From contig NZ_CP011856.1 in the NCBI RefSeq assembly GCF_001029265.1, positions 682,001 to 746,000 of the forward strand: DNA of 64,000 nucleotides, given 5' to 3'. The DNA is from Spiroplasma eriocheiris. Its GTDB lineage: Bacteria > Bacillota_I > Bacilli_A > Mycoplasmatales > Mycoplasmataceae. This document shows, piece after piece, positions 1 to 64,000 of this stretch. A program made the position numbers and the translations under genes. The notes beneath the pieces were generated by a model that was not told the origin of the DNA, made no database searches, and saw only the letters and a list, made by a program, of their open reading frames with translations. The number at the start of each line of letters is the position of its first letter. Positions within the stretch are counted from its first letter, which is position 1.

Positions 1-245
1 ATGTTGAAATTAAATCGGGAACACCCCAGAGTGTTTTAGAAGGGTTATTAAATTCTCCACTTGTCTATAGCAATATTTCTAAAACATTATATAGTGCTTT
101 ACAAGATGGCAAAATTATAATTACCTTTGATCAAACGATTCCTAATGATGGGGCACCACATGTAATAGAGGTTAAAATTGATGGGGGACAAACAGAAAAC
201 TATTTTGGAACAGCAATTCTAAAAACAAGTCTTATTATTAAGTAA
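1..245 (+). CDS. C-terminal fragment of a repeat-domain surface protein
   Basis: Only the last 80 codons are in the window; the reading frame starts at base 3 and stops with TAA at 243-245. The end of the fragment has the pattern NDGAPHVIEVKIDGG followed by a Y-F-G-T-A run and a beta-strand-like tail. This is the same pattern as the units repeated in the 994-residue protein at 8260..11244 (DGLPH, then a D/N-rich strand, then Y-x-G-x-A). I infer that it is the last repeat of a paralogous surface or adhesin-like protein. No enzymatic motif is visible. Confidence 0.75.
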   Translation, partial: VEIKSGTPQSVLEGLLNSPLVYSNISKTLYSALQDGKIIITFDQTIPNDGAPHVIEVKIDGGQTENYFGTAILKTSLIIK

Positions 246-277
246 AATATTAAACAAAAAGTGAGAAGGATAAAACT

Positions 278-2086
278 ATGGGCCTAAAAGAAAAAGTATT
301 CGCTGGACAAACAAAAAAATTTAAGCGAAAAGCTTCGAGTCTTTCAATTATTAAATTTGCCATTGCACGCGTTAAAAGTTCAATTATTATTTGAGTTTTA
401 TTGGGTTTATCTTCCACACTATTTATTGGAATTGGTTTAATGCTCTTTTTATCATCGGCAACGGCTGAAAGTTTAATAATTAATTTTCAGTATGGGGTGT
501 TAATTTTTAATAATATCTTTTTAATTTTATTTATTTTATTAGTAGTTACAAAAATATTTAGTCAAGAATTTGCGAATGGAACATACTTATTAATTTTATC
601 AAAACCATATTCTCGCTTTAGTATTTTTCTTTTAAAGTTATTGTCAGTCTGACTAATGGTATTTTTTTTCCTTGGTTCTAACATGTTAATCGCATTTTTA
701 ATTGGTTATCTTGGTGAAGTTATTACCAATAATGAAAATTATTTTAGTTTATATAAAAATTTAATTTTAAAATTATTAATTTATTCATTAATGTTAAGTT
801 ACTTTACGATTAGTGGGACAATTTTTACTTCAACTTTTTTAAATTCCCAAGTGGTATTAATTATTAATGTTATCTTTTGTAGTTTGTTTCTAATTGGTGG
901 AATGCCATATTCATTAATTATGAATATTGGTAATAACATTAGTTTAAATTTTGAAAATGTGACCCAAGATTATCAAGTCAAAAATATTAAAAATGCATTA
1001 TTATTTAATAAAAATGTTGAACAGGAAAATGTTAAATATCCAAAAATCTCAAAAGCCATTTATGATTTTTATATGCAAAAAGATTTGCCAACAATTAACT
1101 TAATCTTAGCTAATAATGATGATAGTAATTCCCGCACTGAACGATTAGAAAATTTATATCATCAAGTTTTTGACTTAACGAAATTTCAGCAACTGAATAA
1201 ACTAACCGGAAGTGATGTTACAAGTTGAAAGGGTACTTTTAATGGTCAGTCAATTAGTAGTATTATTACTAAAAATGTTGCCAATGGAAAAGATACTAAT
1301 ATTAATGTTACAGTTACTAACAAGTTTGCTTTTAAAACAATTGAGGAGTTCGATGATAATAATCCTTACCAACAAGAACTAAAACAATTAGTTAATTATT
1401 ATGCAAAAAACTTTGATTGAAATACATATTATAATTTAAGATTATTTTATTTTAATTCTTTAGTAACTTTTGACTCTAACGAAACTTATTTTAATGTGTA
1501 CGGTAGCGGTGATTCCGAACCAACAATTAATGATAAAGGGATTGATCCCATTGATATTTTTCAAACTTTTTATCAACAAGATAATGGTGGTTCGTTACCT
1601 TACTATGTTATTAATGATCAAACATTTAAACAAAAATTTAAAGATTTTTTTCAAAACCCAGTTTTATTTGTCACTCAAGAACTTGAAAAAAATATTATTC
1701 AAAAAGTTTATGACTATAAAATAATTCAAACTCAACCAGTAAAAATTACTAATAATCTAAAACAATATCAATCATTGTCGGAAAAATATAGTTTAATTTC
1801 AAAAGTAAATATTATTGAACATTGAAATCAAATTTGAACAAGTTCGCTTTCCTATTTACCAACTGGTTTTGCACCGCTAGAAAATAGTCATATTGATTTT
1901 GATAACCAAAAAAACTTACTAATGAGTTATCAAGATTTTCCTTTACAGTTAACAGCTGATAATAAAATTGCTCTTAATTATCAGCCTTACTTAAACATTA
2001 CCTTGATTCGCGATATTTATCTTTACTTAGCAGCCGGGTTAATTATTTTATCGGCGTTAATTTTACAACGTAAAAATATTACATAA
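278..2086 (+). CDS. ABC exporter-like membrane protein (602 aa)
   Basis: The ATG at 278 follows a GAGAAGGA ribosome site 8 bases upstream, and the frame runs to TAA at 2084 with several TGA codons read as Trp. The N-terminus is basic. Hydrophobic segments lie near residues 35-60, 70-95, 125-150, 165-190 and 195-215, then comes a long polar region (about residues 225-570) probably outside the cell, and one last membrane span near the C-terminus. The motif SQEFANGTYLLILSKP resembles the short cytosolic coupling segment of ABC-2 type permeases. The ATPase gene starts 20 bases downstream and a lipoprotein follows, so the three form an operon. What it transports is unknown. Confidence 0.75.
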
Positions 2087-2105
2087 CACGGAAGGGAGGT
2101 GAAGT

Positions 2106-3065
2106 ATGAGAAAACAAAATATCACAAAGGTAACTAATGCACCAGTTATTGTTTCATCAAAACAACCAGTTATTATTGTTGATAATTTTGTTCGAAAATT
2201 TAAAAAAAATACAATTGGACCCTTTAATTTCACTGTTACCAAAGGAAAACTCCATACTATTTTAGGGGCATCGGGAAGTGGAAGAACAGTTTTAATTAAA
2301 TCATTAATTGGTGGTTTAAAGGGATACAAGGGTTCAATTACAATTGAAGGTAAGAAGGCAGGTAAAATTGCCGCTAAACAAAAAATTGGTTATGTTCCTG
2401 AGTATATTACATTCCCAGAAAATATTAGTGCCTGAAGTTTTTTAAAAAACTTTGGGAAAGCTAACGGGATCCATGGGCAATATTTAAAATATCGACTGGA
2501 ATACTTAATGAAGTCCTTAGGGATCTGAGAATCCCGAAACAAAGATGTTAATTCATTTTCGTCCGGGATGAAAAAGCGGGTGATGATTATTCAGGGAATT
2601 ATCCATGACCCCGAAATTTTAATCTTGGATGAACCAGAAGCAGGATTAGATGTTGAAAACCGGGAAAAAATTATTAAATATTTAAAAGCATTAACATTGC
2701 GAGGAAAAACAGTCTTCTTTTCATCGCACTTGTTAAATGAAATTAAAGATTATATTGATGAATTTACAATGGTGATGAATGGCCAGCAATACTATACTGG
2801 TAATTTCAAACAATTTAACCTTAGTAACACTTACTTCATTGAATGTAAACGTCCGGATTTAATTTCGCGATTTCTAACAATCAATAAAGCAGTTAATTGG
2901 TATGATAAAAATACTAATCGCTTATTCTTTATCATTCCATCCCCATTATCACTATTTTATATTACTAATTTTGCGCTTAAATATAAAATTCCGGTCACTA
3001 AAATTTCAACTGCAGAGTTTACCTTTAATTTTTTAAATCAAAAAATTACCCATAACCAAAAATAA
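2106..3065 (+). CDS. ABC transporter ATP-binding protein with Walker A Lys to Arg change
   Basis: This is the ATPase partner of the preceding permease; a strong GGGAGGTGAAGT ribosome site precedes the ATG. The domain starts near residue 20. Walker A reads GASGSGRT, with Arg in place of the Lys that contacts the ATP phosphates. The signature region is FSSGMKKR, Walker B is LILDEPEAGLD, and the switch His lies in FFSSHLLNE. Apart from Walker A the domain looks complete; the 319-residue length is normal and includes a C-terminal accessory region. In characterised ABC ATPases, changes at the Walker A Lys usually abolish or strongly reduce hydrolysis, so activity is uncertain. Confidence 0.9.
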
Positions 3066-3086
3066 CTTATCAAAGGAGAGGATAAA

Positions 3087-4670
3087 ATGAAAAAGCTATT
3101 AACATTTTTAAGTACCTTAAGTTTAACAGCGACCACTACCACAACCATTGTTGCTTGTTCCTCACATAAAGATAATAAAAATGAAGCTGAATCATCAGCT
3201 TCCTTAGATGCGAAAGTTTTAAATGATATTGTTAATAAAACTAATAAGTATTTTTTAGACTTTTTAAATTCTAACCAATATGTTGATACTACACAATATG
3301 GTTCAGAAGTCTTCGCTAACTTCTTCAATAAAGTTAATGATCAAGAACCAACTGCTATTATTGATATTGCTGATAGTAATTTTAATCAGGGGATTAATAA
3401 TATTAATACTATTTTTAAAAACTATTTAAACCAAATTAATATTCAAATTGCCCAAGAATACTCCAATGTTTATGTTAACAGTTATCCGTTAACTTGAAAT
3501 CTCGAAAAAAATATTAGTACCCTAAATTTTATTAATTTAGAGGATTTAAATAGTTTAAATCCAAGTGTGGAGATTGATGGTTTAAAAGCTGTTAATTACC
3601 AACTTAATATCAACTATACGGTTAAGTATAAGGAAATAACATCAATTAATAACTTTACCTTTAGTTTTATTGTAACAAATAGTCCTGATAAAATTAAACA
3701 ATTTCAAACTGAATCAATGGCTAAATTATCTGGGAATATTGTAAAATATTTTGGTGAGGGAAATACCATTATTGATAAGAATCCAAAATATCAAAAATTA
3801 TATGATAAATTTGATATTAATTATTCTCGTACCCACATTAATTTAGATAATATTGTGCAAACAGAATTAATTGACTTTTTAAATAAAGATCCTGATTTAA
3901 CTGATTTAATGCAGCATGTGACTTGAAATGATGATAAATCAATTTTAACGTTATTAAGTGGAGCGTTAAATGATGTTACAAGTGGGCACGCAGTACCCAA
4001 ACTACCCCAAAATAGTTCGTTTGTTTGAGCTGGAGAAGGACCATTTGATGCTAATAAAGTAACAGCGGATGTCTTTTATAACTTTTTAATTAACTTATTA
4101 CAAGTATTTAATATTAGCGATGGTGAATTACAATTGGCTAATTTTAATGTAAACTTATCAAAAATTAGTGTCGCAGGAATGCCCTTATCGGGAGTAGCTA
4201 GCAAAGATGGTAAACCATTAAATGTTATTATTGGGATTTCGAAAGAAGGGTTAAAACAAAAATTAATGAATTATTCCCAAATTGTAGTGTCTTTCTACAA
4301 GGAATATCGAATTGAATCTTATAAAGATCATCAAATTCTGCATGTTTCAAGTAAGGTTTTTGATGAATTAAAATCAGCGCCAAACTATACTGAATCCTTA
4401 CCATTTTTATTTAATAATTTCTTAGAAAAAGAAAACATTAAAAACCTTGCCGATATTGGTTTATTTTATCTAGGTGACGATACAATTGTTAATACTGTAG
4501 GTCGTCCTGGTAGTTGAACAACTATTAATGAGAATCAATTAAAATATAAAGATGGGGGACATGGTTATAGTTTTAGCTTTATGTTTGGGGATCATACTTT
4601 TGATGGCTCAATTTCATATTCACCATGGTCAGCTGTTTACCTACCTAATTTATATGTTAATCGGAATTAA
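3087..4670 (+). CDS. Lipoprotein, paralogue A (527 aa)
   Basis: The N-terminus is a mollicute lipoprotein signal: basic MKK, a hydrophobic stretch, and a lipobox ending TIVAC, so Cys24 or so would be lipid-modified and the protein would sit on the outer face of the membrane. The mature part is mixed alpha/beta with many Asn, Asp and Lys and no motif I recognise. It shares long blocks with the protein at 5008..6564 (for example QINIQIAQEYSNVYVNSYPL and QKLYDKFDINY), so the two arose by duplication. It starts 21 bases after the ATPase gene with its own GGAGAGG site, and is probably cotranscribed with the ABC genes. Function unknown. Confidence 0.85.
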
Positions 4671-4734
4671 AAATGGTTCAATTAATATAATAAAATTTTT
4701 AAAACAATTTTAATAAAACAACATAAATAACATT

Positions 4735-4771
4735 AAAAAGATTATATTAAATTAAAATATAATCTTTTTTT
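4735..4771 (+). terminator. Rho-independent terminator
   Basis: An A/T-rich hairpin (AAAAGATTATATT paired with AATATAATCTTTT) is followed by a T run. It closes the operon 278..4670. Confidence 0.85.
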
Positions 4772-4861
4772 AGTAATGTTATTTTACTAGTCATTTAAAT
4801 TAAATTTATCAATAATTTCCATAAAAAAAATAATTTAAATTTAAAAAAACTTAAAAGCAAG

Positions 4862-4904
4862 TTTTTTTTTTTTTTTTATTACAATATATTTGTATCTTTA
4901 TAAA
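4862..4904 (+). promoter_or_regulatory. Promoter region with T16 tract before lipoprotein B
   Basis: A run of 16 T (4862-4877) ends where a -35 hexamer would lie (TTATTA, 4876-4881), 17 bases before a -10-like TATAAA at 4899-4904. The lipoprotein start is about 100 bases further on. A tract of this length abutting promoter elements is a candidate slippage switch of expression, as known for variable lipoproteins in some mycoplasmas. Promoter assignment is by eye. Confidence 0.5.
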
Positions 4905-5007
4905 TCGACAACATAATAAATAAAATTAATATTACAATGAGAAGCAAAGGTTTTGAAAATGGAAAAAAATTGTTAATGCAAAAAAGCAAAAATAAGGAGA
5001 GGACACT

Positions 5008-6564
5008 ATGAAAAAAATATTAACAATTTTAGGCACAATTAGTTTAACAACCGGAGTGGCAACGACACTAATTGCTTGTACTGGTTCTAAAATAAATAAC
5101 GCTACTCCAAATACTACAACAACCAAAGATGCTAAAGTTTTAAACGATATTGCTAATATGACAACTAAATATTTTTTAGATTTTTTAGGTTCAAATCAGT
5201 TTATTGATGCTACTGAATATGGTTCTCAGGTATTTAGTGAATTTTTTAATAGCGTTAGTGCAAGCCAACCAACTTTAACAGTTAAAACAGATGATAAAAA
5301 ATTTCAAGAAGGAATTGCTAGTATTAATGCAATTTTTAAAACTTATCTAAACCAAATTAATATTCAAATTGCCCAAGAATACTCCAATGTGTATGTTAAC
5401 AGTTATCCGTTAACTTGAAATCTGGATAAAAACACTAGTATGTTAAGTTATATTAACTTAATTAAATTAAATAAACTAAATCCAAGTGTTAATATTAATG
5501 GTTTACAAGCTGTTAATTATCAACTTAATATTAGTTATACTATTAATTATAAAAAATTAACGGCAATGAATAATTTTGGTTTTAATTTCATTGTTACAAA
5601 TGACCCCCAAAGAATTAAAAAATTTCAAACTAAATCAATTGCTAAAATATCTGGTGCGATTTATAAATACTTTAACAATAATGATATTATTATTGATAAA
5701 AATCCAAAATATCAAAAGTTATACGATAAATTTGATATTAATTATACAAAATCCCATTTAGTTTTAGATAACATTGTCCAATCAGAATTAATTAATTTTT
5801 TAAATAATGACCCGGATCTTAGCGAAATTATGCAGCAAGTAACCTGAAATGATAGTCAATCAATTTTAACATTATTATCTTCTGCCATTGACCAAACAAC
5901 AAATGGAATGGGTGTTGCCAACCCTAAATATTCTTCTGATCGCTGAGCAGGGGTGGGATTCCAACCAGAGCAAATTACTCCCGAAAACTTTTTAAATTTT
6001 TATACTGACATGTTAAAAATCTTCAAAATCACTGAAGATAAATTACAATTAGCTAGTTTTAATGTTAATTTAGCAAAAATAAACATTGCAGGCATGCCCT
6101 TATCAAGTGTGGTAACTAATAGTGGAAAACCTTTAACTGTTACTATTGCCATTTCCAAAGAAGGATTAAAACAAAAACTAATAAATTTTGCAACGATTAT
6201 TACTAGTTTTATGAAACACTATCGAATTGAATCAGCAAGCGACCACTGAATAATTCACTTACCAAAAGAACTATTTAATAAAATTAAAACCAAAAAATAT
6301 GATGGGGCCTTAATTGATCTTAATAATGATTTTTTAGCACAGGAAGATATTAAGAAATTGCCCGATATTGAAATGTTTACCCTGGGAGATGAAACAAAAA
6401 GTAAACATTCATGAGTTACCCGCGATGAACATACAATTGGGATTAATAAAAGATGATACTGAAGTTTTGATCTAATGTTTGGAAATAAAACTGTTGATAA
6501 GTCAATCTTTTATACTCCGTTAACGTCTTGATATTTTTATTTAAATTTTAAAGATGATTTATAA
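5008..6564 (+). CDS. Lipoprotein, paralogue B (518 aa)
   Basis: It starts with a lipoprotein signal (MKKI, hydrophobic core, lipobox TTLIAC) behind an AAGGAGAGG ribosome site. It aligns along its whole length with the protein at 3087..4670, with near-identical blocks in the first half (IQIAQEYSNVYVNSYPL) and in the region AGMPLS followed by ISKEGLKQKL. Unlike paralogue A it is not tied to ABC genes: it has its own leader with a T16 tract and its own terminator. It is predicted to be surface exposed; the function is not recognisable. Confidence 0.85.
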
Positions 6565-6578
6565 AAAATAATTTTATT

Positions 6579-6610
6579 AAAAAAGATTATATTTAATATA
6601 ATCTTTTTTT
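6579..6610 (+). terminator. Terminator, probably bidirectional
   Basis: The hairpin AAAAAAGATTATAT / ATATAATCTTTTTT with a three-base loop has A runs on one side and T runs on the other. It lies between lipoprotein B (plus) and the Cys-rich ORF (minus), and can serve both. Confidence 0.85.
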
Positions 6611-6613
6611 ACT

Positions 6614-6745
6614 TTATTTTCGACTATGATCATCATTCGGTTGGCATTTTGTACATTCACTGCATTTTGTTCCGTTGGTGTGTTGGGCTCCTGATAAGTT
6701 ACAACTGCAATTGCATCCTGTACATTGATTATTACAATTTCCCAT
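6614..6745 (-). CDS. Small Cys-rich protein (43 aa, 8 Cys)
   Basis: A short ORF on the minus strand starts with ATG at 6745, has an AGAAGGG site about 9 bases upstream, and stops at 6614 directly beside a terminator hairpin. The product has cysteines at 4, 8, 11, 13, 15, 28, 31 and 34, giving CxxCxCxC and CxxCxxC clusters, and a polar tail ending in HSRK. The arrangement resembles metallothioneins or small zinc or iron-sulfur proteins, but I recognise no family. A second, even richer Cys protein is at 46689..46838, also ending in a short SR-containing tail. The ribosome site, terminator and Cys spacing argue that it is real despite the length. Confidence 0.6.
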   Translation of the reverse strand: MGNCNNQCTGCNCSCNLSGAQHTNGTKCSECTKCQPNDDHSRK

Positions 6746-7061
6746 ATTTTTCCCTTCTTTCTACCTTGATTATAACTCTATAAATAATTATTTTTCTAAT
6801 TTTTTTAAAAATTATCGATTATACTATAAATTATTAGATTTTTATTATTAAAGTAACATACATAATACTAGAAAATTTTTTAATAAAAAATAAAAAAATT
6901 AGGTAAATAATAGAAAATAGTTATATAATGTGAATTAGGAGGGCAAAAACTTCCTAATAATGAGGGTTGTATTAAAATTAAGAAGTTTAAAAAACATTTA
7001 AGACTAATAATATAACCATCAAATAGATTATTAGAAATACTTTCATAAGGAGGGAAACATT
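6746..7061. other. Intergenic region before chitinase
   Basis: A/T-rich spacer of 316 bases. The AAGGAGGG site for the ORF at 7062 lies at its end. A possible -10 (TATAAT, 6924-6929) is visible upstream. I see no other gene or RNA. Confidence 0.4.
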
Positions 7062-8049
7062 ATGAAAATTTTATTAACTTTATTATCATCTTTATTATGT
7101 AGTTCTTCAGTGAGGAACGGTTACTAGTCATACAATTGATCCATTAGCAAATAAACCATTATTAGTTGGTTATTGGTATGAATGAAATGATCAAATTAGT
7201 ATGAAAAATGTTGATCAAGCATATAATGTAATTGATGTTTCATTCATGACAACAATGACCCCAGGAGCAATTCCTACTTTTACGCCCCAAGCAAGTGACT
7301 TTATTCAACAAATTGAATATCAACACAGTTGAGGACATAAAGTATTGCTTTCATTAGGAGGCGCAACTGCTAATATTAAAATGGCATTATCTCAACAACA
7401 AACTTTCGAAAATCAAATTAAAACATATGTTAATGAATATGGAATTGATGGAATTGACATTGACTTAGAAGGTAGTTCAATTACCGCGGGAGATAATGAA
7501 AAAGTTATTGTGCAATCATTAATTAATTTAAAACAATATTATTCAACCCAAAATAAAACATTTTATATTTCATTAGCACCTGAGTTCCCTTATTTAAGAG
7601 GCGCAACTGGGGGTTATGTTTCTTATATTAATGATTTAAAAGGATATTATGACTGGGTAAATCCCCAATTTTATAACCAATTTGGAGATGGTATTAGTGT
7701 TGAAGCCGCTGATCATGATGCAATGCCATATTTACCATGGTGGTTAACAAATGATAATACTCAATACAAAGGGGAATTCTTATACCTAATTACTAAATAT
7801 ATTGCGAATGGTGGGGGAATTAATAATTTTGTCCAAATTCCCGCTGATAAATTAGTAATTGGTCTTCCGGCAACTCCAAATGCAGCTGGTAGTGGGTATG
7901 CTACCAACGCTGATATTAAAAAAGCTTATGAACTTTTAGTTAACAACCATGTTAATGCCCGTGGGTTAATGACATGAGCTGTTAACTATGATGCAAAAAA
8001 TAACTGAAATTTTGCCAATGCCTTTAAAGAAACTTGGGGGAAACAATAA
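7062..8049 (+). pseudogene. GH18 chitinase-like secreted protein, frameshifted after the signal peptide
   Basis: An ATG at 7062 behind an AAGGAGGG site encodes a hydrophobic signal-like start (MKILLTLLSSLL) that runs into TAG after 21 codons. The mature enzyme continues in the +1 frame from about 7111 to TAA at 8047: WGTVTSHT, the strand PLLVGYWYEW, the LSLGGA segment and the catalytic motif DGIDIDLE, in which the Glu is the family's proton donor. A later PQFYNQFGD segment fits the GH18 barrel. Skipping one base near 7110 joins the two parts into a protein of about 328 residues. Chitinases of this family cut chitin, plausible for an organism living with arthropods. As written, the enzyme has lost its signal. 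Confidence 0.85.
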
Positions 8050-8160
8050 GTTATTTTATGAATATAAAGAACAATTAACTAACTTTATGCTAACCTTTCT
8101 AAAATATTAATTGCAAAATTTACTTTTTTCAATTATAATAAAAATAGTTAATGAGAGTAC

Positions 8161-8203
8161 GAAAAGTACCAAACAGATTAATTTTTGTTTGGTACTTTTC
8201 TTT
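8161..8203 (+). terminator. Terminator after chitinase
   Basis: Long stem GAAAAGTACCAAACA paired with TGTTTGGTACTTTTC, then TTTTA. Confidence 0.85.
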
Positions 8204-8259
8204 TATTAACATCTGAAAAAAATGAAAAACTTACATAATATATAAAGGAGGGATGATGA

Positions 8260-11244
8260 ATGGAAAGTCAACATAATCAATCCAAATTATGTAAAAAATG
8301 TTATCAAAAAATTATTAATTTTTTAAAAACAAAAAATAATATTAAAAATTTAATTATTTTTAATATTACTACAACTGATAATTTTAGTAAAGAAAATAAA
8401 ATTAATCCTGTCATTATTTTTAAATGTCAAAACCATTATTTTGGATTATTTACAAGAAATAATTTAAGAGAAAATCCGGACCAAGTTAATTTTCAAACCA
8501 AAACAGTAACTTTACCTACTAGTTTGGTTATTAAGAAGTTTAAAGAAAGTAAAAAAAATCTTGATGTTAAAGTAAATAAAAATGCTCTTGTTAACGTCAA
8601 ATCTTGACCTCTTGCCCCGGTTAATTCACCATTTGCTTTAGAACCTAGAAAAAAAGAACTAGCTTATTTTAATAAGCAACAATTAAAATATTATAAAGTA
8701 AATGTTTTTAACCAACATAAGCATTATTTTAAAACCTTATTTTTAAAATCAAATCATCGTTTTACCATCATTTCATTGTTAATTGGAACTTTACTACTTG
8801 GTTTAGGGATTGGTGGATGACAACTATTTGAAGATTTAAATCATCCCCAACCTCATGTTGACCGTCGAATTAATATTTCCCAGGATGGGGGAGATTATTA
8901 TAAAGCCGAAGCAATTATTCATAATACTTCCTCAAAAGAATTATTAGCCGCTGTCCAACATATTCCCAATTTAAACCCAGATTTGCAAAGTGCAATTAAT
9001 GATAATACCACAATTTTAACAACTAGTGATTCCCTTCAATATGATGGGGGATATCACTTAATGAAAATTAATATTAATGCCCAACATTCTGAAATTTTTA
9101 AAGGAATTACCAGCCTTACGATGAATATTAAAGCCAATAAATTTGATATTTCCTGGTTAGACGGTAACTTTACCCATAAGAATGCTGTTCATATTGGTAA
9201 TATTGATCCAACTAATTTATTAAATGCCCTAAAATTATTACCAAATTTGAATCCTAATTTAGCAAGTGTTTTACGTGAAAAGGGAATTGAAGTTATTAAT
9301 ATTAAAGGCAAAATGATTGATGATGGTTTACCCCACCCAATTAATTTTACGCTAGATGCTAATAATACAAATGACTTTAAAGGGCAACTTAATTGTGAAC
9401 TAAATTTAATTTCGGATAAATTTGATATTTCTAATTTAAAAAATGATTATACAACATCATCACCAGTTACAATTCATGATACTAGTTTTAATAGTTTAGT
9501 TTACTTAATAACATCGGTAGTTGGGATGGATAAACATTTAATTGCGGCGGCTCAAGATGCTAATATCATTTTAACTACCGCTTCGCAATTACCTGCTGAT
9601 GGTCAAAGTCATTTATTAAAAGTGACAATGGATGCTACTAATACACTTGCTTATAGTGGTAGATTGACAATTATGATTCCAGCCATTGCTGGTAAAATGA
9701 AAATTAACACTCTTAGCCAAGATCTAACCACGAAACCACCCGTCGTTGAACCAAATACGGATGAAGAAAGTTTACGAAATGCGTTGCAAAAAGTACAAGG
9801 GATTAACCAAACCACTTTAAATGTTTTAAAAGAAAGTAACTTATTAATTTCCACTCATTCTAATTTACCAGATGATGGATTACCACATGAAATTGATATT
9901 AACTTAAATGCCTATAAAACTTTAGATTATACCGGAACGGCGACAATTAAGTTAATGACCAAAACAATTAAAACTGATATTACAAATGATGGGGGAAATT
10001 ATACTAGTTATGGAAATATTATTAGTAATAGTGTCGATTCACCAGCTTTAATTAAAGCACTAAAACAAATTAAGCAAACTAATCCGGTGATTTTAAGTGC
10101 TATTAATGATCCGAAGGTAATTGTTAATACAACTTCGAAATTACCGCAAGATGATTTAATCCATGACATTGAAATTACTATTAATGCCAATCAATCACAA
10201 GATTATACCGGAACGGCTAAAATTTTAATTTCAATGGTTTATCCCAAAACAGATATTACTAATTGAAACCAAGATTTAACAAGTTCACCACCAATTGTGG
10301 AACCTGATTTAAATTCAAAAGAATTATTAGATGCCTTAACAACAGTCAAAGGTTTAGCTATTGATTTAAAAAATATCTTAACCTTACCAGGTCTAACAAT
10401 CACAACAGCTTCAAAACTAATTTATGATAATAAACCCCACCCAATAACAATTGTTATTAATGCTGATAATACTGAACATTATAAGGGTCAAGCAAAAATA
10501 ACATTATTAATAACTGCTAGTACAATTGATTTAAGTTACTTTAATGGTGATTATTCAGCAGATGGTGATTATACTATTAATGGTATTACTCAAGAAGAAC
10601 TAATTAAAGCAATTACAAGTGATCCTCACATCAATCCTATTTTGAAAACTGCCGTGCAAACCCCTGGAATTACTGTTAGTACAACGACAAAAATTCCTCC
10701 TAACAATAGTACTGTTAAAACAACAATTATAATTGATGGAACCCATACAAAAAAATACTTTGGCCATGCCACAATAACAATGACCTTACGAAATAATTCA
10801 ACCGCTCCGTTCCAAATTAATATTGGTTTTAAATCACATGATTCTTATAACGGCACTTCTTCTAGTGATTTTCATTCAGAAACTCATATCTTATTAGATT
10901 ATTTTGACTATGCTGATAGTTGAGATAGTTTTGTTAAAAAATATCCGTCTGTAACCTTAAACGGTTCATTAAGTGTCCATGCCTGAGGAGAGGATGGCAG
11001 TCTTACTAATATGAAAACGACAACAACAAATATTGCCTTAAATAATCCCAAGACTTCTCCTGCCACATGAGAATGTAAAAAAAGTGGGAGTGTTATTGGG
11101 AATCAACTTATGGCGGTTTGATTCTATCTATGACATGATGATCACAACATTTATTGAGCATTCCAACGCCAAGAAGATTCGTTCTGATGTAGTTCAGGAG
11201 CCTATTATTATGCTAATTTAGATAACATTTATTTTGGACAATAA
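8260..11244 (+). CDS. Repeat-containing membrane-anchored surface protein (994 aa)
   Basis: The ATG at 8260 has a GGAGGGATG site. Residues 1-165 form a basic, cytosolic-looking domain with an early CKKCYQK pair of cysteines. Residues about 167-188 are a membrane span (ISLLIGTLLLGLGIGGW). From about residue 200 to 850 come seven tandem units of about 93 residues. Each has an L-x-x-A/L-x-x-I helix, then a T/N-x-LPxDGxxH turn, then a strand ending Y-x-G-x-A. A distinct C-terminal domain (about 855-994), rich in Trp, Tyr and His, follows. The layout (one span, then stacked beta repeats) suggests an adhesin-like protein of the kind Spiroplasma uses on its surface, but I cannot assign it to a named adhesin. 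The same unit ends the protein at 1..245. Confidence 0.8.
8860..10815 (+). repeat. Seven tandem protein repeats of about 93 residues
   Basis: The units are recognisable by the recurring DGxxHxxxxxxNA, then Y(S/T/K)G, and by the boundary motif (F/I)DIS or TDIT with D-Y-T-x-S-P. DNA identity between units is low, so the repeats are old and not a source of recent recombination. Confidence 0.75.
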
Positions 11245-11263
11245 GATAATTCAATTATAAAGA

Positions 11264-11298
11264 ATGCTGATTAGAAAAATTAAAATCAGCTTTTTTTA
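11264..11298 (+). terminator. Terminator
   Basis: The stem GCTGATT / AATCAGC is followed by a T7 run, closing the surface protein gene. Confidence 0.85.
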
Positions 11299-11314
11299 TT
11301 TTCTAGAATGCAAT

Positions 11315-11342
11315 TTGTTAAAAAAATAAAATAAGATATAAT
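11315..11342 (+). promoter_or_regulatory. Promoter of the Lys-rich protein gene
   Basis: TTGTTA (11315-11320), 16 bases, then TATAAT (11337-11342), 45 bases before the start codon. Confidence 0.65.
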
Positions 11343-11391
11343 AATATTAAGTAATAGGGTAGTAAAATAACAGAAAAGGGGAATCAATGTT

Positions 11392-12174
11392 ATGGGAAAA
11401 CCAACTTTTTGTCCAATTCATTTAAAAATTCATGAATGTTCAGAAAATACTAACCGAGCAATTTCTTCAGCTAATGAAACAAAAATTAAAGCAAAAATGA
11501 GTCGCATGTTAAATCCAACAATTGCGACCGTTGAATCAGGAAATGCCGAAAAGGGGACAATTCAATATATTTTACAAAATGCTAAAAAAAATAATGCCTC
11601 GTTAAAATCAAAATTAGGATTAGAAACAGAAGAGGGAATGTCAACAGGTATTGATGAAAATGATATTAAAGCAAAAATGGCTCGTTTAAGAGCAGCCGTT
11701 ACTGGCCAACCAGCTCCTGTTGAAAGTAATTTGGATAGTAACTCCCCTGCTCTTAATTCATCAACTTCGGGGTTAAGAGAAATTATTGATCATGCTTACC
11801 AAGTTAATCGTCATTTTAATCAAAATATTGCTAATAATCAAGATGACAATAATACCTTATCAGCCACAATCTTAGCAGATGCTGATTTGGATCAATTAAA
11901 TGCTGAAATGACAAAAAAACAATCAACACCTAATAAACAAAAAAAAGCTGGTTCTCCTGCATCGAAATCAAAATCAGCGGATAAACCATCATCTCAAGTT
12001 GTTAAAACGGCTAATAATGGTAAAAAAACAACAACAGTAAAATCAACGATTGATAAGAAAGTACCTAATAATAAAAAAACAGCAATTAATAAAACTGTGG
12101 TGTTATCAATTGATGAAGTTGAAAAATTAATTGAAGCTGCGGTTAATAAAGCAATTAATAAAAAAAATAAATAA
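11392..12174 (+). CDS. Hypothetical Lys/Ser-rich cytosolic protein (260 aa)
   Basis: A complete ORF with a GGGGAATC region upstream. It has no signal peptide or membrane span. The N-terminus holds CPIHLKIHEC, a possible metal-binding Cys-His group. Two similar segments (IKAKMSRMLNP near residue 33 and IKAKMARLRAAV near 87) suggest an internal duplication. Residues about 175-230 are low complexity (Lys, Ser, Thr, Asn) and probably unfolded, and the end is a short amphipathic helix rich in Lys. The gene stands alone between its own promoter and a hairpin. I do not recognise the family. Confidence 0.75.
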   Translation: MGKPTFCPIHLKIHECSENTNRAISSANETKIKAKMSRMLNPTIATVESGNAEKGTIQYILQNAKKNNASLKSKLGLETEEGMSTGIDENDIKAKMARLRAAVTGQPAPVESNLDSNSPALNSSTSGLREIIDHAYQVNRHFNQNIANNQDDNNTLSATILADADLDQLNAEMTKKQSTPNKQKKAGSPASKSKSADKPSSQVVKTANNGKKTTTVKSTIDKKVPNNKKTAINKTVVLSIDEVEKLIEAAVNKAINKKNK

Positions 12175-12179
12175 AAAAT

Positions 12180-12236
12180 AATAGGGGACTTAAATTATTT
12201 AATTAAGTTAATATAAATCTACTTCCCCTATTCAAA
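12180..12236 (+). terminator. Inverted repeat, possible terminator
   Basis: AATAGGGGA (12180-12188) pairs with TCCCCTATT (12224-12232) across an A/T-rich loop of 35 bases, followed by CAAATTTTATT. The long loop makes termination less certain. Confidence 0.45.
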
Positions 12237-12566
12237 TTTTATTATACCGATTACAATGAAATATTTCAGTTTCATTATAAAATATTATAAATAATTTTTA
12301 AATAATAGAAAATATTATTGTAATTTTTAAGAAACGGAATATAATATGGGTATGGGAAATAATAATTTCCTAATAAATTTAGCAATTTTTATAGAAATAT
12401 TTACTAACTTTAATTTTTATATTTAATAAAATAAGAAACTATCTCTCCCCTTTTAGTTTTAAATATCTCTGATTAAATACAATATAATTAATTATAAAAA
12501 TAAGTTTATTTTCAATCTTTTCACTTTTAGAAAGTAGATGTTTCTATCATACAATTGTCATAAAGA
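12237..12566. other. Intergenic region
   Basis: 330 bases of A/T-rich sequence. It contains a small palindrome GGAAATAATAATTTCC near 12355 but no ORF with a ribosome site and no clear RNA. Confidence 0.4.
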
Positions 12567-12599
12567 TAAAATTCGATTAGAATCTAATCGAATTTTATT
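12567..12599 (-). terminator. Terminator of the SEC-C operon
   Basis: A nearly perfect palindrome: ATAAAATTCGATTAGA, one base, then its complement. The stop codon of the last operon gene lies inside it. Confidence 0.8.
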
Positions 12600-13122
12600 C
12601 ATTATTAGGAGTTTTTATTGCTTGTAAGAAAGAAAAAGTTTTTTTCCCAATAATTGTTTTTTTATCGGTTTCACCATCAACATTATAAATTAATTTTTTT
12701 GTGATTCCCTTAACAGCAATCCCGACAATGGCTGTTAGCGGGACTTCTTCATCTAAAAAGAAGATGGCATTGTCATTAACTTTAATTCATAAGCTATTCA
12801 AGCATTGGGTTTGAATTATTAAATAAACTAAGATTAAACCATAGTCAATTAAGCCAATAATAACATATAAGTAAGAAAAAATTGGAGCAATATTGGGGAT
12901 CGTTAATAATAAAATATAATCAACAATAATAAAAATAATAACGGGGGTTAAAACAGCATAGATAAAAATAAAAATAAAACGGAGCATCGCCGTTCACCGA
13001 AATTCTTGACGATAGTCTTTAACATCCCGTTGGCGATGATATTGCATCATGAATAAAAAATTAAAAACATACAATGCTAACGCTAAAATTAAGGTAAAAA
13101 CTAATATTATATGTAATTCCAT
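12595..13122 (-). CDS. Small membrane protein, last gene of the SEC-C operon (175 aa)
   Basis: The start at 13122 is one base below the stop of the preceding gene, so the two are translationally coupled. The protein opens with a membrane span (residues 2-27), then a basic loop RQRDVKDYRQEFRW, then two or three spans between residues 48 and 110. The last 65 residues are soluble, with the segment DEEVPLTAIVGIAVKGITKK. I do not recognise the family. Its place in the operon suggests it acts with the two membrane proteins encoded upstream. Confidence 0.7.
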
Positions 13123-13123
13123 T

Positions 13124-13753
13124 TTAACTTCCCTTCTCTGTGGTAATTAATTTTTGTTGTTGTAATAATAGTTTATGTAAGATCATTGATATTTTAACAT
13201 TTTTTGTTAAAAACTTATAAATATTATCCTTGGTACTAATAAAAAAACCAACTTCAAAGGCACTATTAAGATTAAAAATGCTGGGATAGCAATAAATAAT
13301 ATCTTTTAACCAGATTGTTTTATAAGTTTTAATATCATCAATTAATACTCGTTTATTAGTAACATATAGATTTCCATAGTATCTTCTCGTGCGGTGCGGT
13401 GATTTTAAGTTAATATAGCCATTTAAATTTTCAATTTTATATTGGGGTTGTTCAGGTTTCACCGGGGGATATAAATAAAAACTATTATGGTTAATTTCTT
13501 TGGTGTTTTCTAAGATATACACTTCTACTTCTTCTTTAGCATAACATACTTCATCAACTGGCAGTTGATAATTAATGGTAATTGCTTGTAAAGGGGTTGT
13601 TAATTCTTGATGTTGATCATTAATTGCCGTTTGAAAACTACGATAAACTTTTTTATAATTTTGAATTTTAACTTGCTGAATAATTCCTAAAATTAAAGTA
13701 ATCATTACTGAAATTCCCATTACACCAAAGAAAATAATAAATCCAATTTCCAT
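13124..13753 (-). CDS. Membrane-anchored protein with PH-like segment, copy 1 (209 aa)
   Basis: It starts at ATG 13753 with AGGGGGGTAG just upstream. One N-terminal membrane span (residues 4-25) is followed by a soluble domain. The segment GNLYVTNKRVLIDD and the following WLKDIIYCYP look like the strands of bacterial PH-type (bPH) folds. The same pattern (GYLFITNQRILIVN, then TIWELAKI) occurs in the next upstream gene, so the two are divergent duplicates. Cellular role unknown; a structural or envelope-associated role is a guess from the single-span plus PH-like layout. Confidence 0.65.
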   Translation of the reverse strand: MEIGFIIFFGVMGISVMITLILGIIQQVKIQNYKKVYRSFQTAINDQHQELTTPLQAITINYQLPVDEVCYAKEEVEVYILENTKEINHNSFYLYPPVKPEQPQYKIENLNGYINLKSPHRTRRYYGNLYVTNKRVLIDDIKTYKTIWLKDIIYCYPSIFNLNSAFEVGFFISTKDNIYKFLTKNVKISMILHKLLLQQQKLITTEKGS

Positions 13754-13757
13754 GTTG

Positions 13758-14363
13758 CTACCCCCCTGCTGTTTGCACTTTTTTAATTAAATATGGTATT
13801 TTTAAATCATTACTAATGATAAAATACTTATTTTGCTCATAATATAAGAAAAATCCCTGGTATAAGCGTTGATTAATCCGAACGATTGATAATTCTAAGT
13901 TCGTAATTTTTGCTAGTTCCCAAATTGTAGTAATTTCAGGGTTAACAATTAAAATTCGTTGGTTCGTAATAAATAAATACCCTTCTTGAAAAAAAACTGG
14001 AACAGGACTTTTTAAAAAACGATTTTTCCCGGCATAACCAACGTTAATTCCCCCTGGGAATTTAATTACATATTCAGAATGGTTACTAATTTGTTTTTTG
14101 CCTAATAACGGCATTAAATAACTGTTAATCGCTATTGTATAATATACCATCTCATTTGGTTGCAATTTAATCTTAACTTTAATTGGACTAACGGCTAACT
14201 GGGGATAATCATTACTAATAAAACTTTGATTATCAACTTCTAATTTTTTAAAAATTTCAAAAATAAGGTTTTTTTTCTTATAGTTAAACCATATTAAAAA
14301 ACCAAGAAAAATTAGTGATAATCCAATAAATAAGCCAATAAATACTCACCCAATTGTTGTCAT
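13758..14363 (-). CDS. Membrane-anchored protein with PH-like segment, copy 2 (201 aa)
   Basis: The ATG at 14363 is followed by one span (WVFIGLFIGLSLIFLGFLIW) and a soluble part of about 170 residues containing GYLFITNQRILIVNPE. It lies 11 bases after the SEC-C gene stop and 4 bases before the next gene, inside one operon. The similarity to copy 1 extends over the FITNQRILI / YVTNKRVLI core. A TTG at 14165 could be taken as a start but would lose the span; the ATG at 14363 with AAGGGAAC upstream is preferred. Confidence 0.65.
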
Positions 14364-14374
14364 GTCGTTCCCTT

Positions 14375-15625
14375 CTATTTAATAATATTAATCCCTTTAT
14401 TAAAATTATTAATAAATGTTTGTAACATTAATTCTTCCCCACTATTACGCGGTTGTTCAAAACGATTGTAATAATAAATATTAATTAATTCTTTTGTTTT
14501 ACTATTTAATTTATCATAATACTTTTGGTTAATTAAGATGTGGTTAGCTTGGTTAATAATTAAACTTGAACTATAGGTTAACCATTCTTTTTCGGTTTTA
14601 ATTTTTTCTGTTCATTCATTAAAGTATAAATTATAAATCCGGTTATTTTTATGATAATAAAAGTTAATAACCCCTGTGTTATTTTCGACCGTGTTAATTA
14701 CAAATAATAATTTATTTGGTAAAAACAGGTTGTTTGGGGAATTAATCGCTTGAAAAGTAATTGGGGTAATTTGGGCTAATAAAATATCATTAATAGTAAA
14801 TGAGGTTAATGGTTTTTTGAGCACAATTTGGTGTTTAAGATAGCTTTTATTAGTATTATCTAGATCATTAACTAAGCGGTATAATTCTAATTCATAAATT
14901 AAATGGAGTTTAATAAGTTTTCGAATTTTTAAAGTTAAGATCACTTGTTCGGCCACACTTAATAACTGATAAAAATTAATAAAAGTTTCATAACAAACCT
15001 GGTGATCAATTAAGTTATCTCCAATGTTCATTAACAACGCTTTTAACTGGGGAGTTAATAACTTTGGATTATTTAAATACTCATCACTATGATTTTGACA
15101 AAGTAAATAAAAATAATAAGGACAATCCGAGGCGCTTTCTTCTAAGGCTAAAAAGTTATTCTTAATATTTTTAAAAAAATGTTTTTCTTGATAGCGATCA
15201 ATAAAATAATTTCCTTTAATTAACTCAGGGTTATAAAGGTCATTGCGAACAGTTGGATTTTGACAATCTCTTAAAATACATTCATTTTGTTGTTGTTGAT
15301 TACGAACATTAGTATAATGTTCTTTTTCTTGGTAAAGATATTGTTCTTTTAACTGAGGGTCACTAATTGCTTGTAAAATTGACAGATATTCATCCCGTTC
15401 ATGGGGAGTTGCTAATACTAATGGTTTACAACAATCTTGGTATTTTTTCCCACTGAAACAAATGCAATCTTCATTATCCGCAATGGTAAAAATTGGTTTA
15501 TAGTATTGATGCAAATAATCTAACTGGTCATCATCCAGAAAATAACTCTTTAGTAAAGCATCAAACATTGATCGTTCTTGGCCTTTTAAATTATCATTGA
15601 AATGTTTTTCGATTTGATCACTCAT
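14375..15625 (-). CDS. SEC-C motif protein (416 aa)
   Basis: The first gene of a four-gene operon; ATG at 15625 with AAAAAGGGG upstream. Near residue 50 it has CICFSGKKYQDCC, the SEC-C zinc-binding motif (CxC...CC) first described at the SecA C-terminus and found in many unrelated proteins. The remainder is helical, rich in Leu, Asn and Tyr, without a recognisable domain, and has no membrane span. In this setting SEC-C may bind zinc and dock to ribosomes or SecB-like partners, but this is inference. The three downstream genes are membrane proteins. Confidence 0.75.
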
Positions 15626-15705
15626 TTTGAAACCCCTTTTTCCTAATCATTCATTATATATTATAAACTAAAATTAAGATTTTAATGCTGGTTAACAGGT
15701 TTTTT

Positions 15706-15738
15706 TCTCCCCTATCGGCAAAAAAATCTCCCCTGCCC
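15706..15738. repeat. Twin CTCCCCT boxes 21 bases apart
   Basis: TCTCCCCTATCGG (15706-15718) and TCTCCCCTGCCC (15727-15738) start exactly 21 bases apart. A pair with the same spacing is at 45376-45408. They lie between the candidate RNA terminator and the SEC-C operon promoter region. Confidence 0.5.
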
Positions 15739-15741
15739 ACT

Positions 15742-16051
15742 AAAAAAGAGCCTCTTGTAAAAGAGACCCCCAAAGGCAACATATAGATTTTTTAGTACTT
15801 ATATTGTTTAATGAACTTTATTATTTTAACAAGCATTTTTTACATATAAATAAATTATTTATCCAATACAGACAGCATATTTGACCTTAAATTTTTATAC
15901 TATTATCATTATTTCTCATCAAAACAATATAATTACTTCTCAATTTTGTAGTCTTGATAGCAAGGTTAAACCTAGAATCAATTATTTATTACATGGACCG
16001 TGAATTAATAAGTAATATTTTCCATAGTTTTAACCGTTTCTTCTTAACTAC
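15742..16051 (-). ncRNA. Candidate structured small RNA, about 310 nt
   Basis: On the minus strand a TATAAT (16058-16063) precedes a stretch with nested complementary arms: TTTGTAGT with ACT ACAAA (16047-16054 and 15945-15952), GGTTAAA with TTTAACC (16029-16035 and 15964-15970), and a 10-base arm pair with one mismatch (16007-16016 and 15981-15990). The stretch ends in a strong terminator hairpin (GTCTCTT, loop TTAC, AAGAGGC, T6; 15742-15767). No ORF with a ribosome site fits. It does not match the conserved cores of tmRNA, RNase P RNA or SRP RNA that I know. It could also be a long leader, but the SEC-C gene has its own TATAAT-like sequence downstream. Confidence 0.45.
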
Positions 16052-16221
16052 AAATTCATTATATCGCAAATTTTGTAAAATTCATAAAAATATTCAAAAA
16101 ATTTTAATTTTTTTTATTAATTTTTTATAAAAATATTCAAAATTTTATAAATTTTATGATAATTAAATGTTATTCTTACCTTATCATATTCCAGAATGAC
16201 TGTCAAATAACTGATAAAATA

Positions 16222-16246
16222 TTTAAAAACACTCACAAGGAGTGGT
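16222..16246 (-). terminator. Terminator of the FtsX-type permease gene
   Basis: On the minus strand CACTC, loop CTTGT, GAGTG and T5 follow the stop codon. Confidence 0.75.
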
Positions 16247-19200
16247 TATTGTCTTTTTGTTAAATCAATTAACCGCTGTTTTTTCATTCGTAATAGAATA
16301 AAGACTGTTTCTACAACGGTTAAAGCTAATAGTGCTAACACCACAATTACAATACTTTGTCATGAAAAAGCAAAGGTAAAGAGGATTCCTGTCATATTAA
16401 AGATCAGACGGACAATAATAATTCAGGCACCATACGAGATTAGGAATGGTAATCCGAGACCAATTGCAAAAGCAAAGATATATCAAGCTAAAACATAGGT
16501 TAAAACCTTACCATTTGAATATCCCATTGCTTTCATTGTTGCCATAATTATTTTATTTTCTTCAATGGTCATGTTAATTAAAACTACCAAGATAAAGGCC
16601 ACAATAATAAAGGTAAAGATCGCGGTAATTTCTAATAATAAAATAACATTTCCAAACACTTTTTCTAATGCTTCTTGGACCATTTTTAATGGTGAAATTG
16701 TGTTTTGACCATTTAAAATACTCATATTTAACATTGATTTCATCACGAGGGTTGGTTGCGTAGCACCCGGTGGGGTCGCAAAGAACTGATAATTAGCACT
16801 CGTAGTTCCTAGTTTAGAAAACATTGTTAAGTAATCTTCAGGTTGGAAACTATTTACGCGACGTGAAATAATAACATTATTTCCAAAATAAGGATGACTA
16901 TCAAACCACGTATCATCATTAGGATCATTAGGATTATGAATTCCCATTAGATGCCGTAAAGTTTGAATATTCATAAAAATATTTTGGGTAGAAGTATCAT
17001 TGGTAACATAACCAACAATTTTAACTTTTACTTTTTTCGAATCACTTGGAGTAATTCGTAAGTTTCATTCAAACGGACTATTGATCGGAACTTCCCCACT
17101 ATATCAAATCCGTTTTGCAACCACAATTGGAATTGGATCAGTTGCCAAGTTAACCGGGGTAAATATCTCATCAATATTACTTGTTTTATCATTAAAATTA
17201 AAATAATCTTTAAAATCACTGTTTGGATCTAAGCCGTAGACATCGGCTCTTTTAATTTTAGTATCGGCATTAATTGCATTCGGAGTTAATGCCGAACTTA
17301 ACATTGATAAGTCTAATTTTTTATCAATTACAAACTTACTAAAAGCAACATTTGGAAGTTGATTAGCTGTTTTGGCACTTTGTAAAAAGGTTGTTAAAGC
17401 AACTACTTGGTTAGGCGGAATCATTGTTTTTAAAATATCAATTAGTTGTTTAAACGACCCACTATGAACAGCTTGTTTTAAATAATCCCCGTTCATACAA
17501 ACATTCATCATTGAACGTTGTAAAATATCTTGAATGTTAGGATCAATAACTTCTTCCTTATCCTGACGATCACGAAAATGAATTGGTAAGTTCTGATTGG
17601 CTCATTCATACGAACAGTTAAAGGCACTTCAGTCTAAACTAGTGCTAAGTTCTTGTTGTTCTAACCAGGTGTAGTTTCATTTATCAGGATTATAATCAAT
17701 TTCTAAGTGTTGGTTTGGTTTAGTTGAGGTTTGATATTGAAATTGCGATGGTAAATTAACAATTTGGGTAACATTATGACCATAACTGCGCATTAAATCG
17801 TTAATATAACCATTAAATAAGTCAATCACGTTAAATTCAAATAATAACACCAAACAACCAAATAAGAAAGTTATTAAGACCGTAAACCATTTGGAAATTG
17901 ATTTTTGAGCAAACGAAGTTGTTAACCGGACCCCAAATGGTAAGAATACTAATGGTTTTCGAACATATTTTACTAGTTGTTTTGCCCGTTTAACTTTTAC
18001 CCGTTCGCGTTCATTAATTAAATCTAATGGTTTGGTGCGTAAAATAATAATTGTAATTAAATAAGTAATGGCAGCAAAAATGGTTGGAAATCCAATAATA
18101 AAGACAACAAAAATAATTCAATTATTATAAACATTATCAAATGGTAGTAAAGCCACCGGTTTGTTTAAAATGGTGAAATAGGCAGATACTCCTAAGGAAC
18201 CTAAGTAACCAAATAAACAAGCTACAAAAATTGTAATAATAATGGGTACAACAACTCCAAACGATAACTCGGGAGTATGGTATCCTAACGCTTTTAAAAT
18301 CCCTAAGGTTTTTCGTTGGGATTTAATATCGCGTTTAATAAAGAAATAAACAATGACTAACACCACAATTGAAGCAGCTAAGCAAACAACGGAAAACATA
18401 ATATAATTTAGTTGAATAAATGTTTGTTGCTGACCAGCTTCCCCAACATCATTATACTGGGTAATAATCTGGTACCAACTGGCGGTAAAATAATTAAAAA
18501 TTAGTTCATTTAAGTAATTATACGCTTGGTTAAAATCATCTTCAGGCGCAAACTTTAGATAGCCCTGGTAATTATTTGTTAAACTTGGATTATAAGACAT
18601 GATCTTATTAAAATCATTGTTAGTCATATAGACTAAAGCTGTTTTAACATTCCCACTGCTGGCAAAGTTTCCCGAGGCAGCACCAAAGGTTTGGTACATA
18701 ATATCACTATAAGCATATCCTTCTCCCATAATTTGGTAATAATTAGGGTTCCCGTCACTATCTTTGCCAATAATAATTCCGTTTCCTAAGCTATAATTCA
18801 TCTCTTCTAAGAAATAACGGTTAACAATAATTTGCCCATCAGTAATATTATCCGCAGTTACTAAACCTTTATTAATATAGGGAATATTAAGATTAGGATT
18901 AGTTCAAATCGCATCGCTTGAATTTTGATAAGCATTCACTAAATGATAATCAATATTATCTACAACTAAGTCTGTACTATTATTCACAACTAAGTCTCAC
19001 GTTGATAAGTGAAGATCAGGGTTCGCATTAGTTTTAATTAATTTATTAAAACTATAAGATACATAATTACAGTTTAATAATTTAATGTCCCGTAAAAACA
19101 TCTCTTTTGTTTTGCCCGGTTTAAAAGTTAAGCCATTATCATTGATGAACTTATCAAAAAGTTTATCTAACCCATCATTGCTAGTACTATCAAAACAAAC

Positions 19201-19548
19201 ACTTTTATTATTATTTGTTTGGGTAATAAAATTAATTCAGTCAGAAGCAGCTTTATCATTTCCATCAAAATTATCAAACCCTACTCAATCATTGGCAATT
19301 TTTGAATAAGTAAAAGTATTTAAGTCTAACTTATTTAAATTAACATGGACATCATAACGCTTAGAGTTAATCACCGCTTGGTTATATAAATGGTCAAGTT
19401 GACTATTATAAGTGAACATTCCACCAAAGACAGCAACGGATAAGAGCAGTAAAATAAAAATTGATAAATAATTTAAAATTTTTTTATATAAATTCTGAAT
19501 TGAATTTTTTATTAATTTTTTAATACATATCCCTCGCCCACTTTTCAT
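16246..19548 (-). CDS. Large FtsX/MacB-type ABC permease (1100 aa)
   Basis: A single frame with many TGA Trp codons and no TAA or TAG from 19548 to 16246. The N-terminal span is at about residues 25-45, followed by a large extracellular domain (about 50-350). A cluster of three spans comes near residues 385-470, with the FtsX core (KRDIKSQRKTLGILKALGYH). A further span cluster and second extracellular domain follow, then a last FtsX core near the end (EENKIIMATMKAMGYSNGKV) and terminal spans. This duplicated FtsX layout is common in mollicute permeases that pair with a MacB-like ATPase. No ATPase gene is adjacent. The first ATG lacks an obvious ribosome site, while GGGCGAGGG lies 8 bases inside, so the true start may be slightly further in. 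Confidence 0.85.
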
Positions 19549-19620
19549 AAGTTTCGTTAATAATATTTTAATATAAAAATCCTTATTTTTATAATCTTTT
19601 CTAAAATTCTTATTAAAAAT

Positions 19621-19646
19621 AAAAAAAGTCTACCCCGAGACTTTTT
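19621..19646 (-). terminator. Terminator of the 81-residue repeat protein gene
   Basis: AAAAAAGTCT / AGACTTTTTT with a six-base loop. Confidence 0.9.
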
Positions 19647-19654
19647 TAAATAAA

Positions 19655-19900
19655 CTATTGATGTTTCCCCTTTGCTTGGCTTAAAACTGACGCTGCTAAT
19701 TCTTTTTCAATTTTTGATGAATTAGGATCAGTTAAAACCTTCGAAGCAAAACTTGCTTCTTCATCCCCAGTATGTTTTTCTGAATTTGACTGTGCTAACG
19801 CTGACGCTGCTAATCTTTTGGCAGTTGGTGTCGCATTCGGATCATGTAATACTTTGGCAGCAATGCTTGCTTCATTATGACTTGTTTTTTTATCTGACAT
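19655..19900 (-). CDS. Small two-repeat protein (81 aa)
   Basis: A perfect AAGGAGGAAAG site precedes the ATG. The protein consists of two copies of a 28-residue unit of the form EAS(I/F)A(A/S)KVLxDPN followed by A(A/S)(A/S)xLAQ-type helix, joined by a short polar linker. Each unit is probably a helix pair. Similar short KVLxDP...AAS proteins are annotated as hypothetical in many bacteria; I know no established function. It is monocistronic with its own terminator. Confidence 0.8.
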   Translation of the reverse strand: MSDKKTSHNEASIAAKVLHDPNATPTAKRLAASALAQSNSEKHTGDEEASFASKVLTDPNSSKIEKELAASVLSQAKGKHQ

Positions 19901-19965
19901 AGTCTTTCCTCCTTGTTAATAATTTTATTATATCAATTACTACCAGAAAGAAAAGATATTTTGAA

Positions 19966-20844
19966 TTATAATGCTAAGTCTTTATGGATGACAATTAAAT
20001 TACCACCATAATAACCACCACCACCGGCGATAATCATCACGGGCATTTGTCACGCAAAATCTAAGGCATGAATTGGTTTTACTTCGGCATAAATTGTACC
20101 ATGAAAACCAACCGGAATCGATGGATCATTCATATCTGGTAATTCTCCAAAATTGAAGGGTAGATTAAAGAATGAAGTAATAGTAAAATATTTAAAATAT
20201 TTTAAGAATTTAAATTGGGCATCAATCCCTGACATCTGACTTAAAATGGCACAAATAATAAACCATGTTGATACTCCAATCGCAACTGATAAGGCTGCTC
20301 CTGGTTTATTAAAAAAGCCCATAATAACTCAGTTAATTGCTGTTCACAAGAATGATAAAAATAGAAAACTAAAACTTGCTAACACAATATCAACTTGTGC
20401 TTGGTGATGAAAATCACGATAAAGAGCCGCAAAGAAGATTAATTGTAAAATTAGCATCACAATATTAACCATCATAATTGATGACAAAATAACAAATAAT
20501 TTTGAATTTAAAATTGTTCTTCTGGTCATGGGAGTTGTTAACCACGAAGCTAAATAACCCCGATCAGTTTCTTTTACTAGTAAAATATGGATCAGAACAA
20601 TTCCAAAGGCAAACATTAAAATAAACCCTGGCACACCATACAAAGTAGATGGTAATAAAATTGCCCCGCCTAACTCACTCGAACTTCCGATGCTCCCCGA
20701 ACTAGATTTGTTAATCGTAATTCCGGGGGCAAAACTATTTAAAATTAGCGCCGGGATTAATAATACAACGAATAAAATAAAGAAAATAATAATTGAAATA
20801 ATTACACTTTTAAATTGGGCCTTAACAAACTTAAAATTAATCAT
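19966..20844 (-). CDS. ABC-2 type permease (292 aa)
   Basis: The start is taken at ATG 20844 because GAGGTG lies 9 bases upstream and it overlaps the ATPase stop by 8 bases; an upstream in-frame ATG at 20859 has no ribosome site. The protein has about six membrane spans: one near residues 15-38, a periplasmic-type loop with GSSSELGG, then spans from about 70 to 270. LLVKETDRGYLASWLTTPMTRR is the cytosolic coupling region typical of ABC-2 exporters. With the ATPase at 20837..21742 it forms a two-gene exporter; substrate unknown. Confidence 0.85.
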
Positions 20845-21742
20845 TGAATTGCACCTCATCTTTATAAAATTTAATAAAATGTTGCTCTAAATTAAAAGGT
20901 AATTCTTTAAAGTATTCCAATTGATAATTTGAGACTTCCTTTAAAAATTTATTAACATCCGCATTTTTAACTTCGACTTTAATAATTTTAACCATTTGGT
21001 CAGTGCCAATAACTCGTCAGTTAGTTGTGGCAAAATTATTATAGTCATTTAAAGTACTAAATTTTAATTCATAAATTTTATCGGCATTATTTTTGATTTC
21101 ACGCACATCAACTTCTGAAACAATTTTTCCTTTTTTAATAACAGCTACTTTATCACAAGTACTATCAATTTCGCCAAAAATATGGGAACTCATAAAAATA
21201 GTAGCTTCCTCTTTTTGAGCATTTTTAACTAATGTATCAAATTTTTGCTGCATTAATGGGTCTAAACCACTTGTTGGTTCATCTAAAATTAATACTTTTG
21301 GCTTATGCATAAATGCCGCAATAATGGCAACTTTTTGCTTCATCCCTTTTGACATTTTTTTTATTTTACGCTTGGGATCAAAATCAAAATATGCAATTAA
21401 TTTTTCCACATATTTTCAATCAACATTACCTCTAATTTCAGCAATAGTTTTTAAATAATTAATTCCCGTCATGTATTCTGGCAAACTAACTTCGGCGGCT
21501 AAATATCCTAAGTTTTCCATAATATTTTTTGTATCTTTTCAAATATCATAACCAAGAATTGTCCCCGTGCCCTGGTCTGATTTGATAAAACCAATCATTT
21601 GACGAATTACCGTTGTTTTGCCAGCTCCATTCGGACCGATAAAACCGTAAACTTCCCCTTTTTTAACGGTAATATTAATATCAAAGCACCCAACATTTGG
21701 ACTGTATCCCTTGGTTACATTTTGCAATGTAATAACATCCAT
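20837..21742 (-). CDS. ABC transporter ATP-binding protein (301 aa)
   Basis: A complete ATPase: Walker A GPNGAGKTT near residue 35, signature MSKGMKQKV, Walker B VLILDEPTSGLDP, switch His in MSSHIFGE. The C-terminal 90 residues are the accessory domain usual in ABC-2 exporter ATPases. A TATAAT lies about 30 bases upstream and GAAAGGATGAC precedes the ATG. The gene overlaps its permease by 8 bases. Confidence 0.9.
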
Positions 21743-21824
21743 TGTTTTGTCATCCTTTCATAATTATACTGTAATAATCATACCTTAATTTATAAAAAAT
21801 ATAAATCTATCTTTTAGAATTTGA

Positions 21825-21887
21825 TATAATTTAATTGCTAGAATATGGAAGATATTCTATGGTCTTATTTTAAAAAAAAAAAAAAAA
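21825..21887 (+). promoter_or_regulatory. Extended -10, 8-base inverted repeat and A16 tract
   Basis: TGATATAAT (TATAAT at 21825-21830) is an extended -10. About 9 bases on lies TAGAATAT-GGAAG-ATATTCTA (21839-21859), a perfect inverted repeat at the expected start of transcription, followed by A16 (21872-21887). It sits between the divergent ABC operon and the TauE-type gene, which also has a nearer extended -10 at 21963. It may be an operator or the start of a short RNA. Confidence 0.4.
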
Positions 21888-21959
21888 GTCAATATTTTTG
21901 CTTTTTTATTAACAAATTTAATTAACTAATTAATAAATTTTTATTCCTAAGCAGCAGAA

Positions 21960-21968
21960 TGGTATAAT
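21960..21968 (+). promoter_or_regulatory. Extended -10 of the TauE/SafE gene
   Basis: TGGTATAAT lies 36 bases before the ATG at 22004. Confidence 0.6.
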
Positions 21969-22003
21969 TAGCAAAAATAATAATTGAAAGGAATAATTTA
22001 GCG

Positions 22004-22876
22004 ATGTTTTTTAATAGTGTCCTTAGTTCCTTGCCACCAACTGGCTATATTATCTTATTATTAATTTTTGCCGCCGCGGTTGCTTTCTTAGGAAATTTAT
22101 CGGGAGTTGGAGGTGGTGTTTTACACATCCCCGTCATGGTCTGAGTGTTAACCATCCCAGTCAAAGAAATTAAATTTGTTTCAACAATTCTAGTTTTTGC
22201 TAGTGCTTTAATTAGTACTGTTATTAGTGCTATTAAGAAAAAACTAAACTATCCCGTAATCTTAGTGGCGCTACTGGTTGCAATCCCGACTGTTTTCTTT
22301 GGGAACTGACTTAATGATAAAATTGATGAACGAATTACGACTATTATCATTGTGGTACTCTTAAGTTATATTTCGATTCAATTAATTATTAACCAGTATT
22401 TATTAAAGAAAAAAACCATAGTTCAAAAAGAACTGGTTAAAAAATGGTACCATATTGTTTTAAAAGATAATCCCCCAAAATATTTAAATATTTTTTCCTT
22501 AGCAGCAATTTCTTTTATTGCGGCAATGATAACTTCCTTAACAGGAATGGGTGGTGGGGTTATTATTATGCCCTTCTTATTATTGTTTGTGAAGTTAAAT
22601 ATTAAGGATTCAACCCCAATTTCACATTCAATTATTATGATTACCAGTTTATTAGCAATTATTATTGAACCAACAATGGGCAACCATAACTACTTTTTAG
22701 ATACCCCGGTGATGACAAATGTCTTAGTCCCAATGCTAGTGGGAGCTGTTGGGGGGACAATTGGGGCTATTTTTGTCAAAAAATATTTAAAAAAAGAAAA
22801 CATTATTTTATGAATTTTAATTATTTTAATTTGAATTTCAATTGTAAAAATGATTGTTGATTTAATTACTGGCTAA
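22004..22876 (+). CDS. TauE/SafE family membrane permease (290 aa)
   Basis: Start ATG with GAAAGGAATAA upstream. The protein shows the family's internal duplication: GVGGGVLHIPVMVW near residue 38 and GMGGGVIIMPFLLL near residue 185, each beginning a half with about four membrane spans. Members move small anions such as sulfite, sulfoacetate or other organosulfur compounds out of or into the cell; the substrate here cannot be told from sequence. It is monocistronic, convergent with miaA. Confidence 0.85.
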
Positions 22877-22896
22877 AAACAATTTTAAGATATTAA

Positions 22897-23832
22897 TTAT
22901 TGCGAAGATAAATAGTTACTAGCTTCTAAATCATTAATAATCTGGTTAGCCACAATTAAAAAGTCTTGATAAGAAAAGGTATATCAATTAGTAGTTGGTA
23001 GTTGATTTCGAAACCATGTCAACTGCTTTTTTGCATATATTTTGTTAGCATACACCATCTGGTCAATTGCTTGTTGGTAAGTAATTTCACCTTTTAAATA
23101 AGCAATAATTTCTTTACACCCAATTATTTTCATACTTTGCTTAGTTTCGTCAAAATGACAATATTCATACGCAGCTGCTACTTCTGCAAATAACCCACGC
23201 GCGGTTAGTTTAGCAACCCGAGTTGTAATTCGTTCATGTAGTTCAGTTTTAACAGGATTTAAACCAATAATATAAGGTTCATAATATCATCTGTCTTTGG
23301 CATCATCATTAACTGACTTTAGAGTCTTATTTTCTTGGAAATATTGCAAGGCTCGTAAAACACGTTTACGATTATTAAAATGAGTACGTTTAGCTTCTTC
23401 TGGATCAGTGCTTTGTAATAATTTCCATAAGGCAAGATTGGAATATTTTTCATATTGTTGGGCAAATTGGGGATCACGTTGATGGTCGTCAAAATGATAA
23501 TCTTTTAGTAAGGCATTAATATATAAGCCACTGCCCCCAACAACAATTGGGATTTTATGGCGTTGTCAAATTTCATTAATAATTTTACGACCTGCCCGTT
23601 GAAAATCACTGATTGAATAATTATCATTTAAATCAAGTGTTGATAATAAATGATGAGGGATGTTTTCTTGTTCAGAGGGCAAAATTTTATTAGTAGCAAT
23701 ATCTAACCCATTAAAAATTTGAGTAGCATCAGCGTTAATACATTCACCATTAATTTTCTTCGCTAACATAATCGACAGGTCAGTTTTTCCACTTGCTGTT
23801 GGTCCCACAATAAGAATAATTGGTTTGTTCAT
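22897..23832 (-). CDS. miaA: tRNA dimethylallyltransferase
   Basis: It adds the dimethylallyl group to A37 of tRNAs reading UNN codons. The N-terminal P-loop VGPTASGKTDLS and the DATQIFNGLDIATNK region (substrate-binding Asp and Gln) are family signatures, and further down VVGGSGLY-like and RVLRALQYF segments are present. Its 311 residues match the family. The dimethylallyl donor would come from the MEP pathway, to which ispG at 45468 belongs. It starts at ATG 23832 with AAAGGAGGGCG upstream. Confidence 0.92.
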
Positions 23833-23934
23833 TTTCGCCCTCCTTTCTTTTAAATTAATCTCATATATAAATATATCTTATTTTTAATATTTTTTTAAGA
23901 TTATCATCGTCATTTATTTTGATCTTTAATTAAA

Positions 23935-24148
23935 AATATCTAAGAAACTTTGTTCTTAGATATTTTTATAAGTAATATATTAATTTAAAAAGCTATTCTA
24001 AAAACTAATTAATCCTTTTAATTGGCTTTTAAAATAACCCTAAACCGCTTTAAGTGTCTGGGTGTAGAGTTATTGATTTATATAGCGGTTAATAACCCCA
24101 AACACACCTTAACGTTGTATAAAAACGTAGAAACTGTCCTTACGGACA
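23935..24148 (-). ncRNA. Candidate structured RNA with pseudoknot
   Basis: On the minus strand a TATAAT (24154-24159) is followed at once by the hairpin TGTCC-GTAA-GGACA (24135-24148, a GNRA loop). Two long-range pairings then interleave: GGTGT and GTTATT (24104-24108, 24091-24096) with ACACC and AATAAC (24061-24065, 24069-24074), and AACCGCT with AGCGGTT (24084-24090 with 24043-24049). The order of the arms is that of an H-type pseudoknot. A strong terminator (TATCTAAGAA / TTCTTAGATA plus T5, 23936-23966) ends the unit before miaA. It does not match purine, preQ1, fluoride or ZTP riboswitch consensus as I know them. Confidence 0.45.
23936..23966 (-). terminator. Terminator between the candidate RNA and miaA
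   Basis: AATATCTAAGAA / TTCTTAGATATT hairpin with T runs on the minus-strand side. Confidence 0.8.
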
Positions 24149-24186
24149 AATTAATTATACTATATTTAATCATAAAAATCAGTAAT

Positions 24187-25699
24187 TTACTTAACAGATG
24201 AAATTATGGTACCTAAGGTAATTTTATCATTTGTTAATTTTTCCTGGTGTTGTTGATTTTGATTTTTTTTAAGTTCAATCTCATTTTTCTTCCTTGGCAA
24301 GGTACCAAGATTGACATTGTCCAAATTATTTTTAGGAAAAGTATTAATAATCTTTGCAAATTCATTCAATAAATTGGGATGATGATCTCTTAATTTTTGA
24401 ATAAAAACTTGGTGGGAATTATTAATTATCGTGTCTAAGCTTTTACTCTTTTGTGCATTTACAATGTAATGTTCAAAAATTGACAATATTTTTTGAGCAT
24501 ATTTAACTAATTGTTGATCAATTACCTTTTTTTCAGAGTTAATTTTATTAATATCTTTCATAAAACTTAGATAACCCTCATCAATTAGTTGGGATTTATT
24601 AATCAGAACCTGTGGTCAATGACTAAAACAAATTTTAAATGTCTCTAATTCAATAATTTTAGTAATATTATTGATGACAAAATTTAAAAATATCTCCGGA
24701 AAAACTTCAGCAGTTTTAATAAGATTGAACATCCCTTGGGATTCTTTTTTATTACTTAGAGATAATATAAATTTTTGATCATCAAAAATCCTATTTTTAT
24801 AGAACATAACAATATCTTTAAATTGGGTAATTAATTCCTGATCTTTAGGATTATCATCCATCATAAATAATAAAAAATTAATTATTTTAGTAATACTTTC
24901 CTGCTCTTGATGCTTGATTTCTAATTTATTTTTTTTAATAATAAAATATTTTCTTTTCATATATTAACCATAAAATTATTTAAAAAAAGTAACAATAAAA
25001 ATTTAACTTCAAAACAATATTTTGTTTTTTTAAAATATTTGTTGAGATTTTTTCATTTTTTTTCGAATAATTATCTTGCTTAAATAATAAGTGATCTAAT
25101 ACGTTAATATCATTAGCAAATCTATGATCATAATTTTGATGTCACTTGAATAAATAAAAATTGTAAATAATATTGTCTTTTAATTCTTGTAATTGCTGAT
25201 TAAATATCTGTAGTTTTATACCATTTTCAATAATCTTATGCTTATCTTTTAATAACAAATAATTATATTTATTATTGTTAATCTCTGCTAACACCATTGG
25301 ATTCTCTAAATAGTATATTAAATTGAATTGGTTATCAATAAAATGTTTTTTACTAACAAGCATATTTATTACATCTAATAATCGTGAATTATTAGCAAAT
25401 TTATTTAAATTATCAATAATTAGTTCTGCTAATTTATTTATTTTAATTTCCTGGACTAAAAATTCTCTAATCTTTTCATGAGTAGTTTCATTATTGTGAT
25501 AATTTAACATTAAATTAATAAATGTTGAAGTCTCTATTTCTTGCTTATGAATTAAAGCTTTATATTCTAATCAATTATTATTGATTTTATCTAGCAACAT
25601 AAAAAATTTAGTAAAGTCTGCAGTTAAATCTAAAAAAACATCAAAATTAGTTTTAAAATCACGGTAAAATTCTTGAAATTTTTCAATTTCTAAATTCAT
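24187..25699 (-). pseudogene. Second copy of the unknown 481-residue gene, broken at two A8 runs
   Basis: Starts at ATG 25699 behind GGTGGAGG. Three consecutive frames together align with the intact gene at 25797..27242. The first part (25699-25060) shares NLMLNYHN, IREFLVQEIKIN and DNIIYNFYLF; the middle (25060-24930) has KFLLLFLNNFMVNIWKEN, identical to the intact copy apart from its ends; the last part (24930-24187) has KICFSHWPQVLINKSQLID. The two frame changes fall exactly on A8 runs at 25056-25063 and 24929-24936, and one extra A in each would restore a 504-residue protein. Without that, the region holds ORFs 24980..25699 and 24187..24960. Function unknown. Confidence 0.7.
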
Positions 25700-25796
25700 A
25701 TTTTTTCCTCCACCTAAGAATAACAAGTACCTAACTGTATTCATTTCATAATTAGTAATATGATATCCACAAATATTTTAGTTAACCACATTGTTA

Positions 25797-27242
25797 TTAG
25801 CTATTTCTATAAATATTAATATATGAATCTTCTAAACTTGGGAAAGAATCCCTATTGTAATTATTATGTTCTAATATTTTGATAATTTTCTTAAATTCTT
25901 CAAATAAACTAGGGTTATTTTCTTGCAATTGCTGAATAAATTTTTGTTGGAGATCAGTAATTTCATTTTTTGATTTTTTGCTATCTACATGAATTTGAAT
26001 ATAATCATTAAAAATTCTCATTATTTCATAGGCGTACTTAGCTAATTTTTCATTTATTTCCTTTTTTTTAGAGTTAATTTTATTAAAATCTTTAACAAAA
26101 TTTTTTCGGCCTTTATCAATTAGTTGGGATTTATTAATCAAAGCTTGTGGTCAGTGACTAAAGTAAATTTTAAAATTATCTAATTTAATAATTGTATCAA
26201 TATTTTCAGAAATAACATTATAAAATATGTTAGGAAAATTTTTAGTTGTTTCAAACTCGGAACTTATTTTGTTAATTAAAAATGATTCTAAGTTTTTATT
26301 ATTAAAGGGTCTCGCTTGATAAAACCTAATAATTTTGCCAAACTCCTCGATTGTTACTTTTTCTTGACTATTAATATTACTCATTCATAATCATAACTGC
26401 TGCATTTTTTTAAGATATTCTATCTCTTGGTTCTGCATTTCATTACTAATTTTTTTTAATAATAAACTATTTTCTTTTCATATATTAACCATAAAATTAT
26501 TTAAAAAAAGTAACAATAAAAATTTGACACATAAAAATAACGATTGTAAATTACTAAAATCTTCTCAAATGTTTTTAAAATCTAGTTCTATTTTATTAAA
26601 TTGTTTCAATGCTATGCTGTGAAATTTATAAAATGTATCAGAAAATTTTAAATTAAATGGTTTATTTTTGTTCATCAAATAAAAATTATAAATATTATTG
26701 TCTAATAACCACTGAAGCTGTGTTTGAGTAGCCTTAAAATCATCATTAAACTTATTAATCTGCTTAGTATCCACTATTAAAGGATAAAATAATTGGTTAG
26801 ATGCATTATTTTCAATTTCTGCTAATACATCAGAATTTTTTAAAAACTCATATGTTAAAATCATTTTCTCCTTAACATCATCTTTTTGTTTTTTAAGTTC
26901 CTCTACTAAAAAAAATAATTTTGAAGAATTATTAGAAAATTTAGTTAAGGCTTCACTAAATTCCTTTTCTAATGCATTTATTTTAATTTCATTAATCAAA
27001 AAATTTTTGATTTTTTGATTAATGATCTCACTATTTTTATAATGTAATATTAAATCTATAAAACCAGGAATTTTTAGTTCTCTCTCATAAATTAACTTCT
27101 TGTATTGTTCCCAACAATTAGTAATTTTGTTTATTATTTTAAGATAATTATCAAAATCTATTTTAATGTTTTCGTAACTTTGATAACTATTTTTAAAATT
27201 TCGATAACTTTCATTAAATTTATCAATTATTGTTTTTTCCAT
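25797..27242 (-). CDS. Unknown helical protein (481 aa)
   Basis: One open frame from ATG 27242 (GAAGGAGAA upstream) to TAA at 25797. The sequence is dominated by Lys, Asn, Ile, Phe and Leu, predicted helical with coiled-coil character. The only clearly hydrophobic part is FLCVKFLLLFLNNFMVN near residue 245, between two helical halves. No catalytic motif is visible. A diverged second copy follows directly downstream. Base composition is more A/T-rich than the neighbouring housekeeping genes, as often seen for lineage-specific Spiroplasma genes. It might be an envelope or cytoskeleton-associated protein, but that is a guess. Confidence 0.7.
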
Positions 27243-27266
27243 AATTTTTTCTCCTTCAAACTAAAT

Positions 27267-27295
27267 AAAAAGTACCTAATATACTAGGTACTTTT
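27267..27295 (-). terminator. Hairpin between gntR and the unknown gene
   Basis: AAAAGTACCTA / TAGGTACTTTT with a seven-base loop, T run on the minus side. It lies 25-50 bases before the start of the 481-residue gene, so it either ends the cit operon transcript or attenuates the downstream gene. Confidence 0.65.
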
Positions 27296-27381
27296 AGTAC
27301 TCTTTTACATCTTTATTATATTCTTTCCCCACTAAAAAAATAAGTTATTAAAGAATAATTTAAACATTTAATTTGTCTCAA

Positions 27382-28029
27382 TTATTTAAAATTATATTTA
27401 TTTATAAAGTGTTTTTTGGCATTTTCTAAATGCTCTGTTAATAATTTTTCTGTTGCCACTAAATCTTGCGCTAAAATTGTTTGACAAATCGCAATATGTT
27501 CAAACACCGCTTCAATTCGACGTTTACTTTCTACATCATAATTGGTAAAATTTCGTAAATAAGCAAATAAATTAGTTAAGGCTGCATAATAGGTATCAAT
27601 AATTCTAAAATTAGCTAATTGCAGCATTGTTTTGTTAAAAAGATCATTTGCTTGCGCAATTAATTTTGTATCGGTCAAGTCCACTGCTTTTAGGATGGTA
27701 ATTAAATTACTAATTTTAGTATGTAACTCTGAATTCATATTTTCAATAATGTAAGTGTAGATCATTAATTCTAAATGATAACGTAATAAATATAACTCAT
27801 CGATTTCTTTAATTGTAAAGATTTTTAATTGGGCTCCCGCGTTGGGAACAACAGTTAATAAGTTGTCATTTTCTAATAACCGAATAACTTCCCGAATTGG
27901 GGTGCGGGATGTTCCATATTGTTGCGCTAATTTTTGCTCACGTAATCTTTCGCCAGGTTGGAATTTACCAGTTAAAATATCATTTAAAATTAAAGCGTAT
28001 AATTCTAATTTATTATTTTGCTTTGTCAT
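27382..28029 (-). CDS. GntR/FadR-type regulator of the citrate operon (215 aa)
   Basis: The N-terminal winged helix (about residues 5-70) contains GERLREQKLAQQYGTSRTPIREVIRLLE, the GntR signature. The C-terminal 140 residues are all helical with IDELYLLRYHLELM, the FCD ligand-binding type that often senses organic acids. The ATG at 28029 is chosen because GAGGAA lies 11-12 bases upstream; a TTG nine bases earlier is too near that site. The gene overlaps citX by 17 bases and ends the citrate operon. It may bind the twin ATTGTATACAAT boxes at 36071-36096, like CitO/CitI-type regulators of other citrate operons. Confidence 0.85.
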   Translation of the reverse strand: MTKQNNKLELYALILNDILTGKFQPGERLREQKLAQQYGTSRTPIREVIRLLENDNLLTVVPNAGAQLKIFTIKEIDELYLLRYHLELMIYTYIIENMNSELHTKISNLITILKAVDLTDTKLIAQANDLFNKTMLQLANFRIIDTYYAALTNLFAYLRNFTNYDVESKRRIEAVFEHIAICQTILAQDLVATEKLLTEHLENAKKHFINKYNFK

Positions 28030-28555
28030 TCCGTTCAATTTCCTCTTCTATTACATTATTAATATAACATAATAATTCACTAATTAAATGAGTTTTTTGC
28101 TGAGCACATCATTTTGCTGGTTCTGCGCAAAGATAACATTTCCGCATGGGTAGATTTAATTGCTGACGACTAATTGCTTGCAACTGTTGATCATAAATAT
28201 CAAAATCTAATAATTGATAAATTTTTGCGCGCATCTCAAAAGTAATTAATAATTGTTTAATGTCCAGATAATTTGCTAATTGTGGTAAAACAATAACGAG
28301 ATAGTCCCCTGTTTCATCATAAATTTCTTGACTTGTTTGATAATTAATCCCCTCGGTTTGTAAAAAGGCAAACAGTTGGGGTTTAATAATTGTTTGAAAA
28401 AAATGGTGATATTGGGGGTGGCACTTATTGGGCCCGGGAATGTTTAAATTTACCGTCAGTAATCCTGCTTGGTATTTACTAACCAATTGTTGTTGGAGAA
28501 GATAATGTTGTTCACGGTGTAAAAGAATTTTATTTGTTGGTTTAAAGTCTAACAT
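28013..28555 (-). CDS. citX: Apo-citrate lyase phosphoribosyl-dephospho-CoA transferase
   Basis: CitX attaches the prosthetic group made by CitG to the acyl carrier subunit CitD. The NIPGPNK segment near residue 40 and the C-terminal RKCYLCAEPAKWCAQ motif are typical of the family, and the length of 180 is usual. The start at 28555 lies 1 base below the citF stop, so the two are coupled. The gene is read through a TGA Trp codon at 28109 and stops at 28013. Confidence 0.88.
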
Positions 28556-28556
28556 A

Positions 28557-30113
28557 TTAGTCTAAAACATACGGTTTTACTTTGTAAATAATATCAATCA
28601 CACTACCATCTCGATATTCAACAATAGCCACAGGATGGTTTTTATCATATTCAATCATTTGAGGTTCACCAATAATGGCATACGCTTCATCGCGTAGTTG
28701 ATCAATCGTTTTTAACTCAACTCCAGCTTTTGTTAAAATTTCAATTAAATCTTGACGTAAAGGGTTTACAACAATTCCCGTTTCAGTTACCACAACATCA
28801 ACAGTATGACCAGGAGTAACTACTGTTTGAACTTTTGTAGTAATTGATGGAATCCGTCCACGAATTAAGGGCACCGCTACAATTGAAATATCATTACCAT
28901 AAGCAACATCCGAGTGCCCCCCAGAAGCACCCCTAATGTAACCATCCGCTCCCGTTAAGACATTAATATCAAAATTAACATCAACTTCTAGGGCACTTAG
29001 GATTCCATAGTCTAACTTATCAGTCGCACAACCTTTAGTGTGAGGATTAGCATAAAACGAAGCTGACATTTCCAAATGATTTTCATTCTCTTTAATTGAT
29101 TTAGCTGCCACCAGATCAAAACATTGGACATCTAATAATTTATTAACAAGACCTGCTTCTAAAAATTTAACATGTTCGCCAATGATCCCCCCTAAAAAGA
29201 AACCAGCAGTAATATTACGTTTAATCATTTCTTCACGTAACATAATTAAAGAAGACTGACTTGCTCCCCCCGTTCCTGTTTGATAAGAAAACCCATTTTT
29301 AAAACCAGGAGTATTGGTAATAACCTTCACAATATTTTGAGCAATTTTAATTTCTTTCGGACTAAAAGTAGTATGGATTTCTCCCGATGAGATTTTTGAA
29401 GTATCTCCGATTTCATCTACTTTAACAACATAATCCACATTCGTTTGGGGAATTGAAATCGGACTATTCGGATATGGCACTAAGGTATCCGTAATAATAA
29501 TTACTTTATCAGCATGTTGGGCATCAACCATCGGATAGCCAAGCGCCCCAACGCTGGATTGGCCATGTGATCCATTTGCATTCCCCATTTCATCACTAGT
29601 AGAAGCTGCTAAAAAAGCAACATTAATATGTGATTCTCCACTTTCAATGGCACGAGCCCGTCCTCCATGCGAACGAATGATTGCTGGTTGGGGTAAAATT
29701 CCTTCGGAAATGGCATCACCTAGTTTTCCCCGTAATGCTGAACCTTCTAACCCAGTCACCACCCCTGATTTAATATAGTCAATTAAACAATCATGTGCTT
29801 TGGTAAAAGAAGAAGCTGAAATTGTTAAATTTTTAATTTTTAATTTTTCAATAATTTTTAAAACTTGCGCAACTGTTTTATCCCCGTGGCGAAAATGGTG
29901 ATGAAAAGAAATTGTCATCCCGTCTTTTAACCCAGCGTTAAGAATTGCTTCTTCTAAGGAAGCAACAAGTTTAGTTTTCCGTTTTCCATAATTTGGTAGC
30001 TCACTTTGATGATTAATAAATTTTGAAGGATGACTTTTTGTTGAATCATAACTTTCATAATGGTGGTTTTTATTAATTTGTTTTAACTGTTCGTCATTTA
30101 AATATTTAGCCAT
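28557..30113 (-). CDS. citF: Citrate lyase alpha subunit (citrate CoA-transferase)
   Basis: The alpha subunit exchanges the acetyl group on the acyl carrier for citrate, giving citryl-ACP and acetate. The 518 residues match the family. Visible signatures are the SFHHHFRHGD segment, the glycine-rich GASGGHSD and VVTETGIVVNPLRQDL near the C-terminus. The start is ATG 30113 with GAGGATATT upstream, 12 bases below the citE stop. Confidence 0.95.
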   Translation of the reverse strand: MAKYLNDEQLKQINKNHHYESYDSTKSHPSKFINHQSELPNYGKRKTKLVASLEEAILNAGLKDGMTISFHHHFRHGDKTVAQVLKIIEKLKIKNLTISASSFTKAHDCLIDYIKSGVVTGLEGSALRGKLGDAISEGILPQPAIIRSHGGRARAIESGESHINVAFLAASTSDEMGNANGSHGQSSVGALGYPMVDAQHADKVIIITDTLVPYPNSPISIPQTNVDYVVKVDEIGDTSKISSGEIHTTFSPKEIKIAQNIVKVITNTPGFKNGFSYQTGTGGASQSSLIMLREEMIKRNITAGFFLGGIIGEHVKFLEAGLVNKLLDVQCFDLVAAKSIKENENHLEMSASFYANPHTKGCATDKLDYGILSALEVDVNFDINVLTGADGYIRGASGGHSDVAYGNDISIVAVPLIRGRIPSITTKVQTVVTPGHTVDVVVTETGIVVNPLRQDLIEILTKAGVELKTIDQLRDEAYAIIGEPQMIEYDKNHPVAIVEYRDGSVIDIIYKVKPYVLD

Positions 30114-30125
30114 AATATCCTCCTC

Positions 30126-31010
30126 TTAGTCTTCCAGCGGGCTTTTCACATTTGCCATTTGTAAAATAATTTCGGCATTGTCAATAAATGGTTTATCAAT
30201 CATTTGACCATCAATCGCAAAAACCCCTTTTTGTTCTTTTGTAAATTCTTTATAAGCAGTTAAAATTTTTAAAGCATTTTTAATTTCTTTTTCACTTGGT
30301 GAAAAAACTTTATTAATAATTTCAATTTGGTTAGGATGTATTGCTGATTTTCCACTAAAACCAAGTTCGCGAACAAACAGTGCTTCTTGTTCTAAACCTA
30401 CCAAGTCAGTGGTATTACCAAAGATACAGTCAAAGGCATCAACTTTTGCTGCCCGCGCAGCATGAACGATCATTTGGCGAGCAAATAATAATTCATGGCG
30501 GTCTTTTGTCTTAACTGCTTTTAAATCAAACAGATAGTCCACACCACCTAGGGCAATTCCTTCCACCCGTGGTGAAGCAGTTGCAATCTCATAAGCATTT
30601 AAAACTCCTTTCGCACTTTCAATGGCACAAAATAAAGTTATCTTTTCTTTTCTGCCAATTGTTTGTTCAATTTTTTCAATATCCTGAACAACTTTAATAA
30701 CATCATCTTTGGTTTCTACTTTAGGTAAACGAATCATATTAACATTTGAACGAACAATTGTTTCTAAATCCTCTTGATAAAATTCAGTATCCCAACCGTT
30801 AATGCGGACTGCTGTTTCAATTCCATATTGATTATAGGCAAAGAAATCTAACATTCTTTTGGTTAGTTGGCGTGCGGCATCTTTTTCATGAATATGAATG
30901 GAATCTTCCAAATCAAACATTACTGTATCAGGATGAAAAGCAATCACATCTTTAAACATTCCCGGATTATTTCCTGGGACAAATAACATATTTCTTCTAA
31001 TTTTTTTCAT
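30126..31010 (-). CDS. citE: Citrate lyase beta subunit (citryl-CoA/ACP lyase)
   Basis: CitE cleaves citryl-ACP to oxaloacetate and acetyl-ACP. Its 294 residues carry the HpcH/HpaI-type TIM barrel signatures RNMLFVPGNNPGM, DTVMFDLEDSI (Mg-binding acidic residues), RLPKVE and GLEQEALF. It lies 15 bases after citD and 12 before citF. Confidence 0.95.
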   Translation of the reverse strand: MKKIRRNMLFVPGNNPGMFKDVIAFHPDTVMFDLEDSIHIHEKDAARQLTKRMLDFFAYNQYGIETAVRINGWDTEFYQEDLETIVRSNVNMIRLPKVETKDDVIKVVQDIEKIEQTIGRKEKITLFCAIESAKGVLNAYEIATASPRVEGIALGGVDYLFDLKAVKTKDRHELLFARQMIVHAARAAKVDAFDCIFGNTTDLVGLEQEALFVRELGFSGKSAIHPNQIEIINKVFSPSEKEIKNALKILTAYKEFTKEQKGVFAIDGQMIDKPFIDNAEIILQMANVKSPLED

Positions 31011-31025
31011 TTTTCTGATCCCTTT

Positions 31026-31307
31026 CTAATAGCGAATAACACTTTCTGTTGCCCGTTCTAAGGCTGTAATAATTCTAGCAACTAATACTTCATCAATTGC
31101 TCTCTGGTCTTGGATGACAAGATTACAATTTTTAACTTGTAAATTTGCTAAAGTTGTTAAAGCAATTCTTTTTATTTGTTGTCCAAACTGACAAATAAAT
31201 GGTGAATTAATTGTTAAATTAATTTTTTGGTCATTATTTGGTTCAATAGTAACTAAAACATCACTTGATTCTAACGAACCCGCAGTTGCCATTTTTTTAA
31301 TTTCCAT
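31026..31307 (-). CDS. citD: Citrate lyase acyl carrier protein (gamma subunit)
   Basis: The start is set at ATG 31307 (MEIKKMATAG), because the AAAGGG site is 12 bases upstream and too close to the ATG at 31316; family members also begin with such a sequence. GSLESSD contains Ser14, the position that carries the phosphoribosyl-dephospho-CoA group in characterised CitD. Length 93. The start overlaps the 3' end of the eda-like gene. Confidence 0.92.
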   Translation of the reverse strand: MEIKKMATAGSLESSDVLVTIEPNNDQKINLTINSPFICQFGQQIKRIALTTLANLQVKNCNLVIQDQRAIDEVLVARIITALERATESVIRY

Positions 31308-31959
31308 TTTGGTCATCCCTTTCTTGCATAATAGTTTCTAATTTATTGACATATTGTTTTGCTAATTTTGCAATATCTTCATCGCGGTCATTGTCACTTG
31401 CGCCTCCTAATTTTCCGGTAATTCCTACCGCTAAAACTCCTGCTTTAAAATATGCTCCCATATTTTCTAAACTAATTCCTCCCGTTGCCAAAATTTTGAA
31501 ATTAGGAAAGGGATTAGCAATTAATTGTAAAGCTTCAGGTGGTGAAGACACTGCCGGATAAAATTTTAATAACTGCGCGCCGGCCTGATATGCTTGATAC
31601 ATCTCATTGACTGTCATTACTCCTGGGACATATAAAATATCATTTTTTAAAGATCATTTTAAAATTTCAGGCGAATAAACTGGTGATACTAAATATTGTG
31701 CTCCTGCTTTGATTGCTTCTTGCGCTTCTTTTAAGGTTAAAACTGTTCCCGCGCCAATAATTGCAGTGGGAAATTCTGCGCGAGCTTGGTTAATAACTTC
31801 ATAAGCTTACGGAACTGTTAAAGTTACTTCAACAAATTTGAAACCATTCGCAACAGTATTTTTAATTACACGATAAGCATTTTGACGAGTATTTGTTCGA
31901 ACAATAACTGATAGTGGATATTTAATTAATGTGGTAATATGTTCAGTAATTTTTTTCAT
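31297..31959 (-). pseudogene. KDPG/KHG aldolase-like gene with internal TAA
   Basis: The frame begins at ATG 31959 behind GAGAGGAAAA and would encode 220 residues of the Eda family: FVEVTLTVP, then GAGTVL, AGAQYLVSP, VPGVMT and the Schiff-base Lys in LLKFYPA, ending with ATGGIS. A TAA at 31807-31809, codon 51, interrupts it just after LTVP. Eda-type aldolases are known to decarboxylate oxaloacetate as a side activity; in this operon, which lacks any other oxaloacetate decarboxylase, that would be a sensible role (inference). The rest of the frame is intact, so the nonsense codon is recent or a sequence error. Confidence 0.85.
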
Positions 31960-31974
31960 GGTGGTTTTCCTCTC

Positions 31975-32859
31975 TTAATTATTAATTAATTGTGCTAAGA
32001 ATAATGTAATCACGCAAAGATCAGCACAACCTCCTGGTGAAATTTTTTGTTGTTGATATGACAGATTATGTTCTAAAATAATTTCATAAAAATTTTGTCA
32101 ACCACTTGTTGCTAAAATTTCTAATCATTCTTGTGCTTTATTAGCAATTTTCATACTTTGTTGATACCCTACTTTAACAATTAAGGTCGTGTCCTTAATT
32201 TTACTTAAATAAAAAACTAATAATAATAAACTATAATCTTCATCAGACAGTTCGGGATATTGCTTTTGATAGTGCTTTAAAAATGGTAAACCTTCTTCAA
32301 AAACAACTCGATAACCAGTAAGTGCTAACCCCCGCGCACCAGTAATATTATGGAGCTGGTATAATTTTTCTCCATAAGTTTGTCCAGTAAAATTTTCAAA
32401 ATCTTTTTGCAAGGATACTGTTAATGTTTTAATTAAACTACTTCACTTATTAAACGGAATTTGATAATGCATTCCATAACAACTTATATAAAAGATAATT
32501 CCAAAAGCAAATATTAATCCTTTATGAGTATTAATATTGTTAGTAGCACTTAACATCCGTGCTTCTTGATAACATCCTAATTTTCGCAAGGTTGCAAAAT
32601 CTAGTTCCGGATTAGTTAACACTAAATTAATAATGTCATTAAAATAGAATTTAAAAGTTTTACTAGATTTAATAAATGTTTTAATATTCATATCCTGATG
32701 ACATCCAGCATCTTTTTTAGAAACTAGACCAAACGAAGGATAACTATTTGCTTCGGTAGTAATACATTCAATAGCTCACGTGATTAATTTGTTTCACTGT
32801 TGATAATAAGATTGATAATTTTTTTTTTTTTTCGAATTAATAATTAAATTTGTTATCAT
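31975..32859 (-). CDS. citG: Triphosphoribosyl-dephospho-CoA synthase
   Basis: CitG makes the precursor of the citrate lyase prosthetic group from ATP and dephospho-CoA. Family motifs are FGLVSKKDAGCHQDM near residue 45, LSATNNINTHKGLIF near 105, and SPGGCADL near the C-terminus. The start is ATG 32859. Codons 10-14 consist of an A14 run, unusual for a biosynthetic enzyme: loss or gain of one A would stop translation early. It stops at 31975, within the ribosome site of the next gene. Confidence 0.9.
32819..32832. repeat. A14/T14 homopolymer inside citG
   Basis: T14 on the plus strand is A14 in the citG sense strand, encoding Lys-Lys-Lys-Lys-Asn near the N-terminus. It is one of four homopolymers of 14 or more bases in the window, and the only one inside a gene. 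Confidence 0.9.
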
Positions 32860-32877
32860 CTTGTTGGTTCCTTTCTC

Positions 32878-34957
32878 TTATCCTGTAATTTCCGCTTGGG
32901 TAAAGACTAAAAAGATTGGAGCGGCGACAATTAAGACAATCCCTCCGCCAATCCGACAAGTAATTTGTGAATAAGGTAAGAGGTCCATTCGTTTTGCCGC
33001 ACCTAAGACAGCAAGCGAACCAGCTTCTCCTTGTGCCCCCATACAACAACCAGCGGCAATCATACTTTCTAGGGTGTAAAACTTAATTAAATTAGCTAGT
33101 AACATTGGCCCAAGAATTAAAGCAACATCCATTAATAAAATTAAAATAATATATTCTCAGTGGGTAAATAACGAAGCAAATTTATTTAAATCAGTCATAC
33201 ATAAACCAACTCCAGCCATTAAGAACCATGTAAATTGTTTTGAAAAGAATTTATTTAAAACATTACATCCGGCTTTTAATTCTTTGGGTAAAATATTTAG
33301 TAAATTAATTAATAATGAAATAACAACTGCTCATGCAAAAGCATTAATTTCAACTCCCGATGATTTTTTAATTTCTACTTCAATAAATTTACAAAAAACA
33401 TAAATTACCACACAAAGAGCTAATCCCGCTGCAATACTTCGGTGCGATGGGTCAATTTTTTCATCGCGAATATGAACTTCTTTTTTTACTAATTTTCCGT
33501 TTCCACTTAAGGTTGGTGATTTAGATAAGCTAGCAGTTAAAATTGCCGCAATAATAATAACAAAAATATTACTTACACTACTTACTGCTAAAGCAAAACT
33601 CATATAGTCTCCCTGGGGCATGTAACCATATGATTGACTCATTGCCGATAATGGTTGAACACCTCCCCCGTTACCATCGGATAAGAGTGGTAACATAATT
33701 TGTAACACCGTTTGGTGGTTTGGTAATCCCATTAAGTTTCCAAAACCTCAACCAAATAAGACTGCTAACCCCGTTCCTGAAATTAACAAGACCATAAAGC
33801 CACCAAATGATCGCAAGATCAATTGGCGCGGAATTGTTAAGATTGAACCAACAATTAGCACATTAATATATAAATTTAAAAAACCTCCTTTTGAGAATCA
33901 TGCTTTGACCGCACTAACAATTTCGGGAGGAAAAGCATTGAAGGTTCCTAAAAAGGCACCAAGGAAAAAGACCCCCATCGTTCCCCCACCAACAAATGTT
34001 TTTCAAATTGGTAAACGGTTAAAAAATTCACCGCCAATGATGGCGATCACAAATAAGACTGCCATTGCTCCCATAGCTTCTGCTGGTAAAGTTTTAGTAT
34101 AAATAGCAACTAGCGTTGCTGCTAACATTAAAATATATAAGTAAAAAGGAATCCCAAATAACTTAAATTTAATAAAATCTTTTCAAGTTAAGTATTTTAA
34201 ATTATGAAGGTTTTTATAATAATTATTAAAAGTTGTTTTTAAATTATTTTTAAGATGTTGTTGCTTTTCATATAAATTAACTTGCCATGGTTGATAACTT
34301 AAATTATTTTCTGCCACTATGGTAAATGGCAATTGGTGTTTTTGATGAACAAGATCTTTTTTGACCAGTTCATCTGTTGTAATTTGTATAGTATTGTTAA
34401 GTTCTTGGGTTTGGGTCATTAATTGCTGATGATATATTTTTTTATCAAAGTGACAATTAATTTTTTGCCGTCCTGTTGTTTCAAATTTGGTAACATTTTT
34501 TTGTAACGTATCTTGAAAATTATTAAGATCTCAATCATAATCTTCCATTTTTTCTTGATATCATTTTTCTAATTCTTGTAATTTAATCTCAAACCGTTTT
34601 TGAAATTCAGTTTGGTTTTTTTGGTGTGCTTGTAAAAGCATACTTTTTTTATGTTCAAAATTATTATTAATTTTTTGTTTTTGATAATTAGCTTGGGGCT
34701 GTGCTAACTTTTCTTTTCACTGCGTATTGTATAATTCCCCTTTGGTAAGGTATCATTTTTGATCAGCTGTTTTTTTTCTTGGCAACCCATAACTCTAACT
34801 TTTCTTTTTCAAGTTGATATTTTTTGGTTGTTTGTTCCTTTTGATTTGCTAGTTTGGTTTGATAACTAGTAATTCGTAACGCATTGCCTGATTGTTTACT
34901 CGCAACCTTTTGCGCTAACTGCGTGAGCTCTGTTTCACGCGATAAACTTCTTTCCAT
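32878..34957 (-). pseudogene. 2-hydroxycarboxylate transporter with coiled-coil extension, one frameshift
   Basis: An AAGGAGGAC site precedes the ATG at 34957. Residues about 1-250 form a charged coiled coil rich in Lys, Glu and Gln. Residues about 260-692 are a 2HCT family transporter (CitS, CitP, MleP) with about 11 spans, including the hairpin motifs GNGGGVQPLSAM and CCMGAQGEAGS. These carriers take up citrate or malate, in symport or in exchange for lactate or acetate. The frame changes on an A8 run (34770-34777); with A7 the coiled coil continues unbroken into the transporter. The long cytosolic extension is not part of known family members. The gene is the second of the operon. Confidence 0.8.
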
Positions 34958-34974
34958 AAGTCCTCCTTGGATGC

Positions 34975-36024
34975 TTAATAATCCTTATCAATTAGTGCCT
35001 TGATATTTGGCATTTTTTGGTATGATAAATAATCTAGTTTTTTTAAAAAATTAAATGTTGATCAGGGAACAATTGTTTGTAATTGTTCAAATTCCCCAGT
35101 GATAAATAACTTTCGAGCAGTTGTCGCCGAAATAGCGTGATTATTAAATGTTAAGCGAGGAATAATAACTAAATTAAAATGATTAGCAGCAAAAACTGCT
35201 GTCATCATTTTATTATATTCATTAGTAGTTGCTGAATATGGTTCATCCCCCACAAACCGCGTCGTTACTTGTAATGCCTTGGCAATGTAATCCACAAAAA
35301 TATGGGCATCTAAACTAGTTTGTTCTCTAATCACCGCCAGTGGTGAGGGTAAAAAATAAGCGGGAAAGACATTTTTTGATACTAAATAATTGCTGCCTTC
35401 TAATACTTTCACATTCTTAAATTCTTGAACCCCTAGTTCAATCATTTTTTTACGCTCTTGATAACTAAATAATGATCCTTGTTCTTTGACTGGAATAATA
35501 TAAACAAAATCACTTTGCAAACTAGCTTGTTGAACTAAATGCCAATGGCCTTTGGTAAAGGGATTAGCATTCATAACAATAACACTCGCATGGTGATGAT
35601 TAATTTTTTCCTTTGCTAAATAATCTAAATAATTCTTAAACAAATCATATCGATTAGTTAGAAAAGCAAAATTATTATTTTGGTAGATAATATCAAATCC
35701 TAATTGTTGAAAAACCCTAAAGTAATCAGGTTTTGTAAAAACAAAAACTTCATTTCACCCTTGTTGATATATTTTTTGGATCATATAAGTAACTAATTTA
35801 TTTGCCAAATTATTACCTTGATAATTTGGATTAATTGCTAAACATTTTAATGTATTTAAATAACGACTAACTGTTGCAATCACATTTTCATTTTCATCAT
35901 AAATAACTGCACATTCGTCAATGATATCTTGTTTTAAATTAACACTTTTCAAAAGTTCCCCTACTTTTGATAATATTAACTTATCTGTTAATTTAATATC
36001 ATGTATCTGTCAAATATTGTCCAT
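34975..36024 (-). CDS. citC: Citrate lyase ligase (acetate:SH-citrate lyase ligase)
   Basis: CitC acetylates the prosthetic group of CitD with ATP and acetate, which activates citrate lyase. The N-terminal GNAT-like part (NPNYQGNNLANKLVTYMI) precedes the nucleotidyltransferase part with VMNANPFTKGHWHLVQQAS and ISATTARKL, matching the usual architecture. The start is ATG 36024 with AAGGTG upstream. It is the first gene of the operon, 30 bases below the promoter. Confidence 0.93.
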
Positions 36025-36052
36025 GTTTCACCTTCTTTACATCGACAATATA

Positions 36053-36096
36053 AGTATACTCTTAAATAAAATTGTATACAATATATTGTATACAAT
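36053..36096 (-). promoter_or_regulatory. Citrate operon promoter with twin operator boxes
   Basis: On the minus strand TTGTAT (36076-36081), 17 bases, TATACT (36053-36058). Two perfect copies of the palindrome ATTGTATACAAT lie at 36071-36082, covering the -35, and 36085-36096. Such twin palindromes fit a dimeric GntR-type regulator; the operon's last gene encodes one. Confidence 0.75.
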
Positions 36097-36111
36097 TTCT
36101 TAGATTTGTTT

Positions 36112-36146
36112 TTATTAAAAAACTGATTTATTAAAATAAATCAGTT
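36112..36146 (-). terminator. Bidirectional terminator
   Basis: AAAAAACTGATTTATT / ATAAATCAGTTTTTT hairpin upstream of the cit promoter, closing the minus-strand gene pair above it. Confidence 0.8.
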
Positions 36147-36148
36147 TT

Positions 36149-36871
36149 TTAATTCGACAATAATTTTAATTCTTTTAACGGCGCAGTCTTTGCAAATAAC
36201 AAACCAAAAAACTTAATCTGTTCAAACATTGTTGTTAAATAATCAATTTCAGTAATTAAATGTTGTAAAGTTTTATTTAATAAATTATTTTTTAATTTAT
36301 GAACTTTATTTTCAATTTCTAATCAATTTATAATTTTTTTATTTAGTTTATTAATATTTCGAACTAAGAAGTTAAAATTTCCTTCTTGATTATCAAGATG
36401 GAGACCACTAATACTTGGTAGTGTACTAAACTGCTCATCATCAATTTGCGTTTGGGTCCTATCTAACATTACAAAATATTCAGTTATTTTATGATTATAA
36501 TTATTTAATTTATTATTAATTTTAATAAATTTGTTTTGAAAATAACGTTGAATTTGTTGAGCATTATTTTCATATTTATTTTGTATAGTCCATTCATTAT
36601 ATAATAATTTTACTTGTTCAATATTTTTATTTTTACTTGTAATTCCATATTTAAATAAAATTTGGTCATAATTTTTAAAAATAAGGTTAAATTCCTGGGT
36701 AAAAATATTAATTCATTTAATTTTAATATCAATTTTTTTAGTAATTTCAAGTTCTTTTTTTATTAATTTAATCTTAGTAAAAATTAAATTATTTTTAATA
36801 TTTTCAATTTGATTTTGGTTTTGATTAAAATCACTAATTTTTTCTAATAAATTAACTACACTTGTTTTCAT
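36149..36871 (-). CDS. Unknown coiled-coil protein (240 aa)
   Basis: An open frame from ATG 36871 to TAA 36149, with several TGA Trp codons that hide it in the standard code. It is Lys, Asn, Ile and Gln rich, predicted entirely helical with coiled-coil stretches, without signal or span. It shares style (length, composition, helices) with the unknown proteins at 24-27 kb but no clear block of identity. It is the last gene of a group with 36894..37067 and 37046..38200. Function unknown. Confidence 0.65.
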
Positions 36872-36893
36872 AATTTTAAACCCTGGTTGCTAA

Positions 36894-37067
36894 TTACCGA
36901 ACAAGTTCTGAAAATTTTGATTTAGGTGTATTAGGATCGTAGTTTTCTTCCTCACTTGATAATTCTTCTTCAAAAGTAATAGTGGCTTCTTCTGCTACTA
37001 GTAAGCTATTTCTTTCATTATTGTTTTCTTTTGAACGTTGATTGTTTAAATGTTTTCGGTTAAGCAT
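36894..37067 (-). CDS. Short acidic ORF (57 aa) overlapping the preceding gene
   Basis: ATG 37067 lies inside the end of the gene above (22-base overlap). The product has a basic start (MLNRKHLNNQRSK) and an acidic second half (FEEELSSEEE). The run of six A at the junction could also be a frameshift point, in which case this is the C-terminal tail of the 384-residue protein. The ribosome site is weak. Function unknown. Confidence 0.4.
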   Translation of the reverse strand: MLNRKHLNNQRSKENNNERNSLLVAEEATITFEEELSSEEENYDPNTPKSKFSELVR

Positions 37068-38200
37068 TTTTTGATTACTGAATTTCCTGACTGATTAGAG
37101 TATCCAGAGTTATTTATTCCTAGTGCTTTTTCTAAAACTTCTTCTATTTCTCTAGTAATAAGAAATTCATCTTCTAAAACTTGAAAAAAAGGTTCATTTT
37201 TATTCGCTTCTAAGCAATTACTTTCTTCATCTACTACTTCTTTTACTTGTTCAGTATTTAAACATGAAGATAATCATTTAATTTTTTCTTGGCCATAACT
37301 TCAAAGGCTAGAAAAAATATTAACTCCTATTTGAACTACTGGTTTTGTTAAACCAAACAGAGAAACACAAATAGTTGCTAATTTTTGTTGGCGAAGTTGT
37401 TCATCTTGCTCACCAGCTACTACTAAGGTTCAAATTTCAGAAATTGCATAATAAACTGAGGTTGCTGTTCCTAAAAATAGTGCAGTTTGTAAATATTGTT
37501 TAGCTTTAGCTGCTCGTTGATTCTTTTCTGGATCAATATAAACAAAATTTAATCCAGTATTTACCTTGTCAATCAGTCCACCTATGGTGAAGAACATACT
37601 GATATTATTTCAAAATACATTTTGAAACCAGTCTGAACCATGACGGTCAATGTTAGCGGTGTAATTATAAGCAACAGTGATCCCATCACCGCTAATATTT
37701 CCTAATACCGATAAAATTTGGATATTTCTAAGAATTATTTTAATTTCTTCGGAATTGAAACAGACTCCATAATCAGCTAAGTATTTAAAAATTGCTGGCA
37801 TTACAATGGCATTTACAGTCCCGGCAATTTGCGTAGGAGCAAAAAATCACGGCATAAAATTAAAATAAATTAATCCGGCGGCACTTGCCGGCCCAGAAAT
37901 ACTAGCTAAAGTTGAAAAAAATGCTTCAACTGGATGGTTTTTTAAATTTTTTAAAGCAGGTATTAAATACTTATAGAAATGTCTCTGCATAAGATTAGGA
38001 TGTTCTCTTTTAAAGTCTTTAAACCAGTTATTTAAATAATTAATAATTTCTTCATTAATTACTTGGTTTTTTCTAACAGCAATTGCATTAAATTTGTCAA
38101 TCAAAGATTTATCTTCAAAAAAAATAACTGCTAGTTTTCTTTGTAAATCAGGTGATGTATATTTGGGTTCAATTGTTAGATTTGTTTCTTCTAAAGGCAT
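37046..38200 (-). CDS. Unknown membrane-associated protein (384 aa)
   Basis: The start is placed at ATG 38200 (MPLEETNLT) because AAAGGAAAC lies 8-9 bases upstream; the frame is open 19 codons further back. The first 100 residues are soluble and basic. Residues about 95-160 contain two hydrophobic stretches rich in Ala, Gly and Phe, and another lies near 240-260. The C-terminal 80 residues are acidic. No conserved motif is recognised. It shares a transcript with the two small genes below, between two terminators. Confidence 0.65.
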
Positions 38201-38252
38201 AAATAATGTTTCCTTTCTAATATTGTATTTTTGAAGAATCCTTAAAGAAAAA

Positions 38253-38287
38253 AGCATCTAATAAAAATTATTTTATTAGATGCTTTA
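38253..38287 (-). terminator. Terminator of the Cof-type phosphatase gene
   Basis: AAAGCATCTAATAAA / TTTATTAGATGCTTT hairpin with T6 on the minus side. Confidence 0.8.
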
Positions 38288-38415
38288 AGCATTCAAATAT
38301 AGTAGTTCATTGTATTTCGTTCAAAAATACACTTTTATTATAAAATATTTAATCAAATTTTAATTAAAATAAAATTTATTTTTTAAATATATTTTTAGTT
38401 AAAATTTGATAATGC

Positions 38416-39312
38416 TTAATCTCATTTTTTATTTTTGACTTCAATAAATAATTGGGAAAGGTCATCTGGAACTAAGACTTTATTAATAACATGGTAAGCA
38501 ACACCATCTGCATTGATGTCTAACGTAACTTCCTTGGCAATTTCTTTTAATTCACTAACACCATTCCCCATCGCCACTGGATAACCAACACTTTGCGCTA
38601 GTTTAATATCATTATGATTATCACCATATGAAATAAACTGGATTGGATTATAACCCTTAATATCACATAAAATTTTAAAAGCGGAACCTTTGCTAATGTT
38701 TAATGCTTGAATATCATATAAATCTTTTTGTGAAAAAACACATTCTAAGTGTTCACTAAACTTATCAGTTATCTTTTTAATTTTAGCTAATTTTTCTGGA
38801 CTATCAAATGAAAATAAAATTTTTAACGGATGAATTTTATTTTGGCGAACAAGTTCAACAAAATCACTAGTAGTGTCCACTTCAATTTGGTATTCTGGTT
38901 TGGTTGCTGTCTTGTTATAGTTAAGCACCATTTGAATCCGATCAGCCTTCTCAGGTCCATAAATCATGTTGGCGGTATAAATCACAGGATTTAAACCTTG
39001 GTTAACTCCGGCGGTCAAAATTGCTAAAGCAATGTGTTGGTCCAGAGTTCTTTGAAATAAAATTTCGTGAGTGATACTATCACGAATTAAAGCGCCGTTA
39101 CAAGAAATAATTGGCATTTTAATTTGTAATTTATCAGCATACTCTTTGGTCATTAAATCTAATCGTCCCGATGCTAAAATTAATTTATAATCACTAGCTA
39201 GTTGATACATTCGTAATGCTTCATAAGTTTTATCACTAATCGTAAAATCTTTGCGGGTAATTGTTCCGTCTAAATCAGTAATAATATAAGGATACTTGGC
39301 AATTAAACTCAT
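38416..39312 (-). CDS. Cof-type HAD phosphatase (298 aa)
   Basis: A haloacid dehalogenase-like hydrolase: motif I ITDLDGTIT (nucleophile Asp) at residue 12, motif II LILASGR, the Cof cap domain in the middle, motif III Lys in ISKGSAF, and motif IV YGDNHNDIKL. Members dephosphorylate sugar phosphates, flavin mononucleotide or pyridoxal phosphate; the substrate cannot be told. The stop at 38416 is reached after a TGA Trp codon. GGGGGAG lies upstream of ATG 39312. Confidence 0.9.
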
Positions 39313-39363
39313 TATTACTCCCCCTTTTTAACTGTCAATAAATATTATAAAACTAATTACCAA

Positions 39364-40452
39364 TTAAATAAATCTTTTTGCCAAAGTAATTTTAATATTT
39401 TTATTTGTGGTAATTAATAATTTTTGACCAGGGCTCCCTTGAAAAGTAATTCATCCTAATCCGGAAATTCATAAGGAATAATTATCCGCTTGGGAAATTA
39501 TAATTTCAGTTGTTTGCATATCATCATAATTATTTAATTGCAAACTTAGTTTATCCAAATTATTTTGCCAGTACTGTTTTTGGTTTTGATATTTTGTCCG
39601 GTGCAAGATAATGTTATTATTCTTATAAAAATGGAAACTAGTTTTTCCTCCCGTTAAATATGTAATACTAGCTAGTCCTTCATAAAAAATTGTTTGTTCA
39701 GCATTTAGTTGAAAAGTTATTGGTCGTAAAATTTTGTTAACTAATAATTTTTTATAATTATTTTTATTAACATAATTTAATAAATTAGTTGTGTTAATCA
39801 CCCCAGGTGTATCATAAATTTTAATTGGTAAATTAAAATCTAACACAATGTTATCTAAGGTAGTTCCAAAATGGTTAGAAACGACAATTGGTTTGTTATT
39901 ACTATTAACTAATTTAATCAAACAATTTAAGATACTACTTTTACCAGTGTTTGAACAACCAACAACATAGAGATCATTAGTTTGTTGAGTAATATATTGA
40001 TATAATTCGTCAACATGATAATTTTTTAAAGCACTCACCATGATAATTTTTTTGATGTTGCGGTTAATTATTGCCGAGGAAAAAATATTTTTAACATAAC
40101 TAATTATTTTTTGTTCATTAATTAATTTATTAACTAAATCAATTTTATTAATAATTAACGTAATTTCATTATGTTGAATAATTTCTTCTAAAGCGAAGTT
40201 CCGGGTCCCAGGTAAGTCATAAATATCTAATACATAAAAATAATGGTGATGTAAGTTATTATTATTTTTAAGTTGGGTTAAAAATTGCTGGGGATCAACA
40301 TCATAATCAATAATTTCATTATAATTGATTAACCGAAAACAGCGCAAACAATAGTTCTGCACCATATTTTTAACAAACCCAGCGTGGTTCTCTTCACTTG
40401 TTTGGAGAACAACACCACAGCCAATACATTTTTTATTATTATAAGATGTCAT
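39364..40452 (-). CDS. yqeH: Circularly permuted GTPase YqeH
   Basis: An N-terminal zinc finger (CIGCG ... CLRC) precedes a GTPase with permuted motif order: NKID (G4), then the VSA segment (G5), then the P-loop GCSNTGKSS (G1), then DTPG (G3). YqeH assists small ribosomal subunit assembly. The 362 residues match the family. Its start overlaps the yqeG stop by 14 bases, the same gene order as in Bacillus. Confidence 0.92.
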
Positions 40453-41035
40453 AGTCTACCCCATATTCTCCTTCATCAAAGAAACCTTTATGTAAAATAT
40501 TTTTTTGTGCTAAGCGTTTATAAACTAAATTATCTAACATTCGGATTAAACGACTTGATTCATCAACACCGGTCACCGGAACTACTAAAATACTTTCAAT
40601 GTGAGCACGATTAGCAAATAAAATATCCGTAATTAATTGGTCACCAACCATAATCATTTCATTTGGTTGCACATTAAATTGTTTACTAATCACTTTAAAA
40701 TATTTTAATAATGGTTTTTTAGCATTCCAATAAAAATACTTAATCTCTGCTTTTTGAGCAAATCGTTCCACACGTTTACGAGCATTATTTGATAATAAAA
40801 CAAACTTCATTCCTAATTCTTCTACTTTCCGAATTAATTGAAAATTATCCGCATTCGGGATGCGCCGGTAAAAAGGGGCTAAGGTATTATCTAAATCACA
40901 AATAAAAACTTTAATCCCATGTTTTTTTAAAGATTCTAAATTAATTTTATTAACGTCTTTCACATAAATTGATGGTTTAAAATAATTTAATAATAAGTTA
41001 CGATTTTTTTGTTTTCGAAAGATCTTATTTGCCAT
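40439..41035 (-). CDS. yqeG: HAD phosphatase YqeG
   Basis: A YqeG-type HAD hydrolase of 198 residues with motif I VFICDLDNTLAPF, motif II LLSNNA, and motif IV MVGDQLITDILFANR. AAGGGGTT precedes ATG 41035. It is coupled to yqeH. The physiological substrate is not settled in the family. Confidence 0.9.
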   Translation of the reverse strand: MANKIFRKQKNRNLLLNYFKPSIYVKDVNKINLESLKKHGIKVFICDLDNTLAPFYRRIPNADNFQLIRKVEELGMKFVLLSNNARKRVERFAQKAEIKYFYWNAKKPLLKYFKVISKQFNVQPNEMIMVGDQLITDILFANRAHIESILVVPVTGVDESSRLIRMLDNLVYKRLAQKNILHKGFFDEGEYGVDYDIL

Positions 41036-41082
41036 TTGTTAACCCCTTTCCTATCTTCAATATTATATCTTAAAATTTAATA

Positions 41083-41117
41083 AAAAGAAAAGCATCCCAG
41101 TTGAAATGCCTTTCTAA
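41083..41117 (-). terminator. Terminator of the SGNH lipoprotein gene
   Basis: AAAGCAT...ATGCCTTT hairpin with T runs on the minus side. Confidence 0.6.
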
Positions 41118-41127
41118 AATAATTTCG

Positions 41128-42234
41128 TTAATTTCAGTTAGCTACTAATTGATATAATTGTTCACCCACTTGTTGATGTGCTCACGCAGTTGGATGAACA
41201 TCATCAAAGAAAAAATGATTGTTAATATTGCTATCATCACATCCTGGAACATAAGTTGGCGTTAATTTTCCCGTTACAATATCACTAAAATTAATTGTTA
41301 CACACTGGTCAGTGGTATTATTTTTCGGATCTAATGTTCCAAAAGTAGTTAGTAATTTTCCAAATTCAGTAAATAAATCATATTCCTTAACCGTATTTGG
41401 ATGATGAGCATTAACTTCAGCAATTACTGACGAAAGCTTTTGATTATATTCTTTTGTAATTTGAGTCGCTAACGCACTTTTTTGACTATCTTTATTAAAT
41501 GCAGGAATTTTACCAATATCAGGAACATTCATAACCACAATATGGTGCTCTTGATGGTTAACTAAAGCAAATAAGGCTTGTCGTTCATTTTTAATTGCCA
41601 AGTCAATCATTTGTTCTTGGCTATCGTGGTGATCTTGGTTAAGATTAGTAGTTGCTTTTAAAATTTGCATTACATCATTACCCCCGATCTCTAAAAAGGT
41701 TAAATCAGTTGCCTTAATTTGGTGTTGTTTAATTAATGCTGTTGTTTGATCATAAATTTTAAAATTATTTAAAATTATACTTTGAATCGGATCAGTTACT
41801 TCCCCGCTAGTTGCCCCGGCAATGGCATAGTTATTTCCTTGAAAATTATAATTGCTAAAATTTCAACCAGTTGTTAAATTAATTCCTAATTTATCACTTA
41901 GTACTTTCCCCGCAACCTTACCATTCGTGAAAGAATCATTGGCAAAGGGTGGATCCATTTCAACGGGACTGCTGCGACCTAAAATCTTACTGGCAACCTG
42001 GGCAATTCCCCCGGAATCAGATAAACTATCTCCTAAAATATAAAAGTTAGTAAATTTTCCTGAATAGTTTGAATCAGCAATTGCGTGGGAAGTATCAATA
42101 TCCATCCCAATCGTACTTGTATCATCACTAGGGGGTGGTGACACATGAGAAGTTTCGGGATGACAAGCAACTAAATTTCCAACGACACCAAAAGATAATG
42201 TTGCTGCATAAAACATTATAAATAATTTCTTCAT
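41128..42234 (-). CDS. SGNH/GDSL hydrolase lipoprotein (368 aa)
   Basis: A lipoprotein signal with lipobox NLVAC at residues 20-24 anchors it outside the cell. The four SGNH blocks are present: ILGDSLSDSGG (catalytic Ser), the Gly block in YAIAGATSGE, EIGGNDV (Asn), and FDDVHPTAWAH (catalytic Asp and His). This predicts a secreted esterase or lipase that could release fatty acids from host lipids, useful for an organism that cannot make them. It starts at ATG 42234 with AAGGAGAAA upstream; monocistronic. Confidence 0.9.
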
Positions 42235-42494
42235 ATTTAGTTTTTTCTCCTTAATTAATTTTTTAAATTAGTTTGTAGTTATTGTTAGGTTTTATTTTAA
42301 ATTTGAGTTATGAAATATTAAAATTAATATTTCATAATAAGATTTTAGCAAAAATTTTTAAATTTTAAGTTTTTTAACAACTATTTTAGCTTTTAATTTT
42401 ATTAAAATTTTGTTGAGAAAAACTGGTTATTTTTGAGAATATTTTTAAAACCCTTCTTTTCTAGTGTAAAATGTAAACAAGGAGTTGGAGATTT
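42235..42494. other. Divergent intergenic region
   Basis: 260 A/T-rich bases between the SGNH gene and the ABC-2 set, with the AAGGAG site of the latter at 42479-42484. No other feature is clear. Confidence 0.4.
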
Positions 42495-43295
42495 GTGAAA
42501 TATTTGTATCGAATTTTATTTTTTAATTATTTTCATAGTATTTTTGGATTTTACCTCGGTTTTATCGGCCCAACTTTATTTGCCATTACCTTAATTGGTT
42601 TTCGATTCACAAATGTTGTTACAATCCCCTCATTTATGGCCTTAGTTATTATTCGGAATGCTACTACTAACTTAGCAGTTTCCTTAACCCAATTACGCTT
42701 ATCAGGATTTTTTTCCCGTTTAGCAACAACTCCGTTTGCCAAACCCCGCTTAAAATTTAAATTTTTTGCGGTAATTATTATTTTTAACGGGGCTTTATCA
42801 GTTTTTATTGCTTTATGAATTTTATTATTATCTGTCATTATGCAACCAAATGCCAATATTTTTGCTAATGTTAATTGAGGTTATACAGTCTTAGGCTTTA
42901 TTTTATTATTAATAATGTCTTTATTATTAGGATTATTAATTGGCGGGCTCGCGCGGAGTAATGGGGTTTCGCGGATAATTGGTTTATACTTATATTTCTT
43001 ATCAACTTATTTATTAGGAATTGTGTATGGGTATAACTTAATTAATAAGTATGCCCCAGCAATTAACATTATTACTTTATTTATCCCGTTTGATTATAGT
43101 GTTTCTATTATTCAAGTTGGTTGAAGTGGTAATGTCCATAATATGACAATTCCCTATTTTGATCACATTACTAATACAACAGTTAATTATACGGTGGGCT
43201 TACCCGCAATGTGAATAGCAATTTTAGTTTCTATTATTATTATCATTCTAAGTGGTATTGGTTTTTGGCAAACTTTTAAATATTATCAAAAATAA
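42495..43295 (+). CDS. ABC-2 type permease (266 aa)
   Basis: GTG start with AAGGAG 10 bases upstream. Six hydrophobic spans; the ABC-2 region around FFSRLATTPFAKPRLKFK is the coupling segment between spans 2 and 3. The same layout occurs in the permease at 44053..44823 (shared GLLIGGLARSN / GFCAGGIFKSN and IPFDYSVSIIQ / IPFKYPVSILQ), so the two probably form a heterodimer with the ATPase encoded between them. Substrate unknown. Confidence 0.85.
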
Positions 43296-43311
43296 GAAAG
43301 GAATCAAAGAA

Positions 43312-44049
43312 ATGAAAAATCGAAAAAAGAGAACCCGCGAAATATTAACCGATGCGGTTGTTGAAATTAGACATATTAAAAAAAGTTTTAATAAAAAAAC
43401 CATCTTAGAAGATGTTAATGCCACAATTTATCCTGGTGATCGAATTGCCCTTGTTGGGGCGAATGGTAGTGGGAAATCATTATTATCAGAAATTATTGGT
43501 CAATTAATTGAACCAACTAGTGGAAAAATTATCTATCGTTTTGATAATCCCAAGCGACACATTGGAATGTTGTTAAATGGTCTTGATTGGCCTCCTGGAG
43601 TGCGGGTGTGTGATGCTATTAATTTATACCGGTGAATTTATAAAGATTTAGATGAAACTTGAATTAATCTTTTAATTGCCCATTTTAAACTACAGACCCA
43701 TTATAAAAAATATATTACCCAATTAACTCCTGAATATAAACAATTATTTAACATGGTGATTTCAATTATTCATAATCCTAGTTTAATTATTTTTGACCGC
43801 TCGCTAACTGATGTTGATTTACAATGACAATATGTAGTGCGAAAAATTATTTCAGAAGTTCTTTTTAATGATAATACCCGTTCCGAAATCTTTATTACCC
43901 ACATGGTAAATATTATTCAAGATTTATGTAACCGCATTTGGCTAATTCATGAGGGAAAAATTCTCATTGATGATACAGTAGAAAATATTGTTGCCAAATA
44001 TGGTTCGGTTGAAACTTTCTTAGATAATTACTTTAAAGGAAATTTATAA
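43312..44049 (+). CDS. ABC ATPase with degenerate signature and Walker B (245 aa)
   Basis: Walker A is intact (GANGSGKS, near residue 56). The signature position reads LTPEYKQ instead of LSGGQ, and Walker B reads LIIFDRSLTD, with Arg where the catalytic Glu normally stands. The switch His is present (IFITHM). The gene lies between two related permease genes with gaps of 16 and 3 bases. Loss of both catalytic elements suggests a nucleotide-binding but poorly hydrolysing subunit, or an ATPase decaying in function. Confidence 0.88.
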
Positions 44050-44052
44050 AAA

Positions 44053-44823
44053 ATGAGACTTTTTCGGATTTTATTATACCATTTCTTCCATAAGAGTAAT
44101 GTTTTCTACCTATCAGTCTTATTTGGTTATCCCCTGCTAATTGTGATTGTTGCATGTTCTCTACATGCTGATTTTCCAATTACCTTACCAACTTATATTT
44201 CGGTTGGAATTATCCTGGCAACTGTTATTGTCTTACCAAATTTTTTAATTCAATACCGCAAAATTGAATTTATTTACCGGTTAAAAGCAACCACGATGAA
44301 TATTTATTGAATAATTGCAAACATTTGTTTATTCTTTCTATTTATTGTGGTATTAATCACCATTTGAATGTTCTTATGAGCAATGATCTTTCCCCAACAA
44401 CGAATGCTTGTTAAAACTATTAACTGAGGAATTTTCATCTTAGGAATTTTCTTAACAACAACAATGGGGATTGCGATTGGTTTTTGTGCTGGGGGTATTT
44501 TTAAAAGTAACTCGGTTTCGTTAATTATTATGTTTTCAATGTTCCTAATTCCACTCTATTTAGGAGGAGTTACCATTCCCTTAGACATTATTTATAATAA
44601 AGCACCCTGGTTATTCTATTTAACCCTCGCTATCCCGTTTAAATACCCGGTAAGTATCCTCCAATTAGCTTGAGGGGGCGATATTAATGGAATGAAAGTT
44701 ATTAGTAGTACTGGTCACTTAATTAATGTTGGTTTTCCCAATATTTGAATTGGAATTATTGTTTCGTTAGCTGTTAGCGGATTATTAATTTTCTTAGGTG
44801 TTAAATTCTTCCGGTTACGTTAA
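44053..44823 (+). CDS. ABC-2 type permease (256 aa)
   Basis: Starts 3 bases after the ATPase stop and has six spans. QYRKIEFIYRLKATTMNIYW is the coupling region and GIAIGFCAGGIFKSNSVSL the span-4 loop, matching the partner permease at 42495. It ends the operon. Confidence 0.85.
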
Positions 44824-44848
44824 ATCTCTAATGTTAGAGATTTTTTTA
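44822..44848 (+). terminator. Terminator of the ABC-2 operon
   Basis: AAATCTCTAA-TG-TTAGAGATTT plus T run; it begins inside the stop codon. Confidence 0.92.
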
Positions 44849-44854
44849 TGCCAA

Positions 44855-45005
44855 AATAAAAAACAACCCGGGTGAGGTTGTTTTTATAGGGTATCCATGA
44901 AGTATAAGAAAATATAATACAAAGTATGGTCATATTCTGATAGGGCTAAACTTGTGCTTTAAATTATTATTAATTAAAAGAACAAATCTTATACTTCTCT
45001 AGACA
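44855..45005 (-). ncRNA. Candidate small RNA, about 150 nt, with strong promoter
   Basis: On the minus strand TTGAAA-16-TATAAT (45034-45039 and 45012-45017) leads into an RNA whose ends pair perfectly: GAAGTATAAGA (44987-44997) with TCTTATACTTC (44899-44909). A terminator AACAACC / GGTTGTT plus T run follows (44858-44885). The interior is A/T-rich and unpaired or weakly paired. A long closing stem with an open middle, near 150 nt and with a strong promoter, recalls 6S RNA; sequence alone cannot settle it. No ORF with a ribosome site fits. Confidence 0.55.
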
Positions 45006-45011
45006 CTTTTT

Positions 45012-45039
45012 ATTATATATGGGTATGAATAAATTTCAA
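45012..45039 (-). promoter_or_regulatory. Promoter of the candidate 150-nt RNA
   Basis: TTGAAA, 16 bases, TATAAT; the best match to a sigma-70 type promoter in the window. Confidence 0.75.
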
Positions 45040-45076
45040 CAAAAGTTAGCAAACTTTTTGATATTTTTTTAATTTT

Positions 45077-45120
45077 TGGAATGAATTTGGAACAAAAATG
45101 GAACAAAATTGGAACAAAAA
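45077..45120. repeat. Four 11-base direct repeats with phased A tracts
   Basis: TGGAACAAAAA, TGGAACAAAAT and TGGAACAAAAA run head to tail (45088-45120), preceded by the degenerate TGGAATGAATT. The A tracts recur every 11 bases, about one helical turn, and should bend the DNA. They lie about 70-115 bases upstream of the small RNA start. Confidence 0.85.
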
Positions 45121-45225
45121 TGATATTATTATAGACCCTTAATAAATAAAGGACTTTTAATCATTAATACGTTTAAATTCCCCTGCTAAATTATCTTTAT
45201 TTTTTTAAACATAAAAAAATATTTG

Positions 45226-45408
45226 AAATAGTTTATCTTAACAAGATTGACTATTTAGCATTTTCAAAGTATGATGGGTGTATTATATAAATATCATTCA
45301 AGAAGATATATAAATAACTAAAAATAGCCAGAATGGATCATGCTAAAATAAATGCAGTAAAATCAAGGATTTTAAACTCCCCTACCGAGTTATCCAACTC
45401 CCCTACCG
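45226..45408 (+). promoter_or_regulatory. Leader region of ispG: hairpin and twin CTCCCCT boxes
   Basis: The hairpin AAATAGT-TT-ATCTT-AAC-AAGAT-TG-ACTATTT is at 45226-45256. Two copies of ACTCCCCTACCG (45376-45387 and 45397-45408) start 21 bases apart, as at 15706. The remaining bases up to ispG at 45468 hold no further gene. Confidence 0.45.
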
Positions 45409-45467
45409 CATCTTATTTCCATTTTTTTCTACTGATTGTCTTTAGTTATTATAAATAGAGGGATAAA

Positions 45468-46553
45468 ATGACAAAAAGAGAACAAACACGAAAAGTTTAT
45501 GTAGGTAACATTCAAATTGGGGGTCAAAATAAAGTGGTTATTCAGTCTATGACTAATACGAAAACTCATAATATTGCCGCGACCTTACAACAAATTAATG
45601 CATTATATAATAAAGGCTGCGAAATTGTACGGGTTGCGGTCCTGGGAATTGATGATGCCTATGCTTTAAAAGAATTAGTAGCAAAATCACCATGTCCATT
45701 AGTTGCTGATATTCATTTTAACTATGAATTTGCCTTAATTGCTGCTGATGCGGGGATTAGTAAGATTCGAATTAACCCCGGGAATATTGGAAAAATTGAA
45801 AATACCCGTAAAGTTGTGGAAAAATGTAAAGAAAAGAAAATTCCGATTCGAATTGGAGTTAACTCTGGAAGTTTACCATTAGATTTAGTTGAAAAATATG
45901 GTTGAACTCCCAAAGCAATGATTGAAAGTGCGCGCCGTCATATTGAAATCTTAGAAAATGAAGAATTTTACGATATTATTTTATCTTTAAAAGCAACCGA
46001 GCCCTTAATGGCAATTGAAGCTTATACCCTAGCTAGTCAAGAGTGAAATTACCCTTTGCATTTAGGAATTACTGAAGCTGGTAGTTATCAAAATGGAACA
46101 ATTAAGTCAAGCGCTGGGTTAAGTCCTCTGCTATTAAATGGAATCGGTGATACAATTCGGATCAGTTTATCTTCAGATCCCATTAATGAAATAGAAGTTG
46201 CAAAGCGCCTATTAAATTCATTAGGTCTATATGATAACATTGTCGATGTAGTTGCTTGCCCAACTTGTGGTCGTTTAGAATTTGATTTATTTGACGTTGT
46301 TCACGAAGTTGAAGAGTATGTCAAAGAAATGAATTTTCCTTTAAAAATTGCGATCTTAGGTTGTGTTGTTAACGGTCCGGGCGAAGCAAAACAAGCTGAT
46401 ATTGGGATTGCTGGGGGAAAAAATGGTGGGATTATTTTTAAAAAAGGCAAAATTTTCAAATCATGCCCTCAAGACCAATTAGTTAGTGAATTAAAACTAT
46501 TAATTGATGAATATTATCAAAATTGAAAAGCTAGCCAAAATATTAATAAATAA
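45468..46553 (+). CDS. ispG: 4-hydroxy-3-methylbut-2-enyl diphosphate synthase (MEP pathway)
   Basis: IspG reduces MEcPP to HMBPP with a [4Fe-4S] cluster. The TIM barrel part has VIQSMTNTKTHN, ADIHFNYEFAL, IRINPGNIG and GVNSGSLP. The cluster ligands are in VACPTCGR and ILGCVVNGPGEA, with the later Glu. The 361 residues match the short bacterial form. It runs through two TGA Trp codons and stops at 46553. It provides isoprenoid precursors, which MiaA also uses for tRNA modification. Confidence 0.95.
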
Positions 46554-46625
46554 AGGTTGATAATTAAAACATTTCCTATTAAATATTACCCATCAGAGGA
46601 AAACCAAATTTCCTGTTACTTATGT

Positions 46626-46631
46626 TATAAT
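46626..46631 (+). promoter_or_regulatory. Extended -10 of the Cys-rich gene
   Basis: TATGTTATAAT near 46621-46631 (TG-n-TATAAT), about 58 bases before the start at 46689. Confidence 0.5.
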
Positions 46632-46688
46632 TTATCTATCAATTTATTTAATTTCAAATAAATTTAAAATTAGTTGGGAGGATATTAT

Positions 46689-46838
46689 ATGGCCGTGTGT
46701 TGTCCAGCTAAAAATCATGAATGTAGTACTTGCCGTACTTGTAGTAAACCAAAAGTTGGTTGTCGTTCATGTTTGGTATGTATATCTTGCATTAATTGTG
46801 TTAATAAAGAATGTGCATGCTGTAAAGATAGTCGATAA
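46689..46838 (+). CDS. Small Cys-rich protein (49 aa, 13 Cys)
   Basis: Starts at ATG with TTGGGAGGA 7 bases upstream and stops next to a strong terminator, with its own extended -10. Cysteines at 4, 5, 12, 15, 18, 25, 28, 31, 34, 37, 42, 44 and 45 form two runs with period 3 (CxxCxxC and CxxCxxCxxCxxC) and a final CxCC. More than one residue in four is Cys. This pattern suggests a metallothionein-like metal store or a metal sensor or chaperone. It ends in KDSR, recalling the HSRK end of the Cys-rich protein at 6614..6745. I know no family. Confidence 0.75.
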   Translation: MAVCCPAKNHECSTCRTCSKPKVGCRSCLVCISCINCVNKECACCKDSR

Positions 46839-46871
46839 AAAAATAACTTATTAAATAAGTTATTTTTTTAA
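46837..46871 (+). terminator. Bidirectional terminator
   Basis: AAAAAATAACTTATT-AA-ATAAGTTATTTTTT serves the Cys-rich gene and the convergent phosphatase gene, whose stop is in the hairpin. Confidence 0.9.
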
Positions 46872-47341
46872 TTAGAAATTAAATGGTTATATGGAAATTC
46901 ATTAACTAAGAAATCAAATCATCCCGGGTTTGGATTAATATAAGGATAAATCCGCTCAAATTGTTCAAACGCATTATCAAAGTCTTCATCATTAATATAT
47001 CCCTTGGAAACTAAATACATAAAAACAATTGAAGCACTGCGGTTTACCCCCCAAATGCAATGAACATAAATCTTTTTCGTTTTGATATTATTATCAATGA
47101 TTTTTAACGCTTGAATAATGGTATTGGGATCTAATTCTTGTCAAATTGGATAATCTTTAAAATTAAAATAAACATGTTTATCATCAGTCCAGGCATATTC
47201 ATCTTCGGTTTTGGGGATTTTATGCTTAATAACTTGCTCACGAAAAATTTCTTCGGCACAAGAAATTACTAAATCAGCATCAGGAGGAATATTATGGCGA
47301 TCACCTAAATATAAATTATCTAAAATTTTCTTTGCCGACAT
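46868..47341 (-). CDS. Dual-specificity protein phosphatase (157 aa)
   Basis: The Cys-based phosphatase signature HCIWGVNRS (HCx5RS) lies near residue 95, with the general acid Asp expected upstream in YFNFKDYP. The start ILDNLYLGDR is typical of the DSP fold. The length of 157 is a minimal catalytic domain without a targeting region. It lies 5 bases after nfo in the same direction and is probably cotranscribed. Substrates are unknown; few bacterial DSPs are characterised. Confidence 0.88.
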
Positions 47342-47346
47342 TTGTG

Positions 47347-48273
47347 TTATCTCTTTTCTATTGGTGTTTTCCCATATTTTTGAAAGGGATCAGTAAATTT
47401 TTTAGTTTTAATCATCGTAATTTCTTCTTGGTATGGGGAATGCATTTTGCCATCCTGGTCTTTAACATAGGGTGTTTCTAAAATTTTAACCATATTATTT
47501 AGGCGGGGATGATAAATAATTTTAAGTAAATTATCAAACCCTAAATAACCATAACCAATATTTTCATGGCGATCTTTATGAGCATTTAAGGGGTTTTTAC
47601 TATCGTTAATATGTAAACATAATAAACGATCAAGACCAATCATCTGGTCAAATTCCTCAATGATGCTATCTAAATGCTCTCCTAACTGGTAACCACTATC
47701 ATGTAAATGACAAGTATCCCAACACACCCCTAATTTATCTTTTAACTTAACATTATCAATAATATATTTTAATTGGGTAAAATTAACCCCTAATTCGCTC
47801 CCCTTACCCGCCATAGTTTCTAAAGCAACAAGTGCTTTTTGTTCAGCGGTTAGGACTAAATTTAAACCTTCAACAATCCGGTCTAACCCAACCTGCTCTT
47901 CGGCGCCCACTGCACTACCAGGATGTAAAACTATTGTTTTAATTCCAATTTCATCCGCGCGGGCGATTTCTTTTTTTAAAAATTCGACCGCAATCTCAAA
48001 AGTTTCTTTTTTAAAACTATTTGCCAAATTAATAATATAGGGGGCATGAATAATAACATTATCAATACTTAAATTATTAGCTGCTAATTGTTGATGAAAT
48101 TCAGAGATAAAAAAATTTTTAACATCAACCCGGATCGTGTTTTGTGGAGGACCCGTATAAATCATTAAGGCATTTGCCCCATTATTAAGAGATTCATTTA
48201 AAGCTCCTAATAAATAATTATCTTGTTTATTCATACTAACATGACTACCAATAATTAAATTATAATCTTTCAT
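47347..48273 (-). CDS. nfo: Endonuclease IV (AP endonuclease)
   Basis: It cuts the backbone 5' of abasic sites in base excision repair. The metal-binding residues of the family are visible in IGSHVS, VIIHAPY, TIVLHPGS, ALETMAGKG, CWDTCHLHDSG, LHINDSKN and HENIGYG. Its 308 residues match. ATG 48273 follows TAAGGAG. Confidence 0.95.
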   Translation of the reverse strand: MKDYNLIIGSHVSMNKQDNYLLGALNESLNNGANALMIYTGPPQNTIRVDVKNFFISEFHQQLAANNLSIDNVIIHAPYIINLANSFKKETFEIAVEFLKKEIARADEIGIKTIVLHPGSAVGAEEQVGLDRIVEGLNLVLTAEQKALVALETMAGKGSELGVNFTQLKYIIDNVKLKDKLGVCWDTCHLHDSGYQLGEHLDSIIEEFDQMIGLDRLLCLHINDSKNPLNAHKDRHENIGYGYLGFDNLLKIIYHPRLNNMVKILETPYVKDQDGKMHSPYQEEITMIKTKKFTDPFQKYGKTPIEKR

Positions 48274-48361
48274 TTTTTTACTCCTTATGTTTTAACTTAC
48301 TTAACTTATAATATAATATCATATATAATTAAAATATTGATATTTAAGAAAGGAAAATCTG

Positions 48362-49348
48362 ATGATTAAACCTCCTGAAATTGATGAGATTGAAAAAACA
48401 GTAAGTAAAATTTATGATAATATTGTAACGAAAAAACACGAAAAATTTTTGGCTTGGCAATGAATTAACTTAGTTTTTATTTGTTTAATTAGTATTAGTC
48501 TTTTTATCGCAGTTTTTTCTTATATCCAATGTTTTGACTCGCATTTTAAAACAAATCAGTCCTTATTTTTGCCCTTAGCAATTGTATTTAGTGGGCTATT
48601 TGTAGGGTTACTAATTGGTTTGATGATAATGCGTCGGGGGCAAAATCGTTTAAAAGAAAAAATTAAAGATAATTTTGATCGTCGGATGATTATTAATATT
48701 TATGATCAGGTCTATCAAGAACAAGATAATAACTTAAAATTAAATGATTTAAGTTACCAGTGAAGCATTACACCTCTCAATTTACATCCCCATGATAATT
48801 TTTTAATTAATGACCTCATTTTAGATGGCGTTTATCAACAGTGTCATTTTAATATTGGTTCAATTAGTGAAGCAACTAATACTGTTGTTGATAACTTGGA
48901 ACCAAGTTTAGCACCCCAACCATATAGTATTAATTATTATCGCTATTTATATTTAACAATTAAAAGTGAGCAGTTCCAAAACCAAACGTTAGAAATTACC
49001 CGCAAAATTAAACCACAAAAAAATAACTTAACTTTTGATAACTTCTTTATTTATGATCATCAGAATCCATACATTACTGAGGAATTTAAAGAAAAAGTAA
49101 TTGCCAATATGATTAAAACAAAATTAATTCCTAATCTTAAAATTGAAAACAACATTTTATCAATTAATTTAGCAACAATCAGTACTAACGGGTGAAATGA
49201 TAACTATGATAGCTTTATTAATTTAGAATTTAGTTTAAATAAGCGAATGATGATTGAGCGGATTATTGCGACTATTCAAAAAGATTATGTCACTTTACAA
49301 AAAGCATTAGTATGATTTAACTTAATAAATGAAAAAACTGGTGGGTAA
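48362..49348 (+). CDS. Membrane protein of unknown function (328 aa)
   Basis: Start ATG 48362 with AAAGGAAAATC upstream. Residues 1-32 are soluble and charged. Two membrane spans follow (about 34-58 and 70-95), then a soluble C-terminal domain of about 230 residues with beta-rich segments (YYRYLYLTIKSEQFQNQTLE). The layout of two spans then a soluble domain resembles DUF3137-type proteins of mollicutes, but I am not sure of this. It ends in a terminator hairpin shared with the convergent gene. Confidence 0.65.
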
Positions 49349-49359
49349 CCAGTTTTTTA
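49331..49359 (+). terminator. Bidirectional terminator
   Basis: AAAAAACTGG / CCAGTTTTTT hairpin over the stop codons of both convergent genes. Confidence 0.85.
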
Positions 49360-50574
49360 GTATTTTGAAATTGAGAAATTACCAATTAACTTATCGAGTT
49401 TATGGGATAAGATTTTGGCATCAGGGTCCGAAACCATAATTGCAGCCTTTACATATTTATATTCTAATAAGGATGTTGAACAAATTAAAACTTCGTTATT
49501 AACATATTGCCCGGCAATATTATCCCGAACCGGAATGCGAATAATGTCATTTGAATATTTAATAAATTGAAGCCCAGCGACAATAGCATCTCCTTTTGAA
49601 GTTACAATCATTAAACTACGGTATTTAAATTTTGGAAAGATCAAATCCGTTACAATTGATTGGACAATCACAAATAAATATGACGCAAAAAGAACAGGTC
49701 CAAAGAAGTATTTAATTTTATAAGTAATTAAAGCGTCACCATAAAAACCGTTAATTTCATCAAAATTACTTGGATCAAGACCATTCCCATTGGCTCAAAT
49801 CTCGTTTACATGATTCCGCCAATTGGTACCAAAGTAAACTTCGGTTAAGGTTTGGCGGCTCATTAATAACGTATGAATTAAAACCATAATAATTACAATA
49901 AAATAATTAATAATCCGATTATAATTAGCAATTGATTTTTTATGTTTAACTGAATAATATGCTAAAACAAAATCAGTCCCCGCCGATGAACTGCCTCCTT
50001 TATATAACAAACCATAGGCAACTCCATTTAATAATCCGGCGGCTCCGGCAAAAACAAATAATCAAATTTGATACATTCCTCCAGAATTTTGGTATAAGTC
50101 TAAATTAGCATAATCAACAATAAAGTAGAAACTGCTTGGATTAATAAACGGAATGTAGGCTAAGGCAAAGTGGAAACCATTTTGTAAAATAATATACACA
50201 ATGGTACGAATTGAAAACCGTCATCCAACTTTAATAACTCCAAACACAAATAGCGGAAAATTAATACAAAAATAAAATACTCAATACATTCCGGTTTGCA
50301 TTGTTAATTGTTCTGGCTCACTTCAAATATTAACCGCGATCCCCCGCGCGATGGCAGCAACCCCACTTGGGGTAATTCCGTTACTAGTTGTGGAAGCAAT
50401 GAAATAGTCATAAGCAATAACTCCCACTAAAGCAGCTAATACAATATAAGTATAGTCCCGAAATCGTCGCGACTTAAAATATTCTTTAAAACGGAGGTTA
50501 AACTCTCTTCTTGTAATCCGCTCACGATTTCTAGTTTTTCGCGTTATTTCTATTGTCTCAGATTTATTGTCCAT
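49357..50574 (-). CDS. YitT-type membrane protein (405 aa)
   Basis: The N-terminal 40 residues are basic, then come about six membrane spans (residues 40-290), including GLLNGVAYGLLYKGGSSSAGTD, the glycine-rich loop typical of YitT/DUF161 proteins. The C-terminal 90 residues (MIVTSKGDAIVAGL ... VLICSTSLLEYKYVKAAI) match the DUF2179 soluble domain that usually follows. A related but shorter protein is at 61732. Transport is suspected for the family but no substrate is known. ATG 50574 follows GGTAAGGAAATGG. Confidence 0.8.
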
Positions 50575-50661
50575 TTCCTTACCTTCTAAACTTTATCATC
50601 TAATTATCGAGTGGCATTTTTTAAATTTTATACGTTGATAATTATAACACCTTTTTAAAAT

Positions 50662-50690
50662 AAAAAAACAATCTTATCGATTGTTTTTAA
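50662..50690 (-). terminator. Terminator of fib
   Basis: AAAAACAATC / GATTGTTTTT hairpin after the fib stop. Confidence 0.9.
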
Positions 50691-50697
50691 AAATTAA

Positions 50698-52236
50698 TTA
50701 TTCACTTTTTAAACGAATAGTTACTTTAAATGAACCAACTTTAATTGGGTCATAGTCATTTCTTGTAATATCAACCACAGTGTAATCTCTTTGTAATCTT
50801 TGGTTTAGGTTTCCAAATTTAATTCCACGACTTGCGCCTTTTGTTGAAGGAATAAAGATTGGAATTTTACGATAATCCAATGCGGGTACTGTCATGTAAA
50901 TTACAACTTGTTGGTATGGTGAATCAACATCTTTTAACGCTTCGTTTAAGTATTTAACAAATTCGTTACTTACTAATTGGCTACCAAATTGTTTGTCTTC
51001 AACAAACTCATGTGATTGGTTATGAGTAATGTAGAATGAAATTCTTGCATCACAATTAACTAATAAGTATTTTTGGGGAACAGTTGCTCCGTTATATGTG
51101 TATGATGATTTATCTTGGGCTTTTTCCGCAATTGCAGCAGCAATTTCGTTAGCCACGGTTTCCACTTTATATAATTTTTCAGTGTTTAAATCATATTTGG
51201 CTGATTTATTTCATAATAATTCATCATCATTAACACGAACTTGTTCTAAGAATAATAATTTACGTAATCATTTTTTAGGAGCATTTTTTCATTCATCTTC
51301 TCCTAAAATAACTTTACTTGGTCCTTCGTTGTCTTTAACTTTATTCTTCATAACTTGAATAATGTCTAATGCAACTGGTGATTTTTCTTGTTTATCAACT
51401 AACATTAATGAGGGTCCAAATCCTGATAATACTTTATGAGTATTTGGTTTGAATAATTTAATTCAATCATCATGTTTAATTTCAAATAATTCGTTAATTG
51501 AATCTAAATCATCTGCTGATGATTGTGATAAGTCAATAATGTAACGTGAACTTAATAAGTTAAATAATCTTCTTAATAAGTATTTTAAAGTATTAACTGT
51601 TTCATACATTTTAAATTTATGTAATGGATCATTATCTCATGGTGATAATGCATTGTTATAAATAATTTTTAATGCTAAGTAATTAATACTTGATTTTTTC
51701 GCAACTTGAGCAATTGCTCCTGCTTCAGTATCAATAACATCAATTGTGTGACCATATTTGTCAACCATTTCTTTAAATTGTTTTGAGTTATAGATCAACA
51801 TATCAGCTGTTCCAGTAACCCCTTCAGTTAATCCTAATTTAAAGTCTTTAATAACTTTGGCAAATTCACCATCAAATTGGAATGATTCTGGTTCATTAAC
51901 AATTTGCCCATATTTAATGTCTTTAAATACTGTTAAATCAGCATCACGATAAATAAATTTTGTTGAAATTGTTGTATCAGCAGTATCATGTTTATCATTT
52001 GTTGATAACGCTAAGTCAATATTGATAATTGTTTGTAATCCTGGGTATTTTTCTAATAAGTAAGTTATTGCCATTGCTGCATTAGCTTTTCCATAACCTA
52101 CAGTTGCAATAATAAAAGTTTTCCCATGGTATTTTAGATGTTGGATAACACAGTTTTTTCACCAATACTTTTTAATAGTCTTAATGCTGTGTTTGTCTTT
52201 CATCGTGAAATACGCAGTTGAAATAACTCCAATCAT
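50698..52236 (-). CDS. fib: Fibril protein, Spiroplasma cytoskeleton
   Basis: Fib polymerises into the internal ribbon that gives spiroplasmas their helical shape and takes part in motility. The 512 residues start MIGVISTAYFTMKDKHSIK and are recognisably close to S. citri Fib throughout. The N-terminal half has the fold of MTA/SAH nucleosidases (VDTEAGAIAQVA-type motif reads VIDTEAGAIAQVA). Two of the three acidic catalytic residues of true nucleosidases appear missing: the early Glu is absent from GVISTAYF, and YNNA stands where the Asp is expected, so enzymatic activity is doubtful (inference). GAGGTGAAG precedes the ATG. Confidence 0.97.
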
Positions 52237-52352
52237 ATCTTCACCTCAATTTTCCCTTATAACTAATTTCCTATGTTGTGCCTTACACAAGGTTTCTCAC
52301 CCCTGCGAAATACAACTAGATATATTTTATCTTAAAATGACTTTTTTAACAA
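52237..52352 (-). promoter_or_regulatory. fib promoter and 5' leader
   Basis: On the minus strand TTGTTA (52347-52352), 17 bases, TAAAAT (52324-52329). The leader of about 80 bases contains small hairpins (CCTTGTGTAAGG and TTGTG...CACAA) before the GAGGTGA site; such structure may stabilise this abundant mRNA. Confidence 0.6.
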
Positions 52353-52527
52353 TATCTTTAATAAAAAAAACAAAAAACAAAATTTTCTTCTTGAAAAACA
52401 GAATTAATTATGATTAAATTATTAATTACAATAATTAATTCCTTTATATTTTTTAAATTTTTATGGAAATAAATATGGTGATGAAGTTATAATTTTATTG
52501 TTCTTAAAAATCCAGTAAACTTAAGGT
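52353..52527. other. Intergenic region upstream of fib
   Basis: 175 A/T-rich bases after the second small peptide gene. A weak hairpin CTTAAACCTTAAGTTTA follows that gene. No other ORF. Confidence 0.35.
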
Positions 52528-52764
52528 TTAAGCTAATAAAAAATTGTTAATCATTTGTAACTCGTGATTCACCTTCGTTTGCTGTTGTAATTGTGCAGTT
52601 TGGTGTTCTTGCAATAACTTTTGCTGTTTTTGTTGAATAACAGTACTACTAATTTGGACCCCTACTTGGGCTAATGTCCCAACACAAGACATTATTAAAG
52701 GAATTAACATTCAAAAAAAGCCTCCTTTAATATTTTGAGTTGCTGGAATTGATAATTTTTGCAT
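52528..52764 (-). CDS. Small peptide with double-glycine leader, copy 2 (78 aa)
   Basis: GAAAGGAAG precedes ATG 52764. The first 15 residues, MQKLSIPATQNIKGG, look like a double-glycine leader cut after GG. The rest starts with a hydrophobic stretch (FFWMLIPLIMSCVGTLAQVGVQI) and ends in a Gln-rich amphipathic helix (QQKQQKLLQEHQTAQLQQQ). It starts 15 bases below the similar gene at 52780..53043, so the two form an operon. The layout recalls two-peptide class II bacteriocins or other exported peptides, normally processed by ABC transporters with a C39 peptidase, none of which is in the window. Confidence 0.6.
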
Positions 52765-52779
52765 TCGCTAACTTCCTTT

Positions 52780-53043
52780 CTAGACAAATAGTAAATCGTG
52801 GTGGCTATTATTGAGCACACTATTTTTATCTGATCAGGTTAAAGCATTACCATTGGGCGTTTTGTAACTACCTTCGCAACGCGTATCGTTTTTAATTGCC
52901 AAATAAGCACCAACTCCGCTAGAAACTAAATTACCAACAGAATTGGTACAAGCATTCACAAGAGCAGCAATCCCAGTCAGCAGAGCACCGCTAAGAGCAC
53001 CCCCTTTAAGAATAATTGTTTGTTGATTAGATAATTTTTGCAT
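52780..53043 (-). CDS. Small peptide with double-glycine leader, copy 1 (87 aa)
   Basis: Start ATG 53043 with AAGGGTGA upstream; a GTG three codons earlier is less likely. The leader MQKLSNQQTIILKGG matches copy 2 in MQKLS and KGG. After GG comes a Gly/Ala-rich hydrophobic core (ALSGALLTGIAALVNAC) with GxxxG-like spacing (NSVGNLVSSGVGAYLA), as in pore-forming class IIb bacteriocins, then a polar tail with a second Cys. The nearby greA has its own terminator, so the pair is a separate unit. Bacteriocin function is inference. Confidence 0.6.
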
Positions 53044-53102
53044 CGTAATCACCCTTCCTTTCTACTTCTTATTTATCAGATTGCCAGGGGTTTTCCTTGT
53101 TA

Positions 53103-53132
53103 AAATAAAAAAATAATTATTAATTAAAATAA
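53103..53132 (-). terminator. Terminator of greA
   Basis: AATAATTATT / AATAATTATT hairpin with T7, between greA and the peptide pair. Confidence 0.75.
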
Positions 53133-53609
53133 TTATTCGACATTATTAATACTTATTTTGTAAGGAGTCTGAATTCCTTTAATTTCAACAGTATCACCAA
53201 CTTTTTTACCAATAATTGCTTTTGCAATTGGTGATTCATTAGAAACCGTATTTTCAAAAGGGTTGGCTTCCACCGCCCCGACAATTTTAATTTCAAAGTC
53301 TTTATTAATAGCTAAATTAGTAAAACTAACTTTGCTTCCTAATTTTATAACTCCGGTTTTTGATTTAACTTCTTTAATTTCTTTTGCTTTTGTTAAAAAA
53401 GCTTCAATTTCTTTAATCCGTCCTTCTACTTCTGCTTGGCGGTTCCGAGCAGCATCGTAATCAGCATTTTCCGAAAGATCTCCCTGAGCACGGGCTTCTT
53501 TTAATTCTTCAATTACCGCGGGGCGGACTACATTAATTAAATTATTTAACTCCGCTTTTAATTCTTCCATCCCTTCTTTAGTTAATAAAATTTCTTCATT
53601 AATACTCAT
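53133..53609 (-). CDS. greA: Transcription elongation factor GreA
   Basis: GreA makes stalled RNA polymerase cleave its backtracked transcript. The coiled-coil tip has the acidic pair in EARAQGDLSENADYDAARNRQ, followed by the C-terminal FKBP-like domain (SNESPIAKAIIGKKVGDTVEI). Start at ATG 53609 is chosen for the AAAGGAGTG site 11 bases upstream; an in-frame start 12 codons earlier lacks one. 158 residues is normal. Confidence 0.95.
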   Translation of the reverse strand: MSINEEILLTKEGMEELKAELNNLINVVRPAVIEELKEARAQGDLSENADYDAARNRQAEVEGRIKEIEAFLTKAKEIKEVKSKTGVIKLGSKVSFTNLAINKDFEIKIVGAVEANPFENTVSNESPIAKAIIGKKVGDTVEIKGIQTPYKISINNVE

Positions 53610-53703
53610 CTGAATGTTCACTCCTTTATTATTTTCAACAACCAATATTATAACATTAATCTTAAATAATGTCTTATTTTTCCGTTAATTTTAGTTGTTT
53701 TCC

Positions 53704-54357
53704 CTAAAAAATTGCTTTCTTTTTTAATAATGATTTAATTTTTGTTGCAATCATGTCAATTGCAATTTCATTTGCTTCATAATATGGCACAATGATATCG
53801 GCATACTTAATACTTGGTTCAACAAAATACTCATGCATTGGTTTCACCGTTGTTAAGTACTGATTAATAACACTGTCAATACTACGGCCTCGTTCATTAA
53901 TATCACGCATTAACCGACGAATAAAGCGAATATCATCTTCGGTTTTAATAAAAATTTTAATATTTGCTAACTGACGAATTTGTTCAATTGCTAAGGCTAA
54001 AATCCCATCTAACATAATAACATCTGCTTCTTCAATATGGACAGTTTCGGTTGTTCGTTGGTGTAAAGTAAAATCATAAATCGGACGGTCAATTGGTTCA
54101 TTATTTTTTAGTTTATTAATATGGTCAACAAGTAATTCAATGTCAATTGAATCGGGGTGATCATAATTAATTAACTTTCGTTGTTCAAAAGTTAAGTCTG
54201 GTCAGTCTTTATAATAATTATCCATTGTTAAATAAACAATTTTTTGTCCTTTTAAAATATGAGCAATTTTAGTTGCCACTGTTGTCTTCCCACTAGCAGT
54301 TCCTCCGGCAATCGAAACTAGTTTCACAACATGGTTTTTCCCCCCGTGTTCCAAACA
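53704..54357 (-). CDS. udk: Uridine kinase
   Basis: It phosphorylates uridine and cytidine in nucleoside salvage. P-loop GGTASGKTTVA, the DNYYKDW region, DHPDSID and the RDINERGRS lid segment are family signatures. No ATG lies at the N-terminus; the TTG at 54357 is 8 bases after AAAGGAGG and gives the usual length (217). Confidence 0.93.
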
Positions 54358-54456
54358 ATCGTCCTCCTTTACATTTTTAAATTAATAAGATAAAACCTTT
54401 TTTATTTTAACATAGAATAAAAAAAGTTTAACCTTTCTGGCTAAACTTTTTTAGGA

Positions 54457-57066
54457 CTAATCATTCCGGCGTATCACTTCTTCATCACTAGCTGATGCTT
54501 TTGCAGGATGTTCGGGATGATGTTTTGCTTTTCAAACTTGGTATCATTTAAATTGCCCTTCTTCTGGATAGCGCGCATTAACTTTTTCGCGAATTTTATC
54601 CATTTCCATAAATGGTAATTTTGATCACATTGCCCGGTTTGTTTTTGGATTAACATATTGTTCTAAATGTTCTTCCATTAAAATTGTTGCTAATTTTTTA
54701 CTATTGTGAGTTCCGTAGAACATTTCCCGGTTTCGTTGAATTGAAACTCCTAATCCAATCGCTAGGAAACCAACAATTCAAACTAGTAAAATTGCAAATT
54801 GTTGCAGAACATACGAAGCATCCGTTCAGTTTGAACCAACAATTCCAATACTGTAAATAATGGCTCCCTGCGCATGAATTGAATAAGTATATGGTGCTAA
54901 GTAGCTGATTACATCAAAGAACCCCGCTTGCATAAAGGTTGGGAATGTTCCCCATCCTGATGATAAGTTAATAATTAATAAGATAACACATAAGAACTTC
55001 CCAATCGTTTCGTCGCGTAAACTAAACCATAAGGCCTGTTCAATAATGACAAAGACGGTGACGGTAAACATCATTCATAAATAAACTAGTCCAAAGGTTG
55101 GGCCAATCATTGATCATCCTAAGCCATAGACTGTTAACATTAAGATTGTACATTGAATTCAAGCCGTTACTAACATTAAGGTTGTTTTGCCTAAATATCA
55201 TGCAAATGGTCCGGCCGTTTTAACTCTTTTAGCACGGTCAAAGACAAATGTTTGCATTAGGGTTCCCACTCATAATCCAATACATAAGAAGAATTGTCCT
55301 AGTCCAATTCCATAAGGGTTAAAGTCACTTCCCACAATATTGGTTTGCATAATGCCCCCCCTAAATCAGGGAATAATAAGGAATTAATTCCTCCGCCTAA
55401 CGTTGATAAGAAATCATTCGCTTGGCTAGCTACACTATTGTCCCCGTTGACATTACCACCTAAAATTAATTGCGATAATACATCAATATTTGTTTGGAAA
55501 TTACCAACAAAAGTTCCCTTGACTGGATTATTAAGATCACCAAAGGCTAGAACATAAGCATTTTTCGGAGTCTTACTTGGAATACCATCCCCAAGTAAAC
55601 TTACTAAGCCCATTTTACTAAAGGCTCCAATTTGTGTCCCAGTAGTAATTAAATCTTTATAATTTTTAATAAAAACACTGGCTGCTCCTTTCCCAGTAAT
55701 TGGGAAATTATAAGCAGTATTTGGGATAATAGCTCCTTCTTGTTCTAATAATCCCGCCAGATTTCCAGCTGATCCTAATAGTTTTTTTACCCCATCAGCA
55801 TCAATTGCTAAACTTCCTAAGCCATTTGGTAAAGCGGCAGTTAGTTTTTCTGAAAGTTTGGGTGCCAACGCGGTTGCTAATAAATTACCGGTTTCACCAC
55901 TCATTAATGTATTTCATAAATTAGCAATTTGACTTAAAAAACCATCTGTTTGTCAGTCTTGCGTAATATCTGTTCCTGTTGTTCCTTCTAAAGTTAAACT
56001 TGGCAACGTTCAACTTGGATATTTCGCTTTAATTGCTGTTAACATTTCCTGGTTACGAATAACATATTCTTGGTCTTGAATAATATTAAAATCAACCGTT
56101 TTGGAAGTTGGTGAACCATGATCAGCCACTGTTAATTGTTCATTAACAGTCGCTGGCGCTTTAAATAACATGTTAGCTTTAACATCATTTAATTCTTTTT
56201 CTAATAACAACTGAATTGTTGTTTGTAAAACTTCGGGACCTAAATCAACTAGTAAACTACTTTTAAATTCATTAAAAATATACATAAATTGACCAAATAA
56301 AAAGTTATGTTTATAAGTTGATCAAAAGTTAATACCGCTGTGTTTTAAATCATTAATAAAATCAGTGGGGCTTTTTTGATCCGGAGTTGATTTTCCAGCA
56401 ATTTCGCGAAGAGTGGCATCAATATAGCCAATTAAATCACCAGTTAAGTTTTCTGGCATTTGTAACTGTACTCAGTATTTATCTTGATCTTTTACATTTC
56501 ATGACCCATCGCTATTTTGACTAGCAATGTTAGCAGCTGCTTCGCCACTTAAATATTTCAAATTAGTTAATTCCATGTTGTCATTAACTTTGACTCTAAA
56601 TTTATCTTGGTCTTTGTTATAAGAAATATTTGGTACTTTATTTTTTTCTCAGGATGACACTAAATCATCAACAACGCCCGCTTTACTATGAATTGTGGAT
56701 GCTGCTTTTTCAATTACAGTCCCACTAGTTGTTGTTATTTTAGTACCATTGGGAATACTATTTCAGTCCGTGTCAATTGTAATTGGTACTTGTGTACCAA
56801 CACCATTAGTTATAATATTCGCCAGCTCCGAGCGCTAAATTACCATCAACTGATTTTCCAGCAATTAACACCACTGGTTTATCGTTGTTAATAATTGCCA
56901 TCGGCGCCGAACCAATTTGGGGAATCGGGTTTCAGAATGCTCAAATACAAATAAAAGCATACAGAAAAGGAACAAAACAAATTGCCACAAACTTAATGAC
57001 CCTTTTTCTGCTACTAAAAACACGTTCTCTAAACTCGGCCTGAACAGTATCTAGATATCCTTTCAT
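54457..57066 (-). pseudogene. YhgE/Pip-type membrane protein, two frameshifts
   Basis: ATG 57066 starts a basic segment and a span (FVAICFVPFLYAFICIWAFWN), followed by a periplasmic-type domain (MAIINNDKPV) typical of YhgE/Pip proteins, which resemble ABC-2 exporters without an ATPase. The frame shifts near 56826 after DGNLALGAG; removing one base joins it to ANIITNGVGTQVP. It shifts again at a G7 run (55355-55361) after LLFPDLGG; G8 would continue into GIMQTNIVGSDFNPYGIG. The C-terminal part then holds about five spans and a His-rich tail to TAG at 54457. The repaired length is about 869. Either the gene is decaying or the sequence has two single-base errors. Confidence 0.75.
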
Positions 57067-57268
57067 AATTTTCTTCCTCTCTTAATTAAATTATTTAGTA
57101 CACAATATTTAATATATCACTTCTAAAAAGTTTGTCTAGGTTAATACCCAGAAAGTTTTAAAAAATTTAGGAATAATTCTTGCAAATTAGGGTAAATTTT
57201 ATAAAATTATCAAATGGACTAAATTAGACATTTATAGCTGACTCAACAACATTCTTGGCCAAAAAGAA

Positions 57269-57304
57269 AAAAACATAAATAATACTATAATGTGTATTAT
57301 TTAT
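57269..57304 (-). terminator. Terminator of the amino acid permease gene
   Basis: A perfect 13-base stem ACATAAATAATAC / GTATTATTTATGT with T6 on the minus side. Confidence 0.9.
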
Positions 57305-57316
57305 GTTACAGTTTTG

Positions 57317-59101
57317 CTAATCTTCATGGACTTCGGAATCTTCGGCTGCTTCTAATTCACTATAACGTTCAAAGATAATATTTAATTCCTCTAGCATATG
57401 CAGCGCATCCTGGCGGTTAGGGTTATCCGTTCCGGCATGTAACGCTTTATTTCGTACTAGATAACTTCGTAATTCATTCCGAATTTCTTTTGAAGTATAT
57501 TTTCAATCATCAACAACTTCAAATTCAGCATCCAGTTTTGCTTGTAACTCGGGACGAGTTTGCATTCTTTTCAAGTATTTGTGACGATAGTATGTGAAAT
57601 ACCATAATGTTCCAAACCCAGCGGAACTTCCAACAAAGGCTAGTTCAATCACCGTTCCAATTAAATGGCTTTCAAATTCATCACCCTTAGCAGTTACCAC
57701 CCCACTAATTAATGAGTAGTAGTGCCATGCAAAGGCAAATGCTAAGATTACAATAATAATTGGGAACGCTACTCACTCTCAAACTTGCATTTTAACTTTT
57801 TTCGTTGCTGCTAATTTTAAAGTAACAGCGACAACCATCCCATAAATAAAGATAGTAATTGCTGAAGAAGCTTCGGTTAAAGAAGAAATATCAAATGGTT
57901 GTTTATAAGTCATTGCTTGTTCAACAGTACACATAAAACCAAATTGATGAGTTAACGAAGCGCCCTTAACAATATCCGGAATTGCTAATCAAATAAAGAT
58001 CATCAAGGCCGTAATTGTTAAGTTTAACAAACTAGCCCGCACCGGAAGGCCATCTTTATTTAATTTACGTAGCCGATCTGGTAAAAATCCTTCTTTCGAT
58101 AGTGGTTGTAAACTCGTTCCTCCATATAATGCATTCTGCATCGCGACATTCATCTTTAACGCAAAAGCACTTAAGATCATAATAATCGGTCCCCCATATA
58201 AGATGACCTTATTGGAGAACTTGTTCCAACTTCCCATGTTCATATTTTGCACAAATTCATTAAAAGCGGCAAAGAAGATAATTGAAATTACAATATAGAA
58301 AATCGTACTAATTAACATAATTAGAATAATTCCTCGGCTAATATTTTTTTCCGGTTTCGAAATATTCCGCCCGGCTGTTGAGAAAACCTCAAATCCGGCA
58401 AAGAAGAAGAAACATGAATTAAAGGCCTTTACAAATCCTCCTAATGAGAACTTACTATTTTGCGACCAGTAACTTAAATTGTCCCCCCCATTTTGACATG
58501 CTAATACTAGCCCAGCCAAAATTAAGAATCCTGCAGTAATTCATTTAATAACTCCAGTTCCACTTGCTAATTTTTTATATAATTTCATTCCCCCAAAAAT
58601 TACTAATGCGGCAGACATGTAAATTACAATTCCGATTAAATCTAATCATAAATCACCGAATGCCCCCCAGTCCGCGGCATACCACGGTACTGTTACACTA
58701 CCATCAGGGTTAACTGTTGAAATTCAGTCGGCTCCAAAAGTACCACGAATTAACATCATAACTTGAATTGTAATTAAAAACGGTAATGAAATATATTGCA
58801 TAAAAGCAATAAAAATTCCTCAGAACTTTCCAAAACTAGTTCGCACATAAATATATGATGCCCCGTTGTTATCGGAATGGTGGACTCTCGCCATTTTGGC
58901 AAAAGCTCAGGCACAAATCCCGGCAATTAATCCTTCCACTGCAAATAACCAAATCACATGGATTCCAATTGAATCTGGTTGGTTAATATTTGAAAGAATG
59001 GCAAAGTTTCCAATAAACCCGATTCCAACAGTATAGTTAAATCCCAGTCAGACAAAATCAGCTAAACTAAATTTCTTAGTTTCTTTTTTTTGTTTAACCA
59101 T
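57317..59101 (-). CDS. APC-family amino acid permease (594 aa)
   Basis: About 12-14 membrane spans. The N-terminal ADFVWLGFNYTVGIGFIGNF corresponds to the unwound first helix (GxGxxG-type backbone site) of APC carriers; FFFFAGFEVFSTAGRNISKPEKNI is the sixth helix and following loop. The C-terminal 110 residues are cytosolic and charged. This is a cation or proton coupled amino acid importer or exchanger; the substrate is unknown. ATG 59101 has AAAGGAGT about 17 bases upstream, rather far. Confidence 0.88.
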
Positions 59102-59333
59102 AAAAAACTTTTTTACTCCTTTCCAGTTGTATTATTCTCGCTTACACCAACATTCTTAATATAAAAATATTATAAATAACATTACTATTAAGAAAAATTC
59201 TACTATTTTTTTCAAAATAATATGCTTTTTATTATAACCAAAAATAACGATAATGCAAATAAAATTAACAATTTTTTTGAAAATAATTATAGATTTTTAT
59301 TTCTCTGCTGTTTTCTTAGAAAATGATTGCTTG
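59102..59333. other. Intergenic region
   Basis: 232 A/T-rich bases upstream of the permease gene, with no ORF or clear hairpin. Confidence 0.35.
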
Positions 59334-59900
59334 TTAAAAGGCCAGAAGAGAATAATCATAGCAAATTGCTAGGATTAAGATAAAAATCAAAATCAAATAA
59401 TATTTTCTTGAACGGTTATTAAAACTATTAGTTGCCAATCATCTTACTTTTGTCATTTCATCACCTGACCTTGTAAAAATGTCTTCATGGGGGTCTTGTT
59501 CAGGAAAATTAATGCTAATTTTGTTAAGATTGTCGGAGTTACTCGATGGTTTGCCCTGACAACTAAATTTTTTTCGCGAATTTTTTGTTAAAAAAGTTCT
59601 TAAAATACTAATTGGTAAAACAATGAAACCTTCTGTTCATGATATTTTTTTAATATATGGATTATTTTCTAACTGCGACTTTTGAAATAAGCCTGCATTT
59701 CCCCCGTTACATTCAAAATACAATAATAAATCCAGATCAGTAATTCGTTGTTTAGTATAATCTCACTCAACTTTTAAAAAAATTAAATCCTCTTTGTTAT
59801 TTCAGTAAAGATCATTATTTTTAATTTGCTTAATAAAACGATAATATCTTTTTTTACAATTTGAACAAAGAAGTTTAATAATTGGTTGATTATTAATCAT
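59334..59900 (-). CDS. Zinc-ribbon-like tail-anchored protein (188 aa)
   Basis: Translation with TGA as Trp gives an ORF from ATG 59900 (AAGGAGTGCTGAGG upstream) to TAA 59334. LLCSNCKKRYYRF at residues 10-22 has a CxxC pair, and another Cys follows near residue 65 (YFECNGGNAG). The middle is polar, and the last 25 residues are a membrane span (YYLILIFILILAICYDYSLLAF), so the protein would be tail-anchored with its domain in the cytosol. I do not recognise the family. Confidence 0.65.
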
Positions 59901-60044
59901 CTTCCTCAGCACTCCTTTTAAAACAATATCATGTTTTAAGTTCAATAGTTTTTTCATTTATTCTTTGTTCAGGGTTTTACTGATTCAATTTTTGGAAATA
60001 TTAGGTTGTTATGATTTTAAAATAGTTTTTTCTTGTAATTTTTA

Positions 60045-60644
60045 TTAATTAATTAAAATTTGTTTTCAATAATCAGTAGCAGTCGCAATATTTTTACTTT
60101 TTTGGCTTTTTAAATTGGCATAGACGTTAAAAAATGATTGGTGGTGTTCTCACTTAATTCCTAAATAGTTGCTAACAAAAATTAGCTTGTCTAGTAAAAA
60201 TTTTCAGAGGTTTAAAAGCAAAAAATACATAAAATTAAATAGTTGAATAATTAATAATATTATTAATTCAACTGCTCCAATTATCAAAACAGTATAAAAA
60301 CTACTATTGAAAATTCCCAGGTCTTTTAAATTTCAGTACATGTTAACTAAGAAATGAATGATTAGTAATTTAATTAAAGCATTATGTTCTAATAGTAAAT
60401 ATAAATAAAAGATAAAAATTAAAGAACCAATTAAATAACCAACCCCACAGATGTTTTGAAAAATAATACTACCAAAAAACTTTTTGTGTTTTGATAAATT
60501 GGGCATTTTGGCTAATAATCGGTGTAGAAACAATCGAAACGCACGAAAAAATTGTTCAGTCAACACAAAAAAGACTGTCACAATAAATATCCAAGATAAA
60601 ATTAAGCCATTAAAAGACGTAAAAATAGTGGTCCATAACATCAT
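60045..60644 (-). CDS. Membrane protein of unknown function (199 aa)
   Basis: The ATG at 60644 is preferred (AAGGA 8 bases upstream) over an in-frame ATG at 60662. Three or four spans (about residues 5-30, 50-75, 95-130) and a soluble basic tail of about 60 residues. No motif is recognised. The promoter carries a TTGTATACAA palindrome over its -35, like the citrate operon promoter, suggesting shared control. Confidence 0.6.
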
Positions 60645-60697
60645 CGTTTCATTCCTTAACATCGTAGTTTTTTCGTTGTTTGTATGCTAATACGTTT

Positions 60698-60726
60698 ATT
60701 ATACACTAATTATTTTTTGTATACAA
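60698..60726 (-). promoter_or_regulatory. Promoter with TTGTATACAA palindrome
   Basis: On the minus strand TTGTAT (60721-60726), 17 bases, TATAAT (60698-60703). The palindrome TTGTATACAA spans 60717-60726, the core of the box found twice in the cit promoter at the same place relative to the -35. Confidence 0.6.
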
Positions 60727-60731
60727 AAAAT

Positions 60732-60757
60732 AAAAACCACCCCGGGCGGAATGGTTA
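60732..60757 (-). terminator. Terminator of the efp operon
   Basis: AACCA ... TGGTT stem with a G/C-rich loop, followed by TTTATTTTTT on the minus strand. Confidence 0.7.
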
Positions 60758-60759
60758 AC

Positions 60760-61065
60760 TTAATGATGAAAGTTAATGTTAATATTTTTGGGTTTAATTT
60801 TTAAAGTATAATCTAATTCTTTTTTAATTGCATCATATAATTCTTGCGCTAAGACTGGTAAGTTTTCAGCTTGTAAAACCTTTCCGCTTACAAAAATGTG
60901 TAAGAAGTTATCTTCATAAATTCGACACTTAATTTGATCGGCAAAGAACTGTTCAGTCATATCCCGTAAAGCGTACGAAACAATTTTGCGAATCACTAAT
61001 AAACTAACATTTAAATTACCGCGATAATTCTTATCAATTAATAATAAAGTATTATTATCCATCAT
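60760..61065 (-). CDS. Asp23/Gls24-like protein (101 aa)
   Basis: A small alpha/beta protein with the segment IRKIVSYALRDMTEQFF and an amphipathic helix VLAQELYDAIKKELDYTL. Size and position next to efp match the YqhY-type Asp23 proteins that follow efp in Firmicutes. Function there is poorly known, linked to envelope or lipid homeostasis. AAGGAG precedes ATG 61065; 14 bases separate it from efp. Confidence 0.6.
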   Translation of the reverse strand: MMDNNTLLLIDKNYRGNLNVSLLVIRKIVSYALRDMTEQFFADQIKCRIYEDNFLHIFVSGKVLQAENLPVLAQELYDAIKKELDYTLKIKPKNININFHH

Positions 61066-61079
61066 TTCAAACTCCTTAA

Positions 61080-61637
61080 TTATGCGCGACCCGCATATTT
61101 ACCATCACTGGTATTAATACTAATGATTTCCCCTTCTTTAATAAACAAGGGAACTTGCAATTCCCAGCCAGTTTCCACAATGGCTTTTTTCATTGCTCCC
61201 GAAGAAGTATCACCTTTCACGGCCGCTTCTGCTTCAATAACTTGTAAATCAATTTTATCAGGAAGAATAACTCCTAAGACTTCTCCTTCATATTTGGTAA
61301 CACTAGCAGTTACCCCTTCTTTGAAAAAGTTTTTTTCTCAAGTTAAGCGTTCACTCGGAATTTCAACTTGGTCATAAGTTTGACTGTCCATAAAAACTAG
61401 GTTAACCCCATCATCATAGAGATATTGCATCTCAACTTTATCAATCATTGCTTTTTCAACCTTATCACCACCCGTAAAGGTAATCGAAGTAGTAGCCCCG
61501 GTGCGTAAATTCTTGGCTTTGGTTTTAACATGGGCTTGTCCTCGCCCTGATTTTGAATGTTGGGCTTCAATTACAACATAAATATTACCTTCATATTGAA
61601 AAGTCACCCCTGGTTTAAAGTCATTTACATTAATCAT
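61080..61637 (-). CDS. efp: Elongation factor P
   Basis: EF-P relieves ribosome stalling at proline stretches. The 185 residues have domain I with VIEAQHSKSGRGQAHVKTK, domain II and the end GEIISINTSDGKYAGRA. The tip loop that enters the peptidyl transferase centre reads SGRGQ, with Arg at the position modified on Lys in E. coli. Start ATG 61637 with AGAAAGGAAAA upstream. Confidence 0.96.
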
Positions 61638-61731
61638 ATCTTTTTCCTTTCTTGGTAATTAATATCAATGGCAATTATTAAATCTCTCCTAATTATAAAC
61701 TATTAAGTGCTTTTCGCCAACCAAAAATGAG

Positions 61732-62838
61732 TTATTTAATTGGGAGATCAATAATTTTAGCATCCCGATTTTCTGATAAAAAGTTATCTTTAATTAAAGC
61801 ATTATATTTGGCAAAGATTTCATCTTGTAAAATTCGTCATTTAATTTTTTGCTTTTTATTATTAGTATTCATCATTTTAAATTCCCGTAAGACTTCTCTT
61901 CGTAATTTTTGGTATAATTTTTTATCAATATCTAATAATTCTAAGCGAATGTAATTATTAAAGAAGGTTAAAATTAAGGCACTCACTGGACCCGAGAAAA
62001 ATGCCATTAAGATGGTAGCATAACTAATCCACGAGTATAAATGGTTTAAGCGGTCTTGTAAAGGATAATTGCCCAGAAATAATAACCCAACACCTAAGAC
62101 AATTAGCATACTATCAACAGCAATCCGACAGGCCGGATATGGTAAACGTGTAATTTGCGATAATTCCGATGATAACCCATTATAAGGTCCCGGGAGCATT
62201 TTGGTTGCCACAATAATTCCTAACCCCAAACAAAAGGCTAAATAACTAGCTCATAAAATTCAACTTCGTACTCATTCATTTCAGATGGCTTCGTTGCCGG
62301 TCATATTAGTTGGATCAATTGGTTTAATATTTCAATCGGGATTAATAATTCAAATATTAAGTTTCACTGCTAATGGCCATAAGAAAACCGGAATTAAATC
62401 TAGAATAATTTTAATAATTTCATCAAAAATAATATTTAAAGTTAAGATTTTTTGTTTCTTAAATTGAAAAATTTTAATTGTTTTAAAGAGAACAACGACT
62501 AGTCAAAAACAAGTATAAATAATTAATAGCGAAATTGAATAATATTCAGCAATATTACTTCCCCCTTTTACTCAAATATCAGCAGCTAATGAAAAAACTA
62601 GCAAGTCTTCATTGACAACCCCTAAGTTTAAGTCCATATATAAGGCATTTGCTAACCCAAAAATATAAACTCCTAATAAGTAAAATAAAAAGCGAACTAA
62701 AATTGATCGATAATGACTCTTAAAGAATACTTTCTTTTCATTAATATATAATTGGAAGGCCTTTGTTTTTTCATGAAATTCTTTTAATACTAAGTACTTT
62801 TTATAACGAGTTTTAATTTTTTTATTTTTATTATCCAT
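61732..62838 (-). CDS. YczE/YitT-type multispan membrane protein (368 aa)
   Basis: The N-terminal 45 residues are basic and cytosolic. About six spans follow, with LGLGIIVATKMLPGPYNGLSS (a glycine-rich loop as in YczE/YitT proteins) near residue 205 and RLPYPACRIAVDSMLIVLGVGLLFLG after it. The last 75 residues are charged and soluble. It differs from the 405-residue protein at 49357 in lacking the DUF2179 tail. Function unknown. Confidence 0.7.
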
Positions 62839-63091
62839 TGTTTTTGCACATCATTCATCCTCGGCCCCCTAATATTTTCTAAATTAATAATATTATTATT
62901 CTTATTCCCAATAATTCTTATCAATAATTATCTTATTTATAATAATTTTAACATACATTCAAAAAAGTCAAAAAAGAAAACATTTTTTTTGACAAAAAGA
63001 CTTTTTTTTTTTTTTTATTCAATTACAATTAAAATAATTATTATTCCCTTGTTGAATAGCTATTAACACCCAGAAAGGAAACTCTATCACC
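62839..63091. other. Divergent intergenic region with T15 tract
   Basis: A T15 run at 63002-63016 lies upstream of the plus-strand lipoprotein. TTGACA stands just before it (62989-62994), and a -10-like TAAAAT follows at 63030-63035, so the tract lies in the -35 to -10 region of any promoter here. The AGAAAGGAAA site of the lipoprotein is at the end. Confidence 0.5.
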
Positions 63092-64000
63092 ATGAAAAAG
63101 TTATTAACTTTTTTAACTTCATTAACAATAGTTCTCCCCTTACCAACAACCTTGGTGTCTTGCCATCTGTTATCTCATTGGTGGGATAAAAAGCCATCTG
63201 GTAACCAATACAGTGCATGTTTGCTTTACAAAGATCATCAACCAACAAAAATTGTTGATGATCGTGCAGGGCGGGGTAAATTATGATGACAATTAACAAA
63301 TCCCCAGGATGGTTTTCATATTCGCCAGCAACAAAAAATTAGTTTATCACGATTAACCACTGAAGATCAACAATTTGTAAATGCTTGTGAAAGTAACATG
63401 CTTTACCAAGCTAGTCCGGACAGTATTAATCGTTTTCATCAATTAACAACTACTAGTTTTTATGCCGATATTCCAACCTTAGCAAATGCGATTCATCCAT
63501 TAAATGCCCCTTATTCATTAGACTTTCAAGGATTAATTGACAATGCGACAAATTTAGCGGGGTTAAAACTAACTAGTCAAGAAAAAGATGAGTTCGCAAA
63601 CCAAATCTTAACCTTTTTTAATATTATTACTAAGGTATATGGACAAAATGTCATTAATAAATTATTGTATGAATTAATGAGCGGAACTACAATGAGTAAT
63701 CCCAATGTTGTGGCCGCAACCGGGTTTGCATTATGACAAATGGGGGGAATTCAAGGAATGATGTTAGGTCCCCAAAGCGCTAGTTTAAAACTGGCCCAAC
63801 AACAATATGACATTGGTTATTGAAGTAACCAGTCAATTGCTGGTACTTTAGTTCATGAAATGGGGCATACCATTTCCCAATATGCGGGTCTGGCACCCCC
63901 TTCCCGTTATTATCTTAATAATTTTGATCCAAATATTATTGACCCCCAAACAGTTCGCCACCTCGAAGATATTGTTTATCAAAATCCTAGTGATGGGAAT
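63092..64000 (+). CDS. Lipoprotein with HEMGH zinc-protease motif (N-terminal 303 aa)
   Basis: The N-terminus is a lipoprotein signal (MKKLL, hydrophobic core, lipobox TTLVSC). Near residue 260 lies TLVHEMGHTIS, the HExxH motif of zinc metallopeptidases, with a downstream acidic segment that could hold the third ligand. The protein would sit outside the membrane as a protease. The frame is open to the window end, so the C-terminus is missing. Two TGA Trp codons in a row occur near residue 65. Upstream is a T15 tract like the one before lipoprotein B. Confidence 0.85.

What the first reader, a model, noticed from the sequence alone, without database searches (positions are those of the whole stretch)
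52528..53043. Pair of small peptides with double-glycine leaders next to fib
Two adjacent ORFs, 15 bases apart and each with a ribosome site, begin MQKLS and have KGG at residues 13-15, followed by hydrophobic Gly/Ala-rich or amphipathic cores. This is the layout of class II bacteriocins or exported signal peptides. Such a system in a wall-less spiroplasma is not something I know to be described. Seen: ORFs, leaders, spacing. Inference: export and antimicrobial or signalling role.
Basis: partly seen in the sequence, partly recalled or inferred. Interest (0 to 1): 0.85.

Follow-up and report, generated by a model that had tools for sequence, protein, structure and literature searches.

The report
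Exported peptides of a mollicute exporter
Two small genes beside the Spiroplasma motility gene fib encode peptides with a 15-residue export tag; the first belongs to an apparently undescribed peptide family found across wall-less bacteria, and it is kept or lost together with an ABC exporter-protease that had been reported, for the minimal cell JCVI-syn3A and other mycoplasmas, to lack any recognisable cargo.

Summary
Two minus-strand ORFs (A 52780-53043, 87 aa; B 52528-52764, 78 aa) lie between greA and fib, 15 bases apart, each with an upstream Shine-Dalgarno-like sequence and KGG at residues 13-15. The genome has a full-length C39-peptidase ABC exporter (PCAT), unlinked (C1:879518-881578).

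Peptide A is not a local curiosity. A profile finds it in 51 of 60 genomes of the family, and more weakly in other families of the order. All 51 carry the Gly motif at residues 14-15 (40 GG, 9 AG), except two with a lost or decayed PCAT (GV, EV). Exporter and peptide co-occur (49/50 against 2/10). Without the exporter, S. citri has A=GV and B=nonsense, and the nearest relative lost A and has B=RG. A is under purifying selection.

A published model of JCVI-syn3A states that no double-glycine peptide is known for its C39 protein; this family is the candidate cargo (syn3A itself could not be tested).

PCAT export and cleavage after residue 15: about 0.88. A bacteriocin role is not supported: no adjacent immunity gene, largely vertical inheritance, housekeeping neighbours. 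B is a lineage-specific partner whose core differs between clades.

The parts
52780..53043 (-). Peptide A gene, 87 aa precursor (stop included); order-wide family
   Evidence: conserved in 51 of 60 family genomes
52999..53043 (-). Leader of A, 15 residues (MQKLSNQQTIILKGG)
   Evidence: leader fits exactly 15 residues in all 51 homologues; L/I/M at -12, mostly I/V/L at -4
52999..53004 (-). Gly14-Gly15 codons of A, predicted C39 cleavage site after Gly15
   Evidence: GG/AG in 49 of 51 homologues; GV and EV only where the exporter is lost or decayed
53052..53059 (-). Shine-Dalgarno-like sequence of A (AGGAAGGG)
   Evidence: sequence
52765..52779 (-). 15-base spacer between A and B; contains SD of B (AAAGGAAG, 52772-52779)
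   Evidence: sequence
52528..52764 (-). Peptide B gene, 78 aa precursor; second GG peptide, genus-specific slot
   Evidence: homologue in closest relative G005 with GG changed to RG; other clade has a different core at the same place
52720..52764 (-). Leader of B, 15 residues (MQKLSIPATQNIKGG)
53133..53609 (-). greA, upstream neighbour (conserved site in genus)
50698..52236 (-). fib (fibril protein), downstream neighbour; linkage is genus-specific, not functional evidence
   Evidence: in other genera the peptide usually sits upstream of rplU

Best explanation
A and B are secreted peptides of a peptidase-containing ABC transporter (PCAT) system. The precursor is made with a 15-residue leader; the C39 domain of the genome's single PCAT, encoded elsewhere in an ybeY-side operon, recognises the leader through residues 4, 8 and 12 and the GG, cuts after residue 15 and exports the mature peptide (72 aa for A, 63 aa for B) while hydrolysing ATP. 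A is the conserved product of a family present in most genomes of the bacterial family and further into the order Mycoplasmatales; B is a genus-specific second cargo whose core changes between clades. Shown here: genes, leaders, conservation, purifying selection, exporter, co-inheritance, and decay of the GG site or of the whole gene where the exporter is lost. Inferred: the act of cleavage and export. The role after export is the weakest step: I judge most likely a conserved membrane-active or surface peptide (Gly/Ala-rich hydrophobic segment followed by a conserved polar tail) rather than a bacteriocin with immunity.
For: Leader: 51 homologues, 40 GG + 9 AG at 14-15, L/I/M at -12, mostly I/V/L at -4, mostly E/Q/K at -8. 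Exporter: 686-aa PCAT with C39, ABC membrane and ATPase domains, aligned full length to PCAT1 4ry2 and to ComA; catalytic Gln, Cys and His identical to PCAT1 in 18 of 18 compared C39 domains. Co-inheritance: C39 in 50/60 genomes; A in 49 of those 50, and in 2 of the 10 without (Fisher 1.5e-7, not corrected for relatedness). Decay: G002, no PCAT found, A=GV and B=nonsense, same lesions in a second S. citri strain; G005, no PCAT, A gone and B=RG; G025, PCAT decayed in place, A=EV; G003 and G006, only fragments. 46 peptides with an open C39 all keep GG/AG, 2 of 5 without do not (Fisher 0.008). On the tree, at least four separate losses within the genus. dN/dS of A 0.02-0.4. One family member passes the cut-off of the curated bacteriocin leader model TIGR01847 (16.4 against 15.7 bits).
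Against: No wet-lab data; no transcript or mass-spectrometry evidence was available. In this very genome the third catalytic residue is Asn instead of Asp. G023 has an intact PCAT but no detected peptide; G017 keeps a GG peptide without a PCAT. In G004 the PCAT is frameshifted and in G008 broken by insertion sequences, yet their peptides are intact, which needs recent loss or sequencing error. Peptide and exporter genes are unlinked.
Confidence: 0.88

Rival explanations
1. A and B are a two-peptide class IIb bacteriocin: both are exported and together make pores in competing mollicutes.
For: GG leaders, PCAT, two adjacent peptides, Gly/Ala-rich hydrophobic N-terminal core in A; weak matches of some relatives to cerein 7B and lactococcin G-beta models; diversified B core between clades.
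Against: No immunity gene at the locus in any genome read; A occurs without B in G001 and G013 and in all loci read outside the genus within the family; near-universal, mostly single-copy, largely vertical distribution; the window's peptide itself matches no bacteriocin model.
Confidence: 0.2
2. The peptides are cell-to-cell signals (pheromones) sensed by the producer.
For: GG-leader export is the route of ComC/BlpC-type signals (own knowledge); one conserved product per genome fits a species signal.
Against: Mature peptides of 46-136 residues are long for such signals; no sensor gene is adjacent; a paper on this species (PMC5289999, title) reports chemotaxis without a conventional two-component system.
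Confidence: 0.12
3. The leaders are a coincidence: A and B are small membrane proteins that stay in the cell, and PCAT does something else, for example the lipoyl-peptide import proposed for JCVI-syn3A 0401 (PMC6609329).
For: No direct proof of processing; peptide and exporter are unlinked; G017 and G023 break the rule.
Against: The residue-exact leader in 51 genomes and the repeated loss of the GG site or gene with loss of PCAT are unexplained by this.
Confidence: 0.06
4. The ORFs are spurious.
For: Short; overlapping ORFs exist on the other strand.
Against: Purifying selection in this frame and conservation across genera.
Confidence: 0.01

Closest known systems
Class II bacteriocin GG-leader precursors (TIGR01847 leader; TIGR03949 lactobin A/cerein 7B; NF038034 lactococcin G-beta)
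   Same: Short precursor, 15-residue leader with GG at the end, hydrophobic positions -12 and -4, Gly/Ala-rich hydrophobic core; PCAT in genome.
   Different: No adjacent immunity or regulator genes; exporter elsewhere; one conserved peptide per genome across an order; long conserved polar tail; the window's peptide is below every curated model.
Peptidase-containing ABC transporters: PCAT1 (PDB 4ry2), ComA (8hf4)
   Same: C39 + membrane + ATPase domains, full-length alignment, Gln/Cys/His conserved.
   Different: Gene lies in a PCAT-(about 125-aa membrane protein)-ybeY-cdd side operon, not beside its cargo; Asp to Asn in the third catalytic position in this genome.
JCVI-syn3A MMSYN1_0401 and the C39 proteins of other mycoplasmas
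   Same: Same class of exporter in the same bacterial order; described as without a known GG peptide (PMC6609329).
   Different: Here the candidate peptide is named; the syn3A genome itself was not available to me.
NCBIfam NF045747 'MPN313 family protein'
   Same: Weak matches over leader and core to several family members (best E 1.5e-4), some aligning from residue 1.
   Different: The matches whose scores were shown are far below its cut-off of 100 bits; relation suggested, not shown.

Membership tests
GG-leader peptides (PCAT substrates) | Leader ending in GG (or AG/GA/GS) with hydrophobic residues at -4 and -12 | tested here: met
   51 homologues, 40 GG + 9 AG, L/I/M at -12, mostly I/V/L at -4
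GG-leader peptides (PCAT substrates) | Cognate C39-peptidase ABC exporter in the genome | tested here: met
   686-aa PCAT; co-inherited in the family
GG-leader peptides (PCAT substrates) | Cleavage after the GG and export | not testable with these tools
   needs biochemistry or mass spectrometry
Class II / IIb bacteriocin | Immunity gene next to the peptide gene | tested here: not met
   greA-A-B-fib in the window with no other conserved ORF; likewise in the relatives read
Class II / IIb bacteriocin | Match to a curated bacteriocin model | tested here: inconclusive
   none for the window peptides; one relative passes TIGR01847
Class II / IIb bacteriocin | Two peptides always together (class IIb) | tested here: not met
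   A alone in G001, G013 and in all non-genus loci read within the family
Class II / IIb bacteriocin | Antimicrobial activity | not testable with these tools
   no assay
PCAT exporter | Catalytic Gln-Cys-His-Asp of C39 and ABC motifs | tested here: met
   Q, C, H in 18 of 18 domains; Asp in all but this genome, which has Asn
Peptide pheromone (ComC/BlpC type) | Cognate sensor | not tested
   none adjacent; genome-wide search not done

The most novel reading that the evidence does not exclude
A core secreted-peptide system of the order Mycoplasmatales, missed until now because the peptides are short, some start at ATT/ATC/ATA and they lie apart from their exporter: each genome exports one conserved peptide (plus lineage-specific partners) that acts on the mollicute's own or its host's membranes, and it is the true job of the C39 transporter retained even in the minimal cell JCVI-syn3A.
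Probability: 0.45. Interest if true: 0.9.

Novelty: new variant of a known kind. Interest (0 to 1): 0.72.

Why it matters
A C39 peptidase domain is found in 282 of 320 genomes of the order searched, and a C39 transporter is retained in JCVI-syn3A, where the published model gave it a tentative lipoyl-import role because no double-glycine peptide could be found. A named, conserved candidate cargo makes the exporter's function directly testable and points to a secreted peptide shared by bacteria that lack a cell wall, where a membrane-active peptide would meet no peptidoglycan barrier. It also shows how such peptides escape annotation: short, unlinked, non-AUG starts.

Tried and rejected
Viral contigs, phage records and one genome-contig scan with the PCAT gave no peptide relatives or only a remote PCAT. 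Plasmids gave one S. citri replicon carrying the whole greA-A-fib region, i.e. the same locus, not a mobile bacteriocin cluster. Pfam and NCBIfam: nothing for the window's peptides above chance. Homology of the B cores between the two clades: tested with a profile against shuffled decoys, not distinguishable from decoys, so I do not claim it. Structure of A without an alignment: mean pLDDT 46, helix 22-40 and three strands suggested but not usable, so no fold search was run. Promoter and terminator scan of the locus: no more than shuffles give. A search of M. florum (G023) for a diverged peptide near rplU in three fetched stretches found no rplU, so the gap stays open. GG peptides near the PCAT gene: none. 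One query (third protein) was not taken from any fetched sequence; its result is not used.

Full report
What is there. The window is bases 682001-746000 of a single-contig 1,365,714-base genome; by length and content I take it to be Spiroplasma eriocheiris (own knowledge). On the minus strand the order is greA, A, B, fib. A (52780-53043) and B (52528-52764) are read with code 4; both begin MQKLS and have KGG at 13-15. The spacer is 15 bases. The pattern is unique to these two places in the genome, and ORFs meeting a leader criterion number two in the window and none in 200 shuffled windows.

Exporter. One Peptidase_C39 match exists in the genome. Around it lies a 686-residue protein (C1:879518-881578) with C39, ABC membrane and ABC ATPase domains, aligned over residues 3-663 with PCAT1 (4ry2) and over 10-676 with ComA. 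In 18 mollicute C39 domains the Gln, Cys and His match PCAT1; the Asp is Asn only in this genome, which would leave a Cys-His-Asn set as in papain (own knowledge). Directly downstream, overlapping the PCAT gene, is a 139-residue protein with one apparent membrane segment and no Pfam or NCBIfam family, then ybeY. This PCAT / about 125-aa protein / ybeY order recurs in several other genera and families, though the small protein is missing in some genera. Gene names here are my reading of the translations (own knowledge).

Peptide A is conserved. In the genus, A lies at the same greA-fib site in 8 of 14 genomes. dN/dS is 0.02 to 0.41. A profile of seven A sequences found short ORFs in other genera down to E 1e-10; a profile of 32 finds A in 51 of 60 genomes of the family at E below 1e-12, and weaker but leader-bearing matches in families f7 (to 6.6e-8) and f8. 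In all 51 the leader fits exactly 15 residues: 40 GG, 9 AG, one GV, one EV. Eight of them need an ATT, ATC or ATA start behind a good SD, and the start of the G056 peptide is uncertain. Outside the genus the gene is usually upstream of rplU-prp, and upstream of rplU also in some f7 genomes, which suggests an ancestral place and mostly vertical descent. A regular-expression scan of about 60 fetched loci returns the family peptide almost alone, with no second GG peptide beside it in the family outside the genus; in f8 genomes G216 and G222 two GG peptides lie side by side.

Peptide and exporter go together. C39 is found in 50 of 60 family genomes. A is present in 49 of these and in 2 of the 10 without (Fisher 1.5e-7; relatedness not corrected). 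On a tree of fib and greA (greA missing for one genome) the genus shows at least four separate losses if loss only is allowed. The cases are telling. G002 (S. citri by length; own knowledge): no PCAT, A differs from its sister G004 at two amino acids and no synonymous site, one being GG to GV, and B has a stop in the leader; S. citri BLH-13 has the same two lesions, so this is unlikely to be a sequencing error. G005, the nearest relative of the window's genome: no PCAT, A gone, B open but with GG changed to RG. G025: PCAT decayed between its usual neighbours and A has EV instead of GG. G003, G006: fragments. Among 51 peptides the 46 with an open C39 domain all keep GG/AG, against 3 of 5 with PCAT lost or broken (p 0.008); for most of the 46 only the C39 domain, not the whole exporter, was checked. 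Exceptions: G017 (peptide, no PCAT), G023 (PCAT, no peptide found), G004 and G008 (PCAT broken, peptides intact).

B. In the other clade a second GG peptide sits at the same place (MKLLTIKQQKEVIGG|AAWIIG...), but its core is not demonstrably homologous to the B of the window. B evolves faster (dN/dS 0.12-0.4 within close pairs, near 1 between more distant ones) and is absent from G001 and G013. I treat it as a variable second cargo.

How it works. Shown: genes, leaders, selection, exporter, co-inheritance, site decay. Inferred from the PCAT mechanism (own knowledge; PCAT1 structures): leader binding to C39, cut after residue 15, ATP-driven export of 72-aa A and 63-aa B. Mature A has no net charge and a hydrophobic stretch at 16-34; B starts with a strongly hydrophobic stretch. 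What it does outside is not known; I favour a conserved membrane- or surface-acting peptide over a bacteriocin, because there is no immunity gene at the locus, the family is near-universal and mostly single-copy, and its neighbours are housekeeping genes.

Known or new. [quoted passage not shown] Five library searches on the topic found no paper on such peptides in mollicutes; the library covers open-licence papers only. NCBI's pipeline labels the S. citri copy 'bacteriocin leader domain-containing protein'. So the kind (GG peptide + PCAT) is known; the order-wide, unlinked, immunity-free form appears new.

Noticed in passing
window 46674-46838 +: 54-aa ORF very rich in cysteine (MGGYYMAVCCPAKNHECSTC...), no Pfam match; possible metal-binding or small secreted protein.
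   Followed up: partly
L098, L100, L104, L112, L113, L115, L196, L198: Peptide A homologues that appear to start at ATT, ATC or ATA behind strong SD sequences; unusual start codons, perhaps for low or regulated expression, and a reason for missed annotation.
   Followed up: partly
L005 5128-5547 -, L045 5286-5672 -, L184 1611-1988 -, L192 4437-4823 +: About 125-aa protein with one apparent membrane segment, next to PCAT in several families of the order, no known domain; possible exporter accessory protein.
   Followed up: partly
NCBIfam NF045747 (MPN313): M. pneumoniae MPN313 family weakly resembles the GG peptides over leader and core; it may be the corresponding peptide of that species.
   Followed up: no
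L031, L033, L034, L035, L036, L039 and window 52780-53043: In the genus A ends in (I/V/L)LFV and the B of the other clade mostly in ILYV: a shared C-terminal motif of unknown meaning.
   Followed up: no
L172 1317-1643 + and L167: In f8 genomes two adjacent GG peptides, one of them basic (RGGARRGSKRAPSKAS...), suggest lineage-specific partner peptides there too.
   Followed up: no
L005 10060-11721 -: 553-aa ORF near PCAT in this genome that looks by eye like a glycosyltransferase (DWD motif); absent from the other PCAT loci read.
   Followed up: no
L050: PCAT of G008 broken by copies of one insertion sequence while both peptides stay intact, a recent loss.
   Followed up: partly
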